A DNA stretch of 64,000 bases, taken from the NCBI RefSeq assembly GCF_902806985.1, contig NZ_CADCXY010000003.1, positions 1-64,000 on the forward strand. The letters are read 5' to 3'. This document shows, one piece after another, positions 1 through 64,000 of this stretch. Numbering within the stretch: the stretch's first letter is position 1; each line of letters starts with the position of its first letter. A program made the position numbers and the translations under genes. The DNA comes from Pseudidiomarina piscicola (GTDB lineage Bacteria > Pseudomonadota > Gammaproteobacteria > Enterobacterales > Alteromonadaceae). The notes beneath the pieces were generated by a model, which was not told where the DNA came from, made no database searches, and saw only the letters and a list, made by a program, of their open reading frames with translations.

Positions 1-101
<101 letters not shown>

Positions 102-103
102 CG

Positions 104-132
104 TTGATCTTTTAACCGCTTTTCCCTATAAT
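104..132 (+). promoter_or_regulatory. Sigma-70 promoter of rplM-rpsI
   Basis: The -35 box TTGATC (104-109) and a perfect -10 box TATAAT (127-132) are separated by exactly 17 bp. Transcription would begin near 139, leaving a leader of about 110 nt before rplM. This is the strongest consensus promoter in the window, as expected for a ribosomal protein operon. Confidence 0.8.
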
Positions 133-178
133 CCGCGCAGCCCACGTTACAGGTACAACTAACCAGTGTGTGGTGAAG

Positions 179-196
179 CCACAACGGTTGTTGTGG
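179..196 (+). promoter_or_regulatory. Leader hairpin of rplM mRNA, candidate L13 autoregulatory site
   Basis: CCACAAC (179-185) and GTTGTGG (190-196) form a perfect 7-bp stem with a GGTT loop in the untranslated leader. In E. coli the rplM-rpsI operon is feedback-regulated by L13 acting on the mRNA leader, so this structure is a reasonable target. The regulatory role is inferred; only the hairpin is seen. Confidence 0.45.
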
Positions 197-251
197 TTCG
201 CGGGGAAGCCCGGAACTACTGTCGTGAACCTTAAATAAAGAGTATGTTTCA

Positions 252-680
252 ATGAGTACATTTGTTGCAAAGCCAGAAACTGTACAACGTGACTGGTATG
301 TTATTGACGCCGAAGGTAAAACTTTAGGTCGTTTGGCGACTGAAATCGCCCGCCGTTTACGCGGTAAGCATAAGCCTGAATACACTCCTCACGTTGACAC
401 TGGTGATTACATCATCATCGTAAACGCTGAGAAAGTAGCGGTTACTGGCCGTAAGGCACAGAATAAAATCTATTATTCACACTCTGGGTATCCAGGTGGT
501 ATCAAGGAAATCAACTTCGAGAAGTTGATTGCCAAGGCACCAGAAATGGTCATTCAGAAAGCGGTGAAGGGTATGTTGCCTCGTGGTCCACTAGGTCGTG
601 CCATGTTCCGTAAACTGAAAGTATATGCAGGCACCGAGCACAATCATGTTGCTCAACAGCCTAAACAACTTGAAATTTAA
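252..680 (+). CDS. rplM: 50S ribosomal protein L13
   Basis: L13 binds 23S rRNA early in large-subunit assembly. The protein is 142 residues, the normal bacterial length, and matches the family along its whole length: the N-terminal [20 protein letters not shown], then GKTLGRLAT, and the [21 protein letters not shown] block near residues 107-127. It is the first gene of the two-gene rplM-rpsI operon, 17 bp ahead of rpsI, and has its own promoter and a structured leader upstream. A further ATG at 244 is out of frame. Identification is certain. Confidence 0.98.
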
Positions 681-697
681 TACGGAGCACTAAGACA

Positions 698-1090
698 ATG
701 GCAGAGAATCAATACTACGGTACTGGTCGTCGCAAAAGCTCAACTGCACGCGTTTTCTTGCGTCCGGGTAGCGGCAACATCAGCATCAACAACCGCACTT
801 TAGAAGAATACTTCGGTCGTGAAACTGCACAAATGGTTGTTCGTCAACCGCTTGAGCTGGTAGACATGGTTGAGAAATTCGACTTATACATCACCGTTTC
901 TGGCGGTGGTTCAAGTGGTCAAGCTGGCGCAGTGCGTCACGGTATCACTCGTGCACTTATGCAATATGACGAAACTCTACGTGGCGACTTACGTCGTGCG
1001 GGTTATGTAACTCGTGACGCGCGTCAAGTTGAACGTAAGAAAATCGGCTTGCACAAAGCACGTAAACGTCCACAGTTCTCGAAGCGTTAA
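698..1090 (+). CDS. rpsI: 30S ribosomal protein S9
   Basis: S9 sits in the head of the small subunit, where its basic C-terminal tail reaches the P-site tRNA. At 130 residues it has the usual length. The start [20 protein letters not shown], the [19 protein letters not shown] segment and the basic tail ending [12 protein letters not shown]-like (here [12 protein letters not shown]) are all typical. It is the second gene of the rplM operon and is followed 36 bp later by a rho-independent terminator. Confidence 0.98.
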
Positions 1091-1126
1091 TCTTTCGCTT
1101 ACGACGCTGTACGTTTCAGCAAAATC

Positions 1127-1155
1127 AAAACCCGGCCTTTGTGCCGGGTTTTTTG
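1127..1155 (+). terminator. Rho-independent terminator after rpsI
   Basis: The stem AAAACCCGGC (1127-1136) pairs with GCCGGGTTTT (1143-1152) around a 6-nt loop, and the T run (TTTTTT, 1149-1154) overlaps the end of the stem. The hairpin is GC-rich at its core. It closes the rplM-rpsI transcript and separates it from the pet operon. Confidence 0.92.
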
Positions 1156-1164
1156 TGTTTGTCC

Positions 1165-1193
1165 TTGTAAAAATCAGGGTATTTCTTTATCAT
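1165..1193 (+). promoter_or_regulatory. Candidate sigma-70 promoter of petABC
   Basis: TTGTAA (1165-1170) and TATCAT (1188-1193) are separated by 17 bp, just after the rpsI terminator. The implied leader of about 110 nt contains a perfect 7-bp inverted repeat, TCTGTGC/GCACAGA (1218-1224 and 1231-1237), that could be an operator or a leader hairpin. The promoter is called from consensus and position only. Confidence 0.5.
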
Positions 1194-1311
1194 CTGAAGG
1201 CATTTTTTTGCCGTTCGTCTGTGCAGATTGGCACAGATGGACCTAACGCAGCAGCTAATTACTGACTTCACGGCAATGTCCCGTGAAGCGTCCAAACTGG
1301 AGAGTAAGTGG

Positions 1312-1902
1312 ATGAGCAATGCGCCTGTAGATAAAGGCCGCCGTCGATTTCTGACTGTCGCAACCTCTGTGGTTGGTGCAGCAGGCGCGGTGGGTGTTGC
1401 TGTTCCTTTCATTGCATCGTGGAACCCAAGTGCGAAAGCTAAAAACGCGGGTGCCCCTGTGGAAGTGAACATCGGAAAAGCCGAGCCGGGTCAATTGATT
1501 CGTGTAGAGTGGCGTGGTCAGCCTGTGTGGGTTGTGCGTCGTACACCAGAGATGTTGGCAAGCCTTGAAGGGTTAGAAGACCAACTTCGTGACCCGAATT
1601 CAGAAGAACCTCAACAACCAGAGTATGCGTCAAACCTTTACCGCTCACGCAAAGAAGAATTTTTCATTGCCGTGGGTATTTGTACGCACCTAGGTTGTTC
1701 ACCGCAGTATCTTGAAAGCGATTTTGCGGAGCAGGTTGAAGGCGTTAACGCCGGTTTCTTCTGTCCATGTCATGGTTCCAAATTCGATATCGCCGGTCGC
1801 GTCTTCTCTGGCGTTCCTGCGCCGTATAATTTGGTGGTGCCACCGCACTACTATATTGACGATAAAACGATTTTGGTCGGTCAAGACGGGGAGCAAGCGT
1901 GA
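1312..1902 (+). CDS. petA: Ubiquinol-cytochrome c reductase, Rieske iron-sulfur subunit
   Basis: This is the [2Fe-2S] subunit of the cytochrome bc1 complex and takes the first electron from ubiquinol at the Qo site. The ATG at 1312 is chosen because GGAGAG lies 6 bp upstream and the protein then begins MSNAPVDKGRRRFLT, as in the family (196 residues). An in-frame ATG at 1228 lies inside a hairpin. The RRRFL motif followed by a hydrophobic segment (about residues 12-35) is a Tat-type anchor. Both cluster-binding boxes are intact: C124-T-H126-LG-C129 and C151-P-C153-H154. It is the first gene of petABC and overlaps petB by one base. Confidence 0.95.
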   Translation: MSNAPVDKGRRRFLTVATSVVGAAGAVGVAVPFIASWNPSAKAKNAGAPVEVNIGKAEPGQLIRVEWRGQPVWVVRRTPEMLASLEGLEDQLRDPNSEEPQQPEYASNLYRSRKEEFFIAVGICTHLGCSPQYLESDFAEQVEGVNAGFFCPCHGSKFDIAGRVFSGVPAPYNLVVPPHYYIDDKTILVGQDGEQA

Positions 1903-3164
1903 TGAAAAAACTTATCGCATGGTTTGACGAACGTATTCCGATGACCAAAACGTGGAATATTCACTTAGCGCAATATCCCGCTCCAAAGAACTTTAACTTC
2001 TGGTACCTGTTTGGTGTTCTTGCCATGTTGGTGCTGGTGAATCAGATCCTTACCGGGGTTTGGTTAACCATGAATTACAATCCTTCTGCCGAAGGTGCGT
2101 TTGCCTCAGTCGAATTTATTATGCGTGATATCGACTACGGCTGGTTACTGCGCTATATGCACTCCACCGGGGCCTCAGCGTTCTTTGTGGTGGTTTACTT
2201 GCATATGCTTCGCGGCATGATGTACGGCTCGTATCAGAAGCCGCGCGAATTGCTGTGGGTATTCGGCATGTTGATCTTCCTGGTATTAATGGCTGAAGCC
2301 TTTATGGGCTACTTGCTGCCATGGGGACAAATGTCGTACTGGGGTGCGCAGGTAATTATTTCATTGTTTGGCGCCATTCCGGTTATCGGTGACGATTTAA
2401 CCCTGTGGATTCGAGGCGACTATGTGATCTCGGGCGCCACGTTGAATCGTTTCTTTGCCTTGCATGTCATCGCGCTGCCGTTGGTACTGGTGATCTTAGT
2501 GTTCTTGCACATTGTTGCGTTGCACGAAGTTGGGTCAAATAACCCTGAAGGCATCAATATCAAGAAGCCAAAAGGTTCAGTGCCAGACGAAGAAAAGCCG
2601 AAGTTCAAATTCCATGAACGCTTTACCAAGAAGTACGACATTGTCGATGCGTTCCCATTCTTCCCCTACTATGTAGTGAAAGACTTGGTCGGAATAGGCA
2701 TTTTCTTATTCTTGTTCTGTTATGTCATCTTCTTTGCTCCAGCAATGGGTGGGCTGTTCCTTGAGCCACCAAACTTTGAAGCTGCGAACCCGTTGAAGAC
2801 ACCTGATCACATTGCGCCGGTTTGGTACTTCACACCGTTCTATGCGATTCTGCGAGCTGTGCCTGATAAGCTTCTGGGCGTCATTTTGATGTTCGGTTCA
2901 ATCGCTGCGTTGTTCATACTGCCATGGCTAGACCGTGGTAAAGTACGCTCGATTCGCTATCGCAGTGGCTTCCACAAAGTGAACCTAACGGTATTTGTGA
3001 TCAGCTTTGTGGCACTGGGTTACTTGGGTCTGAAACCTGCGACGGAAGTTTATACTCTGTTCGCGCGGATCTTCACCTTCTTGTACTTCGCGTTCTTCGT
3101 TTTACTGTTCTTCTATAGTAAAAATGAGACCACGAAACCAGTTCCAGAGAGGATTACTAAGTGA
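1902..3164 (+). CDS. petB: Cytochrome b of the bc1 complex
   Basis: This integral membrane subunit carries hemes bL and bH and forms the Qo and Qi quinone sites. At 420 residues with many hydrophobic helices it has the full length, covering both cytochrome b N and C domains. Heme-ligand helices are visible (RYMHSTGASAFFVVVYLHML and the NRFFALHVIALP helix). The Qo motif reads PVWY rather than the mitochondrial PEWY. The ATG at 1902 shares its A with the petA stop (TGATG); a GTG one codon upstream is the alternative. It is translationally coupled between petA and petC. Confidence 0.96.
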   Translation: MKKLIAWFDERIPMTKTWNIHLAQYPAPKNFNFWYLFGVLAMLVLVNQILTGVWLTMNYNPSAEGAFASVEFIMRDIDYGWLLRYMHSTGASAFFVVVYLHMLRGMMYGSYQKPRELLWVFGMLIFLVLMAEAFMGYLLPWGQMSYWGAQVIISLFGAIPVIGDDLTLWIRGDYVISGATLNRFFALHVIALPLVLVILVFLHIVALHEVGSNNPEGINIKKPKGSVPDEEKPKFKFHERFTKKYDIVDAFPFFPYYVVKDLVGIGIFLFLFCYVIFFAPAMGGLFLEPPNFEAANPLKTPDHIAPVWYFTPFYAILRAVPDKLLGVILMFGSIAALFILPWLDRGKVRSIRYRSGFHKVNLTVFVISFVALGYLGLKPATEVYTLFARIFTFLYFAFFVLLFFYSKNETTKPVPERITK

Positions 3165-3910
3165 TGAAACAGTTTCTTAAAACGACTCTACTGGTAGCCG
3201 CTACCTTATGGTCAGTTGCAACACTTGCAGCTGACCCAACGGTGCCACTCGATGAAGCTAAAGTCGACTTGCATAACAAAGCCTCACTGCAACGTGGTGC
3301 ACAGTTGTTTATGAACTATTGCTTGGGTTGCCACTCAATGCAGTACCAGCGTTACAACCGCACATTTGAAGATTTGCAGATACCAGAAGACCTAGGTATG
3401 GCAAATCTGCAGTTTACCGGTGAAAAAGTAGGTGACTTGATCACCAATGCAATGCCAACGGAATCGGCAGGCGCATGGTTTGGTACTGGCGCCCCAGATT
3501 TAACCTTGGTAGCACGGGTACGTGGCGCAGACTGGATTTACACCTACTTGCGTTCATTTTATGTGGACGAATCACGTCCATTTGGCGTGAACAATGCGGT
3601 ATTCCCTAACGTGGGTATGCCACACGTGTTGCAAGAGTTGCAAGGGGTTCCACGCAAGACTACCGAAGAACGAATGATCGATGGCGAGATGAAAGACGTC
3701 TACGTTGGCATTAAAGCCGACGGTAGCGGTATGTTGAGTCCGTCTGAATACGATCAAGCGATGCTCGATTTAACCAGTTTCTTGGTGTATACCGGCGAAC
3801 CGATGTTGCTAGAGCAGCGTCGTATGGGCTGGTATGTCTTCGGGTTCTTATTTGTCTTTACAATTTTTGCTTGGTTACTCAAGCGCGAATTCTTTAAAGA
3901 CGTGAAGTAA
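3164..3910 (+). CDS. petC: Cytochrome c1 of the bc1 complex
   Basis: Cytochrome c1 accepts electrons from the Rieske protein and passes them to soluble or membrane cytochrome c. The 248-residue protein has a Sec signal peptide (about residues 1-22, ending TLAAD), a single heme-c motif CLGCH followed by SMQYQRY, and a C-terminal membrane anchor (GWYVFGFLFVFTIFAWLLKREFF). Its ATG overlaps the petB stop by one base (TGATG). Third gene of petABC; sspA follows after a short gap. Confidence 0.96.
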   Translation: MKQFLKTTLLVAATLWSVATLAADPTVPLDEAKVDLHNKASLQRGAQLFMNYCLGCHSMQYQRYNRTFEDLQIPEDLGMANLQFTGEKVGDLITNAMPTESAGAWFGTGAPDLTLVARVRGADWIYTYLRSFYVDESRPFGVNNAVFPNVGMPHVLQELQGVPRKTTEERMIDGEMKDVYVGIKADGSGMLSPSEYDQAMLDLTSFLVYTGEPMLLEQRRMGWYVFGFLFVFTIFAWLLKREFFKDVK

Positions 3911-3924
3911 TGATGGAGAAAGAC

Positions 3925-4554
3925 ATGTCGGTTGCGGCAAATAAACGGTCAGTGATGACTTTGTATTCGAGTCGAAATGACTTACGTAGTCATCAAGCCC
4001 GAATCGTGTTAGCAGAAAAAGGCGTAGGTGTTGAAATCACCTACGTCGAAGATGGCCAGATGCCTGAAGATCTGTTGCAACTCAACCCTTACCCGGATGC
4101 GTTGCCAACTTTAGTGGATCGCGAGCTGGTTCTGTATAACGCACACATCATCATGGAATACCTTGATGAGCGTTTTCCGCATCCGCCATTGATGCCGGTC
4201 TATCCAGTTGCACGTGGTACCAGTCGTTTGATGATGTACCGCATCGACCGTGACTGGTATGCGCTAGCCGAAGCTATTGTTAAAGGTGGCAAGGGCGTCG
4301 AAGCCGCTCGCCAAGAGCTGCGTGAAGGCATCCTTTCATTGGCGCCAATTTTTGCTGACACACCGTACTTCATGAGTGAAGAATTCACCTTGGTGGATTG
4401 TTACCTAGCGCCGTTGTTATGGCGTTTACCAAGTTACGGAATTCAGCTTGACGGAGCCGCAGCGAAAGCGGTTAAAGCGTACATGTTGCGCGTATTCGAG
4501 CGTGACTCCTTCCAGCAATCACTGACCGATATCGAACGAGATCTAGGCCGGTGA
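3925..4554 (+). CDS. sspA: Stringent starvation protein A
   Basis: SspA is a glutathione-S-transferase-fold protein that binds RNA polymerase and alters transcription in stationary phase. The ATG at 3925 is preferred over the ATGs at 3910 and 3913: it has GGAGA about 5 bp upstream, and the protein then begins MSVAANKRSVMTLYS like E. coli SspA (209 residues here). The block ERFPHPPLMPVYPVARG, typical of the family, is present, as is LVDCYLAPLLWRLP. It follows petC closely and overlaps sspB by 4 bp, the conserved petABC-sspAB arrangement. Confidence 0.96.
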   Translation: MSVAANKRSVMTLYSSRNDLRSHQARIVLAEKGVGVEITYVEDGQMPEDLLQLNPYPDALPTLVDRELVLYNAHIIMEYLDERFPHPPLMPVYPVARGTSRLMMYRIDRDWYALAEAIVKGGKGVEAARQELREGILSLAPIFADTPYFMSEEFTLVDCYLAPLLWRLPSYGIQLDGAAAKAVKAYMLRVFERDSFQQSLTDIERDLGR

Positions 4555-4958
4555 GTGAGTTGACCGACATGACAGCACGCCGTCCGTACATGTTACGGGC
4601 GGTGTACGAATGGTTGGTCGACAACCAGCTAACCCCCCACCTCGTCGTCGATGCGGAAACGCCAGGCTGCCAAGTCCCGCGTGAGTTCGTCAACGAAGGT
4701 CAAATTGTACTGAACATCGCACCAAGTGCCGTGGGCAACTTACAACTGCTAAACGACCGCGTCGAATTTAACGCGCGTTTCGGTGGTAAGCCGCAACAGG
4801 TATGGGTACCAATGCTCGCTGTAACAGCGCTGTATGCCCGTGAAAACGGTGCAGGCACTATCTTTGAGGAAGAGCCGCAGTTAGCCGCGAGCGAGGCCTC
4901 AGAACAGCCCCCCGAGCCACCCACGAAGAAACGACCAAATCTGAAAGTGATTAAGTAA
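4551..4958 (+). CDS. sspB: ClpXP adaptor SspB
   Basis: SspB delivers ssrA-tagged proteins to the ClpXP protease. The 135-residue protein has the substrate-binding domain (RRPYMLRAVYEWLVDNQLTP, then QIVLNIAPSAVGNLQL and FNARFGGKPQQVWVP). A short acidic and proline-rich linker leads to the C-terminal ClpX-binding tail RPNLKVIK. The start is a GTG at 4551 that overlaps the sspA stop (GTGA); a GTG at 4555 is in another frame, and an ATG at 4569 would remove six residues. The linker is shorter than in E. coli SspB. Confidence 0.95.
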   Translation: MSELTDMTARRPYMLRAVYEWLVDNQLTPHLVVDAETPGCQVPREFVNEGQIVLNIAPSAVGNLQLLNDRVEFNARFGGKPQQVWVPMLAVTALYARENGAGTIFEEEPQLAASEASEQPPEPPTKKRPNLKVIK

Positions 4959-4965
4959 CAAAGAG

Positions 4966-5225
4966 CGTTGATCGTACGCTGCGCTGTTCGTGCGCTTCGC
5001 TGTTCGTACGCTTCGCTGTTCGTACGCTTCGCTACTCGATCGCTTCGCTCTTTAAACAACGAGCAGTGAGGCGTAAGCCGAACGTACGACCAACGAGCAG
5101 TGAGGCGTAAGCCGAACGTACGACCAACGAGCAGTGAGGCGCAGCCGAACGTACGACCAACGAGCAGTGAGGCGCAGCCGAACGTACGACCAACGAGCAG
5201 TGAGGCGTAAGCCGAACGTACGACC
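4966..5225. repeat. Inverted and tandem CGTACG-type intergenic repeat block
   Basis: The left part (about 4966-5050) repeats modules such as CGTACGCTTCGCTGTTCGTA. The right part (5057-5224) is five direct tandem copies of a 33-34 bp unit beginning CAACGAGCAGTGAGGCG and ending CGAACGTACGAC. The two halves are partly complementary, so RNA from either strand could fold into a long hairpin. The block lies between the convergent genes sspB and dolP and may help end both transcripts; no conventional T-tract terminator is present. An open reading frame through it is only translated repeat. Confidence 0.9.
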
Positions 5226-5240
5226 AACGCCCTTTGTTAA

Positions 5241-5813
5241 TTAGTTGGTTTCAAATGCGTCGATGACGCGATTTACCCCATTGGTGTTTCTTGCAATATC
5301 AATTGCCGTTCTTGCCATCTCAGCCGAAACTAAGCCCATCATAAACACCTCACCGTTTTCGGTGACTACCTTCACTTTGTTGGCGTCGACATATTCATCG
5401 GTGACTAGCTTGGCTTTTATTTTACTGGTTAACCAACTGTCGTTGCTGATCTCTTTTAAGCTTATTACGGGCCCGACGCGCACTTCATTGTGAACCTTTT
5501 GTACGCCACTGACGTCGCGGGTGAGCTGGGCGGCTAAGCCGGCAAGGTTGCTTTGTGGCACTTGCCCTAACAGCAATACCGCGCGGTTGAAAGACACCAC
5601 TTGAATACGGGTATCGGCAAGGCGGTCGTCACTTTTGAGTTTGGCGATAACTTTTATTTCAATAGCCTGATCATCGACCTGGGTGCCGACCGTGCGCGAG
5701 TCGGTGGCCGATGAAATCCCTATGGCGGTTGCGCCGACCAAAGCGGCGGCACAGCCCGATAAGCCAAGCACTGCAATGAGCGTAATAATGGGTAAACTGA
5801 TTCGAGAACTCAC
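5241..5813 (-). CDS. dolP: Outer-membrane lipoprotein with two BON domains (DolP/YraP)
   Basis: DolP is an outer-membrane lipoprotein that supports envelope integrity and BAM function. The GTG start at 5813 is chosen because a perfect AGGAGG lies 7 bp upstream. The 190-residue product matches E. coli DolP in length. A signal peptide ends in the lipobox LSGC near residue 20. Two BON domains follow (about residues 45-115 and 120-190). Its start overlaps the diaA stop by 4 bp (GTGA), giving the conserved order lpoA-yraN-diaA-dolP on the minus strand. Confidence 0.93.
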   Translation of the reverse strand: MSSRISLPIITLIAVLGLSGCAAALVGATAIGISSATDSRTVGTQVDDQAIEIKVIAKLKSDDRLADTRIQVVSFNRAVLLLGQVPQSNLAGLAAQLTRDVSGVQKVHNEVRVGPVISLKEISNDSWLTSKIKAKLVTDEYVDANKVKVVTENGEVFMMGLVSAEMARTAIDIARNTNGVNRVIDAFETN

Positions 5814-6382
5814 GCTTGATCCTCCTGTGGAAAAATTTGTTGCTCGGCAAGGCTGCAAAGCATATTTACAAGCTGTAGTAAGTGTTCACTCACACGCGCC
5901 GAGTTACGCGAAGGAATGCGAATTTCAACATCACCGGCGCCTAACAACCCACCAATATCCTGATCATCATCGTTGGTTAGGGCGATAATCAACATGTCGC
6001 GACTCAGCGCCGCTTGCATTGCTTGACTCACCCGTGGCGCTTGGCTGCCGGCATTAAGCACCAGCAACAGGTCATTGGGTTGTCCCACTGCGAGAATCTG
6101 TTGTGCGAAAATCGATTCATGGTTACTTGCCCCAAGGTCGGCATGCAAGGCATTTACCGGGAAAGGCGGGCGTTCGAATTGCAAGCCGGTGAGCATGATA
6201 TGGGCAAAATGGCGAGCGCTAGCATGGGCCATGCTCTCGCCACAGCAATAAATTTTTTGACCCCTTAGCAAGGAATCAACCAGTAGCTCGGCTGCGCGCA
6301 TGAGCGGTTCTTGCAGCTGGTCCGCAGCGGCGATTTGGGTTTGAATGCACTCTGTAAATATTGCTTTAACCGGCTCTTGCAT
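5810..6382 (-). CDS. diaA: SIS-domain protein DiaA (DnaA initiator-associating)
   Basis: DiaA is a SIS-fold tetramer that binds DnaA and promotes timely replication initiation; it is related to phosphoheptose isomerase GmhA. The 190-residue product aligns with E. coli DiaA: N-terminal FTECIQTQIAAA, the RDMLIIALT strand, and the C-terminal GDVEIRIPSRNSARVSEHL. The loop that reads GNGTSAANA in E. coli is GESMAHASA here, and the middle is several residues shorter, so sugar-phosphate binding is doubtful. Neighbours yraN and dolP support DiaA over GmhA. Confidence 0.88.
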   Translation of the reverse strand: MQEPVKAIFTECIQTQIAAADQLQEPLMRAAELLVDSLLRGQKIYCCGESMAHASARHFAHIMLTGLQFERPPFPVNALHADLGASNHESIFAQQILAVGQPNDLLLVLNAGSQAPRVSQAMQAALSRDMLIIALTNDDDQDIGGLLGAGDVEIRIPSRNSARVSEHLLQLVNMLCSLAEQQIFPQEDQA

Positions 6383-6391
6383 AAATCCTCA

Positions 6392-6742
6392 TTAGAAAGC
6401 GTCTGGTAACCAATGTAATTGCTCGGGATGCTGGCAAATAGCCACTACATCAAACCGCATAGGGGTCTGATGCTCATCAAGTTTATGCGATAGTAAATAA
6501 AATTGGGCACTACGTCGAATGCGCTGGCATTGAGCGCTGGTTATTTGTTCGACCACCGTTGCGAAGTCTTCGTTATTACGGCATTTGACCTCAACAAACA
6601 CCCAATGTTCAGCGTCGCGCATAATGATATCAATTTCGCCGATATCACAACGAAAATTTCGTTCTACCAGCGTCAGCCCACGCTGACTTAGGTAGTCCAG
6701 CGCGAGCTCCTCACCAGCATTCCCTTGCTGTTGGCGTAACAT
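6392..6742 (-). CDS. yraN: UPF0102 family protein YraN
   Basis: A small protein of 116 residues with the endonuclease-like UPF0102 fold. The family core is visible: GNAGEELALDYLSQRGLTLVERNFRC, then GEIDIIM and WVFVEVKCRN, which match the E..D..ExK pattern of restriction-endonuclease-like folds. Its cellular role is not established. It starts two bases after the lpoA stop and is followed 9 bp later by diaA, so the three are very likely one operon. Confidence 0.92.
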   Translation of the reverse strand: MLRQQQGNAGEELALDYLSQRGLTLVERNFRCDIGEIDIIMRDAEHWVFVEVKCRNNEDFATVVEQITSAQCQRIRRSAQFYLLSHKLDEHQTPMRFDVVAICQHPEQLHWLPDAF

Positions 6743-6744
6743 GG

Positions 6745-8598
6745 CTAATTATCGAGACTGGCCGGCTGTACGCGGTGCCCTGAGTAGCGTGCCCAATGCA
6801 GTTCGCGTTGGATACTGTCGGCCGCGCGGCTTAATTCTCCGGTCAAACCGACCAAGCTATAGCCAGGCACCAGCTCCATTGCGGTATTGTGGTGCGCGAG
6901 CTGCATGGCATCATGGCCAAAGGCCGCAAGTCGCGCGTGATTGTAGCTCCAATGCTTGCGTAACTGCAGCAGCTCGGTAAGCCGCGTGTAGTTAGGATGA
7001 TCGGGTAGCAGCCAAGGGATCTCGGTAAAGCGGACGTTATCGAGATCGTTTTCACTTAACTGATCGCTACGGATATGGCTTGCCGATGTCGCAAATACCG
7101 GGATGGGATCCATAAACGGCGCAATATTTACGTCGATAAAGGGTTTTAATAGACGCGTCTGCTCGATGGTCGAGGGCAAAAAGATGGCGTCGATATCGGC
7201 GCGGCTACGTGCTTCTGCGTCGACCAGTATTTTACCTGCAGTAATTTTTACCTGCCAGATGCGTGCCTCACTGGCAGCCACGCCAAGTTTCTCCTGAACA
7301 ATGGTCTTCATGTCTTCGGTGGTTCTATAAAGACCTGTTTCAATGGTTCCTTGGGGTTGTTGCGCGCGAAAATAAGTACTGAAGGTGTCGATGGCTTGCT
7401 GCCCGCGATTACTATCGGCGGCCAGAATAAGTGGATGGCGAACGCCGCGCTGCGCCAACGCTTCGGCGACCTGTTTAATCTCCATTTCCGGCGCCAGAGC
7501 GTACCATAAATCAGGCTCGGCACTGAGTTGCTCAACGGTATTCAATGCAAACCATTGGGTATTCGTTGCTGCCAAAGCACTGTGGTCAACTTTGCTCAGG
7601 GAGTCTTTGAGTAATGGGCCAATGAGCGTATCGGCTTGAATGCGCTGCAATTCCTCGGCAAGGTTGGCGTACTCAAAACTCGCGCTATCGCGCACGGTGA
7701 TGGTGAATTCAGGCGTCGACTCTAGGGCCATCACCATACCGTCCAAAACTGCTTGCCCCTGCTCAGCATAAGCACCAGATAACGGCAGCAAAACCAAAGC
7801 GTGGCGTTGTTTTGTAGCTTGCTTTAGCTGTGTATCAAGGGTTGTGGCGAGCTCGTAAGCTGGGTGCGAAGAGTGGCGCATTTGCCAGCCCTGAATGGCG
7901 CTGGTATCAGCTGCGTTGAGCTGTTGATGAACGGCCTGTAATAGCGCGAGCCAGCTCTTTGCAATCGCCCCACGAGCGGTTAACTGATCAGGCTGTGTTG
8001 CGCCAATTAAATAATCCCAACTGCGTGTGACCGACGCCCTATCACCTTGCTCGGCTAACGCCATAAGCTGCAGCTGCAGTTGCGCAGCACGCTGTGGTTG
8101 TGCCAGCTGTTTGGCCAAATCGCGGGCAAAGGTGAAGAGCGTAACTTGCTGCTTGGTACGCAGCTGACTGCTGGCACTAAGTACCGGTTCAAGAAGCTCT
8201 TGCGCGTCTTGATACAGCCCTTCGCTGGCGAGCCACTGCGCCTTTGCAAGGGCGGCGCGTTGGCGCTCGCGTGGCGGCAGCTGCACGCGCTCCAGCTCGC
8301 TAAGCAATAAAGCGCTGGTTTGCCATTGGCTCTGTTGTTGCAACAACTCAACCTGGTTAAGTAGGTATTGGCGCTGTGCGCGTTCATCATCGTAGTCGTC
8401 GAGCCCAGCGAGTAATTGCTCGAGGGACTTTGCCGAAGTGTCGGTTGCGTCACTGAAACTCGGGCCTGATGCCTCAGTTGTCGGCGTTTGCTGCTCTGAC
8501 TGCGGCGTGGGGCTCGCACAGGCAACGAGACTGCAAACAACGATGCATAAGGTTAACTTCTTTGGCACAATAGCAAGGTTCACCAATTTCACACTCAC
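6745..8598 (-). CDS. lpoA: Penicillin-binding protein activator LpoA
   Basis: LpoA is an outer-membrane lipoprotein that reaches through the periplasm to activate PBP1A. The 617-residue product has a lipoprotein signal (lipobox LVAC near residue 27). An N-terminal TPR-like helical region rich in Gln and Leu follows (about 50-270), then a C-terminal periplasmic-binding-protein-like domain (about 270-600) beginning ALVLLPLSGAYAEQGQAVLDG. The start is a GTG at 8598 with no clear ribosome site; in-frame GTGs at 8592 and 8583 are possible. It is divergent from rsmI and heads the yraN-diaA-dolP operon. Confidence 0.92.
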   Translation of the reverse strand: MSVKLVNLAIVPKKLTLCIVVCSLVACASPTPQSEQQTPTTEASGPSFSDATDTSAKSLEQLLAGLDDYDDERAQRQYLLNQVELLQQQSQWQTSALLLSELERVQLPPRERQRAALAKAQWLASEGLYQDAQELLEPVLSASSQLRTKQQVTLFTFARDLAKQLAQPQRAAQLQLQLMALAEQGDRASVTRSWDYLIGATQPDQLTARGAIAKSWLALLQAVHQQLNAADTSAIQGWQMRHSSHPAYELATTLDTQLKQATKQRHALVLLPLSGAYAEQGQAVLDGMVMALESTPEFTITVRDSASFEYANLAEELQRIQADTLIGPLLKDSLSKVDHSALAATNTQWFALNTVEQLSAEPDLWYALAPEMEIKQVAEALAQRGVRHPLILAADSNRGQQAIDTFSTYFRAQQPQGTIETGLYRTTEDMKTIVQEKLGVAASEARIWQVKITAGKILVDAEARSRADIDAIFLPSTIEQTRLLKPFIDVNIAPFMDPIPVFATSASHIRSDQLSENDLDNVRFTEIPWLLPDHPNYTRLTELLQLRKHWSYNHARLAAFGHDAMQLAHHNTAMELVPGYSLVGLTGELSRAADSIQRELHWARYSGHRVQPASLDN

Positions 8599-8614
8599 AC
8601 TCGGTTCAAAGTAA

Positions 8615-8641
8615 AGGTTTAGGTACTAATACTATAAACCT
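8615..8641. promoter_or_regulatory. Inverted repeat between divergent lpoA and rsmI
   Basis: AGGTTTA (8615-8621) and TAAACCT (8635-8641) are perfect complements, with a second pair GTA/TAC inside. The element lies in the only 92 bp available for the two divergent promoters, so it is a candidate operator or promoter-overlapping element. No regulator is recognised. Confidence 0.35.
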
Positions 8642-8690
8642 AGGCGTGCAGTGACACAACGCAATAGAGTCAATCTTACAAGGGGTTAAC

Positions 8691-9542
8691 ATGGCGCAAG
8701 ACACAGCAGGCACGCTTTACATTGTGCCGACACCTATCGGCAACCTTGGTGATTTATCACCACGAGCCCAGCAAGTGCTTAGCTCTGTGGCGGCAATTGC
8801 TGCCGAAGACACCCGTCATAGTCGACAGCTATTGCAGCAATTTGCTATTCAAAATGACGTTTTTACGCTGCATGAGCACAACGAACGTGAGCGGGCCAGC
8901 CGCGTGATTGAGCGGCTAAGCAGCGGCGACGATATAGCGCTCATTAGCGATGCCGGAACCCCGCTCATCAGTGACCCTGGCTATGTGTTGGTGCAGCAAT
9001 GTCGGGCCGCGGGTGTTCGCGTGGTGGCCTTGCCTGGGCCTTGTGCCATCACTACGGCGCTTTCAGCGGCGGGCTTACCCACCGATAGGTTTACTTTCGA
9101 AGGCTTTTTACCAGCGAAGCCGCAACAACGGCGTAAAACGCTTACCAGCTTACTCGACGAGCCGCGCACCATGGTGTTCTATGAGTCACCTCATCGGATT
9201 CTGCATACCCTGAACGACTTACAAGCCGTAATGGGCAGTGAGCGCGCTTTAGTTATTGGCCGTGAACTTACCAAACAATTTGAAACCTATCTCAGCGGCA
9301 CTGTGGCCGAGGTTTTGCAACAGGTGGAAGCCGACAGCAATCAGCAACGTGGTGAATTTGTGGTGATGCTGGCAGGCGCACCTGTGCAAGCGTCTGGCGG
9401 CGATGAACAAGCAGCCCTTCGCACCGTATTGCTGCTGCGTAACCACCTACCACTGAAAAAAGCCGCTGCCTGTGCCGCGGAAATACATGGGGTGCGCAAA
9501 AACCAGCTTTATCAGCTAGCGTTAGACGCCGATAACACGTAG
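8691..9542 (+). CDS. rsmI: 16S rRNA (cytidine1402-2'-O)-methyltransferase
   Basis: RsmI methylates the 2'-O of C1402 in the decoding centre, alongside RsmH, which is also encoded in this window. The 283-residue product has the tetrapyrrole-methylase fold: N-terminal GTLYIVPTPIGNLGDLSPRA, AAEDTRHSRQLL, the SAM-binding ALISDAGTPLISDPGY, and GFLPAKPQQRRKTL. A strong AAGGGG precedes the ATG. It is divergent from lpoA and is followed 11 bp later by rnpB, an order seen in many gammaproteobacteria. Confidence 0.96.
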   Translation: MAQDTAGTLYIVPTPIGNLGDLSPRAQQVLSSVAAIAAEDTRHSRQLLQQFAIQNDVFTLHEHNERERASRVIERLSSGDDIALISDAGTPLISDPGYVLVQQCRAAGVRVVALPGPCAITTALSAAGLPTDRFTFEGFLPAKPQQRRKTLTSLLDEPRTMVFYESPHRILHTLNDLQAVMGSERALVIGRELTKQFETYLSGTVAEVLQQVEADSNQQRGEFVVMLAGAPVQASGGDEQAALRTVLLLRNHLPLKKAAACAAEIHGVRKNQLYQLALDADNT

Positions 9543-9553
9543 AATGCGCCGCA

Positions 9554-9889
<336 letters not shown>

Positions 9890-9903
<14 letters not shown>

Positions 9904-12115
9904 GCTGATTAAAGTGTTTACAGTAATCAATGAAGGTGTCGAGCTGCAAACTGCGGCTGTAATAGAAACCCTGTTGTGAGTGGCAGTGCTGACTGCGTAA
10001 GAACTCCACTTGTGCACGGGTTTCGACACCTTCGGCGATCACGTTCAAGTCTAACGTATGCGCAACTCGTATTAATGCCTCCACCAATGCTGCCTGCTTC
10101 TGATTCGCCGGGATATCCTGCATAAATGAACGATCAATCTTAATACTATCAATCGGGTAAAAGCGTAAGTAATTGAGGCTTGAGTAACCGGTACCGAAAT
10201 CATCTATCGCTAAATGTATGCCTGCACTGCGTAAATGTTTTAGGCTTTCCTGTTGCTGTTCTTGGTCCCGCATTAACAGCGACTCGGTGATTTCGATCAT
10301 CAGTCGGTCGGGCGGCATATTGCCTTCAGCTAATGTAGCCAACCAGCGGCTCGCAACGTCTTTATCGTTAAACTCACGGGGTGAACGGTTGATGGCGATA
10401 GTGATATCCAAGCCTTGATCGCGCATCAGTTGCCAATCTTGTACCACCTGCTTCAACACATATTCGCCCAACCATACAATGGCGCCGGTTTTTTCCGCGA
10501 TAGGAATGAATTGTGCAGGTGAAATAGCACCATGTTCCGGGTGTTGCCACCGGATCAAGGCTTCGCAATGTTTAATCAGGCCGCTTGTAGACTCAATCAC
10601 TGGCTGATACTCGACATGGAAAGCGCTGCTTTCAAGGGCGTTGATCATGTCGTGGTGCAGCGCAATATGCTGCTCCGTGTTCTGCCGTAACGCCGGGTCG
10701 TAAAAAGACACAGAAAGTGAGCCTGTAGATTTTGCCGCATACATGGCTAACTCGGCACACTTGGTAAGTTGCTGTGCACTGCTGGCATCAGTCGGGTACA
10801 AGGCGATACCAACACTGGTCGTGATATTAATATGGTTCTGTTCGATATCTGCCGTATCAAGTAAATCACTGATGAAGACTTTCGCCCGTTGTTCGGCGAT
10901 GGCTGGGTTATCGATATCAGCAAGCAATACGATAAATTCATCACCGCCGACGCGGGCAATGAGGTCGTTGCTGCGTAACGAGCTTTGAAGCTGTAACGCG
11001 ACATGTTGCAGCAGTCCGTCGCCGACGTCTTGCCCCAAAGCATCATTGATATCGCGTAAATGGTCGAGATCAAGCATCACCAACGCGAAGCGCTGAGAGT
11101 GTTCACGCGCTGACGCGATACGCTGTTCAAGTCGCTGCTGAAAATAATTGCGATTGATTAAGTTGGTCAGAGGGTCAAAACGAGCCTGGTAGCTGATGGT
11201 ATCTACCGCAGCTCGAAGCCGCCGCTGGGTGATAATTAAGCTGGCAAAGGCAGCACTAAACAATGCCACGGCGGTAAGCCCGATAAGCCAGTGGGGCCAA
11301 TAACTTTTTTGCTGAGCCAGCCATTGCCCACTGCGCGGCGCTATCGCCAGTTGCCAGCGTTCACCCGGTACCAATACATGGGTGATCATGGGCTGTTGCT
11401 GAAGCACATCAGTTGGACCAACAATGTGTTGCAGCTGTCCACTGTTGGTTTCACGATGTAGCACGAAGCGGTATTCAGGGTGTTGAAAAAACTCTATTCG
11501 CTCAAACAGTTGTTGGTCGTCGATCACTAGCGAGGCGATGCCCCACAGGCTGTCGTTACGATTATAAATTGGCACTCTAGCGATAAAAGCAGTGCCGCCT
11601 TGAACGAGGTCCACCGGACCATTAAAGACAATTTCGCGACGATCGATTGCTTGCTGAATATCTGGATACTGTGCCTCGACACTGGTGTAGTCAACGCCGA
11701 TGAGTGGTTCGTTGCCGGCTAACGGATACACAAAGCTAACTTTCAAATCGGGAGCGACCGCAAGGTGCAAAATACTCAAGTCACTATTTAAGAATTCATC
11801 GATCACGCGCTTTAAACGTTCTCTATCGGGCGTGTCTTGCCAAAGGATCTCTGGCTTAAGCGCTTTGAGGACCAAGATGTTGGCTTGCACACTTTGCTCG
11901 ATACTGGCACGCATCGATGCCACTTGGTCAAGCGCTCTGCGTTTGGCGGTCTCGCTTTCTTGCAGGCGTTCGTAATTGACAATGGCGTAAACAACACTGA
12001 TAAGCGCTGCGGCGATAAAAAATAAAATAATAAAGTCGCGCAGCATGCGCCACTTTGCTTGAGCGGGGCTAAGCGACGGTGAGCTATTTAGTAAGTGCTT
12101 GATAAGTTGGCGCAA
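9890..12115 (-). CDS. Membrane GGDEF-EAL protein (cyclic-di-GMP synthesis/breakdown)
   Basis: This 741-residue protein has an N-terminal membrane helix (about 27-48), a periplasmic sensor region (about 50-275, CHASE-like), a second helix (about 276-298), then a GGDEF domain and an EAL domain. The diguanylate cyclase motif GGDEF is intact (390-394), with an RxxD inhibitory site just before it. The phosphodiesterase motif EAL (518-520), the DDFGTGYSS loop and AEGVET are also intact, so both activities are possible. Only the usual VNxS is altered, to INRS. The start is a TTG with no clear ribosome site; an ATG 23 codons downstream is an alternative. It lies between rnpB and mraZ. Confidence 0.9.
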
Positions 12116-12216
12116 AGTATTTACTTATGTTGTGAATTTGATACCGCTATCTCATCTTCTAGCAGATCTGGCGTTGCGTCAATACCTGTCGCAGGTCGCA
12201 AACCTCCCTTTTTTGC

Positions 12217-12246
12217 TTGACAGTGGGAAAGATCGACACCTAGACT
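12217..12246 (+). promoter_or_regulatory. Promoter of the dcw cluster (mraZ promoter)
   Basis: A perfect -35 box TTGACA (12217-12222) is followed 18 bp later by TAGACT (12241-12246). It lies about 40 bp ahead of mraZ and directly upstream of the MraZ boxes, the same layout as the E. coli mra promoter. It probably drives much of the division and cell wall cluster. Confidence 0.75.
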
Positions 12247-12254
12247 GTCACATT

Positions 12255-12280
12255 GTGGGGATTTGTGGGTAATAGTGGAT
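12255..12280 (+). promoter_or_regulatory. MraZ operator: three direct repeats
   Basis: Three boxes, GTGGGG, GTGGGT and GTGGAT, start at 12255, 12265 and 12275, exactly 10 bp apart. In terms of the known MraZ site these are TGGGN-type boxes with 5-nt spacers: TGGGG, TGGGT and the weaker TGGAT. They lie between the promoter and the mraZ start. This fits autorepression of the cluster by MraZ. Confidence 0.85.
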
Positions 12281-12287
12281 CAATCTT

Positions 12288-12746
12288 ATGTTTCGTGGTG
12301 CAGCAGCATTAAGTCTAGATGACAAAGGCCGTCTTGCGATACCAGCAAAGTATCGCAAGAGCCTTATGCTTGATTGCGAGGGCCAAATGGTCTGCACCAT
12401 TGATATCAAGCAGGCTTGCCTTTTGCTGTATCCGTTGCCGGAATGGCAAATCATCGAACAAAAACTTACCACCTTATCCAGCATGAACCCCGCAGAGCGT
12501 CGTCTTCAACGTTTACTGTTGGGCCACGCCGAAGACTGCCAGATGGACAAAAGCGGCCGTATTCTGATTGCGCCAACCCTGCGTCAACACGCAGATTTGG
12601 ACAAAAAAATCATGATTATTGGCCAATTAAATAAGTTCGAACTCTGGTCAGACGCGGCATGGCAAGAACAAGTTGCTGCTGATATGGCAGCAGAACAACA
12701 AGACGACTTGGCACTTAGTGAACGACTACAAGACTTCTCATTATAA
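12288..12746 (+). CDS. mraZ: Transcriptional regulator and division-cluster repressor MraZ
   Basis: MraZ is a ring-forming AbrB-like DNA-binding protein that represses its own operon. The 152-residue product contains the two duplicated half-domains, each with the DxxGR signature: [15 protein letters not shown] near residue 10 and [16 protein letters not shown] near residue 85. It is the first gene of the dcw cluster and is preceded by matching MraZ boxes. Its stop overlaps the rsmH start by one base. Confidence 0.96.
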
Positions 12747-13693
12747 TGACAAAAGCGCCGCAACATGTCTCGGTGCTGTTACAGGAGTCGCTTGAGGCTC
12801 TTGCCATCAGACCAGACGGAACCTATCTCGATGCCACCTTCGGAAGAGGGGGGCACTCTCGTGCTATTTTGTCACAGCTTAATGACCAAGGCCGGTTAAT
12901 AGCGCTCGATCGTGACCCCACCGCGATCGCGGCAGCTGAAGCCTTGCGTGATGATCCACGCTTTACCATTGTCCACACACCTTTCTCTCGCCTAGACGAA
13001 GTGCTAGATGCGCAGCAACTGCGCGGTAATATCGACGGAATTTTGTTTGATCTCGGTGTCTCATCCCCACAACTTGATGATGCCGAACGAGGTTTTAGCT
13101 TCATGCGCGAAGGTCCACTGGACATGCGTATGGACACCAGTCGCGGACCCACAGCCGCCGACTTTTTGAATACCGCAAGTGCCGATGAAATTGCCTTTGT
13201 GTTGCGTGAGTATGGTGAAGAACGTTTCGCCTGGCGCATCGCTCAAGCCGTTGTTCTGTATCGTGAGGACACCCCACTCAGCACGACTAAGCAACTGGCG
13301 GACTTGATTGATAAGGCGGTGCCGTTCAAAGACAAGCACAAACACCCTGCGACACGGAGCTTCCAGGGAATTCGCATTCACATTAATGGCGAATTAGAAG
13401 AAATCGAACATGCCCTGCAGGCGGCGATTAGCGGCTTGAAACCACAGGGACGATTGGCGGTGATTAGCTTTCACAGCTTGGAAGACCGATTGGTGAAAAG
13501 GTTTTTACGGGCGCAAAGCAAGGGCAAACCGATTCCGCCTGGGCTGCCGCTGCGTGATGATCAAATCGATCGTGGTGAAACGGTGCGGCTCATTGGTAAA
13601 GCACACAAACCGAGCAGTGCCGAAATTAAAGAAAATCCACGGGCACGTAGTTCCGTGTTGCGTATTGCTGAGAGGTTAGCGTATGACAACTAG
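12746..13693 (+). CDS. rsmH: 16S rRNA (cytosine1402-N4)-methyltransferase
   Basis: RsmH adds the N4 methyl group to C1402 of 16S rRNA using SAM. The 315-residue product starts [19 protein letters not shown] and shows the SAM-binding [16 protein letters not shown], then [19 protein letters not shown] and DMRMD, ending with the conserved [14 protein letters not shown]. Second gene of the cluster; its last 11 bp overlap ftsL. Confidence 0.97.
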
Positions 13694-14000
13694 CCGCGTA
13701 CCAAGCTTGCTCAGCGTATTATTTAGCGACCTACGGCAGCAGAAGCTGGCGTTGGTGCTGTTCAGTTGCATTTTAGCGACCGCATTAGGGGTCATTTATG
13801 TTGCCCATGCGAACCGGTTGCTGACCATTGAGCGTGACGATTTGTTGTCGCAGCGTGACCAGATCGATATTGAATGGCGCCACTTGCAAATTGAACAAAC
13901 GGCACTCACTGAACATAGTCGTGTCGAGCGAATTGCGAGCCAACGCCTAGGTATGGTGCGGCCGGAAGGAAAACAGGAGGTGCTGGTGCCATGGCAGTAA
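13683..14000 (+). CDS. ftsL: Cell division protein FtsL
   Basis: FtsL is a small bitopic membrane protein that forms the FtsQLB complex and licenses FtsWI activity. The 105-residue product has a short cytoplasmic N-terminus, one membrane helix (about 19-40) and a periplasmic heptad-rich coiled coil, ending in the conserved [21 protein letters not shown] block. Sequence conservation is low in this family, so position between rsmH and ftsI is strong support. Both neighbours overlap it by about 10 bp. Confidence 0.93.
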
Positions 14001-15739
14001 CACCTCGTAAGCGTCAGCAAAAAAAACACCAGCAGCCACACTTGGGGCAAGGCCGGTTTTATTTTGCCCTGTTCATCGTGTTTGGTGTATTTGCCAGCTT
14101 GGTTGCGCGCGCCGCGTATATTCAAGTGATTGAGCCCGAGCAGCTTATTTACGAAGGTGATCGCCGCTCGTTACGTATGGACCCGACCTTGGTGCAACGG
14201 GGCACCATCGTTGACCGCCATGGCCGTGAGCTGGCGGTGAGTGTGCCGGTGCAAACGGTATGGGCCGATCCGCAACGGGTTCATGAAGGCCACGGGCTGG
14301 CAAACCACGAACGTTGGCTGGCGCTGGCTGAAGTGTTCCGTACCGACGTTGATACGCTAGTTAAGCGGGTCGAGAACCCCGAACGTCGGTTCGTGTACCT
14401 AGAACGCAAAGTGACGCCCGCAGTGGCCGAGTATGTGCGCCAACTGGATATTCCAGGGGTGTATTTGAAAACAGAATCACGTCGGTTCTATCCGGTCGGT
14501 GAAATTGCCGCGCATTTGGTGGGCTTCACTGATATCGATGGAACGGGCATTGAGGGGCTTGAAGCCGCTTACAACGATGTTCTTACAGGGAAACCGGGTG
14601 AACGCTTGTATCGCAAGGACGCACAAGGGCGGGTTGTTGAAGAAGTACGAGTTACCGCCGCTGAACAACCACAACAATTAACGCTGAGTATTGATCAACG
14701 TTTACAGTCACTGGCCTATGCCGAGTTGAAAAAAGCCGTGCGCTATCACCAGGCAACCTCGGGTTCAGCAGTTATTGTCGACATTGAAACCGGCGAAGTA
14801 TTAGCGATGGTTAACAGCCCGTCCTTTAACCCGAACAACCGCGCCGACTTGCAGCCGCACCGGATGCGTAACCGTGCGATCACCGACGCTTACGAACCTG
14901 GCTCGACCATGAAACCATTAGTGGTACTTGCTGGTTTAGAGGCGGGCGTTATTGACCAAGAAACCGTGATTGATACCAGCCCAGGCTGGATGCGATTAGG
15001 CGGACGCCGAGTGAGCGACCCCATTAACCGCGGCGAACAAACCATTACCGAAATTTTAAAGAACTCTAGCAACATGGGCTCGTCCAAGATTGCACTTTTA
15101 ACCGGCGTCGAAAATCTACTAGCGACTTATGCCGCTGTAGGGCTGGGCAACGATACGGGTGTAGGCATGATTGGAGAAAGCTATGGGGTGTTGCAACATC
15201 GCACCCGTTGGTCAGATTTTGAAGTGGCAACCTTATCTTTTGGTTATGGTTTAACGACCACCACCTTGCAGCTAGCGCAGGCCTATTCGGTTATCGCCAA
15301 TGGTGGTGTGTACCGACCGTTAACCATTCAACGACGTGCCGAAGGTGACTTGTTACCTGGGCGGCAAGTGGTATCACGAGAAAATGCCGATGCCGTGCTG
15401 ATGATGTTGGAACAAGTCGTTGCCGATGGCAGCGCCAAGAACGCTAGGGTACCGGGCTACCGTGTCGCCGGTAAAACGGGGACCGCACGAAAAGCAATCG
15501 CCGGTGGCTATGGCGATGAATACGTCACGCTATTTGCCGGCATCGCACCGGTTAGTGATCCCCGCATCGCGGTGGTGGTGACAGTGAACGAGCCAAGCGG
15601 CGATGATTATTACGGTGGTACGGTCTCAGCACCCATTTTCACCGAGATTGTGGGCGATGCCTTACGCGTAATGAATGTCGCTCCCGATCATCTTGAAGAT
15701 ACGCAGTTGCGCGTCGCAGGTTTCGGAGGTGCAGAATGA
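13991..15739 (+). CDS. ftsI: Peptidoglycan transpeptidase FtsI (PBP3)
   Basis: FtsI is the septum-specific transpeptidase that cross-links peptidoglycan with FtsW. The 582-residue class B PBP has one N-terminal membrane helix (about 25-45), a dimerisation/pedestal domain (about 60-230) and the transpeptidase domain. All three active-site motifs are present: STMK with the nucleophile S305, SSN at 359-361, and KTG at 495-497. It overlaps ftsL and murE (ATGA), consistent with translational coupling. Confidence 0.97.
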   Translation: MAVTPRKRQQKKHQQPHLGQGRFYFALFIVFGVFASLVARAAYIQVIEPEQLIYEGDRRSLRMDPTLVQRGTIVDRHGRELAVSVPVQTVWADPQRVHEGHGLANHERWLALAEVFRTDVDTLVKRVENPERRFVYLERKVTPAVAEYVRQLDIPGVYLKTESRRFYPVGEIAAHLVGFTDIDGTGIEGLEAAYNDVLTGKPGERLYRKDAQGRVVEEVRVTAAEQPQQLTLSIDQRLQSLAYAELKKAVRYHQATSGSAVIVDIETGEVLAMVNSPSFNPNNRADLQPHRMRNRAITDAYEPGSTMKPLVVLAGLEAGVIDQETVIDTSPGWMRLGGRRVSDPINRGEQTITEILKNSSNMGSSKIALLTGVENLLATYAAVGLGNDTGVGMIGESYGVLQHRTRWSDFEVATLSFGYGLTTTTLQLAQAYSVIANGGVYRPLTIQRRAEGDLLPGRQVVSRENADAVLMMLEQVVADGSAKNARVPGYRVAGKTGTARKAIAGGYGDEYVTLFAGIAPVSDPRIAVVVTVNEPSGDDYYGGTVSAPIFTEIVGDALRVMNVAPDHLEDTQLRVAGFGGAE

Positions 15740-17232
15740 TCAAACTTGCACAATTGCTCCCTGTGTATCCGCTGCCACTGCCAGACATCGACATTGGCGG
15801 GCTCAAATTAGACAGTCGTCAAGTGGCGCCTGGCGATGCCTTCGTTGCCGTGCCAGGCTACCAGGTTGATGGTCGTGACTATATTGATGCCGCGATCGCT
15901 GCTGGCGCCGCGGTTGTACTTTGTGAGTCCGACGGCGTTGAAGTAGAACAACGCGGCAAGACCGTGCTGGTTGAGATACCGCAACTGAAAGAGCAGCTAT
16001 CGCGTATTGCTGCGCGCTTTTTTGACGAACCCGGGCGTCACCTTGACGTAGTGGGTGTGACGGGAACCAACGGTAAAACCTCGGTAACTTATTTAATTGC
16101 GGAGTTATTGCAGCAGTTAGGTGTCAAAGCTGGGGTGATAGGCACCACCGGTAGTGGTTTTCCCGGAAGTCTGTTGCCGGAAACGCATACCACGCCTGAT
16201 CCCATTGCTGTACAACAACGTCTCGCCACCTTGCGTGCCGAGGGCGCCACCGTGGTGGCTATGGAAGTATCGTCCCATGCGCTTGTGCAGCGTCGGGTCG
16301 AAGCCATTCCTTTTGCCGTGGGTGTGGCCACCAATATTAGCCGCGATCATCTTGATTACCACGGCACAATGGCGAATTACGCAGGTGCTAAACGCCGCCT
16401 CTTCACGGATTTGTCGACCGCCGAAGCCGTTATCAATAGTGATGATGCAGCGCTGAGTGCTTGGTTGCCCGACCGCCCCGATGCGTGGCGCTTTAGTTTA
16501 CATCCGCAACAGCATCCGCAAGGCGTTTACGCGAGCGCTATTCATTATGGCGATACCGGCACCGAGTTCACGCTGAATGTTGCTGCTGATTCAGGCCGTA
16601 GCGAGTACGCAGTGACCTCACCATTGCTCGGTGAGTTCAACGTCTACAATCTGTTAGCGGCAATGATCACCGTAGCGCGCTTGGGCCACGACTGGCAGGC
16701 AATTTGCCAAGCCGTTCAAGCCTTACATCCAGTACCGGGCCGAATGGAAGCCTTTACCGCCCCAGGCAAACCGTTAGTGATTGTCGACTATGCGCACACC
16801 CCTGATGCCTTGCAGCAAGTATTGACCGCAGTGCGGCGTCATTGTCATGGCGAGCTCTGGTGTTTATTTGGCTGTGGTGGTGATCGCGACCGCGGTAAAC
16901 GTCCGCAAATGGGCGCGGCCGCAGCTCAGTTCGCCGACCGCTTAGTGGTCACCGACGACAATCCGCGCACTGAAGAGCCGGCGCAAATTTTACGCGATAT
17001 TCTTACCGGTATCCCGCAACAAGCAGGGGTTGAAACACGCGAAGGGCGTGCCGACGCCGTGCGCGCCACCATCGCCAAAGCACAGCCGAACGATGTGGTA
17101 GTGCTTGCCGGTAAGGGTCATGAAAATTACCAAGTGATAGGTCAGCAGCGCGTCGACTACGACGAACGTGCATGGGTAGCTGAATTATTAGCGAGCCAAC
17201 CGGCCGCAGGGGGTTGTCATGATAAAAACTGA
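15736..17232 (+). CDS. murE: UDP-MurNAc-tripeptide synthetase (meso-diaminopimelate)
   Basis: MurE adds the third amino acid of the peptidoglycan stem peptide. The 498-residue product has the three Mur-ligase domains: N-terminal substrate domain, central ATP domain with VTGTNGKTSVTYL (about 114-126), and C-terminal domain. The DNPR motif (TDDNPRTEEPA) marks meso-diaminopimelate as the substrate rather than lysine. Its ATG overlaps the ftsI stop by 4 bp, and its 3' end overlaps murF by 14 bp. Confidence 0.97.
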   Translation: MIKLAQLLPVYPLPLPDIDIGGLKLDSRQVAPGDAFVAVPGYQVDGRDYIDAAIAAGAAVVLCESDGVEVEQRGKTVLVEIPQLKEQLSRIAARFFDEPGRHLDVVGVTGTNGKTSVTYLIAELLQQLGVKAGVIGTTGSGFPGSLLPETHTTPDPIAVQQRLATLRAEGATVVAMEVSSHALVQRRVEAIPFAVGVATNISRDHLDYHGTMANYAGAKRRLFTDLSTAEAVINSDDAALSAWLPDRPDAWRFSLHPQQHPQGVYASAIHYGDTGTEFTLNVAADSGRSEYAVTSPLLGEFNVYNLLAAMITVARLGHDWQAICQAVQALHPVPGRMEAFTAPGKPLVIVDYAHTPDALQQVLTAVRRHCHGELWCLFGCGGDRDRGKRPQMGAAAAQFADRLVVTDDNPRTEEPAQILRDILTGIPQQAGVETREGRADAVRATIAKAQPNDVVVLAGKGHENYQVIGQQRVDYDERAWVAELLASQPAAGGCHDKN

Positions 17233-18655
17233 TATGCAGTGGATTTGTCGTGCGGTTGATGGTCAATTGTTTGGTGAAAACTGCAGTATTGATGCGGTGA
17301 GTACCGACACCCGAGAGCTACCCGCAGGTTGTTTGTTTATTGCTTTGCAGGGGCAAAACTTTGATGCCCACGAATTTGCTGTCGATGCGGTTCGTAAAGG
17401 TGCAAAAGCACTTTTAGTTGAGCGCCACGTTAAGCTGCCGGACGCCCAACAAGTACCGCAAATTGTGGTGAAAGACAGCCGCCATGCACTTGGCCAACTA
17501 GGTGCGGCGGTTAAAGCCAGTGTGCAGCCAAAAACTATCGCCATTACCGGTAGCAGTGGCAAAACCACCGTCAAAGAGATGTTAGCGGCAATTCTTGCCA
17601 CGCAGGGCAATGTACTGGCAACTGCCGGCAACTTTAACAACGATATCGGCGTGCCGCTGACGCTATTGCGGTTAGAGCCAAGCCACGACTTAGCCATTAT
17701 TGAGCTGGGCGCCAACCATTTAGGTGAAATTGCCTACACCACCAGTTTAACCCAGCCCGATGTCGCCATTATCAATAATGTTGCGCCGGCCCACGTTGAA
17801 GGGTTTGGCAGTGTTCATGGGGTGTTTCGTGCGAAGTCAGAAATTTTCAAAGGGCTCAATGCCGATGGTTTGGCATTAACCCCGGCGCAATCAGAGTTTG
17901 CCCCATGCTGGGCGAAACAAATTAGCCATTGCCGACATTTAACCTTTGGTCAATCGGCACAGGCCGCGATTCGCGCCACTGACGTGAGTATCAACGAACA
18001 AGGCTGTGCCCGTTTCACCGTTCATCTTGGCGATGAGCTTAATGGCAGTAGCCAAAGCGCAAAAATTGAACTCAACCTGCCAGGTTTACACAACGTTGAC
18101 AATGCACTAGTAGCCATAGCCGCAGCGGTTGAGGTAGGTTGTCCGCTCGCTGATGCCCAAGCTGCGCTGTCGGCACTCGCAGCCGTACCCGGTCGCATGC
18201 AAGTGCTGCCTTTGAGCCCCGCTATTAAACTCATTGATGATAGCTACAACGCCAATGTTGGTTCGGTAAAAGCAGCGCTGGATATGCTCGCAGTGTATCC
18301 CGGCTGGCGCATGATGGTACTTGGCGATATGGGAGAGCTTGGTGAGCAGGCACGGCACTACCACGAAGAAGTCGGTGCCTATGCGATCCAAGCCGGAATC
18401 GACAACCTCTATACCTTGGGTGTGCTAAGTCAAAGCGCAAGTGACGTTTTTAATGGTCGCGGAGGCAAGCATTTTTCTGCGCAAGAGCCACTGATTGAAG
18501 CTGTTATCAAGGCCGCAAAAGAGGCTTCTGTACCGCTCACGATTTTAGTCAAAGGCTCACGCAGCGCACACATGGAGCGGGTGATCAGTGCTTTGCAGGC
18601 GCGCGCCACCGAGTTACACCCAAGCTTAAGCAAAGAAGGAAAACAAGCATGCTAG
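17219..18655 (+). CDS. murF: UDP-MurNAc-tripeptide--D-Ala-D-Ala ligase
   Basis: MurF attaches D-Ala-D-Ala to complete the UDP-MurNAc-pentapeptide. The 478-residue product has the N-terminal domain, the ATP loop [14 protein letters not shown] near residue 109, the [13 protein letters not shown] block and the C-terminal [18 protein letters not shown] and LGDMGELG motifs. It overlaps both murE and mraY. All family hallmarks are present at full length. Confidence 0.97.
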
Positions 18656-19731
18656 TTTGGCTAGCGGATTACCTAACGCAATTTGCGAGCGCCTTTAATG
18701 TGGTCTCGTATTTAACCATGCGCGCGATTCTTAGTGTGTTAACGGCGTTGCTGGTGGCGTTATGGGTGGGTCCGCGCATGATTCGCTACCTGCAACGTTT
18801 ACAGATTGGTCAAGCAGTACGCGACGACGGCCCGCAGTCACATTTGAGCAAAGCCGGTACGCCGACTATGGGCGGACTATTAATTATTGTTGCTATCGTA
18901 TTATCGACCTTACTTTGGGCCGACTTATCGAACCGCTACGTGCAGGTAGTACTAGCGGTGGTCGTTGGCTTTGGCTTGGTCGGCTTCGTTGATGACTATC
19001 GCAAAGTTGTGCAGAAAAACTCGCGCGGCCTGCCGGCCAAATGGAAGTACTTTTGGCAGTCAGTGATTGCCACGGGTGCTGCGGTATTTTTATACGCCAA
19101 TGCGACCGTTGGTGCGGAAACCCAATTACTAGTGCCGTTTTTCAAAGATCTCATGCCGCAACTGGGCATGCTCTACATTCTACTCGCTTACTTTGTGGTG
19201 GTGGGTACCAGCAACGCCGTCAACCTAACCGATGGCCTTGATGGCTTGGCCATTGTGCCGACCATTATGGTCGCTGGCGCGCTGGGCATCTTTGCTTATG
19301 TTTCGGGTAACGTGAATTTTGCCGGCTACCTGAATATTCCTCATTTACCCTTATCTGGCGAGCTGTTGGTGGTGTGTACCGCGATTTGTGGGGCCGGTTT
19401 GGGCTTTCTTTGGTTTAACACTTACCCAGCCCAAGTATTCATGGGCGACGTGGGTTCACTGACCCTCGGTGCAGCATTAGGCATTATCGCAGTCATGGTG
19501 CGACAAGAACTGATTCTATTCATCATGGGCGGTGTGTTTGTGATGGAAACGGTGTCGGTGATGTTACAAGTGGGGTCGTTCAAACTGCGCGGTAAGCGCG
19601 TGTTTCGCATGGCGCCTATTCATCACCACTACGAATTAAAAGGGTGGCCAGAACCGCGCGTGATTGTTCGGTTTTGGATTTTATCACTGGTGTTTGTGTT
19701 GATAGGTCTTGCGACCTTGAAACTGCGTTAA
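18649..19731 (+). CDS. mraY: Phospho-MurNAc-pentapeptide translocase MraY
   Basis: MraY transfers phospho-MurNAc-pentapeptide to undecaprenyl phosphate, forming lipid I. The 360-residue product is a ten-helix membrane protein with the active-site motifs [29 protein letters not shown] and the histidine-rich loop [13 protein letters not shown]. It starts inside the last codons of murF and is followed 9 bp later by murD. Confidence 0.97.
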
Positions 19732-19740
19732 GGAGCAGCC

Positions 19741-21126
19741 TTGAGTTATCTTGCGGCAGTGCACAGTTATGATGTCATCGGCGTGGTCGGGCTCGGCCAG
19801 TCGGGGCTTTCATGTGTGCGCTTTTTACTGCAACAAGGCATTCGTCCGGTGGTTTTTGATACCCGCAATGAGCCACCGCTAGCGGCAGCCTTAGCAGAGC
19901 TTGACCAAGATCTTGAGCTGCATTGTGGCGAACTCGATATTGGCGCACTCGCCGGCTGCGACCTGTTAGTGGTAAGCCCAGGTTTAGACCTGCGCCGCCC
20001 AGCACTACAAATGATTCGCGATGCCGGCATCCCCATTGTCGGCGATGTGGATATTTTCGCACAATTTGTGCAAGCTCCAGTGATTGCAATTACCGGCTCC
20101 AATGGCAAGTCGACTGTGACCCAATTAACCGGTGAGCTGCTTGCCGCAGCAGGCAAAAATGTCGCTATTGGTGGCAATATTGGTGTGCCAATGCTGGATA
20201 TTTTAGCGCCTGAAGTTGATGTATACGTACTTGAGCTATCAAGCTTCCAGCTTGATAGCATGCACGACCTCGAAATTTCCGCCGCAGCGTTATTGAACCT
20301 GAGTGACGACCACCTCGATCGCTACCATAACCGTCAGGCTTATGCCGATGCCAAGCACCGCATCTATAGCTCAGCCAAGTTGGCCGTCTGGAATCGCGAT
20401 CAGCGTGCGACGGCACCACAACAAATGCCACTCACCCAGCAATTGAGTTTTGGTAGTGATGCAGCGGAGAGTGAACTTCCTGGTTTATTTGGTTTACGTC
20501 AAGTCGATGGTCAGTGGCAGGTTTGCATGGCCGGCGAGCCTTGTCTCGCAGCGGACGAGCTACAGTTAAGTGGCATGCATAACCTGTTAAACGTGCAAGC
20601 CGCTTTGGCGTTAGTCTATAGCCAAGGCGTTGCTATCACGAGCGTGCTGCCAACCTTAAAATCGTTCAAAGGACTCCCGCATCGTGGCGAGTTAGTGGCC
20701 GACCACGCCGGTGTGCGCTGGTTTAACGACTCTAAAGCGACCAACATTGGCGCGGCTGAGGCTGCTGTGTATGGCTTACGCCCCTTGGTGAAGGGGCATT
20801 TGGTGCTAATTGCTGGCGGTGATGGCAAAGGTGCTGACTTTAGAAGTTTTCGTGGTGCGTTAGACCAAGTCGATGAGCTTATTGTGTTTGGTCGTGACGC
20901 AGAACGCCTTGCGCAACAGCACCTGCAGGTAACGCGCGTCGCAAACCTTAGCGAAGCAGTTGACGCTGCCGGCGCTCTCACGGCAAATGTCCGCAACAGC
21001 GCGGTGCTATTGGCGCCGGCGTGTGCCAGTTTAGACATGTTCGCCAATTATCAGCAGCGCGGAGAGCAATTCAAACAAGCGGTGCACAATTATATCGCCG
21101 CTTCGACGGAGGTGTCGCATGGCTAG
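19741..21126 (+). CDS. murD: UDP-MurNAc-L-alanine--D-glutamate ligase
   Basis: MurD adds D-glutamate to UDP-MurNAc-L-Ala. The start is a TTG at 19741 with AAGGAG about 6 bp upstream; no ATG nearby fits. The 461-residue product shows the N-terminal Rossmann-like VVGLGQSGLSCVRFLL, the ATP loop ITGSNGKSTVTQL near residue 118, NLSDDHLDRY, and the C-terminal WFNDSKATNIGAA. Overlaps ftsW by 8 bp. Confidence 0.96.
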   Translation: MSYLAAVHSYDVIGVVGLGQSGLSCVRFLLQQGIRPVVFDTRNEPPLAAALAELDQDLELHCGELDIGALAGCDLLVVSPGLDLRRPALQMIRDAGIPIVGDVDIFAQFVQAPVIAITGSNGKSTVTQLTGELLAAAGKNVAIGGNIGVPMLDILAPEVDVYVLELSSFQLDSMHDLEISAAALLNLSDDHLDRYHNRQAYADAKHRIYSSAKLAVWNRDQRATAPQQMPLTQQLSFGSDAAESELPGLFGLRQVDGQWQVCMAGEPCLAADELQLSGMHNLLNVQAALALVYSQGVAITSVLPTLKSFKGLPHRGELVADHAGVRWFNDSKATNIGAAEAAVYGLRPLVKGHLVLIAGGDGKGADFRSFRGALDQVDELIVFGRDAERLAQQHLQVTRVANLSEAVDAAGALTANVRNSAVLLAPACASLDMFANYQQRGEQFKQAVHNYIAASTEVSHG

Positions 21127-22399
21127 TGCAGCAATCCTACGTCGGCAGCAATTAAAAGCCAAAAAAGAACAACAGTTAGAGCTCAGTATCCAAGAGATCG
21201 CCGCCGCGCAATCGCCGTGGACACGTATTCGTGATTGGTGGCTACCGGAACAAAGCGTGCTATTTGATCGGGTTCTTGTTTGGTTAGCGTTTGGCTTGCT
21301 CACCTTTGGTTTTGTGATGGTGAGCTCAGCGTCATTCCCCATTGCCGAGCGGTTAACCGACAATCCGTTTCACTTTGTTATTCGTCATTGTATGTACCTG
21401 GTGTTAGGGCTGGCGTTGTTGGCGGCCGTGGTGCAAGTACCGTCGAACTGGTGGTTTAAAGGTAGTGGCGCGCTATTGCTCGCGGCACTCGCTTCTTTGG
21501 TGGTGGTGTTGGTGGTTGGACACGAAGTTAATGGCGCTCGTCGCTGGCTCAAATTGGGCCCCATTACGATTCAGGTTGCTGAAGTTGCCAAGTTCTTCTT
21601 CGTGATTTATTTGGGTAGTTACTTAACGCGACGTATCGACCTCGTACAAGAAAGCCTGCGGGAGTTTATTAAGCCGCTGGTCGTGCTGTTTTTCTTCGCG
21701 GTGTTGTTATTGATGCAGCCGGACTTTGGTTCACTGGCAGTGATGGTCAGTATTGTGGTGGGCATGTTGTTTCTAGCTGGCGCTAGGTTATGGCAGTTCT
21801 TCGCTATTTTGGTTGCACTCGCGCTAGGTCTCACGCTGTTGATCATCAAAGAGCCGTATCGAATGAAACGGGTGACCTCGTTCCTTGACCCTTGGGACGA
21901 CCCCTTCGGCAGTGGCTATCAGTTGACCCAGTCGCTCATGGCATTTGGTCGCGGTGATTGGCTAGGCCAAGGCTTGGGTAACAGTATTCAAAAATTACAG
22001 TATCTGCCCGAAGCACATACTGACTTTATCATGGCAGTGGTCGGCGAAGAACTCGGCTTTATCGGCTTGGTGGTGGTGTTGCTGGCGGTGTTTGGCATCG
22101 TTATCCGCGCCTTGTTAATTGGCCGTCGAGGTTTACACGTCGACCAACGTTTTGGTGCTTTTGTGGCGTACGGCATCGGTATTTGGTTTGCCTTTCAAGC
22201 ACTGGTAAATATTGGTGCTGCGGCTGGTATGTTGCCAACCAAAGGACTCACCTTGCCGCTCGTGTCTTACGGTGGCACCAGTTTGTTGGTGAGCTGTGCG
22301 GCACTGGGCCTGTTGTTGCGCATCGACTATGAAATACGAGTGGCTAGCGTCAAAGTCGCACCACGTTCAGGTTTACGACGTCGGAGGGCCAACGCATGA
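21119..22399 (+). CDS. ftsW: Peptidoglycan glycosyltransferase FtsW
   Basis: FtsW polymerises septal glycan strands from lipid II as partner of FtsI. The 426-residue SEDS-family protein has about ten membrane helices after a cytoplasmic N-terminal tail rich in Gln and Lys. Family motifs are visible: GARRWLKLGPITIQVAEVAK, PDFGSL, the active-site region GWGNS-like (here GQGLGNSIQKLQYLPEAHTD) and the C-terminal LPLVSYGGTSLL. It overlaps murD and murG (ATGA). Confidence 0.96.
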   Translation: MASAAILRRQQLKAKKEQQLELSIQEIAAAQSPWTRIRDWWLPEQSVLFDRVLVWLAFGLLTFGFVMVSSASFPIAERLTDNPFHFVIRHCMYLVLGLALLAAVVQVPSNWWFKGSGALLLAALASLVVVLVVGHEVNGARRWLKLGPITIQVAEVAKFFFVIYLGSYLTRRIDLVQESLREFIKPLVVLFFFAVLLLMQPDFGSLAVMVSIVVGMLFLAGARLWQFFAILVALALGLTLLIIKEPYRMKRVTSFLDPWDDPFGSGYQLTQSLMAFGRGDWLGQGLGNSIQKLQYLPEAHTDFIMAVVGEELGFIGLVVVLLAVFGIVIRALLIGRRGLHVDQRFGAFVAYGIGIWFAFQALVNIGAAAGMLPTKGLTLPLVSYGGTSLLVSCAALGLLLRIDYEIRVASVKVAPRSGLRRRRANA

Positions 22400-23475
22400 G
22401 TCATATTATGATTGCCGCGGCGGGCACTGGCGGCCATGTTTTTCCTGCGTTAGCAGTGGCCGAACAGCTACGCGAACGTGGTCATACCGTGACCTGGCTC
22501 GGCACGACCGAGCAACGCCTAGAAGCGAAAGTCGTACCGCAAGCGGGCTTTCAGTTAGAGCAAATTTCGATGCAGGGCCTGCGCGGTCATGGCGTGCTAC
22601 GAAAATTAATGATGCCGCTGCGCATGATGAAAGCAATTAGCCAATGTCGCAAGCTTTACCGTCAGCACCAGACCCAGTTGCTGGTTAGCTTCGGTGGCTA
22701 TGTGTGCGGGCCGGCGGGCATGGCCGCGAAAGCATCAGGAATTCCAATTTTAGTGCACGAACAAAATGCGGTGGCTGGTTTAACCAATAAAATGCTGGCG
22801 CGTTTCGCCCAACACATTATGGTTGGCTTCGCGGCTGCTCAGCAACAGTTACCGGGGGCTGAAGTTACCGGTAACCCATTGCGCGCCGACTGGCTCTTAA
22901 CGAGCGAGCGTCAGCCCGCTACGGCGGCCAACGCGTCGCCGTTACGACTACTGATTGTCGGTGGTAGCTTAGGTGCCCAGGCGTTGAACCAAGCGTTGCC
23001 TAAAGTGATTGGAAAATTGCCCCAGCGCGGTGCCTTGGAAATTGTACATCAATGCGGCAAGGGCCGTGTCGAAGCCGTGCAGCACGATTATCAAGCACAG
23101 GGTATCGAGCAAGTTGAGGTGGTTGAGTTTATCGACGCCATGCATGCCGCCTATAGCCATGCCGATGTGGTGATTTGTCGCGCCGGAGCGCTTACGGTGA
23201 GCGAATTGGCGGTGGTAGCTACCCCGGCAATTTTTGTACCTTTGCCGCAAGCGGTGGACGATCACCAAACGGCCAATGCCAATGAATTAGTGCGCGCAGG
23301 GGCCGCAGCCCTAATGCCGCAAAATGAACTAGAACAGGTGCAACCCTTGGTTGAGTTATTACAGAGCTGGCTCGAGCAGCCAGAGCAATTAAGCCAAATG
23401 CGTGCCAACGCTCAAGCAGTGGCACGCCCCGACGCCACAGCTGTTGTGGTTGAGAGGTGTGAACAATGGCTATGA
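22396..23475 (+). CDS. murG: Lipid II synthase MurG
   Basis: MurG adds GlcNAc to lipid I at the inner face of the membrane. The 359-residue GT28 enzyme begins with the glycine-rich [18 protein letters not shown] loop. It also contains [36 protein letters not shown] and the UDP-GlcNAc-binding [13 protein letters not shown]. It overlaps ftsW by 4 bp and murC by 10 bp. Confidence 0.97.
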
Positions 23476-24953
23476 CAACACCTTTCACCGTGGTTAGCGT
23501 GCCTGAGATGCGCCGCGTACGCCGTATTCACTTTGTCGGAATCGGTGGTGCGGGCATGGGCGGTATTGCCGAAGTATTATTAAACCAAGGCTACGAGATC
23601 ACCGGATCGGACCTCGCGGAAAATGCCAATACGCAACGTTTACGCGAGTTTGGCGCGACGATTTTTATTGGCCATCAGGCGGCCAATGTCGAAGGTGCTG
23701 ATGTCATCGTGGTAAGTTCGGCGATTAAGCCCGACAATGCTGAGCTAGAAGCTGCCCAGCGCGCCTTCATTCCACAAGTACGCCGAGCGGAAATGTTGGC
23801 TGAACTGATGCGTTTCCGCCACGGTATTGCGGTGGCCGGCACCCATGGTAAAACCACCACCACATCGCTGTTAGCGAGTATCTTTGCCGAGGCCGAGTTA
23901 GACCCCACCTTTGTGATTGGTGGCTTGCTCAACAGTGCCGGCAGCAATGCGCGACTCGGTTCAAGCAAGTACCTGATTGCCGAAGCTGACGAGTCCGACG
24001 CGTCATTTTTGCACTTGCAACCGATGGTGGCCGTGGTCACCAATATTGAAGCCGACCACATGGATACCTATGGTGGCGACTTTAATCGCATGCTCGACAC
24101 CTACATTGATTTTCTGCATAACCTTCCGTTTTACGGGTTGGCTGTGATGTGTGTGGATGACCCAGTGATACGCCAGTTGCTGCCTCGTATAGGTCGCCAG
24201 TTTACCACCTATGGCTTTAGTGATGACGCCGATATTCGTGGTGCTGATTACCATCAGCAAAGTGGTCAAAGCCATTTTACCGTGCACCGCAAAAACCGTG
24301 CACCGCTGCCAGTAACGGTCAATTTGCCAGGCGAACATAACGTGTTAAATGCCTTGGCTGCGATCGCCGTGGCGACCGACGAAGACGTCGATGATGCGGC
24401 AATACAACGCGCACTCGAACAATTTGGTGGTATTGGCCGCCGATTCCAAATTTTAGGGCAGTACGCCATGCACCGCGAGTCCATGGCCGGCGAGGTAATG
24501 CTGGTGGATGACTATGGTCATCATCCAACGGAAGTAGCGGCGACGATTGCTGCGGCGCGAGCCGGTTGGCCCAACCATCGTCTAGTCATGGCGTTTCAGC
24601 CCCATCGTTTTTCGCGTACCCGCGATTTATACGACGAATTCGTGTCGGTGTTAGCCGAGGTCGACGTGGTGCTGCTATTAGACGTTTACAGTGCCGGGGA
24701 GGCACCGGTGCAAGGGGCCGACAGTCGCTCGTTGGCCAAGTCGCTGCGCCTACGCGGAAAAGTTGAGTCAATTTACGTGGGCGACCGCGGCGAGTTAATG
24801 AAAGTACTAGCCGACCTCATTCAACCAATGGACATGGTGCTAGCACAAGGCGCGGGTAACATTGGCGCTATCGCCCGTGACTTAGAGGCCACTCAGTTAC
24901 AGCCCGCCGCTCTGCGTGATGCGGGGCAAAGCTATGCCGAGGAGCAACTATGA
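23466..24953 (+). CDS. murC: UDP-MurNAc--L-alanine ligase
   Basis: MurC adds the first residue, L-alanine, to UDP-MurNAc. The 495-residue product has the N-terminal [18 protein letters not shown], the ATP loop [14 protein letters not shown] near residue 123, [10 protein letters not shown] and the C-terminal [14 protein letters not shown], all diagnostic. A second in-frame ATG at 23472 is an alternative start. The gene overlaps murG and ddlB. Confidence 0.97.
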
Positions 24954-25864
24954 GCGAATTTGGCAAAGTTGCGGTGTTACAGGGCGGCGATTCAGCCGAG
25001 CGGGACGTTTCGTTGCGTTCAGGCGCTGCCGTGGTGAGTGCACTGCGTAGCGCCGGCGTTGATGCGCATCCGTTCGACCCAGCCCATTACCCCTTGGCAG
25101 AATTGAAAGAGCAAGGCTTCGCGCGCGCTTTTAACGTGCTGCACGGCCGTGGTGGTGAAGATGGCACCATTCAGGGCGCGCTGCATTATTTAAACATGCC
25201 GTACACAGGTAGTGGTGTGTTGGCGTGTGCCTTGGCCATGGACAAAGTTAAAACCAAACAGGTTTGGCAAGCTGCGGGGTTGCCGGTGGCACCAAGTATC
25301 GTCGCGCGCCGTGGTCAGCCAGTGCAGTATGCCAACTTACTTCGCGAGCTGGGCGGTAAAGTAATGGTGAAACCAGCACAGGAAGGCTCAAGTATAGGTA
25401 TGAGCTCGGCGGCCAGCGCGCAAGAACTAGAACAAGCGCTTGAGTTAGCCTTTCAGTTTGACAACGAAGTGCTGATTGAAAGCTGGCTTAGCGGGCCTGA
25501 ATACACGGTGGCATTGCTTGGCAATAAAGCCTTGCCGGCCATACGGCTAGAAACCACCCATGAATTCTACGATTACGATGCTAAGTATCAAGCCAGTGAC
25601 ACTCAGTATCATTGTCCGGCGGGCCTCAGCGACGTCGAAGAACGCGCCTTGCAACAACTTGCCGAAGTCGCTTTTCGCGGTTTGGGCGGAGAAGGCTGGG
25701 GACGCATTGATGTGATGTGCGACAAACAAGGGCATTTCCGCTTATTAGAAGCCAATATGGTGCCGGGGATGACCGAAAAAAGCTTGGTACCGATGGCAGC
25801 GCAAGCCCAAGGCATGAGCTTTGCGCAGCTAGTGGTGGCGATTTTACGCCATAGCGAGAGCTAA
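24950..25864 (+). CDS. ddlB: D-alanine--D-alanine ligase
   Basis: Ddl makes the D-Ala-D-Ala dipeptide used by MurF. The 304-residue ATP-grasp enzyme has [17 protein letters not shown] at the N-terminus, [31 protein letters not shown] and the C-terminal [17 protein letters not shown] metal and substrate site. Typical DdlB reads GMTxxSLVP as here. It overlaps murC by 4 bp; ftsQ follows 2 bp after the stop. Confidence 0.97.
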
Positions 25865-25866
25865 CG

Positions 25867-26625
25867 ATGGCGACGGCTGAGCGCACTCAGTCTTGGCAAT
25901 TTTGGTCGGGGCTGGCGTTTTTTATGTTGGTGTTGGTCAGCACATGTAGCGGAATAGGCTGGCTTTACTACACCGCAATGGATGCCCAGGAAGTGCCGCT
26001 GAAGCGTTTGGTGGTGCAGGGCGAATTGGATTTTATGACACCCGGTGAGGTGCGAGAAACCTTGCTAGGTGAACCCTTGGGAAGTTTTTTCTCGGCTGAT
26101 GTCGATAAAATTCGGACCCAAGTAGAGGCGATGCCTTGGGTAGCGAAAGCGTCGGTACGCAAAGAGTGGCCCGACATTTTGAAAATTTTTATTGTGGAGC
26201 AACAACCACTGGCGCACTGGAATGCCAACCAACGCGATGACGCCTTAGTGAACCAAGAAGGGCAAGTGTTTTACGCCGACAAGTCGGTATTGGACAAAAG
26301 CTTGCCTTACTTGTCGGCACCGGAACATGCAGTCACTGAGGCGGTAAAGCATTACCGGAATACCAGCGAGCTGTTGGGTTTAAATGGTTTCCACGTGACG
26401 CAAGTAGAGCTAAGCGAGCGGTTCGCATTAGAAGTATTGCTCGAAGATGGCACTAGTTTGCGTTTAGGGCGAGAAGCTCTGCTGGAACGGGTACAACGGT
26501 TTATCGATTTGTACCCACAACTGAAAGAGCACCAACAGGCGCCGTTAGATTCAGTTGATTTACGTTATGACACGGGTGTCGCCGTACGCTGGCGCAACCC
26601 AGATGAACAACAACAAGAGAGTTAG
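25867..26625 (+). CDS. ftsQ: Cell division protein FtsQ
   Basis: FtsQ is a bitopic membrane protein that assembles FtsL and FtsB at the septum. The 252-residue product has a short cytoplasmic tail and one membrane helix (about 12-36). A POTRA domain follows (about 48-115, beginning LKRLVVQGELDFMTPGEV), then the FtsQ beta domain. The KASVRKEWPDILKIFIVEQQPLAHWN block is typical. Between ddlB and ftsA as in E. coli. Confidence 0.95.
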   Translation: MATAERTQSWQFWSGLAFFMLVLVSTCSGIGWLYYTAMDAQEVPLKRLVVQGELDFMTPGEVRETLLGEPLGSFFSADVDKIRTQVEAMPWVAKASVRKEWPDILKIFIVEQQPLAHWNANQRDDALVNQEGQVFYADKSVLDKSLPYLSAPEHAVTEAVKHYRNTSELLGLNGFHVTQVELSERFALEVLLEDGTSLRLGREALLERVQRFIDLYPQLKEHQQAPLDSVDLRYDTGVAVRWRNPDEQQQES

Positions 26626-26630
26626 TAGGC

Positions 26631-27863
26631 ATGTCAAAAGCAGCAGAACGGAACATGGTCGTTGGCTTAGATATCGGCACAAGTAAAATTGTGACGTTAA
26701 TTGGCGAAGTCATGCCTGACGGAGAGATCAGTGTTATTGGTGTCGGCGCAGCGCCGGCGCGAGGCATGGACAAAGGTGGCGTCAACGACTTGAACCTAGT
26801 GGTGCAGTCGATTCAGCGTGCGGTGGAAGAGGCCGAGCTAATGGCCGACTGCCGTATCGCCTCGGTGTACTTGAATATCTCCGGGCGCCATATCTCCTGC
26901 CAAAATGAAAGTGGCATGGTGCCAATTAACGAAGCGGAAGTGACGCAGGACGATGTCGATAGCGTGATTCATGCGGCGAAGTCGGTGCCCATCGCGCAAG
27001 AGCGCCGAATTTTGCATGTGCTACCGCAAGAATTTGTGATTGACTCACAAGAAAGTATTAAAAGTCCGATTGGCATGTCTGGCGTCCGTATGGAATCGAA
27101 GGTTCACATCGTGACCTGTGCCAATGATATGGCCAAAAATATTGAAAAAGCGGTCGAGCGCTGCGGCTTTCGTGTCGACCGACTGATTTTCTCGGCGTTG
27201 GCATCAAGCTACTCGGTGCTCACGGAAGACGAAAAAGACTTAGGTGTGGCTTTGGTCGATATGGGCGCCGGTACCATTGATATCTGCATCTATACCGGTG
27301 GTGTGCTGCGCCATACCGCGGTGATTCCTGCGGCTGGCAATCAGGTGACCAGTGACATCGCAAAAATCTTCCGCACGCCCCTTAACCACGCAGAAGAAAT
27401 TAAAACCAAATACGCTTGTGCGCTGTGCCAGCTCGTGAGTAAAGACGACAACATTGAAGTGCCGTCGGTAGGTGGTCGTCCGTCACGCGTCATGCAGCGG
27501 CATATTTTGGCCGAGGTGGTTGAACCACGCTACCAAGAACTGTTTGAATTGATTCGTGATGAAATCAAGCAAAGTGGCCTAGACGAACAAATTGCCGCCG
27601 GCATCGTGTTAACAGGCGGCTGTGGGCGCATGGAAGGCGCGATTGAATTTGCCGAGGAAATCTTTCAAATGCCGGTGCGCTTGGGTGAGCCCATCGGTAT
27701 GCAGGGTTTGAGCGATTATGTACAAGATCCTACCTACGCAACCGCCGTTGGTTTACTGCGTTACGGGCAAGAAGATCTGCAAGTACGGCAGGATGAAACA
27801 CGCGATAACAACGTGATCGGGTTATGGAAACGCGTTCATGGTTGGTTTAAAGGTGAATTTTAA
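26631..27863 (+). CDS. ftsA: Cell division protein FtsA
   Basis: FtsA is the actin-like protein that tethers FtsZ filaments to the membrane and recruits later division proteins. The 410-residue product starts with the phosphate-1 loop VGLDIGTSKIVTLIGEV. It also has LVDMGAGTIDICIYTGG (phosphate 2) and GIVLTGGCGRMEG (adenosine loop). It ends in an amphipathic membrane-targeting helix, VIGLWKRVHGWFKGEF. It lies 5 bp after ftsQ. Confidence 0.97.
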   Translation: MSKAAERNMVVGLDIGTSKIVTLIGEVMPDGEISVIGVGAAPARGMDKGGVNDLNLVVQSIQRAVEEAELMADCRIASVYLNISGRHISCQNESGMVPINEAEVTQDDVDSVIHAAKSVPIAQERRILHVLPQEFVIDSQESIKSPIGMSGVRMESKVHIVTCANDMAKNIEKAVERCGFRVDRLIFSALASSYSVLTEDEKDLGVALVDMGAGTIDICIYTGGVLRHTAVIPAAGNQVTSDIAKIFRTPLNHAEEIKTKYACALCQLVSKDDNIEVPSVGGRPSRVMQRHILAEVVEPRYQELFELIRDEIKQSGLDEQIAAGIVLTGGCGRMEGAIEFAEEIFQMPVRLGEPIGMQGLSDYVQDPTYATAVGLLRYGQEDLQVRQDETRDNNVIGLWKRVHGWFKGEF

Positions 27864-27876
27864 TAAAAACAATACT

Positions 27877-27904
27877 TTGGTAAATAAATTCGGGGTAGTA
27901 CACT
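27877..27904 (+). promoter_or_regulatory. Candidate promoter between ftsA and ftsZ
   Basis: TTGGTA (27877-27882) and TACACT (27899-27904) are separated by 16 bp, in the 64-bp gap before ftsZ. The gap is the largest inside the otherwise overlapping cluster. An extra promoter here would help raise FtsZ above its neighbours. Called from consensus and position only. Confidence 0.35.
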
Positions 27905-27927
27905 AAGCAGGTAAAAGGAGAAATAAC

Positions 27928-29145
27928 ATGTCTGAAGTATTCGAAGTAGTCGACAACTTTGACAGCGATGCAGAGATAAAAGTAATTGGTGTTGGTGGCG
28001 GTGGTGGTAATGCCGTCAAGCACATGATTACCGAGTCTATCGAAGGAGTGCAGTTTTTAGCTGCCAACACCGATGCGCAGTCGCTGCGAAACCATGGTGC
28101 ACACGTCACCATTCAATTAGGTGACGACATCACCAAAGGCTTAGGTGCTGGCGCAAACCCAGAAGTTGGGCGCCAGGCCGCTGAAGAGTCTCGTGAAGAG
28201 ATCAAAAAGCACCTGCAAGGCGCTGATATGATCTTTATTGCTGCGGGCATGGGCGGTGGTACCGGTACAGGTGCTGCACCTGTGGTAGCTGAAGTGGCGC
28301 GCGAACTCGGTATTTTGACCGTCGCCGTAGTCACTAAGCCTTTCCCATTCGAAGGCCGCAAACGGATGGCGATCGCCGATGAAGGCATTGCGCAACTAAG
28401 CCGTAATGTTGACTCATTGATCACCATTCCAAACGAAAAGCTGCTGAAAGTGTTAGGTAAAGGCACCAGTTTGCTATCTGCGTTTAGCGAAGCGAACAAC
28501 GTACTTTTAGGTGCGGTGCAAGGTATCGCTGACTTGATTACACGTACAGGTTTGATCAATGTCGACTTTGCTGACGTAAAAGCAGTCATGCGTGAGATGG
28601 GCACGGCCATGATGGGTACCGGTATTGCGACGGGCGAAGAGCGCGCGCAAGAAGCGGCGGAAATGGCAATTAACAGCCCATTGCTGGAAGATATCGACTT
28701 GTCAGGCGCCCGCGGCGTGCTGGTGAATATCACCGCCGGCATGGATATGAGCATTGATGAGTTTGAAACCGTTGGTAATACGGTGAAAGCCTTTGCTTCT
28801 GAGAATGCAACGGTGATTGTCGGTACGGTGATCGATCCAGAAATGTCAGAAGAAATGCGCGTGACAGTTGTGGCGACCGGCATTGGTGCCGAACGCAAAC
28901 CGGATATCTCGTTGGTGAATAACGCCAATCGTGAGAAACAGCGTGACGCCGGCTACGGTCGTTCAGCGGGTTACCAAGGTAGCGGTGCAGCAACGGCACG
29001 CGTGTTAGACGAAGCGCCGGAAGAACTCGAGCAAGAAAGCTATGACACGCACGCAGAAAAGCCGGCCGCGAAGCCACAGAGTCAGAGTAACAAGGACATG
29101 GATTACCTTGATATTCCGGCATTTTTACGACGTCAAGTTGACTAA
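27928..29145 (+). CDS. ftsZ: Cell division GTPase FtsZ
   Basis: FtsZ is the tubulin homologue that forms the division ring. The 405-residue product has the GTP-binding signature GGGTGTG at 109-115 and the N-terminal [15 protein letters not shown]. The T7 region [11 protein letters not shown] is present, and a variable linker of about 60 residues leads to the conserved C-terminal peptide [14 protein letters not shown]. That peptide binds FtsA and, in some relatives, ZapD, which is also encoded here. An AAGGAG site lies upstream. Last gene of the dcw cluster. Confidence 0.98.
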
Positions 29146-29180
29146 GACTTAGTAAAAATTAGGTAAAGCAGCCAACAAAA

Positions 29181-29209
29181 TTGCGGAAAAAGCAATTTTT
29201 CGGTAAACT
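29181..29209 (+). promoter_or_regulatory. Candidate lpxC promoter overlapping a weak hairpin
   Basis: TTGCGG (29181-29186) and TAAACT (29204-29209) have a 17-bp spacing and precede lpxC by about 50 bp. The same stretch contains an AT-rich inverted repeat, AAAATTGC/GCAATTTT (29177-29199), ending in five T. It could weaken read-through from ftsZ. Both calls are tentative. Confidence 0.4.
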
Positions 29210-29257
29210 ATTGCGCCTTTTACTGGTCAGACGACATAGTGAGAATGAGAGCGAGCC

Positions 29258-30169
29258 ATGAAACAACGCACAATTAAACAGCCGATTGCGTCCACAGGTG
29301 TGGGCCTGCATAAAGGCAACAAGGTTCAATTGACCCTGCGTCCGGCACCGGCAAATACCGGTCTGGTGTTTCGTCGTGTTGATTTGGAACCTGCGGTCGA
29401 TATCCGTGCCAACGCTGAATTGGTGCGCGATACACGCATGTGTACCTGTTTGATCAACGACGATAACGTTCGTGTCTCAACGGTCGAGCATTTGCTTGCC
29501 GCAATTGCCGCGATGGGCATTGATAATCTCATTATTGAAGTCGACAGCCATGAAATTCCAATCATGGACGGTAGCTCGCATCCTTTCATTTACCTGCTAC
29601 AGAGTGCGGGCATCGAAGAACAGGGCGCAGCGAAGAAGTTTATCCGAATTAAACAACCGGTTCGGGTTGAAGAAGATGACAAATGGGCGGAACTACTACC
29701 CCACGATGGCTTCCGCATTGATTTTGCCATCGACTTCGACCATCCGGCGATTGCTGATACCAAGCAAACAGTCAGCATGGACTTCAGTACCTCGAGCTTT
29801 ATGAAAGACATCAGCCGCGCGCGTACCTTTGGCTTTATGAAGGACATCGAGTTCTTGCGTGCCAATAACCTAGCGCTTGGTGGCAGCTTTGATAACGCTG
29901 TGGTACTTGATGAATTCCGCATTTTGAACAGTGACGGCTTGCGTTACGACGATGAGTTCGTCAAACACAAAATTCTTGATGCCGTTGGCGATTTGTACAT
30001 GGGTGGTCATTCAATTCTTGGCCACCTGCGTGCCTTCAAATCAGGCCACGCACTGAACAATCAGTTACTACGTGAAGTATTGCAAAACCAGGAAGCTTGG
30101 GAATTCGTGACCTTCGAAGATGAAGCCGTTGAGTCGCCAATTACCTTTGCCAGCCCGGTAACCGCCTAA
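29258..30169 (+). CDS. lpxC: UDP-3-O-acyl-N-acetylglucosamine deacetylase
   Basis: LpxC catalyses the committed, zinc-dependent step of lipid A synthesis. The 303-residue product begins [20 protein letters not shown] and has the zinc-site histidine in [11 protein letters not shown]. It also has IMDGSSHPF, and the C-terminal [20 protein letters not shown] block with the other zinc ligands and the catalytic histidine. It follows ftsZ, as in most gammaproteobacteria. Its level in E. coli is controlled by FtsH proteolysis; that cannot be judged here. Confidence 0.97.
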
Positions 30170-30232
30170 GCTCTGCTGTTGTGGCTCGAATCTAAGGTTC
30201 GGGCCCAGCTCCAATCTGTTTGTAATTCCTTT

Positions 30233-30697
30233 CTACGGATGACTGTATTTGTCGGCAAGTGCCAGTAGCTGCGAGCGTAACGGCTCTTCGCACAGTTGCG
30301 CCTGCTCGCGCAGCTTGCGTACGGTATCTGACTCTTTTACCACAGGTTTTGCAGCGGCTGCCGGTGCTTTGGTAGGGCTGACATTACGGCTAGGACGAAT
30401 GCGGATCTCAAGGGATGTCACGGTAGGCATAGCATGCGTTTGAAAATGCGTTATAATGCCCGCCTGTTCGGTTTTTAGGCGCTGTGCAACGGCCGCCGAT
30501 GAAACCTGAAGAATAAGGGACGGTGCGCGAACCGCTAATACCTCACATTGGGGCAGCAACTGTTGCAACGACTGTTTTTCGAACCAGTCGCGTAATAGCT
30601 GTTGCCAGCGTAGATGTTGCTCGGTAAAGTCAGCAAACTGTTGTAGTCGCTGGCTGCCTAACAATTGATCTAGTTTTTTTGGTCGGCGACGTGGCAT
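30233..30697 (-). CDS. dciA: DciA-like (DUF721) protein
   Basis: A 154-residue protein of the DUF721 family. DciA is the ancestral bacterial loader of the replicative helicase DnaB and replaces DnaC where that is missing. The N-terminal domain has the family pattern around RLQQFADFTEQHLRWQQLLRDWF and the LAVRAPSLILQVSSAAVAQRLK core (about 50-85). A basic, Ala- and Pro-rich linker leads to a helical tail. It lies on the opposite strand between lpxC and an M23 peptidase gene, a known place for it in Alteromonadales and Vibrionales relatives. Confidence 0.82.
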   Translation of the reverse strand: MPRRRPKKLDQLLGSQRLQQFADFTEQHLRWQQLLRDWFEKQSLQQLLPQCEVLAVRAPSLILQVSSAAVAQRLKTEQAGIITHFQTHAMPTVTSLEIRIRPSRNVSPTKAPAAAAKPVVKESDTVRKLREQAQLCEEPLRSQLLALADKYSHP

Positions 30698-30735
30698 AGC
30701 CCTACTATCTTAGTTTTAAAGCAACGAGAGGTTGC

Positions 30736-31671
30736 ATGAGTTTAACAGTCTTCTATAGAGGCTCCAAAGTAAAATTTGGGCTACGCCTGAGCCGCCGACG
30801 GTTAGCGTCGCTGGCCGCCGTTATGAGCATAGCTGTGCTCATGATGGTGCAGCCGTGGCGCTACTTGGTGACAAACCAGCCGGGTGAAGTGCGGCATCGA
30901 ATTAGTACAGAGCAAGTGCAGTTAGCCGCACAGTCGCAGGCAGTGCAGCAAATTAAAGCCGATACGGAAAAGAAGCTGACCGCCATGACCATCCAACTGG
31001 GCGAAATGAAAGCCAAGTTGCGTCGCTTAGACCAGTTAGGTGGGCGGCTCGCGCGCAGCGCTGAAATCGATGCGGATGAGTTTGCCGGTAACGACGGCGC
31101 TACTATAGCTATGGGTGGGCCAGAAGCCTCGATTTTAGATGCGCCCGATATGGGTGCTGGTGACGTAATGGCCGACCTTGAATTAGTGCTTGCGCAACTG
31201 GACGACAAACAAAAACAGCTTGCGCTACTTGAATCTGTGCTAATGAATCATCATATCTCTGCAGAGAGCTTTGTGGCAGGGCGCCCAGTTGATGGCGGCT
31301 GGCTAAGTTCACATTATGGTGTACGCAAAGACCCTTTTAATGGGTCGCCAACCATGCATAACGGTATTGATTTTGCGAACTTAGCGGAAGATGCCGGTAT
31401 TTTTGCAACCGGTGCAGGCGTTGTCACTTGGTCAGGTGAACGCTACGGTTACGGTAAGTTGGTCGAGATTGACCATGGTGGCGGGTTAAGAACGCGTTAC
31501 GGTCATTGTGCTGAACTTTTAGTACAAGAGGGCGATGTTGTGACACGCGGTCAAGAAATCGCGAAGCTGGGCAGTACAGGACGTTCTACAGGGCCGCATG
31601 TGCACTACGAAGTATTGCGCAACGAACGCCATATCGACCCCAGTAAGTATGTTTATCGTGATGCTCGTTAG
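30736..31671 (+). CDS. M23 (LytM-type) peptidoglycan endopeptidase, membrane-anchored
   Basis: A 311-residue protein with one N-terminal membrane helix (about 26-45), a coiled-coil region (about 60-180) and a C-terminal LytM domain (about 190-305). Zinc-site residues are intact: the HNGID motif after MH (HxxxD) and the GPHVHYE motif (HxH), so it is probably an active DD-endopeptidase rather than a degenerate activator. It stands immediately ahead of secA, where enterobacteria have secM. The start is at 38 bp from divergent dciA. Not assigned to a named E. coli protein. Confidence 0.88.
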
Positions 31672-31709
31672 AGCATTGCTATCACTTAAATACAGGATTA
31701 AATAATCAC

Positions 31710-34445
31710 ATGTTTGGTAGTCTTTTCCGCAAAGTATTTGGAAGTCGCAACGACCGCATTCTTAAGGGATTGCAGAAACAAGTCGCGGCGATTAATGCCT
31801 TAGAACCAGAATTTGAAGCTCTCAGCGATAGCGAACTCAAACAAAAAACAGCTGAATTCAAACAACGTCTGGGCAAAGGTGAAACCCTTGAACAACTGCT
31901 TGTAGAGGCTTTTGCGACGGTTCGTGAAGCCAGCAAACGCGTCTACAATATGCGCCACTTCGATGTGCAGCTCGTAGGCGGTATGATCCTAAACGAGAAC
32001 CGCATCGCCGAAATGCGTACCGGTGAGGGTAAAACCCTTACCGCAACCTTGTCGGCCTACCTTAACGCCTTGTCGGGCGATGGCGTGCACATTGTGACCG
32101 TGAACGACTACCTCGCGCGTCGTGATGCGGAAACCAACCGTCCGTTATTTGAGTTTCTTGATATGACCGTGGCCTTTAACGTGCCAGGCATGCCCCATCA
32201 AGAGAAGCAAGAAGCCTATCAAGCCGATATCACCTACGGTACCAACAACGAGTTTGGTTTCGATTACCTCCGTGACAACATGGCGTTTTCGCCTAAAGAG
32301 CGGGTGCAGCGTAAACTGAATTACGCCATCGTCGATGAAGTCGACTCGATTTTAATCGATGAAGCACGAACGCCATTGATCATCTCAGGAGCTGCGGAAG
32401 ACAGCTCTGAAATGTACCAAAAAATGAACGAAATCGTACCGCTGTTGACCCGTGCTGAAGAAGAAGACACGGAAGAAAAACGCGGTGAAGGCGATTTCAC
32501 CATCGATGAAAAAGCCAAACAGCTGCACTTAACCGAAAATGGCCAAGAGAACGTCGAAGCCATTTTGAAAGAGCGTGGCATTCTCGGTGAAGACGAATCG
32601 CTGTACTCGGCGGCAAACATTACCTTGTTGCACCATGTAAACGCTGCCCTCAAAGCGCACCATTTGTTTCAAAAAGACGTTGATTACATCGTTAAAGACG
32701 ACCAGATCATCATTGTTGATGAGCATACTGGACGCACCATGGAAGGTCGTCGTTGGTCGGAAGGCTTGCACCAAGCGATGGAAGCCAAAGAAGGCGTGAA
32801 GATTCAAAACGAAAACCAAACCATGGCGTCGATCACCTTCCAAAACTACTTCCGTTTGTATACCAAGCTGGCAGGTATGACAGGTACGGCCGACACCGAA
32901 GCCTTCGAGTTTCAGTCGATTTACGGCCTGGAAACCGTGGTGATTCCAACCAATCGTCCGATGGTGCGTGACGACCGCCCTGATTTGATTTTCATCACTG
33001 CCGAAGAAAAGTACGAGGCCATTATTGCCGACATCGAAGAGTGTCGGGCGAAGATGCAACCGGCACTGGTGGGTACTATTTCGATTGAAAGCTCAGAGCT
33101 GTTGTCCAACGTTCTGCGCAAGAAAAAAATTCCTCATGAAGTACTGAACGCCAAGTTCCACGCTAAAGAAGCACAAATCGTCGCGCAAGCGGGTATGCCG
33201 GGCGCCATTACCATCGCCACCAATATGGCCGGCCGTGGTACCGACATCGTGCTCGGCGGTAACTTACAGGTTGAGATTGAGCAACTGGAAGAGCCAAGCC
33301 AAGAGACCATTGATAAAGTCAAAGCTGAATGGCAGAAGCGTCACGATCAAGTGGTTGAAGCCGGCGGTTTGCATATTATTGGTACCGAGCGTCATGAATC
33401 ACGCCGTATCGATAACCAGTTACGGGGCCGTTCAGGGCGCCAAGGTGACCCAGGCTCAACGCGCTTCTATTTGTCCTTAGAAGACAGCTTGATGCGTATT
33501 TTCGCCTCTGAGCGTATGGCTGGGTTAATGAAGCGTCTCGGCATGAAGCGTGGCGAAGCCATTGAACACCCATGGGTCACGCGCGCGATTGAAAACGCCC
33601 AACGTAAAGTCGAAGGGCGCAACTTCGACATGCGTAAAGCCTTGCTTGAATTTGATGATGTGGCCAACGACCAACGTAGCGTGGTGTACGAGCAACGCAA
33701 CGAGCTGTTAGACGAAGGCGACATTTCAGAAACCATACAAGTGATCCGCAGCGATGTCATAGAGCAGGTTATCGCTGAGTATATTCCACCGCAATCGTTG
33801 GAAGAAATGTGGAATGTGCAAGGTTTAGAAGAGCGCTTGCGCTCAGACTTTGACTTACCACTACCGATTCAGCAGTGGTTAGACGAAGACGATAACCTGC
33901 ATGAAGAAAACTTGCGCGAGAAAATCGCCGACGAGCTCGATAAAGCCTACGCAGCGAAAGAAGAGCAAGTTGGCAAAGAAGTACTGCGCCAGTTTGAAAA
34001 AGCCATCATGCTGCAAAGCCTCGATTCTCATTGGAAAGAGCACTTGGCGGCAATGGATCACCTGCGTCAAGGCATCAACTTACGTAGCTATGCACAGAAG
34101 AATCCGAAGCAAGAATATAAACGTGAAGCATTTGAGTTGTTCACCGATATGCTCGAGGCTTTGAAGCTCGATGTGGTGACCATTCTAAGCAAAGTGCGGG
34201 TGCGTGCTGAAGAAGACGTTGAAGCCGTTGAAGCCAAACGTCGCGAAGCGGCTGCGCGCCAACAGCAAGAGTTCAAGCACGAGAGTGCTAGTGCCACCGC
34301 CAGCGCTGAAGCAGAACGTCCAGCGGCGGCACCGGCGGCCACAACACCACCAGAGCCGGCACAAGCTGGACCTCGCGTGGGCCGTAATGAACCTTGCCCA
34401 TGTGGCTCGGGTAAAAAATACAAACATTGTCATGGCAAACTCTGA
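31710..34445 (+). CDS. secA: Preprotein translocase ATPase SecA
   Basis: SecA is the motor that drives proteins through SecYEG. The 911-residue product is full length. It has the Walker A loop [11 protein letters not shown] near residue 105, the DEAD-like [29 protein letters not shown] and the [20 protein letters not shown] region. The C-terminal zinc-binding tail [16 protein letters not shown] also binds SecB. The tail is preceded by an Ala/Pro/Glu-rich linker. Its stop overlaps the mutT start by 14 bp. Confidence 0.98.
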
Positions 34446-34833
34446 TCCGCTGCACGTTGCCGTTGGTGTCATTGAAGGCACCGACGGTCACGTGTTCATA
34501 AGCAAACGCCATCAAGCACTGCATCAAGGCGATAAGTGGGAGTTCCCCGGCGGTAAAGTTGAGGCTGGAGAAACAGTCTACGACGCGTTGGTGCGTGAGC
34601 TCCGCGAAGAATGCAATATCGAGGTGCAGTCGGCCTCGCCGTTAACGGTGATCCATCACCAGTACCAAGACAAGCGAGTGATGCTGGATGTCTGGCGGGT
34701 AACGTCTTTTAGCGGTGAAATTGGTCAAAACGAAGGTCAGGAGTGGTTGTGGGTACCAATTTACGCCTTGGGCGCCTATCAGTTCCCCGAAGCGAATCAA
34801 GCTATTATTGATCTTTTAGAAAACCCTCTGTAA
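34432..34833 (+). CDS. mutT: 8-oxo-dGTP diphosphatase MutT
   Basis: MutT removes oxidised 8-oxo-dGTP from the nucleotide pool. The ATG at 34432 gives a 133-residue protein starting [16 protein letters not shown], the normal length; sequence upstream in the same frame is antisense-like noise within secA. The Nudix box reads [20 protein letters not shown], with catalytic glutamates intact; the usual Gly after EEx is Asn (EECNI). It overlaps the secA 3' end by 14 bp, so it is probably translationally coupled, as in related genomes. Confidence 0.93.
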
Positions 34834-35664
34834 TCACGGGCAGAGTGCCAACTCAAACTCGACATCGTTTTCAAAAGAGGCCTTGCCCTGTTGTGGCGCA
34901 CAACTTAAGAAGCGAATGCTAAACCTTTGTTTATGCCCACTTATGACCGGATAAGCTGGTATCGCCTCAGGTACTCGAATCCGCAATAGGCTTAAGGGTT
35001 CCGTGCTTTCTTGCAGTAATCCGCCTTCGGCCACCACCCATTGAAAATGGGCTTGCCCGCGCAGCAACTCTAATTCCAGCTCGAGCCCATTAAATAAGAT
35101 CTCAAACTCATGCCACCAACGCTGGCAATCTTGATCACGCTTTTGTTGCGCTTGGTGTAACCAAAAATGCAGTTGCGGCACATCAAAATTACAGGTGCCG
35201 CCCGGCATCCCGAAACGCTGGCGCGTCACGCTAAGTAAGCGGTCTTGTTTTAGATGGCTGCCAATGCGGGTCAACGGCTGGATACTCTGTATTGCGTGTT
35301 GTACGCGCTCGGCTAATGCTGTTACTTGTTGCTGATTGACGTCGGGGTGTTGGGCCCATACTTGTAACTGTGCGCGCCGGCGGTCTAAGTCTTTCTGTAC
35401 GTCGGTACGCACATCGCTGCGTTCGCAGAGCTCGAGAATAGCGAATAGGGCATCGAAATAACGTGAATAGTTCGTGGCATCAACCGATTGCTGCGGTTTG
35501 AGCAACTGCTTTAAGTGTTCTAAGCGCAGGTAGGTACGTATCCGCTCATGTAACGGATATTCGTAATTAATGGTGGCGCCTTCGGTTTTTACTGTCATCG
35601 GCTCTATGATAACGGCTTCTTCAGCCGTTGCAATGCTGTCAAACAAGTCGCTTTGGTGACTCAT
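34834..35664 (-). CDS. zapD: Cell division protein ZapD
   Basis: ZapD (YacF) cross-links FtsZ filaments by binding the FtsZ C-terminal peptide. The family core begins INYEYPLHERIRTYLRLEHL and includes the NFDVPQLHFWLHQ and FNGLELELELLRGQ segments. The ATG at 35664 is preferred because TGGAGA lies about 6 bp upstream, giving 276 residues; this adds a 30-residue N-terminal extension relative to E. coli ZapD. An internal ATG at 35598 gives a more usual N-terminus but a weaker ribosome site. It starts just after coaE and abuts the mutT stop on the other strand. Confidence 0.9.
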   Translation of the reverse strand: MSHQSDLFDSIATAEEAVIIEPMTVKTEGATINYEYPLHERIRTYLRLEHLKQLLKPQQSVDATNYSRYFDALFAILELCERSDVRTDVQKDLDRRRAQLQVWAQHPDVNQQQVTALAERVQHAIQSIQPLTRIGSHLKQDRLLSVTRQRFGMPGGTCNFDVPQLHFWLHQAQQKRDQDCQRWWHEFEILFNGLELELELLRGQAHFQWVVAEGGLLQESTEPLSLLRIRVPEAIPAYPVISGHKQRFSIRFLSCAPQQGKASFENDVEFELALCP

Positions 35665-35665
35665 C

Positions 35666-36283
35666 TCAAGTCTCCAGGCTTTTACTTGAGCCAGCCACGC
35701 GTTGTAGGTACTGCTGGTGGAGCTTTTCAACCTGCGCTGGCAGCTGCGACACTGCGCCATTGTTGTCAATCACGTCGTCGGCGGCGGCCAAACGTTCAGC
35801 GCGTGAGGCCTGTGCGGCAATAATTTGCTCTACCTGTGCCGCGCTTACCTGATCTCGCGCTTGAGTGCGCTGGCGTTGCGTGGCTTCGGTCACATCCACC
35901 ACTAATACGCGATCACAAAATTGGGTGAGTTTGTTTTCAAGCAAAAGGGGGGCCGATAAGATTACATAGGCCGAGGTTGCTGCGTGTAACTGCTTAAGCA
36001 TTTCTTTACGAATAAGCGGGTGGGTGAGCGCATTGAGCCATTGTTTTTCTTCAGGCTCGGCGAAGATTTTTTCGCGTAACCAAGCGCGGTTGAGGCTGCC
36101 GTCTTGTTGCAGCGCTTGACTACCATAGCGCGCCTCAACGGCTTCCAGTGCGGGACTGCCTTTATCAAGGCTTTGGCGGGCAACCACATCGGCGTCAACC
36201 ACCTGAATGCCATGCGCGGCAAACAGATCAGAGACGGTTGTTTTGCCCGACCCAATGCCGCCGGTTAAGCCCAGTACCCACAT
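35666..36283 (-). CDS. coaE: Dephospho-CoA kinase
   Basis: CoaE phosphorylates dephospho-CoA in the last step of coenzyme A synthesis. The 205-residue product starts [20 protein letters not shown], with the P-loop GGIGSGKT near residues 8-15. It has VVDADVVARQ, the HPLIRKEM block and VLVVDVTEATQRQRTQARD. The ATG at 36283 overlaps the pilD stop (TAATG). The order pilD-coaE-zapD is conserved in gammaproteobacteria. Confidence 0.96.
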   Translation of the reverse strand: MWVLGLTGGIGSGKTTVSDLFAAHGIQVVDADVVARQSLDKGSPALEAVEARYGSQALQQDGSLNRAWLREKIFAEPEEKQWLNALTHPLIRKEMLKQLHAATSAYVILSAPLLLENKLTQFCDRVLVVDVTEATQRQRTQARDQVSAAQVEQIIAAQASRAERLAAADDVIDNNGAVSQLPAQVEKLHQQYLQRVAGSSKSLET

Positions 36284-37185
36284 TAGATGCGCACTAGCCC
36301 CCAATACCAGTGTAGCAGTGGTTCACCCCAGAGCAGGGCAATCACACCGCCACAAATCAAAAATGGACCAAAAGGAATCGGTTGGCCACGCTGATTACGT
36401 TGTAACACTTGTAAGGTAATGCCCATCACCGCGCCACTAAAGGCGGCCGCTAGTACGATCACCGGTAACAGCGTATAGCCGGCCCAAGCACCAAAAGCCG
36501 CCAGTAACTTAAAGTCGCCGTAGCCCATGCCTTCTTTACCGGTCAATAGCTTAAACGCCCAATACACTGACCACAGAAACAGATAACCGGCGATAGCGCC
36601 CATCACCGCGTCAGTGAGGGGTACGGGCCCGCCGCCCCAAGCGACGAACAGCCCGAGCCATAACGTAAAATAGGTTAACTGATCGGGTAGCAGCATGTGG
36701 TCATAATCTATAAAGAACATGCTGATAAGCACGGCGGCAAACACCATATAGTAAAGCGCTGGCCAACTGGCGCCGAAAAACCAAGCGATGCTGGCGAAGG
36801 TCACACCGGTGAGCAGCTCAATGGCTGGGTAACGCAGTGAAATAGGCGCTTTGCAGTGGCGGCACTTGGCCTTCAATAAGAGCCAGCTCACCACTGGAAT
36901 ATTGTCGTACCACTTTATCGGGTGCTTACATTTGGGACAGTGTGAACCGGGCGTGGCAATACTAAAGGCTTCTATCTGCGGTGGCTGCTGCTGCGGCGGT
37001 GGCTGGGAGGCCGCTTCGTCGGCGGTCAGTGCTGCACATTCCCGCTGCCATTGGCGCTGCATCATTACCGGTAAACGGCCGATCACCACATTCAAAAAGC
37101 TACCGACGACCAACCCTAAAACCAAACCTAAGAACAGCGTTAAATGGCTAAACTCTGGATATAATTGACTTATTTGTTCGAGCAT
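36283..37185 (-). CDS. pilD: Type IV prepilin peptidase/N-methyltransferase
   Basis: PilD cleaves the leader from type IV pilins and type II secretion pseudopilins and methylates the new N-terminus. The 300-residue membrane protein carries the two CxxC pairs of its cytoplasmic domain ([13 protein letters not shown] and [10 protein letters not shown]). The two catalytic aspartates are in [14 protein letters not shown] and the [14 protein letters not shown] motif (GxGD). About seven or eight hydrophobic helices are present. Overlaps pilC and coaE by one base each. Confidence 0.96.
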
Positions 37186-38420
37186 TAACCGACCACCGCA
37201 CCAAGGTTAAAGATAGGTAGGTACATGGCGACAATAAGCCCACCCACGAGTATACCAATGACCACCATGATCATGGGTTCTAGCAAGGCGGTCAAGTTAT
37301 CCACTAGATCATCCACTTCGCGTTCGTAAACGTCGGCAACCTTGGCCAACATATCATCGAGGGAGCCCGCTTCTTCACCGATATACACCATTTGCGTGGC
37401 CATGGTGGGGAAGATATCGGCGTTGATCATCGCCGTGTTCATTTGCATACCCGAGGTGACATCGCTTTGGATGCGGTAAATGGCATCACGGTACACCGAG
37501 TTACCAGAGGCACCCGCGGCCGACTCTAGCGCACTAATCAGTGGCACGCCTGCGGCAAAGGTGGTGGAGAGGGTACGGGCAAACCGAGCAACTGCGGCTT
37601 TGTCTAAAATCATGCCCACCACTGGAATTTTAAGCGATAAGGCTTGAACTCTATCGCGAAACCTCTCGCTTTTAACCATTGCGCGGGCAAACAGCCAGCC
37701 GAGCACCAAGAAACCGGCGATCACATACACCGCGTAGGCCTGCATGATTTCGGACAAGCGCACCACAAATTGAGTCATAGCTGGTAGTTCGGCGCCAAAG
37801 TCGGAAAAGACACTCTCGAACTGAGGCACGACATAAATCAGCAATATCATGGTGACAGCGATGGCCACGACAATGACCGCAGCTGGATAGACCAAGGCTT
37901 TTTTAATCTTGGCTTTTAGCGCTTCGGACTTTTCGCGATAGGTGGCGATGCGGTCAAAGATCGCCTCTAACGAGCCGGACTCCTCACCAGAATTGACTAA
38001 ATCGCAATACAGCGGGTCAAATACCTCGGGGTGTTTACGCAAGGCTGCAGCCAACGGTGACCCTGAGCCAACATCGTCGGCAATGGTCAGCATCAGGTTG
38101 CGAACTTTAACGTGATCGGTACCCCTAGCGACCATCTCCAGGCCTTGCAAAAGGGGAACACCGGCTTCAAGCATGGTGGCGATTTGGCGGGTAAACAGCG
38201 CGATATCGGCGCCTTTGATTTTCTTGTGGCCGAATAAGGGCTTGGCTTTTTTTTTCACTGAGCGCGGATTAATGCCTTGATCACGCAAGCGTGCTCGAAT
38301 TTCTTTCTCATTGTCACCGCGTAAGATGCCCTTAACCTTTTGCCCCTTACGATTGAGTCCGTGCCACTGAAACTCATTAAAGTCTTCTAGCTTTTTTATT
38401 TTTTTAGTTGCAGTTGCCAT
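37185..38420 (-). CDS. pilC: Type IV pilus inner-membrane platform protein PilC
   Basis: PilC is the inner-membrane platform on which the assembly ATPases act. The 411-residue product has the two repeated T2SSF domains (about 75-200 and 275-400), each with conserved helices. Motifs include [39 protein letters not shown] and [21 protein letters not shown]. The ATG at 38420 has AAGGG upstream; a TTG two codons earlier is possible. It follows pilB after 9 bp. Confidence 0.96.
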
Positions 38421-38429
38421 GGTCAACCC

Positions 38430-40127
38430 TTAGTTGCTGCTGACGCGGTTTGCCTCCGCCAGGCTGGTGGTGCCGTCAGCGACCTTTTCTAATGCGGACT
38501 GTCGTAATGAATTATAGCCTTCTTTTCGCGCTTGCCGAGCAATTTGTATCGATCCTGCACTCGACATAATAAGTTCCTGAATGACCTCGGTCACTGGCAT
38601 AACTTCGTAAATACCTGTACGCCCCTTATAACCGTTGGTACATTGCTCGCAACCAACGGGCTTGTGAATGGTTAAGTGGGGCAGTTGTTCCTCGGTAAAG
38701 CCCTGACGCAGCAACTCTTCTTTAGGTATTTCTTCGGGCTCTTTACACTCGTTACAGAGGCGCCGTGCCAAGCGCTGCGCGATAATCAGGGTGACCGAAC
38801 CGGCAATATTGTACGACGGCACTCCCATATTCATTAAACGTGTGAGGGTTTCGGCAGCGGAGTTGGTGTGCAAGGTTGACATCACCAAGTGACCGGTTTG
38901 TGCCGCTTTAATGGCAATTTCCGCCGTTTCTAAGTCACGGATCTCACCGACCATGACGACGTCAGGGTCTTGCCGTAAGAACGAGCGCAGGGCGTCAGCG
39001 AAGGTGAGACCAGCTTTGACATTAATTTGCACCTGGTTAATACCATAAAGGTTAATCTCGACCGGATCTTCGGCCGTCGAGATGTTGACCTCGTTGGTAT
39101 TGAGAATATTCAAGCCGGTATACAGCGACACGGTTTTACCCGAGCCCGTGGGGCCGGTCACCAAAATCATCCCTTGCGGTTTAGCCAGCGCCTCTTCATA
39201 CAAGCGTTGCTGGTCGGGCGCATAACCAAGGGATTCGATACCCATCATGGCCGCTGCCGAATCAAGGATCCGCAGTACAATTTTCTCGCCATACATGGTT
39301 GGCAACGAGCTAACGCGAAAATCAATCGCTTTGTTCTTCGAAAGCCGTAGCTTGATGCGACCATCTTGGGGGAGTCGGCGTTCAGCGATATCTAACTGTG
39401 ACATTACCTTTAAACGTGCGGCAATACGTGCCGACAGGGCAAACGGCGGTCGTGCAATTTCAAGCAGCACGCCGTCAATACGAAAGCGAATACGGTATTC
39501 GCCCTCGTAGGGTTCAAAGTGCAAATCTGAGGCGCCGCGCTTGATGGCATCGAGCAGCATTTTGTTAATGTAAATAACAATAGGCGCATCGTTCTTACCA
39601 TCGACATTCACTGCGCCGTGGTCGTCGCGAATTTCGCCGTCGGCGTCAATTTCACGTAGTTCTTGTTCGTCTTGTTCGGTAACTCCGAGCATCGAACTTT
39701 CATTTTCCAACAGCTTATCAATAAGCCTTTGTAGCTTGTCTTCTTGCACCAACACCGCTTCCGATTGCAAGCGGGTTCGGAATTGAAACTCATCAAGGGT
39801 TTCAATACGGGTCGGGTCAGAGACCGCGATATAAAGCACATTGCCACGCTGATACAAAGGTACCGCATGGTTTTTGCGAATCAACCGCTCATTGATAAAT
39901 TGAGGAGGGATTTGTTCGGCGTTAAAAGCATCAAGATCTAACCAAGGACAGTTGGACACCTGATAGCAGAAAGCCGCCAGCTCACTAGGCTGTATAAGTT
40001 TGCGTTCCAGCAGAATACTGGTAAAGGGGAGCTTGGTTTCCCATGCATACTCGCTACAACTTTTGAGTTGCGCTTCAGGGATTCTTCTGTCACGCAGCAA
40101 AAGCGCCGCAAGGGAGTGGTGTAGCAT
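38430..40127 (-). CDS. pilB: Type IV pilus assembly ATPase PilB
   Basis: PilB hydrolyses ATP to drive pilus extension. The product has an N-terminal MshEN-type domain (start [20 protein letters not shown]) and a Walker A loop, [15 protein letters not shown]. The Asp and His boxes follow ([15 protein letters not shown] and [16 protein letters not shown]), then a tetracysteine zinc motif (CNECKE and [16 protein letters not shown]). The ATG at 40127 gives 565 residues. A GTG at 40178 would add 17 residues but lies inside a strong hairpin, so it is less likely. MshEN domains can bind cyclic-di-GMP; whether this one does is unknown. Confidence 0.94.
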
Positions 40128-40158
40128 AGTTTTAAAATCTGTCTCACTCGTATGTTGG

Positions 40159-40192
40159 AACCCAGAGATAGGGCACACCGTACCTCTGGGTT
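40159..40192 (-). other. Hairpin between pilA and pilB
   Basis: AACCCAGAG and CTCTGGGTT form a perfect 9-bp stem with a 16-nt loop, in the short gap between pilA and pilB. No T tract follows on either strand, so it is not a standard terminator. It could act as an RNA-processing or stabilising element that keeps pilin mRNA more abundant than the assembly genes downstream. Confidence 0.5.
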
Positions 40193-40225
40193 ATAAAACA
40201 CCTTTCCTTGCTAAATAACAGACAT

Positions 40226-40729
40226 TTAGCTACCAGAATAAGCTGATGTGCATCCGTCTATCCGTGAATCTGAGCCGTCATCGCCAAAATCAGAGCAGGC
40301 GATAGTCCAATTCATATTTGTTCCGCTTGCTGGACTTGGAGTTAGCTCAACAGTGATATTACCAGCCGAATCTCCGGCAGCAATTGCATCAAGTTCAGCA
40401 ACAATAACACCATCAGAGACAGATGCGCTATTGAGACCGTTTACTGCATCACTATCTGTTAAAGCCGCAGGAATCTTTGTGGGAATCGGGTTGCCATCAC
40501 CGTCGTCGACTGAACCACTGCTGCTGCATCCGCTTAATTGGCCTGACTCGTGGTAACACAATGCGACAGCAGTTTTATAAGAACCCAATGCAGCTATACC
40601 CGTGGCTGCCCTCGCACGCTGCGTATAATCAGAGTAAAGTGGAATGGCGACGGCCGCCAAGATACCGATGATTGCAACCACAATCATCAACTCAATTAAG
40701 GTAAAACCTTTTTGTACTTGCGCTTTCAT
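40226..40729 (-). CDS. pilA: Type IV major pilin PilA
   Basis: PilA is the structural subunit of the pilus. The 167-residue prepilin has a short basic leader MKAQVQKG, cleaved by PilD before F of [20 protein letters not shown]. Glu5 of the mature protein, needed for assembly, is present. The variable globular part contains four cysteines: a pair near residues 57-67 and a C-terminal pair framing the acidic D-region loop ([17 protein letters not shown]). A GGGAGA site precedes the ATG. The mRNA has a long leader with a GEMM-I riboswitch. Confidence 0.95.
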
Positions 40730-40799
40730 GTCAAATCTCCCGAAACTGACGTAAGTAATTAACTATTACATTATTATTGTTGTACGGTGTGGCATTCCT

Positions 40800-40822
40800 T
40801 TGTTGGTCTAACACACCAACAA
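40800..40822 (-). promoter_or_regulatory. Perfect inverted repeat in the pilA leader
   Basis: TTGTTGGT and ACCAACAA form a perfect 8-bp stem with a 7-nt loop, about 70-95 nt upstream of the pilA ATG and downstream of the riboswitch aptamer. It may be part of the riboswitch expression platform or a protein-binding site. No T run follows it, so it is not a simple terminator. Confidence 0.5.
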
Positions 40823-40901
40823 CAAACCCTGCACTAGTCGAAAGACTGTGGTTGCGCTTGCGACCGTATTTATAGCCGAAAAAGCCACGCCATCCACCAG
40901 A

Positions 40902-41014
40902 CTTTAACTTGCAGCCCCGCTATCCGCCAGTACCTTTACAGTAAAAGGTTGAAAAGAACCGGTGGGGACCGGAGGTTTTGCGTCACCACTTCTCAGCGGT
41001 TTTGCCTTTTAAAG
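40902..41014 (-). ncRNA. Cyclic-di-GMP riboswitch (GEMM-I class) upstream of pilA
   Basis: Read on the minus strand, this stretch contains the GEMM-I conserved core in order: AAAAGGCAAAACC, GTGACGCAAAACCTCCGG and GGCGGATAGCGGGGCTGC. The first stem CCGCT/AGTGG is closed by a GAGA loop of the GNRA type, matching the tetraloop that docks on the second arm. The second arm pairs CCTCCGGT with ACTGGCGG. CTTTAA at the 5' edge can pair with TTAAAG at the 3' edge to close the aptamer. The base that separates cyclic-di-GMP from cGAMP binders appears to be G, favouring cyclic-di-GMP. It lies about 170 nt ahead of pilA. Confidence 0.88.
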
Positions 41015-41066
41015 CAATCGCCTGGCAATCCCCGAGCTGGGCTCGCGGTTTGCGCACTGCAACTTA

Positions 41067-41094
41067 AACATAGCAGATGTAAGGAAGTCGTCAA
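41067..41094 (-). promoter_or_regulatory. Promoter of the pilA riboswitch transcript
   Basis: On the minus strand TTGACG (41094-41089) is followed 16 bp later by an extended -10, TGCTATGTT (core TATGTT, 41072-41067). The -35 lies next to the nadC stop codon. Transcription would start near 41060, about 45 nt before the aptamer, giving a leader of about 330 nt. No sigma-54 consensus was found here, unlike pilA of Pseudomonas. Confidence 0.65.
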
Positions 41095-41097
41095 TAG

Positions 41098-41997
<900 letters not shown>

Positions 41998-42068
41998 TTA
42001 TTGTAATGGCTCGTGACGGGGGTGACAATGGTCACCCGGTGATAAACAAGGCAGTAGGTAGGAATAAC

Positions 42069-42668
42069 ATGAGTGGTGTCGGCAGTATTGAACAAGGTGA
42101 ACAAGGCCGTATTCAACAAGGCAGGTACACAGCGGCGCAGCAGAAACAGTCACCGCATCATGACGAGCGCAGTGATCCGACGGATATTAGTGTGCTAGTG
42201 GTGCATTGCATCAGTTTACCGGCGGGCCAATTTGGTCTGCCTTATATCGACCAACTGTTTATGGGCACCTTAGATCCCACCTCGGATCCGTCGTTCGGCA
42301 TTTTGCAAGGGCTCAGAGTGGCAGCCCATATGGTGATTCACCGCGATGGTCACATGGTGCAGTATGTGCCATTTGATAAGCGCGCTTGGCATGCTGGGGT
42401 GTCGCACTATTGCGGGCGCAAAGGGTGTAACGACTTCAGTATCGGAATAGAGCTTGAGGGAACCGACACAGAACCCTACACTAAAGAACAGTATCAACAG
42501 TTAGCAAAGGTTGCGGCAAGTTTAGTGCAGCACTACCCAGCACTCACACCGCAACGTATTGTCGGCCACCAGCACATTGCGCCCGTACGCAAAACCGACC
42601 CGGGCCCAGCGTTTGATTGGCAGTATTTTAAGCAGTTAGTAGCGCAGCAACTGCACGGTGCTGCATAG
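42069..42668 (+). CDS. ampD: 1,6-anhydro-N-acetylmuramyl-L-alanine amidase AmpD
   Basis: AmpD is a cytoplasmic zinc amidase that recycles anhydro-muropeptides and so keeps AmpC-type beta-lactamase signalling low. The ATG at 42069 has AGGA a few bases upstream and gives 199 residues. The extra 20 or so N-terminal residues compared with E. coli AmpD are rich in Gln and Gly. Family motifs: SPHHDERSD, VVHCISLPAGQFG with a zinc histidine, HYCGRKGCNDFSIGIELEGTD, and the C-terminal H..APVRKTDPGPAFDW with the other zinc ligands. Confidence 0.94.
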   Translation: MSGVGSIEQGEQGRIQQGRYTAAQQKQSPHHDERSDPTDISVLVVHCISLPAGQFGLPYIDQLFMGTLDPTSDPSFGILQGLRVAAHMVIHRDGHMVQYVPFDKRAWHAGVSHYCGRKGCNDFSIGIELEGTDTEPYTKEQYQQLAKVAASLVQHYPALTPQRIVGHQHIAPVRKTDPGPAFDWQYFKQLVAQQLHGAA

Positions 42669-42681
42669 CGAGGGAAGATAA

Positions 42682-43518
42682 ATGCAATTACTGGCAATTT
42701 TATTGGCGTATTCTTTAGAGCGCTCGGTGACCCTGAGCCGCAACCTGCACTGGCGCCGCATTGTTCTGCGCTGGCAGCAGTGGCAGGTGAAGAAAACCCA
42801 AGTCGGCGGTGACTCCCAAGAAAAAATTGCGCAGTGGCGCCAACACTTGCTGGGTGAAATTGTTTGGGCGGTGCTGCCGGCACTTATTATTACCTTCGTG
42901 GTGACGCTGGTCGATTCGTTCTTGCTGTCGTTTGTGATTGCCGTGTTGGCGCTACTAGCCACCATGCAATGTGGTGCCGCTCGCGCAGCTTACAAAGCAT
43001 ACTTAGAAGCTGCCAATAGCGGTGATACCGCTGCCGCCGCCGAGCAATTAAGGCAATTACGCCGTGCAGCCGGACGGCACGAGGCAGCCCCGGTGCATGA
43101 CCTGCTGCTCTGGGTTCACCTACGTTATTACTTTGCGCCGCTTTTGTATTACGTTATTTTTGGTGTGTTTGGGGTCTTGGCGTACGCCACCTTGCGCGAC
43201 ATGAAACACCCGCGTAATAAAGCCTGGACGCAACTACAACTGGTCGTGCATTGGTTACCCACCCGTATCATGTCGTTCGGCTTCCTGATGGTGGGGAACT
43301 TTGGTAAAGCCTTGCCAGTATGGCTGAGCTCCGTCGGCAACACGCCGCAAAACAACTTTGAGGCATTGAGCAAAATTGCCGCAGCCGCCGAACACCTTGA
43401 GCCAAGTCACGACGACGATATCACTTCGACTGCTCTGACCACTGTCGCGCTACTGAAGCGTAACCTGCTGTTTTTCATTGTTTTACTCGCCGTTATGACG
43501 ATCGCCGGTTGGTTCTAG
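42682..43518 (+). CDS. ampE: Membrane protein AmpE
   Basis: AmpE is an inner-membrane protein encoded with AmpD; its exact role in beta-lactamase regulation is unresolved. The 278-residue product has the family N-terminus MQLLAILLAYSLERSV, followed by about four membrane segments (near 55-90, 155-175, 195-220 and 260-278). The loop REAAPVHDLLLWVH-like (here HEAAPVHDLLLWVHLRYYFAPLLYY) is characteristic. It follows ampD by 13 bp. Confidence 0.92.
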   Translation: MQLLAILLAYSLERSVTLSRNLHWRRIVLRWQQWQVKKTQVGGDSQEKIAQWRQHLLGEIVWAVLPALIITFVVTLVDSFLLSFVIAVLALLATMQCGAARAAYKAYLEAANSGDTAAAAEQLRQLRRAAGRHEAAPVHDLLLWVHLRYYFAPLLYYVIFGVFGVLAYATLRDMKHPRNKAWTQLQLVVHWLPTRIMSFGFLMVGNFGKALPVWLSSVGNTPQNNFEALSKIAAAAEHLEPSHDDDITSTALTTVALLKRNLLFFIVLLAVMTIAGWF

Positions 43519-43529
43519 CAATTTAGTGT

Positions 43530-43558
43530 TTGGGTTCACCACCCAACTAGTCTACAAT
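43530..43558 (+). promoter_or_regulatory. Promoter of the pdhR-aceEF operon
   Basis: TTGGGT (43530-43535) and TACAAT (43553-43558) are separated by 17 bp. The predicted start of transcription, near 43565, falls inside the PdhR operator. There is only a 9-bp gap between pdhR and aceE, so this promoter should serve the whole operon. Confidence 0.65.
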
Positions 43559-43560
43559 AA

Positions 43561-43578
43561 GCATGGTAAGACCAATGC
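43561..43578 (+). promoter_or_regulatory. PdhR operator
   Basis: GCATGGTAAGACCAATGC is a near-perfect palindrome matching the E. coli PdhR site, whose core is TTGGTnnnACCAA. It sits directly after the -10 box, where bound PdhR would block transcription. Pyruvate would relieve this in the known system. Confidence 0.85.
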
Positions 43579-43634
43579 ACCAACGAGCAACGAACAGCGA
43601 AGCGTACGAATAACGAGCAACGAGTAACGAGCAA
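43579..43634. repeat. CGTACG-type intergenic repeat before pdhR
   Basis: A single-orientation copy of the dispersed family: modules AACGAGCAACGAACAGCGAA, GCGTACGAATAACGAGC and further AACGAG units run up to 2 bp before the pdhR ATG. It therefore lies in the mRNA leader and replaces any normal ribosome-binding site region. Confidence 0.85.
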
Positions 43635-43636
43635 CC

Positions 43637-44392
43637 ATGGCTTTTGACCGTATACAACCGACTAAACTGTCCGACGTAATCATGCAACGCATTGAAGCCA
43701 TGATTGTCGACGGAACCCTTGAAGCTGGGGCTCGATTGCCATCAGAGCGCGACCTTGCGCATCAGTTTTCGGTGTCACGGCCGAGTTTGCGCGAAGCCAT
43801 TCAAAAACTTGAAGCGCGCGGTTTACTTGAGCGACATCAAGGCGGCGGTACTTATGTGTGCGATAACATGCAGAAACGCGTGGCGGAGCCACTCCTAGAA
43901 CTGCTAACACAGCACCCAGAATCGCAGTTCGACCTGCTAGAGTTCCGTCACGCGCTCGAAGGCATTTCTTCTTACTACGCGGCCATGCGTGGTACCGCGA
44001 CCGACATTGAGCGCATCGAAGAAAGCTTTAAAGCAGTGCAGCGCGATGCTTCTGGGGAGCTCGTCGCACAGGCGCAAGCACTCAACGAATTCAACCTGAG
44101 AATCTGCGAAGCATCGCATAATGTGATCCTCTTGCATTTAGTGCGGAGTATGCAGCCACTGTTACAACAAAATATTCAGCAAAACCTGCAGGACTTGTCG
44201 CATAAAGCCGGCGTCATGCAGCAATTACACCAACATCGGCAGCACATTGTCACTGCTATTTCGGCTGGCGAGCCTGAACAGGCGCGCGATGCGTGCCATC
44301 AACTGCTAGCCTATATTGAAAACGCGTTATTGACTTCGAATCGCGAGCAGTCGCGCATTCAGCGGTCATTACGTCGAACGCAAACTGGGTAA
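43637..44392 (+). CDS. pdhR: Pyruvate-responsive repressor PdhR
   Basis: PdhR is a GntR/FadR-family regulator that represses the pyruvate dehydrogenase operon until pyruvate accumulates. The 251-residue product has the N-terminal winged helix (about 8-75, LPSERDLAHQFSVSRPSLREAIQKLEARGLLE) and the FCD effector domain (about 90-225, with LLEFRHALEGISSYYAAMRG). It is the first gene of the operon and has a matching operator at its promoter. No clear Shine-Dalgarno sequence precedes the ATG because the repeat block abuts it. Confidence 0.95.
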   Translation: MAFDRIQPTKLSDVIMQRIEAMIVDGTLEAGARLPSERDLAHQFSVSRPSLREAIQKLEARGLLERHQGGGTYVCDNMQKRVAEPLLELLTQHPESQFDLLEFRHALEGISSYYAAMRGTATDIERIEESFKAVQRDASGELVAQAQALNEFNLRICEASHNVILLHLVRSMQPLLQQNIQQNLQDLSHKAGVMQQLHQHRQHIVTAISAGEPEQARDACHQLLAYIENALLTSNREQSRIQRSLRRTQTG

Positions 44393-44401
44393 GGATAGAG
44401 T

Positions 44402-47071
44402 ATGAATGATCATTTGAAAGACGACCTTGATCCACAGGAAACACGCGAGTGGTTAGACTCCCTCGAAGTCGTGTTAGAAGAAGATGGCCCGGAGCGTGGT
44501 CATTATCTGTTGGAGTCTTTGATTGAGAAAGCGCGTCGTAGCGGTGCTTACCTACCGTATGCGGCGACGACCGCTTACTTGAACACTATTCCGGCCAGCC
44601 AAGAGCCGACCATGCCGGGTGACCAAAGCATGGAAGCGCGGATCCGTTCAGCAGTGCGCTGGAATGCGCTAGCAATGGTGCTTCGTGCGTCGAAAAAAGA
44701 ACTCGAGCTGGGTGGTCACATCTCCAGCTTTGCTTCGTCGGCAATGCTATATGATGTTGGCTTTAACCATTTCTTCCGCGCACCAACGGAGCAAGACGGT
44801 GGTGACTTCTTATTTATCCAAGGCCACGCGTCGCCGGGTATCTATGGTCGCGCCTATCTCGAAGGGCGTATTAGCGAAGACCAGCTGAACAATTTCCGTC
44901 AGGAAGTTGACGGCGAGGGCGTGAGCTCTTACCCACACCCGAAATTAATGCCAGAGTTCTGGCAGTTCCCAACGGTTTCTATGGGCTTGGGGCCGATTCA
45001 GGCGATTTACCAAGCGCGCTACTTGAAGTACCTCACCGATCGCGGCATTAAAGACTGCTCGAACCAGCGCGTGTACTGCTTCTTGGGCGATGGCGAGGTG
45101 GACGAGCCAGAAAGCTTGGGTGCGATTGGCCTTGCCACTCGTGAAGGTTTAGACAACCTGACCTTTATCGTTAACTGTAACTTACAACGGTTAGACGGCC
45201 CGGTACGTGGTAACGGCAAAATTATTCAAGAGCTGGAAGGCACCTTCCGCGGTGCTGGCTGGGAAGTCATTAAAGTGATTTGGGGTCGTTACTGGGATCC
45301 ACTTCTGTATCGCGATACCGAAGGCCAACTGGCGCAAATCATGCAAGATAGCGTCGACGGTGAGTACCAAAACTACAAAGCCAAAGGCGGTGCTTACACG
45401 CGCGAGAACTTCTTCGGTAAAACCGAAGCAACCAAAGAAATGGTGGCCAACTTATCCGACGAGGATATTTGGCGCTTGAACCGTGGTGGTCACGATCCAG
45501 TGAAAGTCTACTCTGCTTACCACAAAGCGGTGAACACTAAAGGTCGGCCACAGGTGATCTTGGCGAAAACCGTGAAAGGTTACGGTATGGGTGCGGCAGG
45601 CGAAGGTAAAAACATCGCCCACCAGGTTAAGAAGATGGACATGGACGCCATTAAACACTTCCGTGACCGTTTCAATATTCCGATTAAAGACGAAGACTTG
45701 GAAGATATTCCACTGTACAAATTCCCGGACGACAGCCCGGAAATGAAGTACATGCGTGAACGTCGTGACTCCCTTGGCGGCTACATGCCAAAACGTCGCC
45801 CAACGACCGACGTTGAGTTAGAGATGCCGGCATTAAAAGCTTTTGATGCGGTACTGAAAGGCTCTGGCGATCGTGAGATATCATCGACCATGGCATTCGT
45901 ACGCGTGTTAACCGCATTGTTGAAAGACAAGAAAATCGGTAAACGCATCGTGCCTATTATTCCTGATGAAGCGCGTACCTTCGGTATGGAAGGTTTGTTC
46001 CGTCAGGTGGGTATTTACTCGAGCCAAGGTCAGAAATACGAACCACAAGACGCTGACCAAGTGGCGTACTATCGTGAAGATACCAAGGGCCAAGTGCTGC
46101 AAGAAGGTATCAACGAGCTCGGTGCGATGGCCTCGTGGGTAGCAGCAGCGACCAGCTACTCGACCAACAATGAACCGATGATTCCGTTCTACATCTATTA
46201 CTCGATGTTTGGTTTCCAGCGAGTTGGTGACTTAGTGTGGGCCGCTGGTGACAGCCAAGCCCGTGGCTTCCTGATTGGCGGTACCGCCGGTCGTACCACC
46301 TTGAACGGTGAAGGCTTGCAACACCAAGACGGTAGCAGCCACATCTTGTTTAACACCGTGCCAAACTGTGTCACCTATGACCCGACCTTTGGTTATGAAG
46401 TTGCGGTGATTGTGCAAGACGGCTTACGTCGCATGTATGGCGAACAAGAAAACGTGTTCTACTACTTGACCGTGATGAACGAGAACTACCAACAGCCGGC
46501 AATGCCTGAAGGCGTTGAAGAAGGCATCATCAAAGGTATGTACGAGCTCGAAGAGCACAAAGCCAAGAAAGCCAAAGGCGAAGTGCAACTGTTAGGTTCA
46601 GGAACTATTCTGCAACAAGCGCGACGCGCAGCAGAGATCCTCGCTGAGCAGTTTAACGTGACCGCTAAAGTGTATAGCACAACGTCATTCAACGAATTGG
46701 CGCGCGATGGCATGGACGTTGACCGCGAGAACATGTTGAACCCAGCTAGCAAAGCTAAAGAAGCTTATGTGACTAAGCTGTTAGCCAAAGCGAAAGGGCC
46801 AACGATTGCGGCCACCGACTATCAGAAACTGTACGCAGACCAAATTCGCGCTTGGGTACCAACCCCTTATCGCGTGCTAGGTACCGACGGTTTCGGTCGT
46901 TCAGACAGTCGTGAGAATTTACGTCGCCACTTTGAAGTAAGTGCCGAGTACATTGTTGTTGCGGCCTTGTCGGAGCTTGCCAAAGCAGGGGATATCGACG
47001 CTAAAGAAGTGACCAAAGCGATCAAAGAGTTCGATATCGACACCAACAAAATCAACCCACTTTACGCGTAA
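44402..47071 (+). CDS. aceE: Pyruvate dehydrogenase E1 component
   Basis: AceE is the thiamine-diphosphate-dependent E1 of the pyruvate dehydrogenase complex and acts as a homodimer. The 889-residue length matches the homodimeric gammaproteobacterial type. The thiamine-diphosphate motif GDGEVDEPESLGAIGLATRE leads to NLTFIVNCNLQRLDGPV. SSHILFNTVPNC and GTDGFGRSDSRENLRRHFEV near the C-terminus are typical. Second gene of the operon, 9 bp after pdhR. Confidence 0.97.
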   Translation: MNDHLKDDLDPQETREWLDSLEVVLEEDGPERGHYLLESLIEKARRSGAYLPYAATTAYLNTIPASQEPTMPGDQSMEARIRSAVRWNALAMVLRASKKELELGGHISSFASSAMLYDVGFNHFFRAPTEQDGGDFLFIQGHASPGIYGRAYLEGRISEDQLNNFRQEVDGEGVSSYPHPKLMPEFWQFPTVSMGLGPIQAIYQARYLKYLTDRGIKDCSNQRVYCFLGDGEVDEPESLGAIGLATREGLDNLTFIVNCNLQRLDGPVRGNGKIIQELEGTFRGAGWEVIKVIWGRYWDPLLYRDTEGQLAQIMQDSVDGEYQNYKAKGGAYTRENFFGKTEATKEMVANLSDEDIWRLNRGGHDPVKVYSAYHKAVNTKGRPQVILAKTVKGYGMGAAGEGKNIAHQVKKMDMDAIKHFRDRFNIPIKDEDLEDIPLYKFPDDSPEMKYMRERRDSLGGYMPKRRPTTDVELEMPALKAFDAVLKGSGDREISSTMAFVRVLTALLKDKKIGKRIVPIIPDEARTFGMEGLFRQVGIYSSQGQKYEPQDADQVAYYREDTKGQVLQEGINELGAMASWVAAATSYSTNNEPMIPFYIYYSMFGFQRVGDLVWAAGDSQARGFLIGGTAGRTTLNGEGLQHQDGSSHILFNTVPNCVTYDPTFGYEVAVIVQDGLRRMYGEQENVFYYLTVMNENYQQPAMPEGVEEGIIKGMYELEEHKAKKAKGEVQLLGSGTILQQARRAAEILAEQFNVTAKVYSTTSFNELARDGMDVDRENMLNPASKAKEAYVTKLLAKAKGPTIAATDYQKLYADQIRAWVPTPYRVLGTDGFGRSDSRENLRRHFEVSAEYIVVAALSELAKAGDIDAKEVTKAIKEFDIDTNKINPLYA

Positions 47072-47092
47072 GCGACGGGAGCGGAGGCAAAC

Positions 47093-48838
47093 ATGGCAGA
47101 TTTAAAAGAAGTGCTCGCCCCCGATGTGGGCGGAGACGAAGTTGAAGTCATTGAGATCTTAGTCAGTGAAGGCGACAGTGTTGAGGCGGAAGACGGCCTG
47201 ATCACCGTTGAAAGTGACAAAGCATCAATGGACATTCCAGCACCTTTTGGTGGCAAGGTTGGCGAAATCAAAGTCAGCGTTGGCGACAAAATTGGTGAGG
47301 GCGATTTAATTGCGATGCTCGAAGCTGGCGAGGAGTCTGAGGATTCGGACTCTTCTGATGATTCGGAATCCGCGCCGGCTGACGCCGGTGCATCGTCTGA
47401 TGACGATGCAGAAGGGGCAGACCGCTCCGAGTCTGACGCCGACGATGGCGGCTCTGACGATGACCAGGGCGAGACCGAAGTGATTGAGGTGAAAGTACCG
47501 GATATTGGTGACGACGGCGAAGTTGACGTTATCGAGGTACTGGTTGCGGTAGGCGATACCATCGACAAAGAAGATGGCTTGATTACCCTGGAAACCGACA
47601 AGGCAACCATGGACGTGCCAAGCCCGCAAGCAGGAACCGTGAAGTCCGTTGAAGTAAGCACAGGCGACAAAGTGAAAGAAGGCTCGCTGGTGATTACCTT
47701 AGAAGTGACGGGCGCTGGTTCAGACCAAGCTGCTGCGTCAGACACTGATAAAGGTACCAAGTCAGACGCGTCTAAAGCGAGTGCCGAAGAGAGTGCCAAA
47801 GAGAGTGCTAAAGAGAGTGCCAAAGAGAGTACCGAAGAGACCGATAAAGACGAGCGCAGAGCACCACCTGTGCCTGATCATCCGTTGGACAAAAAAGGTA
47901 AAGCCGAAGGTTTGGCGTATGCCTCACCTGCGGTGCGTCGTTTGGCACGCGAATTCGGCGTTAACTTAAATCAAGTTAAAGGCTCGGGACGCAAAAACCG
48001 TATTCTCAAAGAAGACGTGCAAGAGCATGTGAAATACGAACTGTCGCGGCCGAAAGCAACAGCATCTGCAGGCTCAGCCCAAGGTGCAGGTGGCTTGCAA
48101 GTGATTGCACCACCGAAAGTCGATTTCAGCAAGTTTGGTGAAATTGAAGAAGTACCTTTGACGCGGATTCAGAAAATTTCGGGACCAAATCTGCATCGTA
48201 ACTGGGTCACCATTCCACACGTGACGCAATTCGACGAAGCCGATATTACCGAGCTTGAGAAATTCCGTAAGCAAGAGAACGAGCTGCAGGCGAAGAAAAA
48301 AGACGGTGTAAAAATTACGCCTCTGGTCTTCATCATGAAAGCCGTTGCTAAAGCGCTGCAAGAGTTTCCAGTGTTCAACTCGTCGTTACACGAAGATGGC
48401 GAGCACCTGATCATGAAGAAATACATTCATATCGGGATTGCAGTGGACACCCCTGGAGGTCTTGTTGTTCCGGTGATTCGTGATGTTGATAAAAAAGGCA
48501 TCTATGAATTGTCAGAAGAATTGATCGATGTCAGTACCCGTGCTCGCGATGGCAAATTGAAAGCCCAAGACATGCAAGGTGGCTGCTTCTCAATTTCAAG
48601 CCTTGGTGGCATTGGTGGTACAGCGTTTACGCCGATTGTGAACGCTCCCGACGTAGCGATTTTAGGCGTCTCGAAAAGCGAGATGAAGCCGAAGTGGAAC
48701 GGCAGTGAGTTCGAGCCACGCTTAACGCTGCCGACAAGCTTGTCTTACGACCACCGTGTGATTGACGGTGCCGTTGCTGCACGCTTTAGTGTGTACCTAT
48801 GCAACGTGTTGTCAGATATTCGCAAGATGATTCTATAA
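47093..48838 (+). CDS. aceF: Pyruvate dehydrogenase E2 (dihydrolipoyl acetyltransferase)
   Basis: AceF forms the core of the complex and transfers acetyl groups to CoA. The 581-residue product has two lipoyl domains with lipoyl-lysines K43 (ESDKASMD) and K170 (ETDKATMD), against three in E. coli. An E3-binding domain follows (about 278-315, [20 protein letters not shown]), then the catalytic domain with H554 in SYDHRVIDG. The linkers are unusual: the first is almost all Asp, Ser and Glu. The second carries a KESA tandem repeat instead of the common Ala/Pro linker. Confidence 0.97.
47783..47842 (+). repeat. 12-bp tandem repeat inside the aceF linker
   Basis: Five units of GCCAAAGAGAGT-type sequence (two of them changed at a few positions) run in frame from 47783 to 47842. 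They encode [16 protein letters not shown] and TEET. The repeat number can change without a frameshift, so linker length may vary between strains. Confidence 0.85.
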
Positions 48839-48860
48839 ATTAAACAAATCGCGTTGGGGC

Positions 48861-48869
48861 TGCTATAAT
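48861..48869 (+). promoter_or_regulatory. Candidate extended -10 promoter of lpd
   Basis: TGCTATAAT (48861-48869) is an extended -10 element with a perfect TATAAT core, 57 bp before lpd. No good -35 is seen, as expected for extended -10 promoters. It is embedded in a GGGGC/GCCCC inverted repeat. The E. coli lpd gene also has its own promoter. Confidence 0.5.
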
Positions 48870-48926
48870 CGGCCCCGCGCGAAGTTAACCGAATTCAACG
48901 AAATTCTACGAAAGTAAGAGGTCGTC

Positions 48927-50357
48927 ATGAGCAAAGAAATTAATGCCCAAGTGGTCGTACTCGGTGCGGGCCCTGGTGGTTATGCAGCAGCTTTTCGGGC
49001 TGCAGACTTAGGTTTAGAAACCGTAATGGTTGAACGCTATAGCACCCTTGGTGGTGTCTGTTTGAACGTTGGCTGTATTCCATCAAAAGCCTTGCTGCAC
49101 CTTGCCAAGCACATTGAAGATGCGAAGCATTTGGCCGACGAAGGCGTTGCTTTTGGCGAGCCGGAAATTGATCTGGACAAAATACGCAAGCATAAAGAGA
49201 AGGTTGTGGGTCAGTTGACCGGCGGTCTTGGTCAAATGTCGAAGATGCGTAAAGTGAAAGTCGTTACCGGTAACGGCGAGTTTGCCAGCGATAAGCAAAT
49301 GAAAGTCACTGACAGCGATGGTAAAGAGACCACCATCAACTTTGAGCATGCCATTGTGGCAACTGGCTCACAGTCGATCAAATTGCCTTTCGTTCCTCAT
49401 GACGACGAGCGCGTTTGGGACTCGACTGCAGCGTTAGAATTACGTTTTGTACCAGAGCGTATGTTGATTTTAGGCGGCGGTATCATCGGCTTAGAAATGG
49501 GCTGTGTGTACAGTGCTCTAGGCTCGAAAATTGACGTTGTCGAAATGACTGAGCAGCTGATCCCACCTGCCGATAAAGACATCATCAAGCCGTTCATGAA
49601 GAGCATTAAAGGTAAGTTCGACAACATTATGTTGAACACCAAAGCGGCTAAAGTTGAAGCCAAAAAAGACGGCATCTATGTGACCTTTGAAGGCGACAAA
49701 GCACCGAAAGAACCAGTGAAATACGACGCCGTATTGGTTGCTGTTGGCCGCGCGCCAAACGGCACTAAGATCGGTGCCGAGAATGCCGGTGTGAAGGTTA
49801 CAGACCGCGGCTTTATTGAAGTTGATAAGCAAATGCGTACCAACGTCAAAAATATCTTCGCCATTGGTGACCTTGTTGGTCAACCGATGCTGGCGCACAA
49901 AGCGACCCATGAAGGTCATGTCGCCGCAGAAGTGATTGCCGGTAAGAAGCATTATTTTGATCCGAAAGTCATTCCTTCGATTGCTTATACGGACCCAGAA
50001 GTTGCATGGGCTGGCTTAACTGAAAAAGAAGCCAAAGAGCAAGGCGTCGAATACGAAGCTGCAGTGTTCCCATGGTCCGCTTCAGGCCGTGCCATTGCGC
50101 AAGGTTCAACCGACGGTATGACGAAGTTATTGTTCGATAAGAACAACCGTATTATCGGTGGTGCCATGGTGGGTTCCAACGCTGGTGAATTGCTTGGTGA
50201 AGTATGCCTGGCCATCGAAATGGGTTGTGACGCAGAAGATATCGGCCTAACCATTCATGCACACCCAACGCTGCATGAAACTGTAGGCCTAGCCGCCGAA
50301 GTGTTTGAAGGTTCAATTACAGACCTGCCAAACAAAAAAGCGAAAAAGAAAAAGTAG
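48927..50357 (+). CDS. lpdA: Dihydrolipoyl dehydrogenase (E3)
   Basis: Lpd reoxidises dihydrolipoamide on the pyruvate and 2-oxoglutarate dehydrogenase complexes, using FAD and NAD+. The 476-residue product has the FAD-binding VVLGAGPGGYAAAFRAADLG and the redox disulfide GGVCLNVGCIPSKALL. It also has the NAD-binding ILGGGIIGLEMGCVYSALG and the C-terminal active-site histidine in IHAHPTLHETVGLA. It ends in a lysine-rich tail. Last gene of the operon, followed by a terminator. Confidence 0.97.
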   Translation: MSKEINAQVVVLGAGPGGYAAAFRAADLGLETVMVERYSTLGGVCLNVGCIPSKALLHLAKHIEDAKHLADEGVAFGEPEIDLDKIRKHKEKVVGQLTGGLGQMSKMRKVKVVTGNGEFASDKQMKVTDSDGKETTINFEHAIVATGSQSIKLPFVPHDDERVWDSTAALELRFVPERMLILGGGIIGLEMGCVYSALGSKIDVVEMTEQLIPPADKDIIKPFMKSIKGKFDNIMLNTKAAKVEAKKDGIYVTFEGDKAPKEPVKYDAVLVAVGRAPNGTKIGAENAGVKVTDRGFIEVDKQMRTNVKNIFAIGDLVGQPMLAHKATHEGHVAAEVIAGKKHYFDPKVIPSIAYTDPEVAWAGLTEKEAKEQGVEYEAAVFPWSASGRAIAQGSTDGMTKLLFDKNNRIIGGAMVGSNAGELLGEVCLAIEMGCDAEDIGLTIHAHPTLHETVGLAAEVFEGSITDLPNKKAKKKK

Positions 50358-50384
50358 TCGCCCCCATTCGGGATACTTCTTACA

Positions 50385-50420
50385 AACACCGCGCTGGCGC
50401 AGCCACCGCGGTGTTTTTTT
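50385..50420 (+). terminator. Rho-independent terminator after lpd
   Basis: AACACCGCG (50385-50393) pairs with CGCGGTGTT (50407-50415). A second inner stem TGGC/GCCA strengthens the hairpin, and seven T follow. This marks the end of the pdhR-aceEF-lpd transcription unit and the left edge of the accessory segment. Confidence 0.93.
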
Positions 50421-50532
50421 GTTTGCGCTCCGACCGCGAGCATAGCATTCCAGTTGTATAGCTGCGGCGCATCCCGTAAGGTAAAGAAGTAGTTCGCAGA
50501 CAAACTTTCTTACTAAAAGATAGGAGCAAGTT

Positions 50533-50817
50533 ATGGCTAACGAAGGTTATCATGAACCCTACGAGTTATTGTCCGACGAAACCCGAGACATGCATCGTGC
50601 CATCATCTCTCTGATGGAAGAACTGGAAGCCGTCGATTGGTATAACCAACGCATTGACGTCTGCAAAGATGACGAGCTCAGAAAAATTCTGATCCACAAC
50701 CGTGATGAAGAGAAAGAGCATGCGGCAATGGCGTTGGAATGGATCCGCCGTCGCGACAAGAAATTTGATGAAGAACTCAAAGAGTACCTATTCACCGAAG
50801 AAGTAATAGGGCACTAA
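50533..50817 (+). CDS. Encapsulated-ferritin-like (EncFtn) ferroxidase without a cargo peptide
   Basis: The 94-residue protein closely resembles the EncFtn domain known from Rhodospirillum rubrum: HRAIISLMEELEAVDWYNQR and HNRDEEKEHAAMALEWIRR are nearly identical blocks. The ferroxidase ligands are present: E29, E30 and E32, W36, then E59, E60 and H63. EncFtn forms a ring of dimers that oxidises Fe(II) and normally works inside an encapsulin shell. Here the protein ends right after the fold (YLFTEEVIGH), with no C-terminal encapsulin-targeting tail, and no encapsulin gene is nearby. TAGGAG precedes the ATG. It probably acts as a free ferroxidase or a partner of a distant shell. Confidence 0.85.
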   Translation: MANEGYHEPYELLSDETRDMHRAIISLMEELEAVDWYNQRIDVCKDDELRKILIHNRDEEKEHAAMALEWIRRRDKKFDEELKEYLFTEEVIGH

Positions 50818-50837
50818 CACACTAACTGCGTTATTCG

Positions 50838-50962
50838 TTAGTCGTACGCTGCGCTGTTCGTGCGCGCTGCGCGCTGTTCGTTTAAATTATCGACGAGCAG
50901 TGAGCAACGCGAACGTACAAACAGCGAAGCGTACGAATAGCGCAGCGCACGAATCACGAATG
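50838..50962. repeat. Inverted CGTACG-type intergenic repeat before the M13 peptidase gene
   Basis: The left arm (from GTTATTCGTTAGTCGTACG) and the right arm (ACAGCGAAGCGTACGAATAG and GCGCAGCGCACGAATCACG) are partly complementary and could form a long hairpin around 50885. The block ends just before the ribosome-binding site of the downstream gene. It shares the core ACAGCGAAGCGTACGAA with the pdhR and sspB-dolP copies. Confidence 0.88.
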
Positions 50963-50974
50963 AATGAGGACGTT

Positions 50975-53050
50975 ATGCGTAAAGTAAGTACTTTGGCCCT
51001 AAGCGTGGCCCTTGCCCTTGGCGTTGCCGCCTGTTCACCGCAGCAAAACCAAATGAACGCGAATGAACAAGCGACTGAGCAAGCTCAGCAACAACTGTCT
51101 TCGGGCCTTGATATGAGCGACTTCAATACTGAAGTACGGCCACAAGATGACCTGTTTACCTATGTTAATGGTGGCTGGGTTGAGAAAACTGAAATTCCTG
51201 CGGACCGTTCACGCGTAGGCTCGTTTAACGAACTTCGTGACGAGAACCAAGAACGCTTGCGCAGCATTATTGAAGACGCCGCAGCAAGCTCACCAGAAGC
51301 CGGCTCAAATGCCGCGAAAATCGGTGACTTCTTTAATAGTTTCATGGACGTTGAGCGTCTTAACTCTTTAGGTTATCAGCCGATTGCTGCCGACTTAGAA
51401 GCTATTAGTCAGTTACAAAACCATGATCAAGTGGCGGCACACTTTGCCCAACTTGCGCGTTTAGGTGTGAGCTCACCGTTTGGTTTCTATGTGTACGCTG
51501 ATGCCAAGAATCCTGACGTGAACACCATGTATATGTCGCAATCAGGTCTTGGTTTACCAGACCGCGATTATTACTTGAAAGACGACGAGAAGTTCGTAGA
51601 AATTCGTGCAGAGTACAAATCGTACATTGCCGATATTCTGACCTTGGTTGGCTACGACGCGGACCAAGCACAGAGCGCGGCTGATGCCGTACTTGAACTT
51701 GAAACCGAGCTAGCTGAAGTTCAGTGGAGCCGAGTTGAAAGCCGTAATGCGGACAAAACCTACAACAAGAAAACCATGGACGAGCTGCAAGAGCTACTGG
51801 GCGATTTCAACTTAGGTGCCTACACCGAAGCGGCAGGCATCGCCACCGTTGATGAAGCCGTGGTACGTCAGCCGTCTTACTTCACCAGCTTTGGTGAAAT
51901 GTTCGACGAAGTTTCACTGGAAGACTGGCAGCACTACATGAGCCTGCGCTTAGTGAGCAACTTCTCCAATGCCTTAAGCGAAGAAATCAACGATCGTCAA
52001 TTTGCCTTCTACGGCAAAGTGCTCCGTGGCACACCAGAGCAAGAGCCACGTTGGAAACGCGGTGTTAATGCGACGGACAGTGCTTTGGGCGAAGTGTTAG
52101 GGCAACTTTATGTGGCTGAATACTTCCCACCAGCGGCCAAAGAGCGCATGGAAACCTTGGTTGATAACCTTATCAAAGCTTATGGTGAATCAATCAAAGA
52201 TCTCGAGTGGATGAGTGAAGAAACCAAGCAAAAAGCCTTGGAAAAACTTAGCAAATTCACCCCTTATATTGGTTATCCGAGCGAGTGGCGTGACTACTCA
52301 GCGTTAGTGGTTGCTGAAGACGATTTAGTGGGCAACTACAAACGTTCTGCCGAGTTTGATTACCAAGAAAACATCAGCAAAATCGGTGAGCCAGTGAAAG
52401 CTGAAGACTGGGGCATGACACCACAAACCGTAAATGCTTACTACAGCCCCGTACGCAACGAAATCGTGTTCCCTGCGGGTATTTTGCAACCGCCATTCTT
52501 CGACTTAGAAGCGGAAGATGCAGTGAACTACGGTGGTATTGGTGCGGTTATCGGTCATGAAATTGGCCACGGTTTTGATGACCAAGGCTCTAAATACGAT
52601 GGCGACGGAAACCTGCAAAGCTGGTGGACAGACGCTGACCGTGAAGCGTTTGATGCGCGCGGCGCGCAACTTGCAGCGCAATACGATAGCTATGAGCCAA
52701 TCGAAGACGTATTCGTCAACGGTAAGCTAACCCTTGGTGAAAACATTGGCGATTTGGCCGGCTTAACCATCGGTTACCGCGCTTATGTTGACTCACTGAA
52801 CGGTGAACCTTCACCTGTGCTTGACGGCTTTACTGGTGAACAACGGGTGTTCTTAGGTTGGGCGCAAGTATGGCAAACCAAGCAACGCGATGAATATACC
52901 CGCAACCAAGTGTTGAGTGATCCACACTCGCCTGCGTACTATCGTGTGAACGGTACCGTGGTGAACGTGCCGGCGTTTTATGAAGCCTTTGACGTTAAAC
53001 CAGGTGATGAAATGTACTTACCACCAGAAGAACGCGTGACCATCTGGTAA
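50975..53050 (+). CDS. M13 family zinc metallopeptidase lipoprotein (PepO/neprilysin type)
   Basis: A large peptidase of the neprilysin family, probably degrading peptides in the periplasm or at the cell surface. The ATG at 50975 has GAGGA upstream and starts directly at a lipoprotein signal, MRKVSTLALSVALALGVAAC, giving 691 residues. An upstream in-frame ATG would lie within the repeat. The N-terminal M13 domain is followed by the catalytic domain with the zinc motif H528-E529-IG-H532, a third ligand in GENIGDLAG, and NAYYSP. No partner gene is adjacent. Confidence 0.93.
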   Translation: MRKVSTLALSVALALGVAACSPQQNQMNANEQATEQAQQQLSSGLDMSDFNTEVRPQDDLFTYVNGGWVEKTEIPADRSRVGSFNELRDENQERLRSIIEDAAASSPEAGSNAAKIGDFFNSFMDVERLNSLGYQPIAADLEAISQLQNHDQVAAHFAQLARLGVSSPFGFYVYADAKNPDVNTMYMSQSGLGLPDRDYYLKDDEKFVEIRAEYKSYIADILTLVGYDADQAQSAADAVLELETELAEVQWSRVESRNADKTYNKKTMDELQELLGDFNLGAYTEAAGIATVDEAVVRQPSYFTSFGEMFDEVSLEDWQHYMSLRLVSNFSNALSEEINDRQFAFYGKVLRGTPEQEPRWKRGVNATDSALGEVLGQLYVAEYFPPAAKERMETLVDNLIKAYGESIKDLEWMSEETKQKALEKLSKFTPYIGYPSEWRDYSALVVAEDDLVGNYKRSAEFDYQENISKIGEPVKAEDWGMTPQTVNAYYSPVRNEIVFPAGILQPPFFDLEAEDAVNYGGIGAVIGHEIGHGFDDQGSKYDGDGNLQSWWTDADREAFDARGAQLAAQYDSYEPIEDVFVNGKLTLGENIGDLAGLTIGYRAYVDSLNGEPSPVLDGFTGEQRVFLGWAQVWQTKQRDEYTRNQVLSDPHSPAYYRVNGTVVNVPAFYEAFDVKPGDEMYLPPEERVTIW

Positions 53051-53071
53051 GAAATAGGTTACACTGCAGCC

Positions 53072-53452
53072 ATGAAAGCATTTCTTTGGTTGATTATTGT
53101 GTCGTTATTACTGGTGCCGCTTGCGGCGCCAGTTGCTGCAGCGTCCGCGTTGAACGCCGACGTTGCGGTAACGGCAACAGTGGTCACTGAACATCATGCC
53201 AACATGGCGGCAGACCATGCCTGTTGTGATGATTCAGCTGAGGCGCAAGCTGCGCCTTATGCTGAGATGATGCAGTGCGATGGTAGCTGTGGCGATTGCC
53301 AACACCATTGTGGCGCGAGCGCCTTAGCACTGTTACCAAGTTTAAATGCCAATGCTCCGGTGAGTGAACACGGGCAATGGCTTCTTCCTGCAACAAATCT
53401 ACTAACCCGCCAAGACCGTCACGACCGTCCCCCAATGCCTGCCACTAGCTGA
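53072..53452 (+). CDS. Secreted Cys/His/Met-rich protein of the copper efflux cluster
   Basis: Not recognised as a named family. The 126-residue product has a signal peptide (about 1-24). Two metal-ligand-rich stretches follow: EHHANMAADHACCDD and MMQCDGSCGDCQHHCG, with nine or so Cys, His and Met residues close together. Only 36 bp separate it from the CusB-like gene, so it is probably co-transcribed and may bind or deliver copper or silver in the periplasm. This function is inferred from composition and position. It could play the part of CusF, which is missing here, but it is not a CusF homologue by sequence. Confidence 0.7.
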   Translation: MKAFLWLIIVSLLLVPLAAPVAAASALNADVAVTATVVTEHHANMAADHACCDDSAEAQAAPYAEMMQCDGSCGDCQHHCGASALALLPSLNANAPVSEHGQWLLPATNLLTRQDRHDRPPMPATS

Positions 53453-53488
53453 TCTCTCTTTTTTCAGTTTTTAGTGCAGGAGTAATTT

Positions 53489-54760
53489 ATGTTTTTATCG
53501 CGTTGTGTAGCGGCCTTTCTGGCTTTAATTCTTATGGTTTCTGGCGTTGCCGCACAAGACCATAGTGATCATTCTCAACATCAACAGACCACTGAGCTTA
53601 ACGCCCCTAGCTCATTTGAAGAGCACCTTAATGACGATGCCAAGGTCGAGTATGTGTGCCCTATGCATAGCCATATTGTGCGTGACGAGCCAGGCACATG
53701 CCCCATTTGTGGTATGGACCTAGAGCCCCAAGAGCCCGTTGAAGAAATTGTTGTGCAGGTGAGCGGACAGATGCAACAAAATCTTGGTATCACCACCGCG
53801 ACCGTTGCCTCGACGACGTTATGGCGCTATCTACCGACCCTGGCCACCGTGCAGTGGAACGACAATGCGCGCTGGCATGTCCACCCGCGCGCCGCTGGCT
53901 GGCTCGAGCAGCTTTTTGTGCGTAGCGAAGGTGCTGAAGTGGCCGCGGGAGACCCGCTCTACAGTATCTACAGCAAAGAGCTCGTGGTGGCACAGCAAGA
54001 CTTCCTACAAACCCTCGATACGATTAACGGACTTTCAGCCGCGCAGAAGCAACGCTTGATTCGCGACGGCCGTTTGAGGTTAGAGCTGTTGGGCTTGAGT
54101 AAGGGGCAAATTGAGCAGTTGGAGTCAAGCGGCGAGATATTCTATCGGCTGCCGGTGTACGCTAAGCAGTCGGGCGTGGTTACCGCCCTTAACGTTGCCG
54201 AAGGTATGTACGTTGAACCTGGCACAGAAGTCATGACCATTACCGCAAGTGACAGTGCCTGGCTGATTGCCGATGTGCCAGAACGTTATGCGGGTTGGAT
54301 GCGGCCACAAGCACCGGTTGATGTGACGTTGCCAGCGGCGGGTCTGAACAGCTTCGAAACCGAAATCGATTATATTTATCCACAGCTTGATGCCGTTGCC
54401 AAAACCCAACGGGTGCGAATCAAGTTGCCGCAGCACATTAAAGCTATGAAGCTACAAGTGGGGATGCAAGCGCAGGTCGAGCTGTATGGCGGACCTAAAC
54501 GCGACGTATTGGCGGTGCCAGTCAGCGCCCTGATCATGACCGGTACGAGTAACCGGGTGATTGTGCAAACTGCGGAGCAAACCTTTGAGCAGCGCGATGT
54601 GCACGTGGGGCTTATCGTTGATGACGAAGCGGAGATCATGCATGGCTTAAGTGCCGGCGAAAAAGTGGTGACCTCAGGCCAGTTCTTGCTCGACTCTGAA
54701 GCGAGTTTGAAAAGTAGCAGACTAAAAGGCACTAGCTCGGGAGGCGGTCATGCTCACTAG
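53489..54760 (+). CDS. cusB: Periplasmic adaptor of a copper/silver RND pump (CusB-like)
   Basis: A membrane-fusion protein linking the CusA pump to an outer-membrane channel. The 423-residue product has a signal peptide (about 1-22), then a heavy-metal-binding domain [20 protein letters not shown] near residues 55-75 with the typical CPMH and CPICGM motifs. The barrel-sandwich, helical and beta-barrel domains follow. CAGGAG precedes the ATG. It overlaps cusA by 11 bp and comes after a Cys/His-rich secreted protein. Confidence 0.92.
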
Positions 54761-57700
54761 TATTATCGATTGGAGCTTACGCAACCGTATTTTGGTGCTC
54801 ATCGGCGCATTATTAGCCGCCTGGTTTGGCTGGCGCGCCATGAGCAGCACTCCCTTAGATGCCATTCCGGATCTGTCTGATGTGCAGGTGATTGTGAAAA
54901 CGCCTTATGCCGGACAGGCGCCGCAATTGGTGGAAGAGCAGGTGACTTGGCCGTTGGCGAACTTGATGTTGGCCGTTCCCGGTTCGACTCAGGTACGTGG
55001 CTATTCGTTCTTTGGTGACTCCTACCTTTATATTCTGTTTGAGGAAGGAACCGATATTTATTGGGCGCGTAGCCGTGTGCTCGAGTACCTGAACCAAGCC
55101 AGTGAACGCTTACCGGAAGGGGTGACGCCGCGGTTAGGTCCAGACGCCAGTGGTGTCGGCTGGGTATTTCAGTACGCACTGGTTGATCGCAGTGGTGAGC
55201 GACACTTAGGTGAACTTACGAGCTTACAAGACTGGTTCTTAAAGCAAGAACTGCAAAGTGTTGCTGGCGTATCTGAAGTCGCCACGGTCGGCGGTATGGT
55301 GCAAGCCTATCAAGTGGTAGTGGAGCCGCGCCGGCTGCAAACCTATGGCTTAACTCTTACCCAGGTCAGTGATGCCATTACCGCAGCCAACAAAGAAGTG
55401 GGCGGCGGTATTGTGGAAATGGCCGAAGCGGAATACATGGTGCGTGGCACGGGTTATATTCAATCGCTAGAGGACCTTCGTTCCTTGCCTTTGCCGGTCA
55501 CAAGTGCAGCGGGTAATGCCATTACCTTGGCCGATGTGGCCACGGTGCGACGTGGGCCAGAAAGCCGCCGGGGCATCGCTGAGCTTAACGGTGAAGGGGA
55601 AGTCGTTGGCGGCATTATTGTTATGCGACACGGCGAAAATGCACTTGCCACCATCGAGCGGGTGCGCGATAAATTAAAAAGTTTACAGCAAGGCTTGCCG
55701 GATGGGGTCGAAATTGTACCTACCTACGACCGTTCGAACCTGATCCATCGTGCGGTGGACAATCTCACCAATAAACTGCTTGAAGAAATGGCCTTTGTGG
55801 CGCTCATCACGATTCTGTTCTTGTTGCATATTCGCTCGGCGTTGGTGGCGATTATCACCTTGCCGTTGGCGGTATTAATGAGCTTTATTGTGATGCGTTG
55901 GTTGGGTATCAATGCCAATATTATGAGCTTAGGCGGCATTGCGATTGCCATTGGTGCCTTGGTCGACGCCGCCATTGTAATGGTGGAAAACGCGCATAAG
56001 CATTTGGAGCATTATCGTACCGAACACGGTGAAGAACCCCGTGGTGCGACCCACTGGCAACTCATTCGTAATGCCACCGTAGAAGTGGGACCAGCGTTAT
56101 TTTTATCGTTGCTTATTATCACCTTAAGTTTTGTACCTGTGTTCTCCCTCGAGGCACAAGAAGGTCGCTTGTTTGCGCCCTTGGCGTACACCAAAACCTT
56201 TGCGATGGCGGCTGCAGCGCTACTGGCGATTACCTTGGTGCCGGTGCTAATGGGTTATTTTGTGCGCGGCAAAATTATCAGCGAACAACGTAACCCTCTT
56301 ACCCGTGCACTGATTTGGCTATATCGGCCGCTGTTGCATGGCGTACTCGCATGGCCGAAGTTGACGGTGGTCGTCGCCGTTATAGTGGCAGTGAGTGGCT
56401 ACTATCCGTTAACCAAAATGGGTAGCGAGTTTATGCCAACTATGCAAGAAGGCGACTTGTTGTATATGCCAACGACATTGCCGGGTATTAGCCCAGGCGC
56501 TGTCGGCGAACTATTACAACGTACCGATCGCTTGATCAAACAAGTGCCTGAAGTGGAGCAGGTGTTCGGCAAAACCGGACGTGCAGATACTGCCACGGAC
56601 CCAGCCCCGCTGACCATGCTTGAAACCACCATTCAGCTGAAACCTGAAAGTGAATGGCGTGAAGGCATGACGGTACAAAAAATTATCGCTGAGTTAGATG
56701 CAACAGTGCGGGTGCCAGGTATTACCAATGCTTGGGTGCAACCGATTAAAACGCGTATCGATATGCTCTCAACGGGATTGAAAACACCTTTAGGGTTGAA
56801 AATTGCCGGCCCCGAGTTGGCTGAAATTCAGCAAATAGGCAGTGCGCTGGAAGAACGCCTTAGCGGCGTGCCTGGTATTGCGTCCGTGTTTGCCGAACGA
56901 CCTGCTTCGGGGCGTTATTTAGAGATCCGCCCGCGTTTAGACGAAGCTGCACGCTACGGCCTCAGTCAAGCAGCGATTCAACAAGCGATAAAATTCGCTA
57001 TAGGTGGCGCGCAAATCGCTGAAACCGTGGAAGGTACTGAGCGCTATCCGATTACCCTGCGGTATCCACGAGCCTTGCGCGATCATGTCGAGCAACTGAA
57101 ACAATTACCCATTGCGAGTGCGAGCGGTAGTTGGGTGACCTTAGAACAAGTCGCCGATGTGGAAGTCACGGTCGGCCCTGCCATGATCCGCAGCGAAAAT
57201 GCCCGGCCTACGGGTTGGGTCTTTATTGATGTCGACCCTGACGTCGCGGTCGGCGACGTGATTGCCGCGGCGGAACCCCTCTTGGCGGACTACGAATTAC
57301 CACCGCGTTATTCGCTGTCGTGGTCTGGGCAGTATGAGTCAATGCAGCGAGTGGAAGCGAAGCTTATCCAAGTGGTACCCGTTACCTTGGCGGTTATCTT
57401 GATTCTGCTGTATTTCACCTTCCGCTCGTTTAAGCAGGCGGCGTTGATTATGGCAACCTTGCCACTGGCACTCACCGGCAGCCTTTGGTTCATTTGGTGG
57501 CTTGATTACAACTTATCGATCGCGGTGATGGTGGGTATGATCGCCTTAGCTGGCGTGGCAGCGGAATTTGGTGTGGTGATGTTGTTGTATCTCAACAACG
57601 CTTGGAAGGAACGCCAGGAACGAAGCAAGGCGAGCTTATACCAAGCCATCGAAGAAGGCGCGGTGTTGCGCGTGCGGCCCAAGGCGATGACGGTGATCAC

Positions 57701-57866
57701 GATTATCGCGGGCTTGTTACCGATTATGCTAACCCAAGGCACGGGTAGTGAAGTCATGCAACGCATTGCCGCACCAATGATCGGCGGCATGATTTTAGCG
57801 CCGCTATTATCGCTGTTGGTATTACCGGCGGTTTACTTGCTCTGGCACCGCCGGCACTTGCGTTAG
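54750..57866 (+). CDS. cusA: Copper/silver efflux RND pump CusA
   Basis: CusA is the proton-driven inner-membrane pump of the Cus system. The 1038-residue product has the 12-helix RND architecture with two large periplasmic loops. The three methionines that bind Cu(I)/Ag(I) in E. coli CusA are present at the same numbers: M573 ([10 protein letters not shown]), M623 ([11 protein letters not shown]) and M672 ([11 protein letters not shown]). This makes monovalent copper or silver the likely substrate, rather than zinc or cobalt. It overlaps cusB, and its stop overlaps the stop of the convergent RND gene by 4 bp. No cusC or cusF lies nearby. Confidence 0.95.
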
Positions 57867-60800
57867 TCGTTGCTGTGATGTACGCGCATTACCAGCGCGT
57901 ACATCACTGGTACCACGATCAAGGTCAGTAGGGTCGCAAACCCAAGGCCGAACATGATCACCACTGCCATACTGACAAAGAAGTCATCAAACAACAGCGG
58001 CACCATGCCTAATATCGTGGTGACCGCTGCCATAACGACCGGGCGTACCCGCGACACCGCCGCGTCTTCGAGGGCCACTAAAGCCTCTTTGCCTGCGGCT
58101 AATTCGGCGCGTACTTGCTCTAATAACACCACCCCATTTTTGATCAGCATGCCCGACAGGCTTAAGAAGCCTAACAGAGCCATGAAGCCAAAGGGTTGCC
58201 CGGTGCTGGCAAGGCCTAAGGTGACCCCAATCACACTGAGCGGGACGGTCGTCCAGAGCACAGCCGCTTGACGAATCGAGCTAAACAGCAGCACGGTAAT
58301 AACGAACATCACCACGAAGGCAAAAGGTAACGCTTGAAAGACTGCATCGGTGGCCTTTTTTGACGCTTCGTGCTCACCGCCCCAGGTAAGGTCGTAGCCT
58401 AGGGGCAGGTCGATGGCTTCAATTTCGGGTCGAATGCGAGCAAGGACCATGGCCGCGGTTTCTTCGCCAAAAATATCATGGTCGGCCATAACAGTGAGCG
58501 TACGTTTACGATCGCGCCGCAAAATTAAATTATCTTCCGCGACCAATCGCATATCGCTCACCACCTGCGCTAATGGAATATGTTGCTGCAGGGCTTGGGA
58601 GTAAATCTGTAGTTCCTGCCAATCGGAAATATCACGGCGCTCGGGCAACGGTGCTCGCACGACAATCGGCATTAAATTCGTACTATCGCGAAACACACCG
58701 ACGGTTTGCCCATTGAAGTTACGCTTCAACACACTATTCACATCGGCCTTAGTGATACCAAGTCGGCGTGCCGCGGGTTCATCGAATACCGGTTGCAATA
58801 CCTTGGTGCGCTGCCGCCAGTCGTTGCGAAGGTTACGAATACCTGAGTCTTGCGCCATGATGGTTTCCGCTTGCGCGGCTAATTGGTGCAGCACCAACGG
58901 ATCAGGGCCACTAAAACGCGCCTCTATTTTGGCGGTTTGTGAGGGCCCCATTTCGACCGGCTTCATTTTAAATTCCACATCCGGTTGATGTTGCCTGATA
59001 TAGGCTTCAAGGCCTTCGTGGACACTCGCCAGTGCTTCATTGTTGGCGGCGCGAAGAATCAGTTGGGCGTAGCTTTCGTACGATTTTTCCACCATGTAGG
59101 TGAGGGTAAAGCGCGGCGCGCCACGGCCAATGGTGCTGGCGACGTACTCTAGCTCAGGGTAATTTTGCTGTAGATAATCTTCCAACTCGGTGAGCTGAGT
59201 CGAGGTGGCGCGAATATCCGTTCCTTGTGGGTACCAAACATCGACAAATAGCATCGGCGTGGTTGATGGTGGAAAGAACGACTGCTTAATAGTGGTGAAG
59301 CCACCGACTGCGACCACCAGTAATACCAACATGCCGAGCATTGTGGTTTTGCGCCAATGTAAAAAACGCCGCAAAAGCTTACGGTAGCCACGAAACACCC
59401 AGTGGTGGTAAACGTGATCGTCGTCTTCGGGCTGTTCTTTGGCGCTTTTCGCTCGCGCATCACGACGATAAAGTATGTTACCGAGGAAGGGGGTTAAGGT
59501 AATAGCCGTAAACCAGCTCAAGAACAGTGAAATAAACAACACCCAGAACAGCGAGTTGGCATACTCACCACTGGCATCTTTCGATAGGCCAATAGGGGCA
59601 AAGGCGATGACCGCAACGGCCGTCGCACCAAGTAGTGGCCAGATATTTTGTTGTACGATGACACTCGCTGCTTGCAAGCGCGACAAACCTCGTCGCACAC
59701 CAACCAGCATACCTTCGGCAATTACAATGGCGTTGTCGACCAGCATACCCAAGGCAATAATCAGTGCACCTAGCGACACCCGTTGCAGTTGAATATCCAT
59801 CAGGTACATGAAAATAAAGCTGCCGAGTACAGTAACTAACAGTACGCTGCCAATCAGCACGCCACTGCGCAGGCCCATGGTTAGCAACAATGCCACCACT
59901 ACAATAGCAACGGCTTCGGCGAGGTTCAGCAGAAAGCTCTGCACCGATGTCTCAACTTCAGCGGGCTGGTTATAAATATAATCGACATTGATACCCACCG
60001 GCTGCGCGTACTTAAGTTCAGCAAGTCGTTGTTCGACCTTTTGACCTACTTCGACCACATTCACATCTGAGCCAAAAGAAACCCCTAGCCACAGCGAGCG
60101 TTGACCGTTGAAGCGTACTTTGTGATCAGGTATTTCTTGGTAGTCGCGACGGACGGAAGCGACATCGCGCAATAAAATTCGCTCATCGGCACCCGGGTTA
60201 CTGATCATTAAATTGGCAAGGTCTTCGACCTTTTCAAATTCACCCGTGGTATGCATCCGAATGCGTTGCGTACCACTGATGACACGGCCCGCATCGGCGA
60301 CGGTATTTTGCGTTTGCAGCAAATTGATGACTTGTTGCGGCGGAATACCGACGTTGGCAAGTTTATTCCGTGAGATCTCAACGATGACTTGTTCCTGTTG
60401 TTCACCGTCTACCAAAACCTTACCCACGCCCTCGACCAACACCAGCTCGCGCCTTAGAAAGTCAGTGTAGTCTTTAATGTCTTCATAGCTGTAGCCGTCA
60501 CCTGTGATGGCCAACATGATGCCGTACACGTCGGCAAAATCGTCGCGCACGATAGGTTGCTGTGCACCAGGTGGCAGGCGCCTTGTCACATCGTTGACTT
60601 TACGTCGTAGCTCATCCCAGATCTGGGGCATATCTGCAGCCCGCAAAGTGGTCTTCATATCGACGGTGACTTGGCTCAAGCCGGGTTGTGAAATAGAACT
60701 AATATGATCGATGTTACCGAGCTCTTGAATCGCATTTTCTAGCCGATAGGTGACTTCTTCTTCGACTTGTTGTGCGGTGGCACCTGGGTATGCGGTGATC

Positions 60801-60940
60801 ACCATGGCTTTTTTCAGGGTAAACTCGGGGTCTTCTAGGCGGCCAATGTTAGTAAGCGCCAACACACCGCCAATCATTAATATGACAAGTAACAACCAAC
60901 TGGTGGTACTACGACGAATACTATAACGAGCGATATCCAT
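57863..60940 (-). CDS. RND multidrug-type efflux permease
   Basis: A 1025-residue inner-membrane pump of the HAE/AcrB superfamily. The ATG at 60940 is chosen because it overlaps the adaptor stop (TAATG), has GAGG upstream and begins MDIARYSIRRSTTSWLLL. Typical features are GVGKVLVDGEQQEQVIVEI, SGMLIKNGVVLLEQVRAEL and VRPVVMAAVTTILGMVPLL. In the proton-relay helix the usual DD pair is DN (GMLVDNAIVIAEG), as in some TriC/MexK-like pumps. The substrate cannot be told from sequence. Cotranscribed with the adaptor and probably controlled by the divergent LysR gene. Confidence 0.92.
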   Translation of the reverse strand: MDIARYSIRRSTTSWLLLVILMIGGVLALTNIGRLEDPEFTLKKAMVITAYPGATAQQVEEEVTYRLENAIQELGNIDHISSISQPGLSQVTVDMKTTLRAADMPQIWDELRRKVNDVTRRLPPGAQQPIVRDDFADVYGIMLAITGDGYSYEDIKDYTDFLRRELVLVEGVGKVLVDGEQQEQVIVEISRNKLANVGIPPQQVINLLQTQNTVADAGRVISGTQRIRMHTTGEFEKVEDLANLMISNPGADERILLRDVASVRRDYQEIPDHKVRFNGQRSLWLGVSFGSDVNVVEVGQKVEQRLAELKYAQPVGINVDYIYNQPAEVETSVQSFLLNLAEAVAIVVVALLLTMGLRSGVLIGSVLLVTVLGSFIFMYLMDIQLQRVSLGALIIALGMLVDNAIVIAEGMLVGVRRGLSRLQAASVIVQQNIWPLLGATAVAVIAFAPIGLSKDASGEYANSLFWVLFISLFLSWFTAITLTPFLGNILYRRDARAKSAKEQPEDDDHVYHHWVFRGYRKLLRRFLHWRKTTMLGMLVLLVVAVGGFTTIKQSFFPPSTTPMLFVDVWYPQGTDIRATSTQLTELEDYLQQNYPELEYVASTIGRGAPRFTLTYMVEKSYESYAQLILRAANNEALASVHEGLEAYIRQHQPDVEFKMKPVEMGPSQTAKIEARFSGPDPLVLHQLAAQAETIMAQDSGIRNLRNDWRQRTKVLQPVFDEPAARRLGITKADVNSVLKRNFNGQTVGVFRDSTNLMPIVVRAPLPERRDISDWQELQIYSQALQQHIPLAQVVSDMRLVAEDNLILRRDRKRTLTVMADHDIFGEETAAMVLARIRPEIEAIDLPLGYDLTWGGEHEASKKATDAVFQALPFAFVVMFVITVLLFSSIRQAAVLWTTVPLSVIGVTLGLASTGQPFGFMALLGFLSLSGMLIKNGVVLLEQVRAELAAGKEALVALEDAAVSRVRPVVMAAVTTILGMVPLLFDDFFVSMAVVIMFGLGFATLLTLIVVPVMYALVMRVHHSND

Positions 60941-62076
60941 TACAGACCTCGCTCTTTCGTCCATGGGCGTACGGTTTGACCGTCGTGTAACGAATGCACG
61001 CCGGCAACGACAATTTGCTCACCATTAGCTAAGCCTGACGTGATTTCGATACTGCTATCAGTGACACGGCCTACGGTTATTTCGCGTTGGCTTACCGTAC
61101 CTTGGTTTACCGTACCTCGGCTACCAGTACTTTGGCTACCAGTGCCGTTTGGCTCTGGCGTAAAGACCCACACGCGGTGTGCGTCGGTAACGGCGGTGGT
61201 TGTTTCGGAGAACACCGCCGCGGTTGGAATCAATACGCCTGCAGCAGGCCCAGTTGACACGGCTAAGGTGTCGACACGGACGGTTGCCGACATGCCCGGA
61301 AGCACATTAAATTGCTTGGGCGTGGGCATGGTAAACACGACTTTGTAGGTGTTGGTTGCCGGGTCTGCGGTGGTATCCCATTCTTTTAACTTGGCGCGAA
61401 AGCTTTGTTCAGGAGCTGAGGCGAAGATAACTTCCGGCTGGTAGTCGAGCTGGCGCTGTACCCGGGCAAACAGCTGCTCCGGCACACGGATACTGATATC
61501 TATGGCATCGTCCATCTGCAAGGTGGCAATGGGGCGTTGCGGTTGCACTGTTTCAAAGGCTTCAACAAATTTATGGGCAACAGTGCCAGCAAAAGGCGCG
61601 CGTAGCTCGGTGTAACGCAAGTTGGCCTTCGCGGTTTCTAAATTTGCCCGCGCGACGTCTAAATTGGCCTTCGTTTCATCAAACTGTTGTTGCGAAATAA
61701 CGCCTTGCTCGACCAAGCTTTCGGTTCGTTCGAATTGCGCTTGGGCGAGTTCGTAGCGCGCTTGTGCTTGATCCAGCACCAACTGATAGTCGGTCGGATC
61801 TAATTTAGCGATCAGTTCACCTTGCTCGACAGCGGTGCCCGGTTTAATGGGAAAGGCACTGATCTCGCCGCCAACCCGAAATGCCAGTTGTGCCACCTGC
61901 GCCGCTTCAATGACAGCGGGAAATTGTCGATAGCGTTGTGTCGCCAGACTGCCCACCGTATGTAGCTTAACTGGCTGAACTGCGGTGTGCGCCGTGGTTC
62001 GCTGGGCAGGTGCGCTATCGCATCCCGTTAGCAGTACTATCAAACATGCGAGCCCTAAAGTTTGCCACTTAAACAT
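60940..62076 (-). CDS. RND efflux periplasmic adaptor lipoprotein
   Basis: A membrane-fusion protein of 378 residues. The signal peptide ends in a lipobox (LLTGC near residue 19), so it is probably anchored in the inner membrane. The barrel-sandwich motif GGEISAFPIKPGTAVEQGEL and the helical hairpin (LDQAQARYELAQAQFERTES and ANLDVARANLETAKANLRY) are clear, as is the RAPFAGTVAHKFVE strand. A Gly/Ser/Thr/Gln-rich loop near residues 310-330 is encoded by a 15-bp tandem repeat. First gene of the operon. Confidence 0.92.
   Translation of the reverse strand: MFKWQTLGLACLIVLLTGCDSAPAQRTTAHTAVQPVKLHTVGSLATQRYRQFPAVIEAAQVAQLAFRVGGEISAFPIKPGTAVEQGELIAKLDPTDYQLVLDQAQARYELAQAQFERTESLVEQGVISQQQFDETKANLDVARANLETAKANLRYTELRAPFAGTVAHKFVEAFETVQPQRPIATLQMDDAIDISIRVPEQLFARVQRQLDYQPEVIFASAPEQSFRAKLKEWDTTADPATNTYKVVFTMPTPKQFNVLPGMSATVRVDTLAVSTGPAAGVLIPTAAVFSETTTAVTDAHRVWVFTPEPNGTGSQSTGSRGTVNQGTVSQREITVGRVTDSSIEITSGLANGEQIVVAGVHSLHDGQTVRPWTKERGL
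61089..61148 (-). repeat. 15-bp imperfect tandem repeat in the adaptor gene
   Basis: Four 15-bp units of GGCTTACCGTACCTT-type sequence follow each other in frame and encode the GSQSTGSRGTVNQGT-like loop of the adaptor. The loop lies near the C-terminal membrane-proximal domain. Length may vary between strains. Confidence 0.75.
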
Positions 62077-62185
62077 CTCGACCCCTTGAATTGAACAACT
62101 GAAATAGTGTGTAGCCTATTATTGTAAGAGTAAAATATATAAAGTAATACTGAATTAAAATGAAAAACAACATAAGTAAAGCTAA

Positions 62186-62298
62186 TCGTTATTCGTGCGT
62201 GCTGCGCACTTTTCGTACGCTGTGCTGTTCGTACGTGCTCCGCACTGCTCGAGCAGGAAGCAAAGCGACCGTACGAATAACGCGTAACGAACAACGAA
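62186..62298. repeat. Inverted CGTACG-type intergenic repeat between adaptor and LysR genes
   Basis: Left arm CGTTATTCGTGCGTGCTGCG with CGTACGCTGTGCTGTTCGTA, and right arm AAAGCGACCGTACGAATAACG, are partly complementary. The block fills half of the 234-bp divergent region and ends 12 bp before the LysR start. The rest of this region (62077-62185) is AT-rich and should hold the promoters; no LysR box is confidently seen. Confidence 0.85.
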
Positions 62299-62310
62299 TT
62301 TGGCGTTAAT

Positions 62311-63198
62311 ATGAAACTAAATCAGTTGGAAATGCTCGTGCATCTTGCCGAGACAGGTTCCGTACAGGGCGTTGCCGAGCGTATGCACAGGACTCAGGCG
62401 GCGGTGAGCATGGGCTTAAAGCAACTCGAAGAGAACACCGGATTTGAGCTGTTCGATCGTAGTGGCTATCGCTTAACGCTGTCGGCCCGTGGCCGTCAAT
62501 TTTTGCGGCAGGCGCGTGAGGTGATTCGTCAACAGCAACGGCTGCAGTCGCTAGTACAGCAGCTACAGACCGGCGCTGAGCCACAGTTGCGGATTGCCTA
62601 TGACTACACCTGCGCCCCCTCGGCGTTATTTCCGGCCATGCATGAGGTGCAACAGCAGTACCCAGCGACGGAGTTGTTGCTGAGCGGCGATTCGCAACTG
62701 CGGGTGTTGCGCAAAGTAAGTAGCGGCGAAGCTGAATTGGCGCTCTCGCCCTGGTTACCGATATTCCGCCAGCACGGCGATTTCGAGACCATACGCGTGC
62801 GACCGTTCGAACTGTTGGTGGTATGTGCCCCAGCATTACTGGCAGGGCGCAATTTAAAGCAGTTACAGCGGCATGACTTACTTGAGTTGCCTATGCTGAT
62901 CCCACAAAATCAGGACGTCGGAATCGATCTGGACAGTATTATTCGAATGCCAAGTAAACAGCGTATCCGAGTGAATGACTCGATTACGCAGCGTGAGTTA
63001 TTGTTGGCTGGCATGGGCTGGGGCATTATCCCCAGTGATTTAGTCGGGGATGCTCTGCAACGCAAAGCGCTACAACGCATCGACATCCCCGGCTTCATCA
63101 ATAATGTGAACTTAGAGGTGCACTTGGTACGATCGGCTGAACGGATAGCTGGCCCGGCCGAAGAGTTGATCTGGCGCTCGTTCACTGCGACCAGCTGA
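62311..63198 (+). CDS. LysR family transcriptional regulator
   Basis: A 295-residue LysR regulator with an N-terminal winged helix (about 3-62, LAETGSVQGVAERMHRTQAAVSMGLKQLEENTG) and a C-terminal effector-binding domain (about 90-290). The ligand is unknown. It is transcribed divergently from the RND adaptor-permease operon, and such pairs usually mean that the regulator controls that operon. The last 87 bp overlap an opposite-strand open reading frame. Confidence 0.92.
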   Translation: MKLNQLEMLVHLAETGSVQGVAERMHRTQAAVSMGLKQLEENTGFELFDRSGYRLTLSARGRQFLRQAREVIRQQQRLQSLVQQLQTGAEPQLRIAYDYTCAPSALFPAMHEVQQQYPATELLLSGDSQLRVLRKVSSGEAELALSPWLPIFRQHGDFETIRVRPFELLVVCAPALLAGRNLKQLQRHDLLELPMLIPQNQDVGIDLDSIIRMPSKQRIRVNDSITQRELLLAGMGWGIIPSDLVGDALQRKALQRIDIPGFINNVNLEVHLVRSAERIAGPAEELIWRSFTATS

Positions 63199-63498
63199 AG
63201 TGGTTTGCGCGAATTGCGTTAAGCCACTCAGTTGGTTGGCACTCGTTGCCAGTGCTTGCTCTGCATTGCGCACATTTTCGGCACTCACGTTTGCCATGAG
63301 TGATTGCTGCATTAATTGCATTTCGTGCTCGATGCTACCGTTGAAGTTATCCGGTTGATAGGTGTAGCGGTAGACCTGCATCGCCTGCACCTTCGCCGTT
63401 GCCTCTGTTTCAACTTGCGCCGCTGCTGGCGCGCTGATGGCGGCTAAAACAATAACCGCCGATAGTGCTGTTACAGTTTTCAATGTTGCAGTTTTCAT
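63112..63498 (-). CDS. Small secreted protein of unknown function
   Basis: Not recognised. The 128-residue product has a clear signal peptide (MKTATLKTVTALSAVIVLAA, cleavage after PAAA-Q near residue 28). A short helical, Gln- and Ala-rich mature part follows, without cysteines. The last 29 codons run antisense to the end of the LysR gene, which is unusual and may mean that the natural C-terminus was changed by a frameshift or rearrangement. The signal peptide argues that it is a real gene. Confidence 0.6.
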   Translation of the reverse strand: MKTATLKTVTALSAVIVLAAISAPAAAQVETEATAKVQAMQVYRYTYQPDNFNGSIEHEMQLMQQSLMANVSAENVRNAEQALATSANQLSGLTQFAQTTSAGRSERAPDQLFGRASYPFSRSYQVHL

Positions 63499-63611
63499 AA
63501 TAAGGCCCCCCAGTTGGCCTATCTATTAAGATAGAAGCTAGGTGTAAAAGGTTTATTGCTGGCAGGTGTTTTTAAGCAACCAAGTGTAACCAGATGTGAA
63601 TGACAGAGGGC

Positions 63612-63716
63612 CGTTGTTCGTTATTCGCTGTTCGTACGCTCACTTCGTTCGCTGTTGGTAACGACGAAAAACGAGAAACGAACAGCGAGGCAACGCCGAG
63701 CGTACGAATAACGAAT
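63612..63716. repeat. Inverted CGTACG-type intergenic repeat before acnB
   Basis: GTTCGTTATTCGCTGTTCGT on the left and CGAGCGTACGAATAACGAA on the right are largely complementary, with CGTACGCTC and GAGCGTACG as matching cores. The block can fold into a long hairpin. It lies in the 340-bp gap between the small secreted protein and acnB, near the right edge of the accessory segment. Apart from this repeat and a -10 box, nothing else is seen in the gap. Confidence 0.88.
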
Positions 63717-63790
63717 CTGTATTCACCGGATTTATGCTAAAGATTACCTTTTATGCGGTCAGATGAATTTTAATTAGCACCTAAACCCCC

Positions 63791-63796
63791 TATAAT
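63791..63796 (+). promoter_or_regulatory. Candidate -10 box of acnB
   Basis: A perfect TATAAT lies 42 bp before the acnB start. The -35 region 17 bp upstream reads TTTTAA and is weak, so an activator or alternative spacing may be used. Called from the -10 match and position only. Confidence 0.45.
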
Positions 63797-63838
63797 TGCG
63801 CCACATTTTTCACCCGTATAGCAAAGTAGAGGTAATCT

Positions 63839-64000
63839 GTGCTGCAAGACTATCGTAAGCATGTTGAAGAACGCGCTGCTGAAGGCATTCCACCTAAACC
63901 ACTCACCGCAGATCAAGTTGCTGATCTTGTCGAGTTACTGAAAAACCCGCCCGCCGGAGAAGAAGACTTCTTGGTCGAGCTACTAACTGAACGTGTACCT
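63839..64000 (+). CDS. acnB: Aconitate hydratase B (5' part)
   Basis: AcnB interconverts citrate and isocitrate in the TCA cycle and has a [4Fe-4S] cluster. Only the first 54 codons are in the window; the gene continues past the right edge. They match E. coli AcnB closely: LQDYRKHVEERAAEGIPPKP and LVELLKNPPAGEEDFL. The start is a GTG at 63839 with AGAGG about 6 bp upstream. In E. coli acnB follows lpd directly; here 13 kb lie between them. Confidence 0.95.
   Translation, partial: MLQDYRKHVEERAAEGIPPKPLTADQVADLVELLKNPPAGEEDFLVELLTERVP

Follow-up and report, generated by a model that had tools for sequence, protein, structure and literature searches.

A c-di-GMP-I riboswitch aptamer precedes the major pilin gene pilA of Pseudidiomarina in a conserved leader with two mutually exclusive folds

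The leader between nadC and the type IVa major pilin gene pilA was proposed, in an earlier note made from the DNA letters, to carry a cyclic-di-GMP (c-di-GMP) riboswitch. We wanted to know whether the leader indeed contains such an aptamer, whether the arrangement is kept in related genomes, and how the RNA might control pilA. The window, i.e. the whole stretch of 64,000 nucleotides that was analyzed, belongs to a host genome of 2.51 Mb in 16 contigs. Its closest named relatives by NadC are Pseudidiomarina spp. (81% identity to P. homiensis), in a list from which entries for the host genome itself, or for one very close to it, may be missing, and by these relatives the genome appears to be a member of Pseudidiomarina. 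On the minus strand, nadC (41098-41964, TIGR00078) is followed by the leader, pilA (40226-40729), pilB, pilC and a prepilin peptidase gene. The 167-aa PilA protein matches both N_methyl (PF07963) and Pilin (PF00114). All leader features described below are on the minus strand.

An Rfam cmscan of the whole window gave a match to c-di-GMP-I (GEMM-I, RF01051) at 41016-40907 (53.3 bits, E 1.4e-7). The match spans the full model (1-87) and exceeds the gathering score of 35; a low covariance score would have spoken against the proposal. The aptamer (40907-41016) consists of P1, P2 and P3, and its alignment contains the features that mark members of this family: a P2 with the GNRA loop GAGA, GACGCAAA, the base of P3, and the closing stem P1, formed by GCUU (41015-41012) and AAGU (40910-40907). 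P3 additionally holds an inserted hairpin. The three core motifs quoted in the earlier note, as well as its GNRA-capped first stem, second stem and closing stem, are all present in the minus-strand leader. The ligand-discriminating base had been read as G, and G is indeed the base (41006, model position 11) aligned to what we take to be the Vc2-G20 position; C at 40911 presumably occupies the Vc2-C92 position (Vc2 numbering). The c-di-GMP-I-GGC family (RF03167), which is of the same clan as RF01051, also matches the 411-nt region with 54.6 bits, under its gathering score of 59, while the P. aestuarii locus (L060) is above that cut-off. When folded alone, the 256-nt stretch was not stabler than shuffles (z -0.42), and the evidence for the aptamer is therefore the family score and conservation, not folding energy. 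RF01051 has only one match in the host genome, as against 36 GGDEF domains in its 2.5 Mb, one of which lies inside the window (10721-11182). The window also has a bacterial RNase P class A RNA gene (9553-9908, 323 bits).

The aptamer is located between nadC and pilA, and the pilA ATG (40729) lies 177 nt past it, close to the distance of about 170 nt estimated earlier. Screening of 26 genomes of the genus resulted in 24 RF01051 matches in 21 genomes, and 21 of these matches, one per each of the 21 genomes, precede the pilin gene. The type IVa major pilin gene thus has a c-di-GMP-I aptamer in its predicted leader, an arrangement kept across the genus, and we are highly confident that this is a real riboswitch on pilA. 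The other three aptamers occur in genomes that each also have the pilA-leader copy. Two of them (L032, G167:C6:194705; L036, G153:C1:44034) precede spore-coat-U (SCPU, Csu-type fimbrial) genes, a label that was Pfam-checked (PF05229) for L032 and is unchecked for L036; the third (L034) precedes a gene without a Pfam match. Four of the genomes lacking a match (G166, G155, G156 and G164) have nadC followed by pilA with a leader that contains no aptamer; in the fifth (G161), a contig end precludes judging this leader.

Of the 80 named loci in the NadC list, 25 were scanned with Rfam, nine of them from Pseudidiomarina, Idiomarina and Aliidiomarina and 16 from other genera. An aptamer was detected at seven of the nine loci (six RF01051 and one RF03167, the latter in P. 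aestuarii); the scan found none at the Idiomarina xiamenensis and Aliidiomarina sanyensis loci, nor at any of the 16 loci of other genera. RF01051 is present somewhere in 92 of 147 sampled genomes of the wider family (stricter filters). At 69 aptamer loci outside the genus (30 plus 39 from 40 regions, the 40th of which duplicated another), the 1.5-2 kb examined contain no prepilin-like gene that lies downstream in the orientation of the aptamer; one locus (L203) has such a gene in the opposite orientation. Applied to loci within the genus, this test was positive for 20 of 20, and hence the placement before pilA looks specific to Pseudidiomarina in this sample. At a locus of another genus (L216), an SCPU gene lies downstream of the aptamer too. 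Many aptamers in other genera of the family have a further neighbour in common: at twelve loci (L018, L019, L021, L022, L023, L025, L027, L029, L193, L197, L201 and L206), the aptamer precedes a gene of about 335 aa that starts with MKYHDSIKQAE or similar; the L022 member, the single one scanned, has a GGDEF domain (PF00990).

The earlier note overlooked the expression platform: the aptamer is one section of a conserved leader that extends beyond it and holds a competing hairpin. This leader starts at 41060 in the window. Except for L033, all of the 21 leaders have GCARUGCGC, a hairpin named Pa and CCAGGC upstream of the aptamer, and a strand S2 followed by a strand S3 downstream of it, with a length of 310-368 nt from GCA to ATG. 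L033 (in G158) has no conserved flanks and is left out of all counts made on 20 leaders. A promoter had been predicted just upstream, and a sigma-70-type promoter-like site with an extended -10 (TTGACG N16 TATGTT, 41094-41067) was found there by consensus scan, right after the nadC stop codon. TG precedes TATGTT, and about 0.7 such sites are expected by chance in the region; TTGAC...TGNTAT is present in all 21 leaders of the genus.

Hairpin Pa (41030-41048), at the 5' end of the leader, has a local fold z of -3.0 in the window and of -0.9 to -6.6 over 18 different segments (100 mononucleotide shuffles each). The corresponding values for hairpin Pc (40777-40825), which is located between S3 and the Shine-Dalgarno (SD) region and is closed by UUGUUGU/ACAACAA in the window copy, are -2.8 and -2.5 to -5.6. 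A third hairpin, Pb, was no stabler than shuffles in most of the 18 leaders used for these fold tests, from which L040 and L050 (repeated Pa) were left out. Pa and Pc are kept as hairpins while their sequences diverge between species. An AAC-AAU-AAU-AAU stretch (40780-40769) is present before the pilA SD; four AAN repeats occur in 10 of 20 leaders and AACAAUAA in 13 of 20, and we take this stretch to resemble the Hfq (A-R-N) motif. Past the aptamer, no Rho-independent terminator was found in the window, the one site detected being inside P3. A crude script gave terminator-like matches in four of 20 leaders, at three different places. A Rho-independent terminator is thus not conserved in the leader, which does not have the make-up of a transcription-terminating riboswitch.

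The conserved flanks contain strands that can pair in two ways. Strand S2 (CUGCA AGUU AAAG UCUG GUGG, 40894-40914) provides the 3' strands of P1 and of an additional stem, P0, whose 5' strand UGCCAGGC (41020-41027) pairs with 40902-40895. Alternatively, S2 pairs with S3 (CCAC AGU CUUU C GACU AG UGCAG, 40829-40851). Since S2 can pair either with the P1/P0 strands or with S3, the two folds are mutually exclusive. All four P1 pairs are kept in 20 of 20 leaders, and all eight P0 pairs in 16 (seven of eight in the other four); the P0 strands are nearly invariant and hence give no covariation support. For S2:S3, 17 of 17 pairs are possible in 17 leaders and 16 of 17 in three. Over 18 distinct sequences, 99.3% of 306 cells are paired, compared with 26-47% (at most 47.1%) when the strands are slid by 1-3 columns. 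Double changes were observed at two pairs, C-G to U-A in the window and G-C to A-U in L043. None of 500 shuffles matched the pairing percentage or the double changes, in a comparison that ignores relatedness, and the number of pair types equalled that of the shuffles. The per-sequence comparison is moderate, with 1 to 55 of 200 shuffles pairing as well (1 of 200 for the window). As the sequences of S2, S3 and the SD region hardly differ between leaders, the covariation evidence for S2:S3, confined to two pairs, is real but thin, and the same scarcity of variation in S2 and S3 explains why a mechanical covariation scan recovered P2 and not S2:S3. The pilA leader of G162, an incomplete genome (L054), has U at the Vc2-C92 position, CUGCA being UUGUA, with the S2:S3 pairing kept. 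The predicted 5' leader thus combines a promoter-like site with mutually exclusive folds, as expected for a riboswitch.

S3 also contains AGUCUUUCGG (AGUCUUUCGA in the window), which is complementary to the ribosome site of pilA. This candidate anti-SD (40847-40838) faces the SD region UCGGGAGAUU (40734-40743), where GGGAGA is present in 20 of 20 leaders. The core of S3:SD retains eight of eight pairs in 18 leaders and seven of eight in two. In the window, S3:SD forms ten consecutive pairs (-10.3 kcal/mol), a value reached by 1.7% of 300 shuffles. As S3 can pair equally well or better with three of the window's 26 other ORF starts, the complementarity is weak evidence when taken alone. A further pairing that was considered, S3 CUUUC with GAAAG at the start codon, is missing in L041. 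A search for the S3 pattern with at most one mismatch returned, among the matches listed, five Pseudidiomarina genomes and G048. GGGAGA is absent in the four examined relatives without aptamer (G166, G155, G156 and G164); G166, which has neither aptamer nor S3, has GGGAAAA in its SD region. Such a difference would be expected if a constraint had been lost, although descent confounds the comparison. The PilB tree leaves the place of G166 unresolved, so that loss of the aptamer in this genome is likely rather than proven.

We also considered whether the aptamer might be part of a larger RNA, such as a ribozyme or a second aptamer, but an Rfam scan of 40700-41110 with E up to 10 gave nothing else credible, and the dual pairing of S2 largely explains the conserved flanks. 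A covariance model of the flanks (R1), built from nine of 19 joined leaders, matches 20 of the 26 genus genomes and seven of the 147 family genomes, namely five Pseudidiomarina genomes and two with the match inside a protein gene, presumably dinB, which we take as chance matches. R1 often placed its 5' half inside the aptamer, and its alignment was therefore not used for the counts.

Both folds were compared in a folding model by forcing each state. The energy difference between the two forced states ranges from -2.1 to +7.8 kcal/mol; without ligand, S2:S3 is favored in 14 of 20 leaders, by a mean of 2.5 kcal/mol over the set. Ligand binding could overturn differences in this range. The modelled opening of the SD is higher by more than 0.05 in the S2:S3 state in 14 of 20 leaders and lower by more than 0.05 in none. 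For the window itself, the opening does not depend on which state is forced (0.78 and 0.77), and the S3:SD probability in the aptamer state is 0.00, against a mean of 0.20 over the 20 leaders. When unforced, neither state dominates in the window (0.06 each); averaged over the 20 leaders, the aptamer-side stems reach 0.15 and S2:S3 reaches 0.30. In the model of L037, as judged by eye, a strand other than S3 hides the SD. In L033, a comparable hairpin and anti-SD might arise from other sequences, but the SD opening was no different between the states (0.23 and 0.25).

These features suggest a translational OFF switch with a competing-strand platform, a reading that we hold with moderate confidence. 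Transcription would start about 45 nt before the aptamer, as deduced from the promoter-like site. In the absence of ligand, S2, which comprises the ligand-site C and the 3' strands of P1 and P0, would pair with the downstream S3; S3 would then be hidden, the ribosome-binding site open and pilA translated. Binding of c-di-GMP would let P1 and P0 hold S2, and the released S3 would pair with the UCGGGAGA ribosome-binding region, Pc helping by bringing both together, so that pilA translation would fall. The arrangement of the leader therefore probably points to c-di-GMP lowering, not raising, PilA. A wider version is more speculative, and we consider it rather unlikely: a three-strand relay (P0/P1 strand, S2, S3) by which c-di-GMP represses pilin translation in a genus-specific leader would be joined by a second input, e.g. 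Hfq plus a small RNA, acting through Pa, Pb, Pc and the AAN-repeat stretch, so that two signals would set pilin output on one RNA.

c-di-GMP usually favours attachment, and the same riboswitch could be an ON switch in which the ligand raises PilA, e.g. because Pb/Pc become free to refold; c-di-GMP would then promote pili. The C. difficile pilA1 switch is ON (PMC6366702), and the folding model of the window itself does not favor OFF. We nevertheless regard an ON switch as unlikely, because S3 is complementary to the SD region and the modelled SD opening over the 20 leaders shifts, where it shifts by more than 0.05, always towards a more open SD in the S2:S3 state.

Somewhat more doubtful is a switch whose target is the transcript, through Rho-dependent termination or RNase access, instead of the ribosome site. 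The length of the leader and its lack of conserved Rho-independent terminators would suit such a route, as would two statements on Vibrio: class-I switches there do not work through control of transcription termination (PMC6366702), and the mechanism of Vc1 was called unclear (PMC4744006). The complementarity between S3 and the SD, however, offers a simpler route.

It is very improbable that the aptamer is decayed and kept by descent only. Four relatives do have pilA without it, and in L054, from an incomplete genome, the C92 position is occupied by U; but the sequences of Pa, the P3 loop and Pc diverge, whereas there is almost no change in the motifs, the promoter and the switch strands. Equally little speaks for recognition of cGAMP (GEMM-Ib) instead of c-di-GMP, since, despite the GEMM-I before pilM of Geobacter metallireducens using c-GAMP, the base at the Vc2-G20 equivalent is G, a selectivity factor though no hard filter according to PMC9262584, and the genome encodes 36 GGDEF domains.

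Control of pili by c-di-GMP or by GEMM-I riboswitches is already known from C. difficile pilA1 and Geobacter pilM. We found no description of the element in the literature searched for Idiomarina and Pseudidiomarina riboswitches, an early Idiomarina listing in the 2007 GEMM paper being possible; of two papers that mention Idiomarina, the c-di-GMP riboswitches in one belong to a Methylophaga strain (PMC12530212), and the other names Idiomarina solely for a GGDEF structure (PMC6456294). What is new is the aptamer within a conserved leader with two mutually exclusive folds, a platform that is unusually readable and not a new kind of system.

The GEMM-I of G. metallireducens pilM is likewise placed before a type IV pilus gene, and its aptamer and expression platform fold in mutually exclusive ways, but it responds to c-GAMP, is a transcriptional ON switch with a terminator, and controls pilM and not pilA (PMC9262584). 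In that species, c-di-GMP raises PilA-N by a route that the authors call unclear (PMC12285248). Vc2 (tfoY) and Vc1 (gbpA) of Vibrio cholerae share with the Pseudidiomarina element membership of RF01051, G at the selectivity position, a gammaproteobacterial host and the lack of a Rho-independent terminator, and PMC9262584 describes Vc2 as a translational OFF switch. In contrast to both, the Pseudidiomarina aptamer is found before the gene of a type IVa major pilin, and its leader has a competing strand that can be identified (S3) as well as a candidate anti-SD, whereas no apparent anti-SD was found for Vc1 (PMC4744006). The platforms of gammaproteobacterial GEMM-I riboswitches are poorly defined, and in the pilA leader the competing strands are explicit and have comparative support, which makes the platform directly testable by point mutations. 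At C. difficile pilA1, a c-di-GMP riboswitch also lies directly before the gene of a type IV major pilin; that switch, Cdi-2-4, has a class II aptamer and is an ON switch acting by transcription termination (PMC6366702). If the OFF reading is true, c-di-GMP would lower the main type IVa pilin of Pseudidiomarina, opposite to its effect on C. difficile pilA1.
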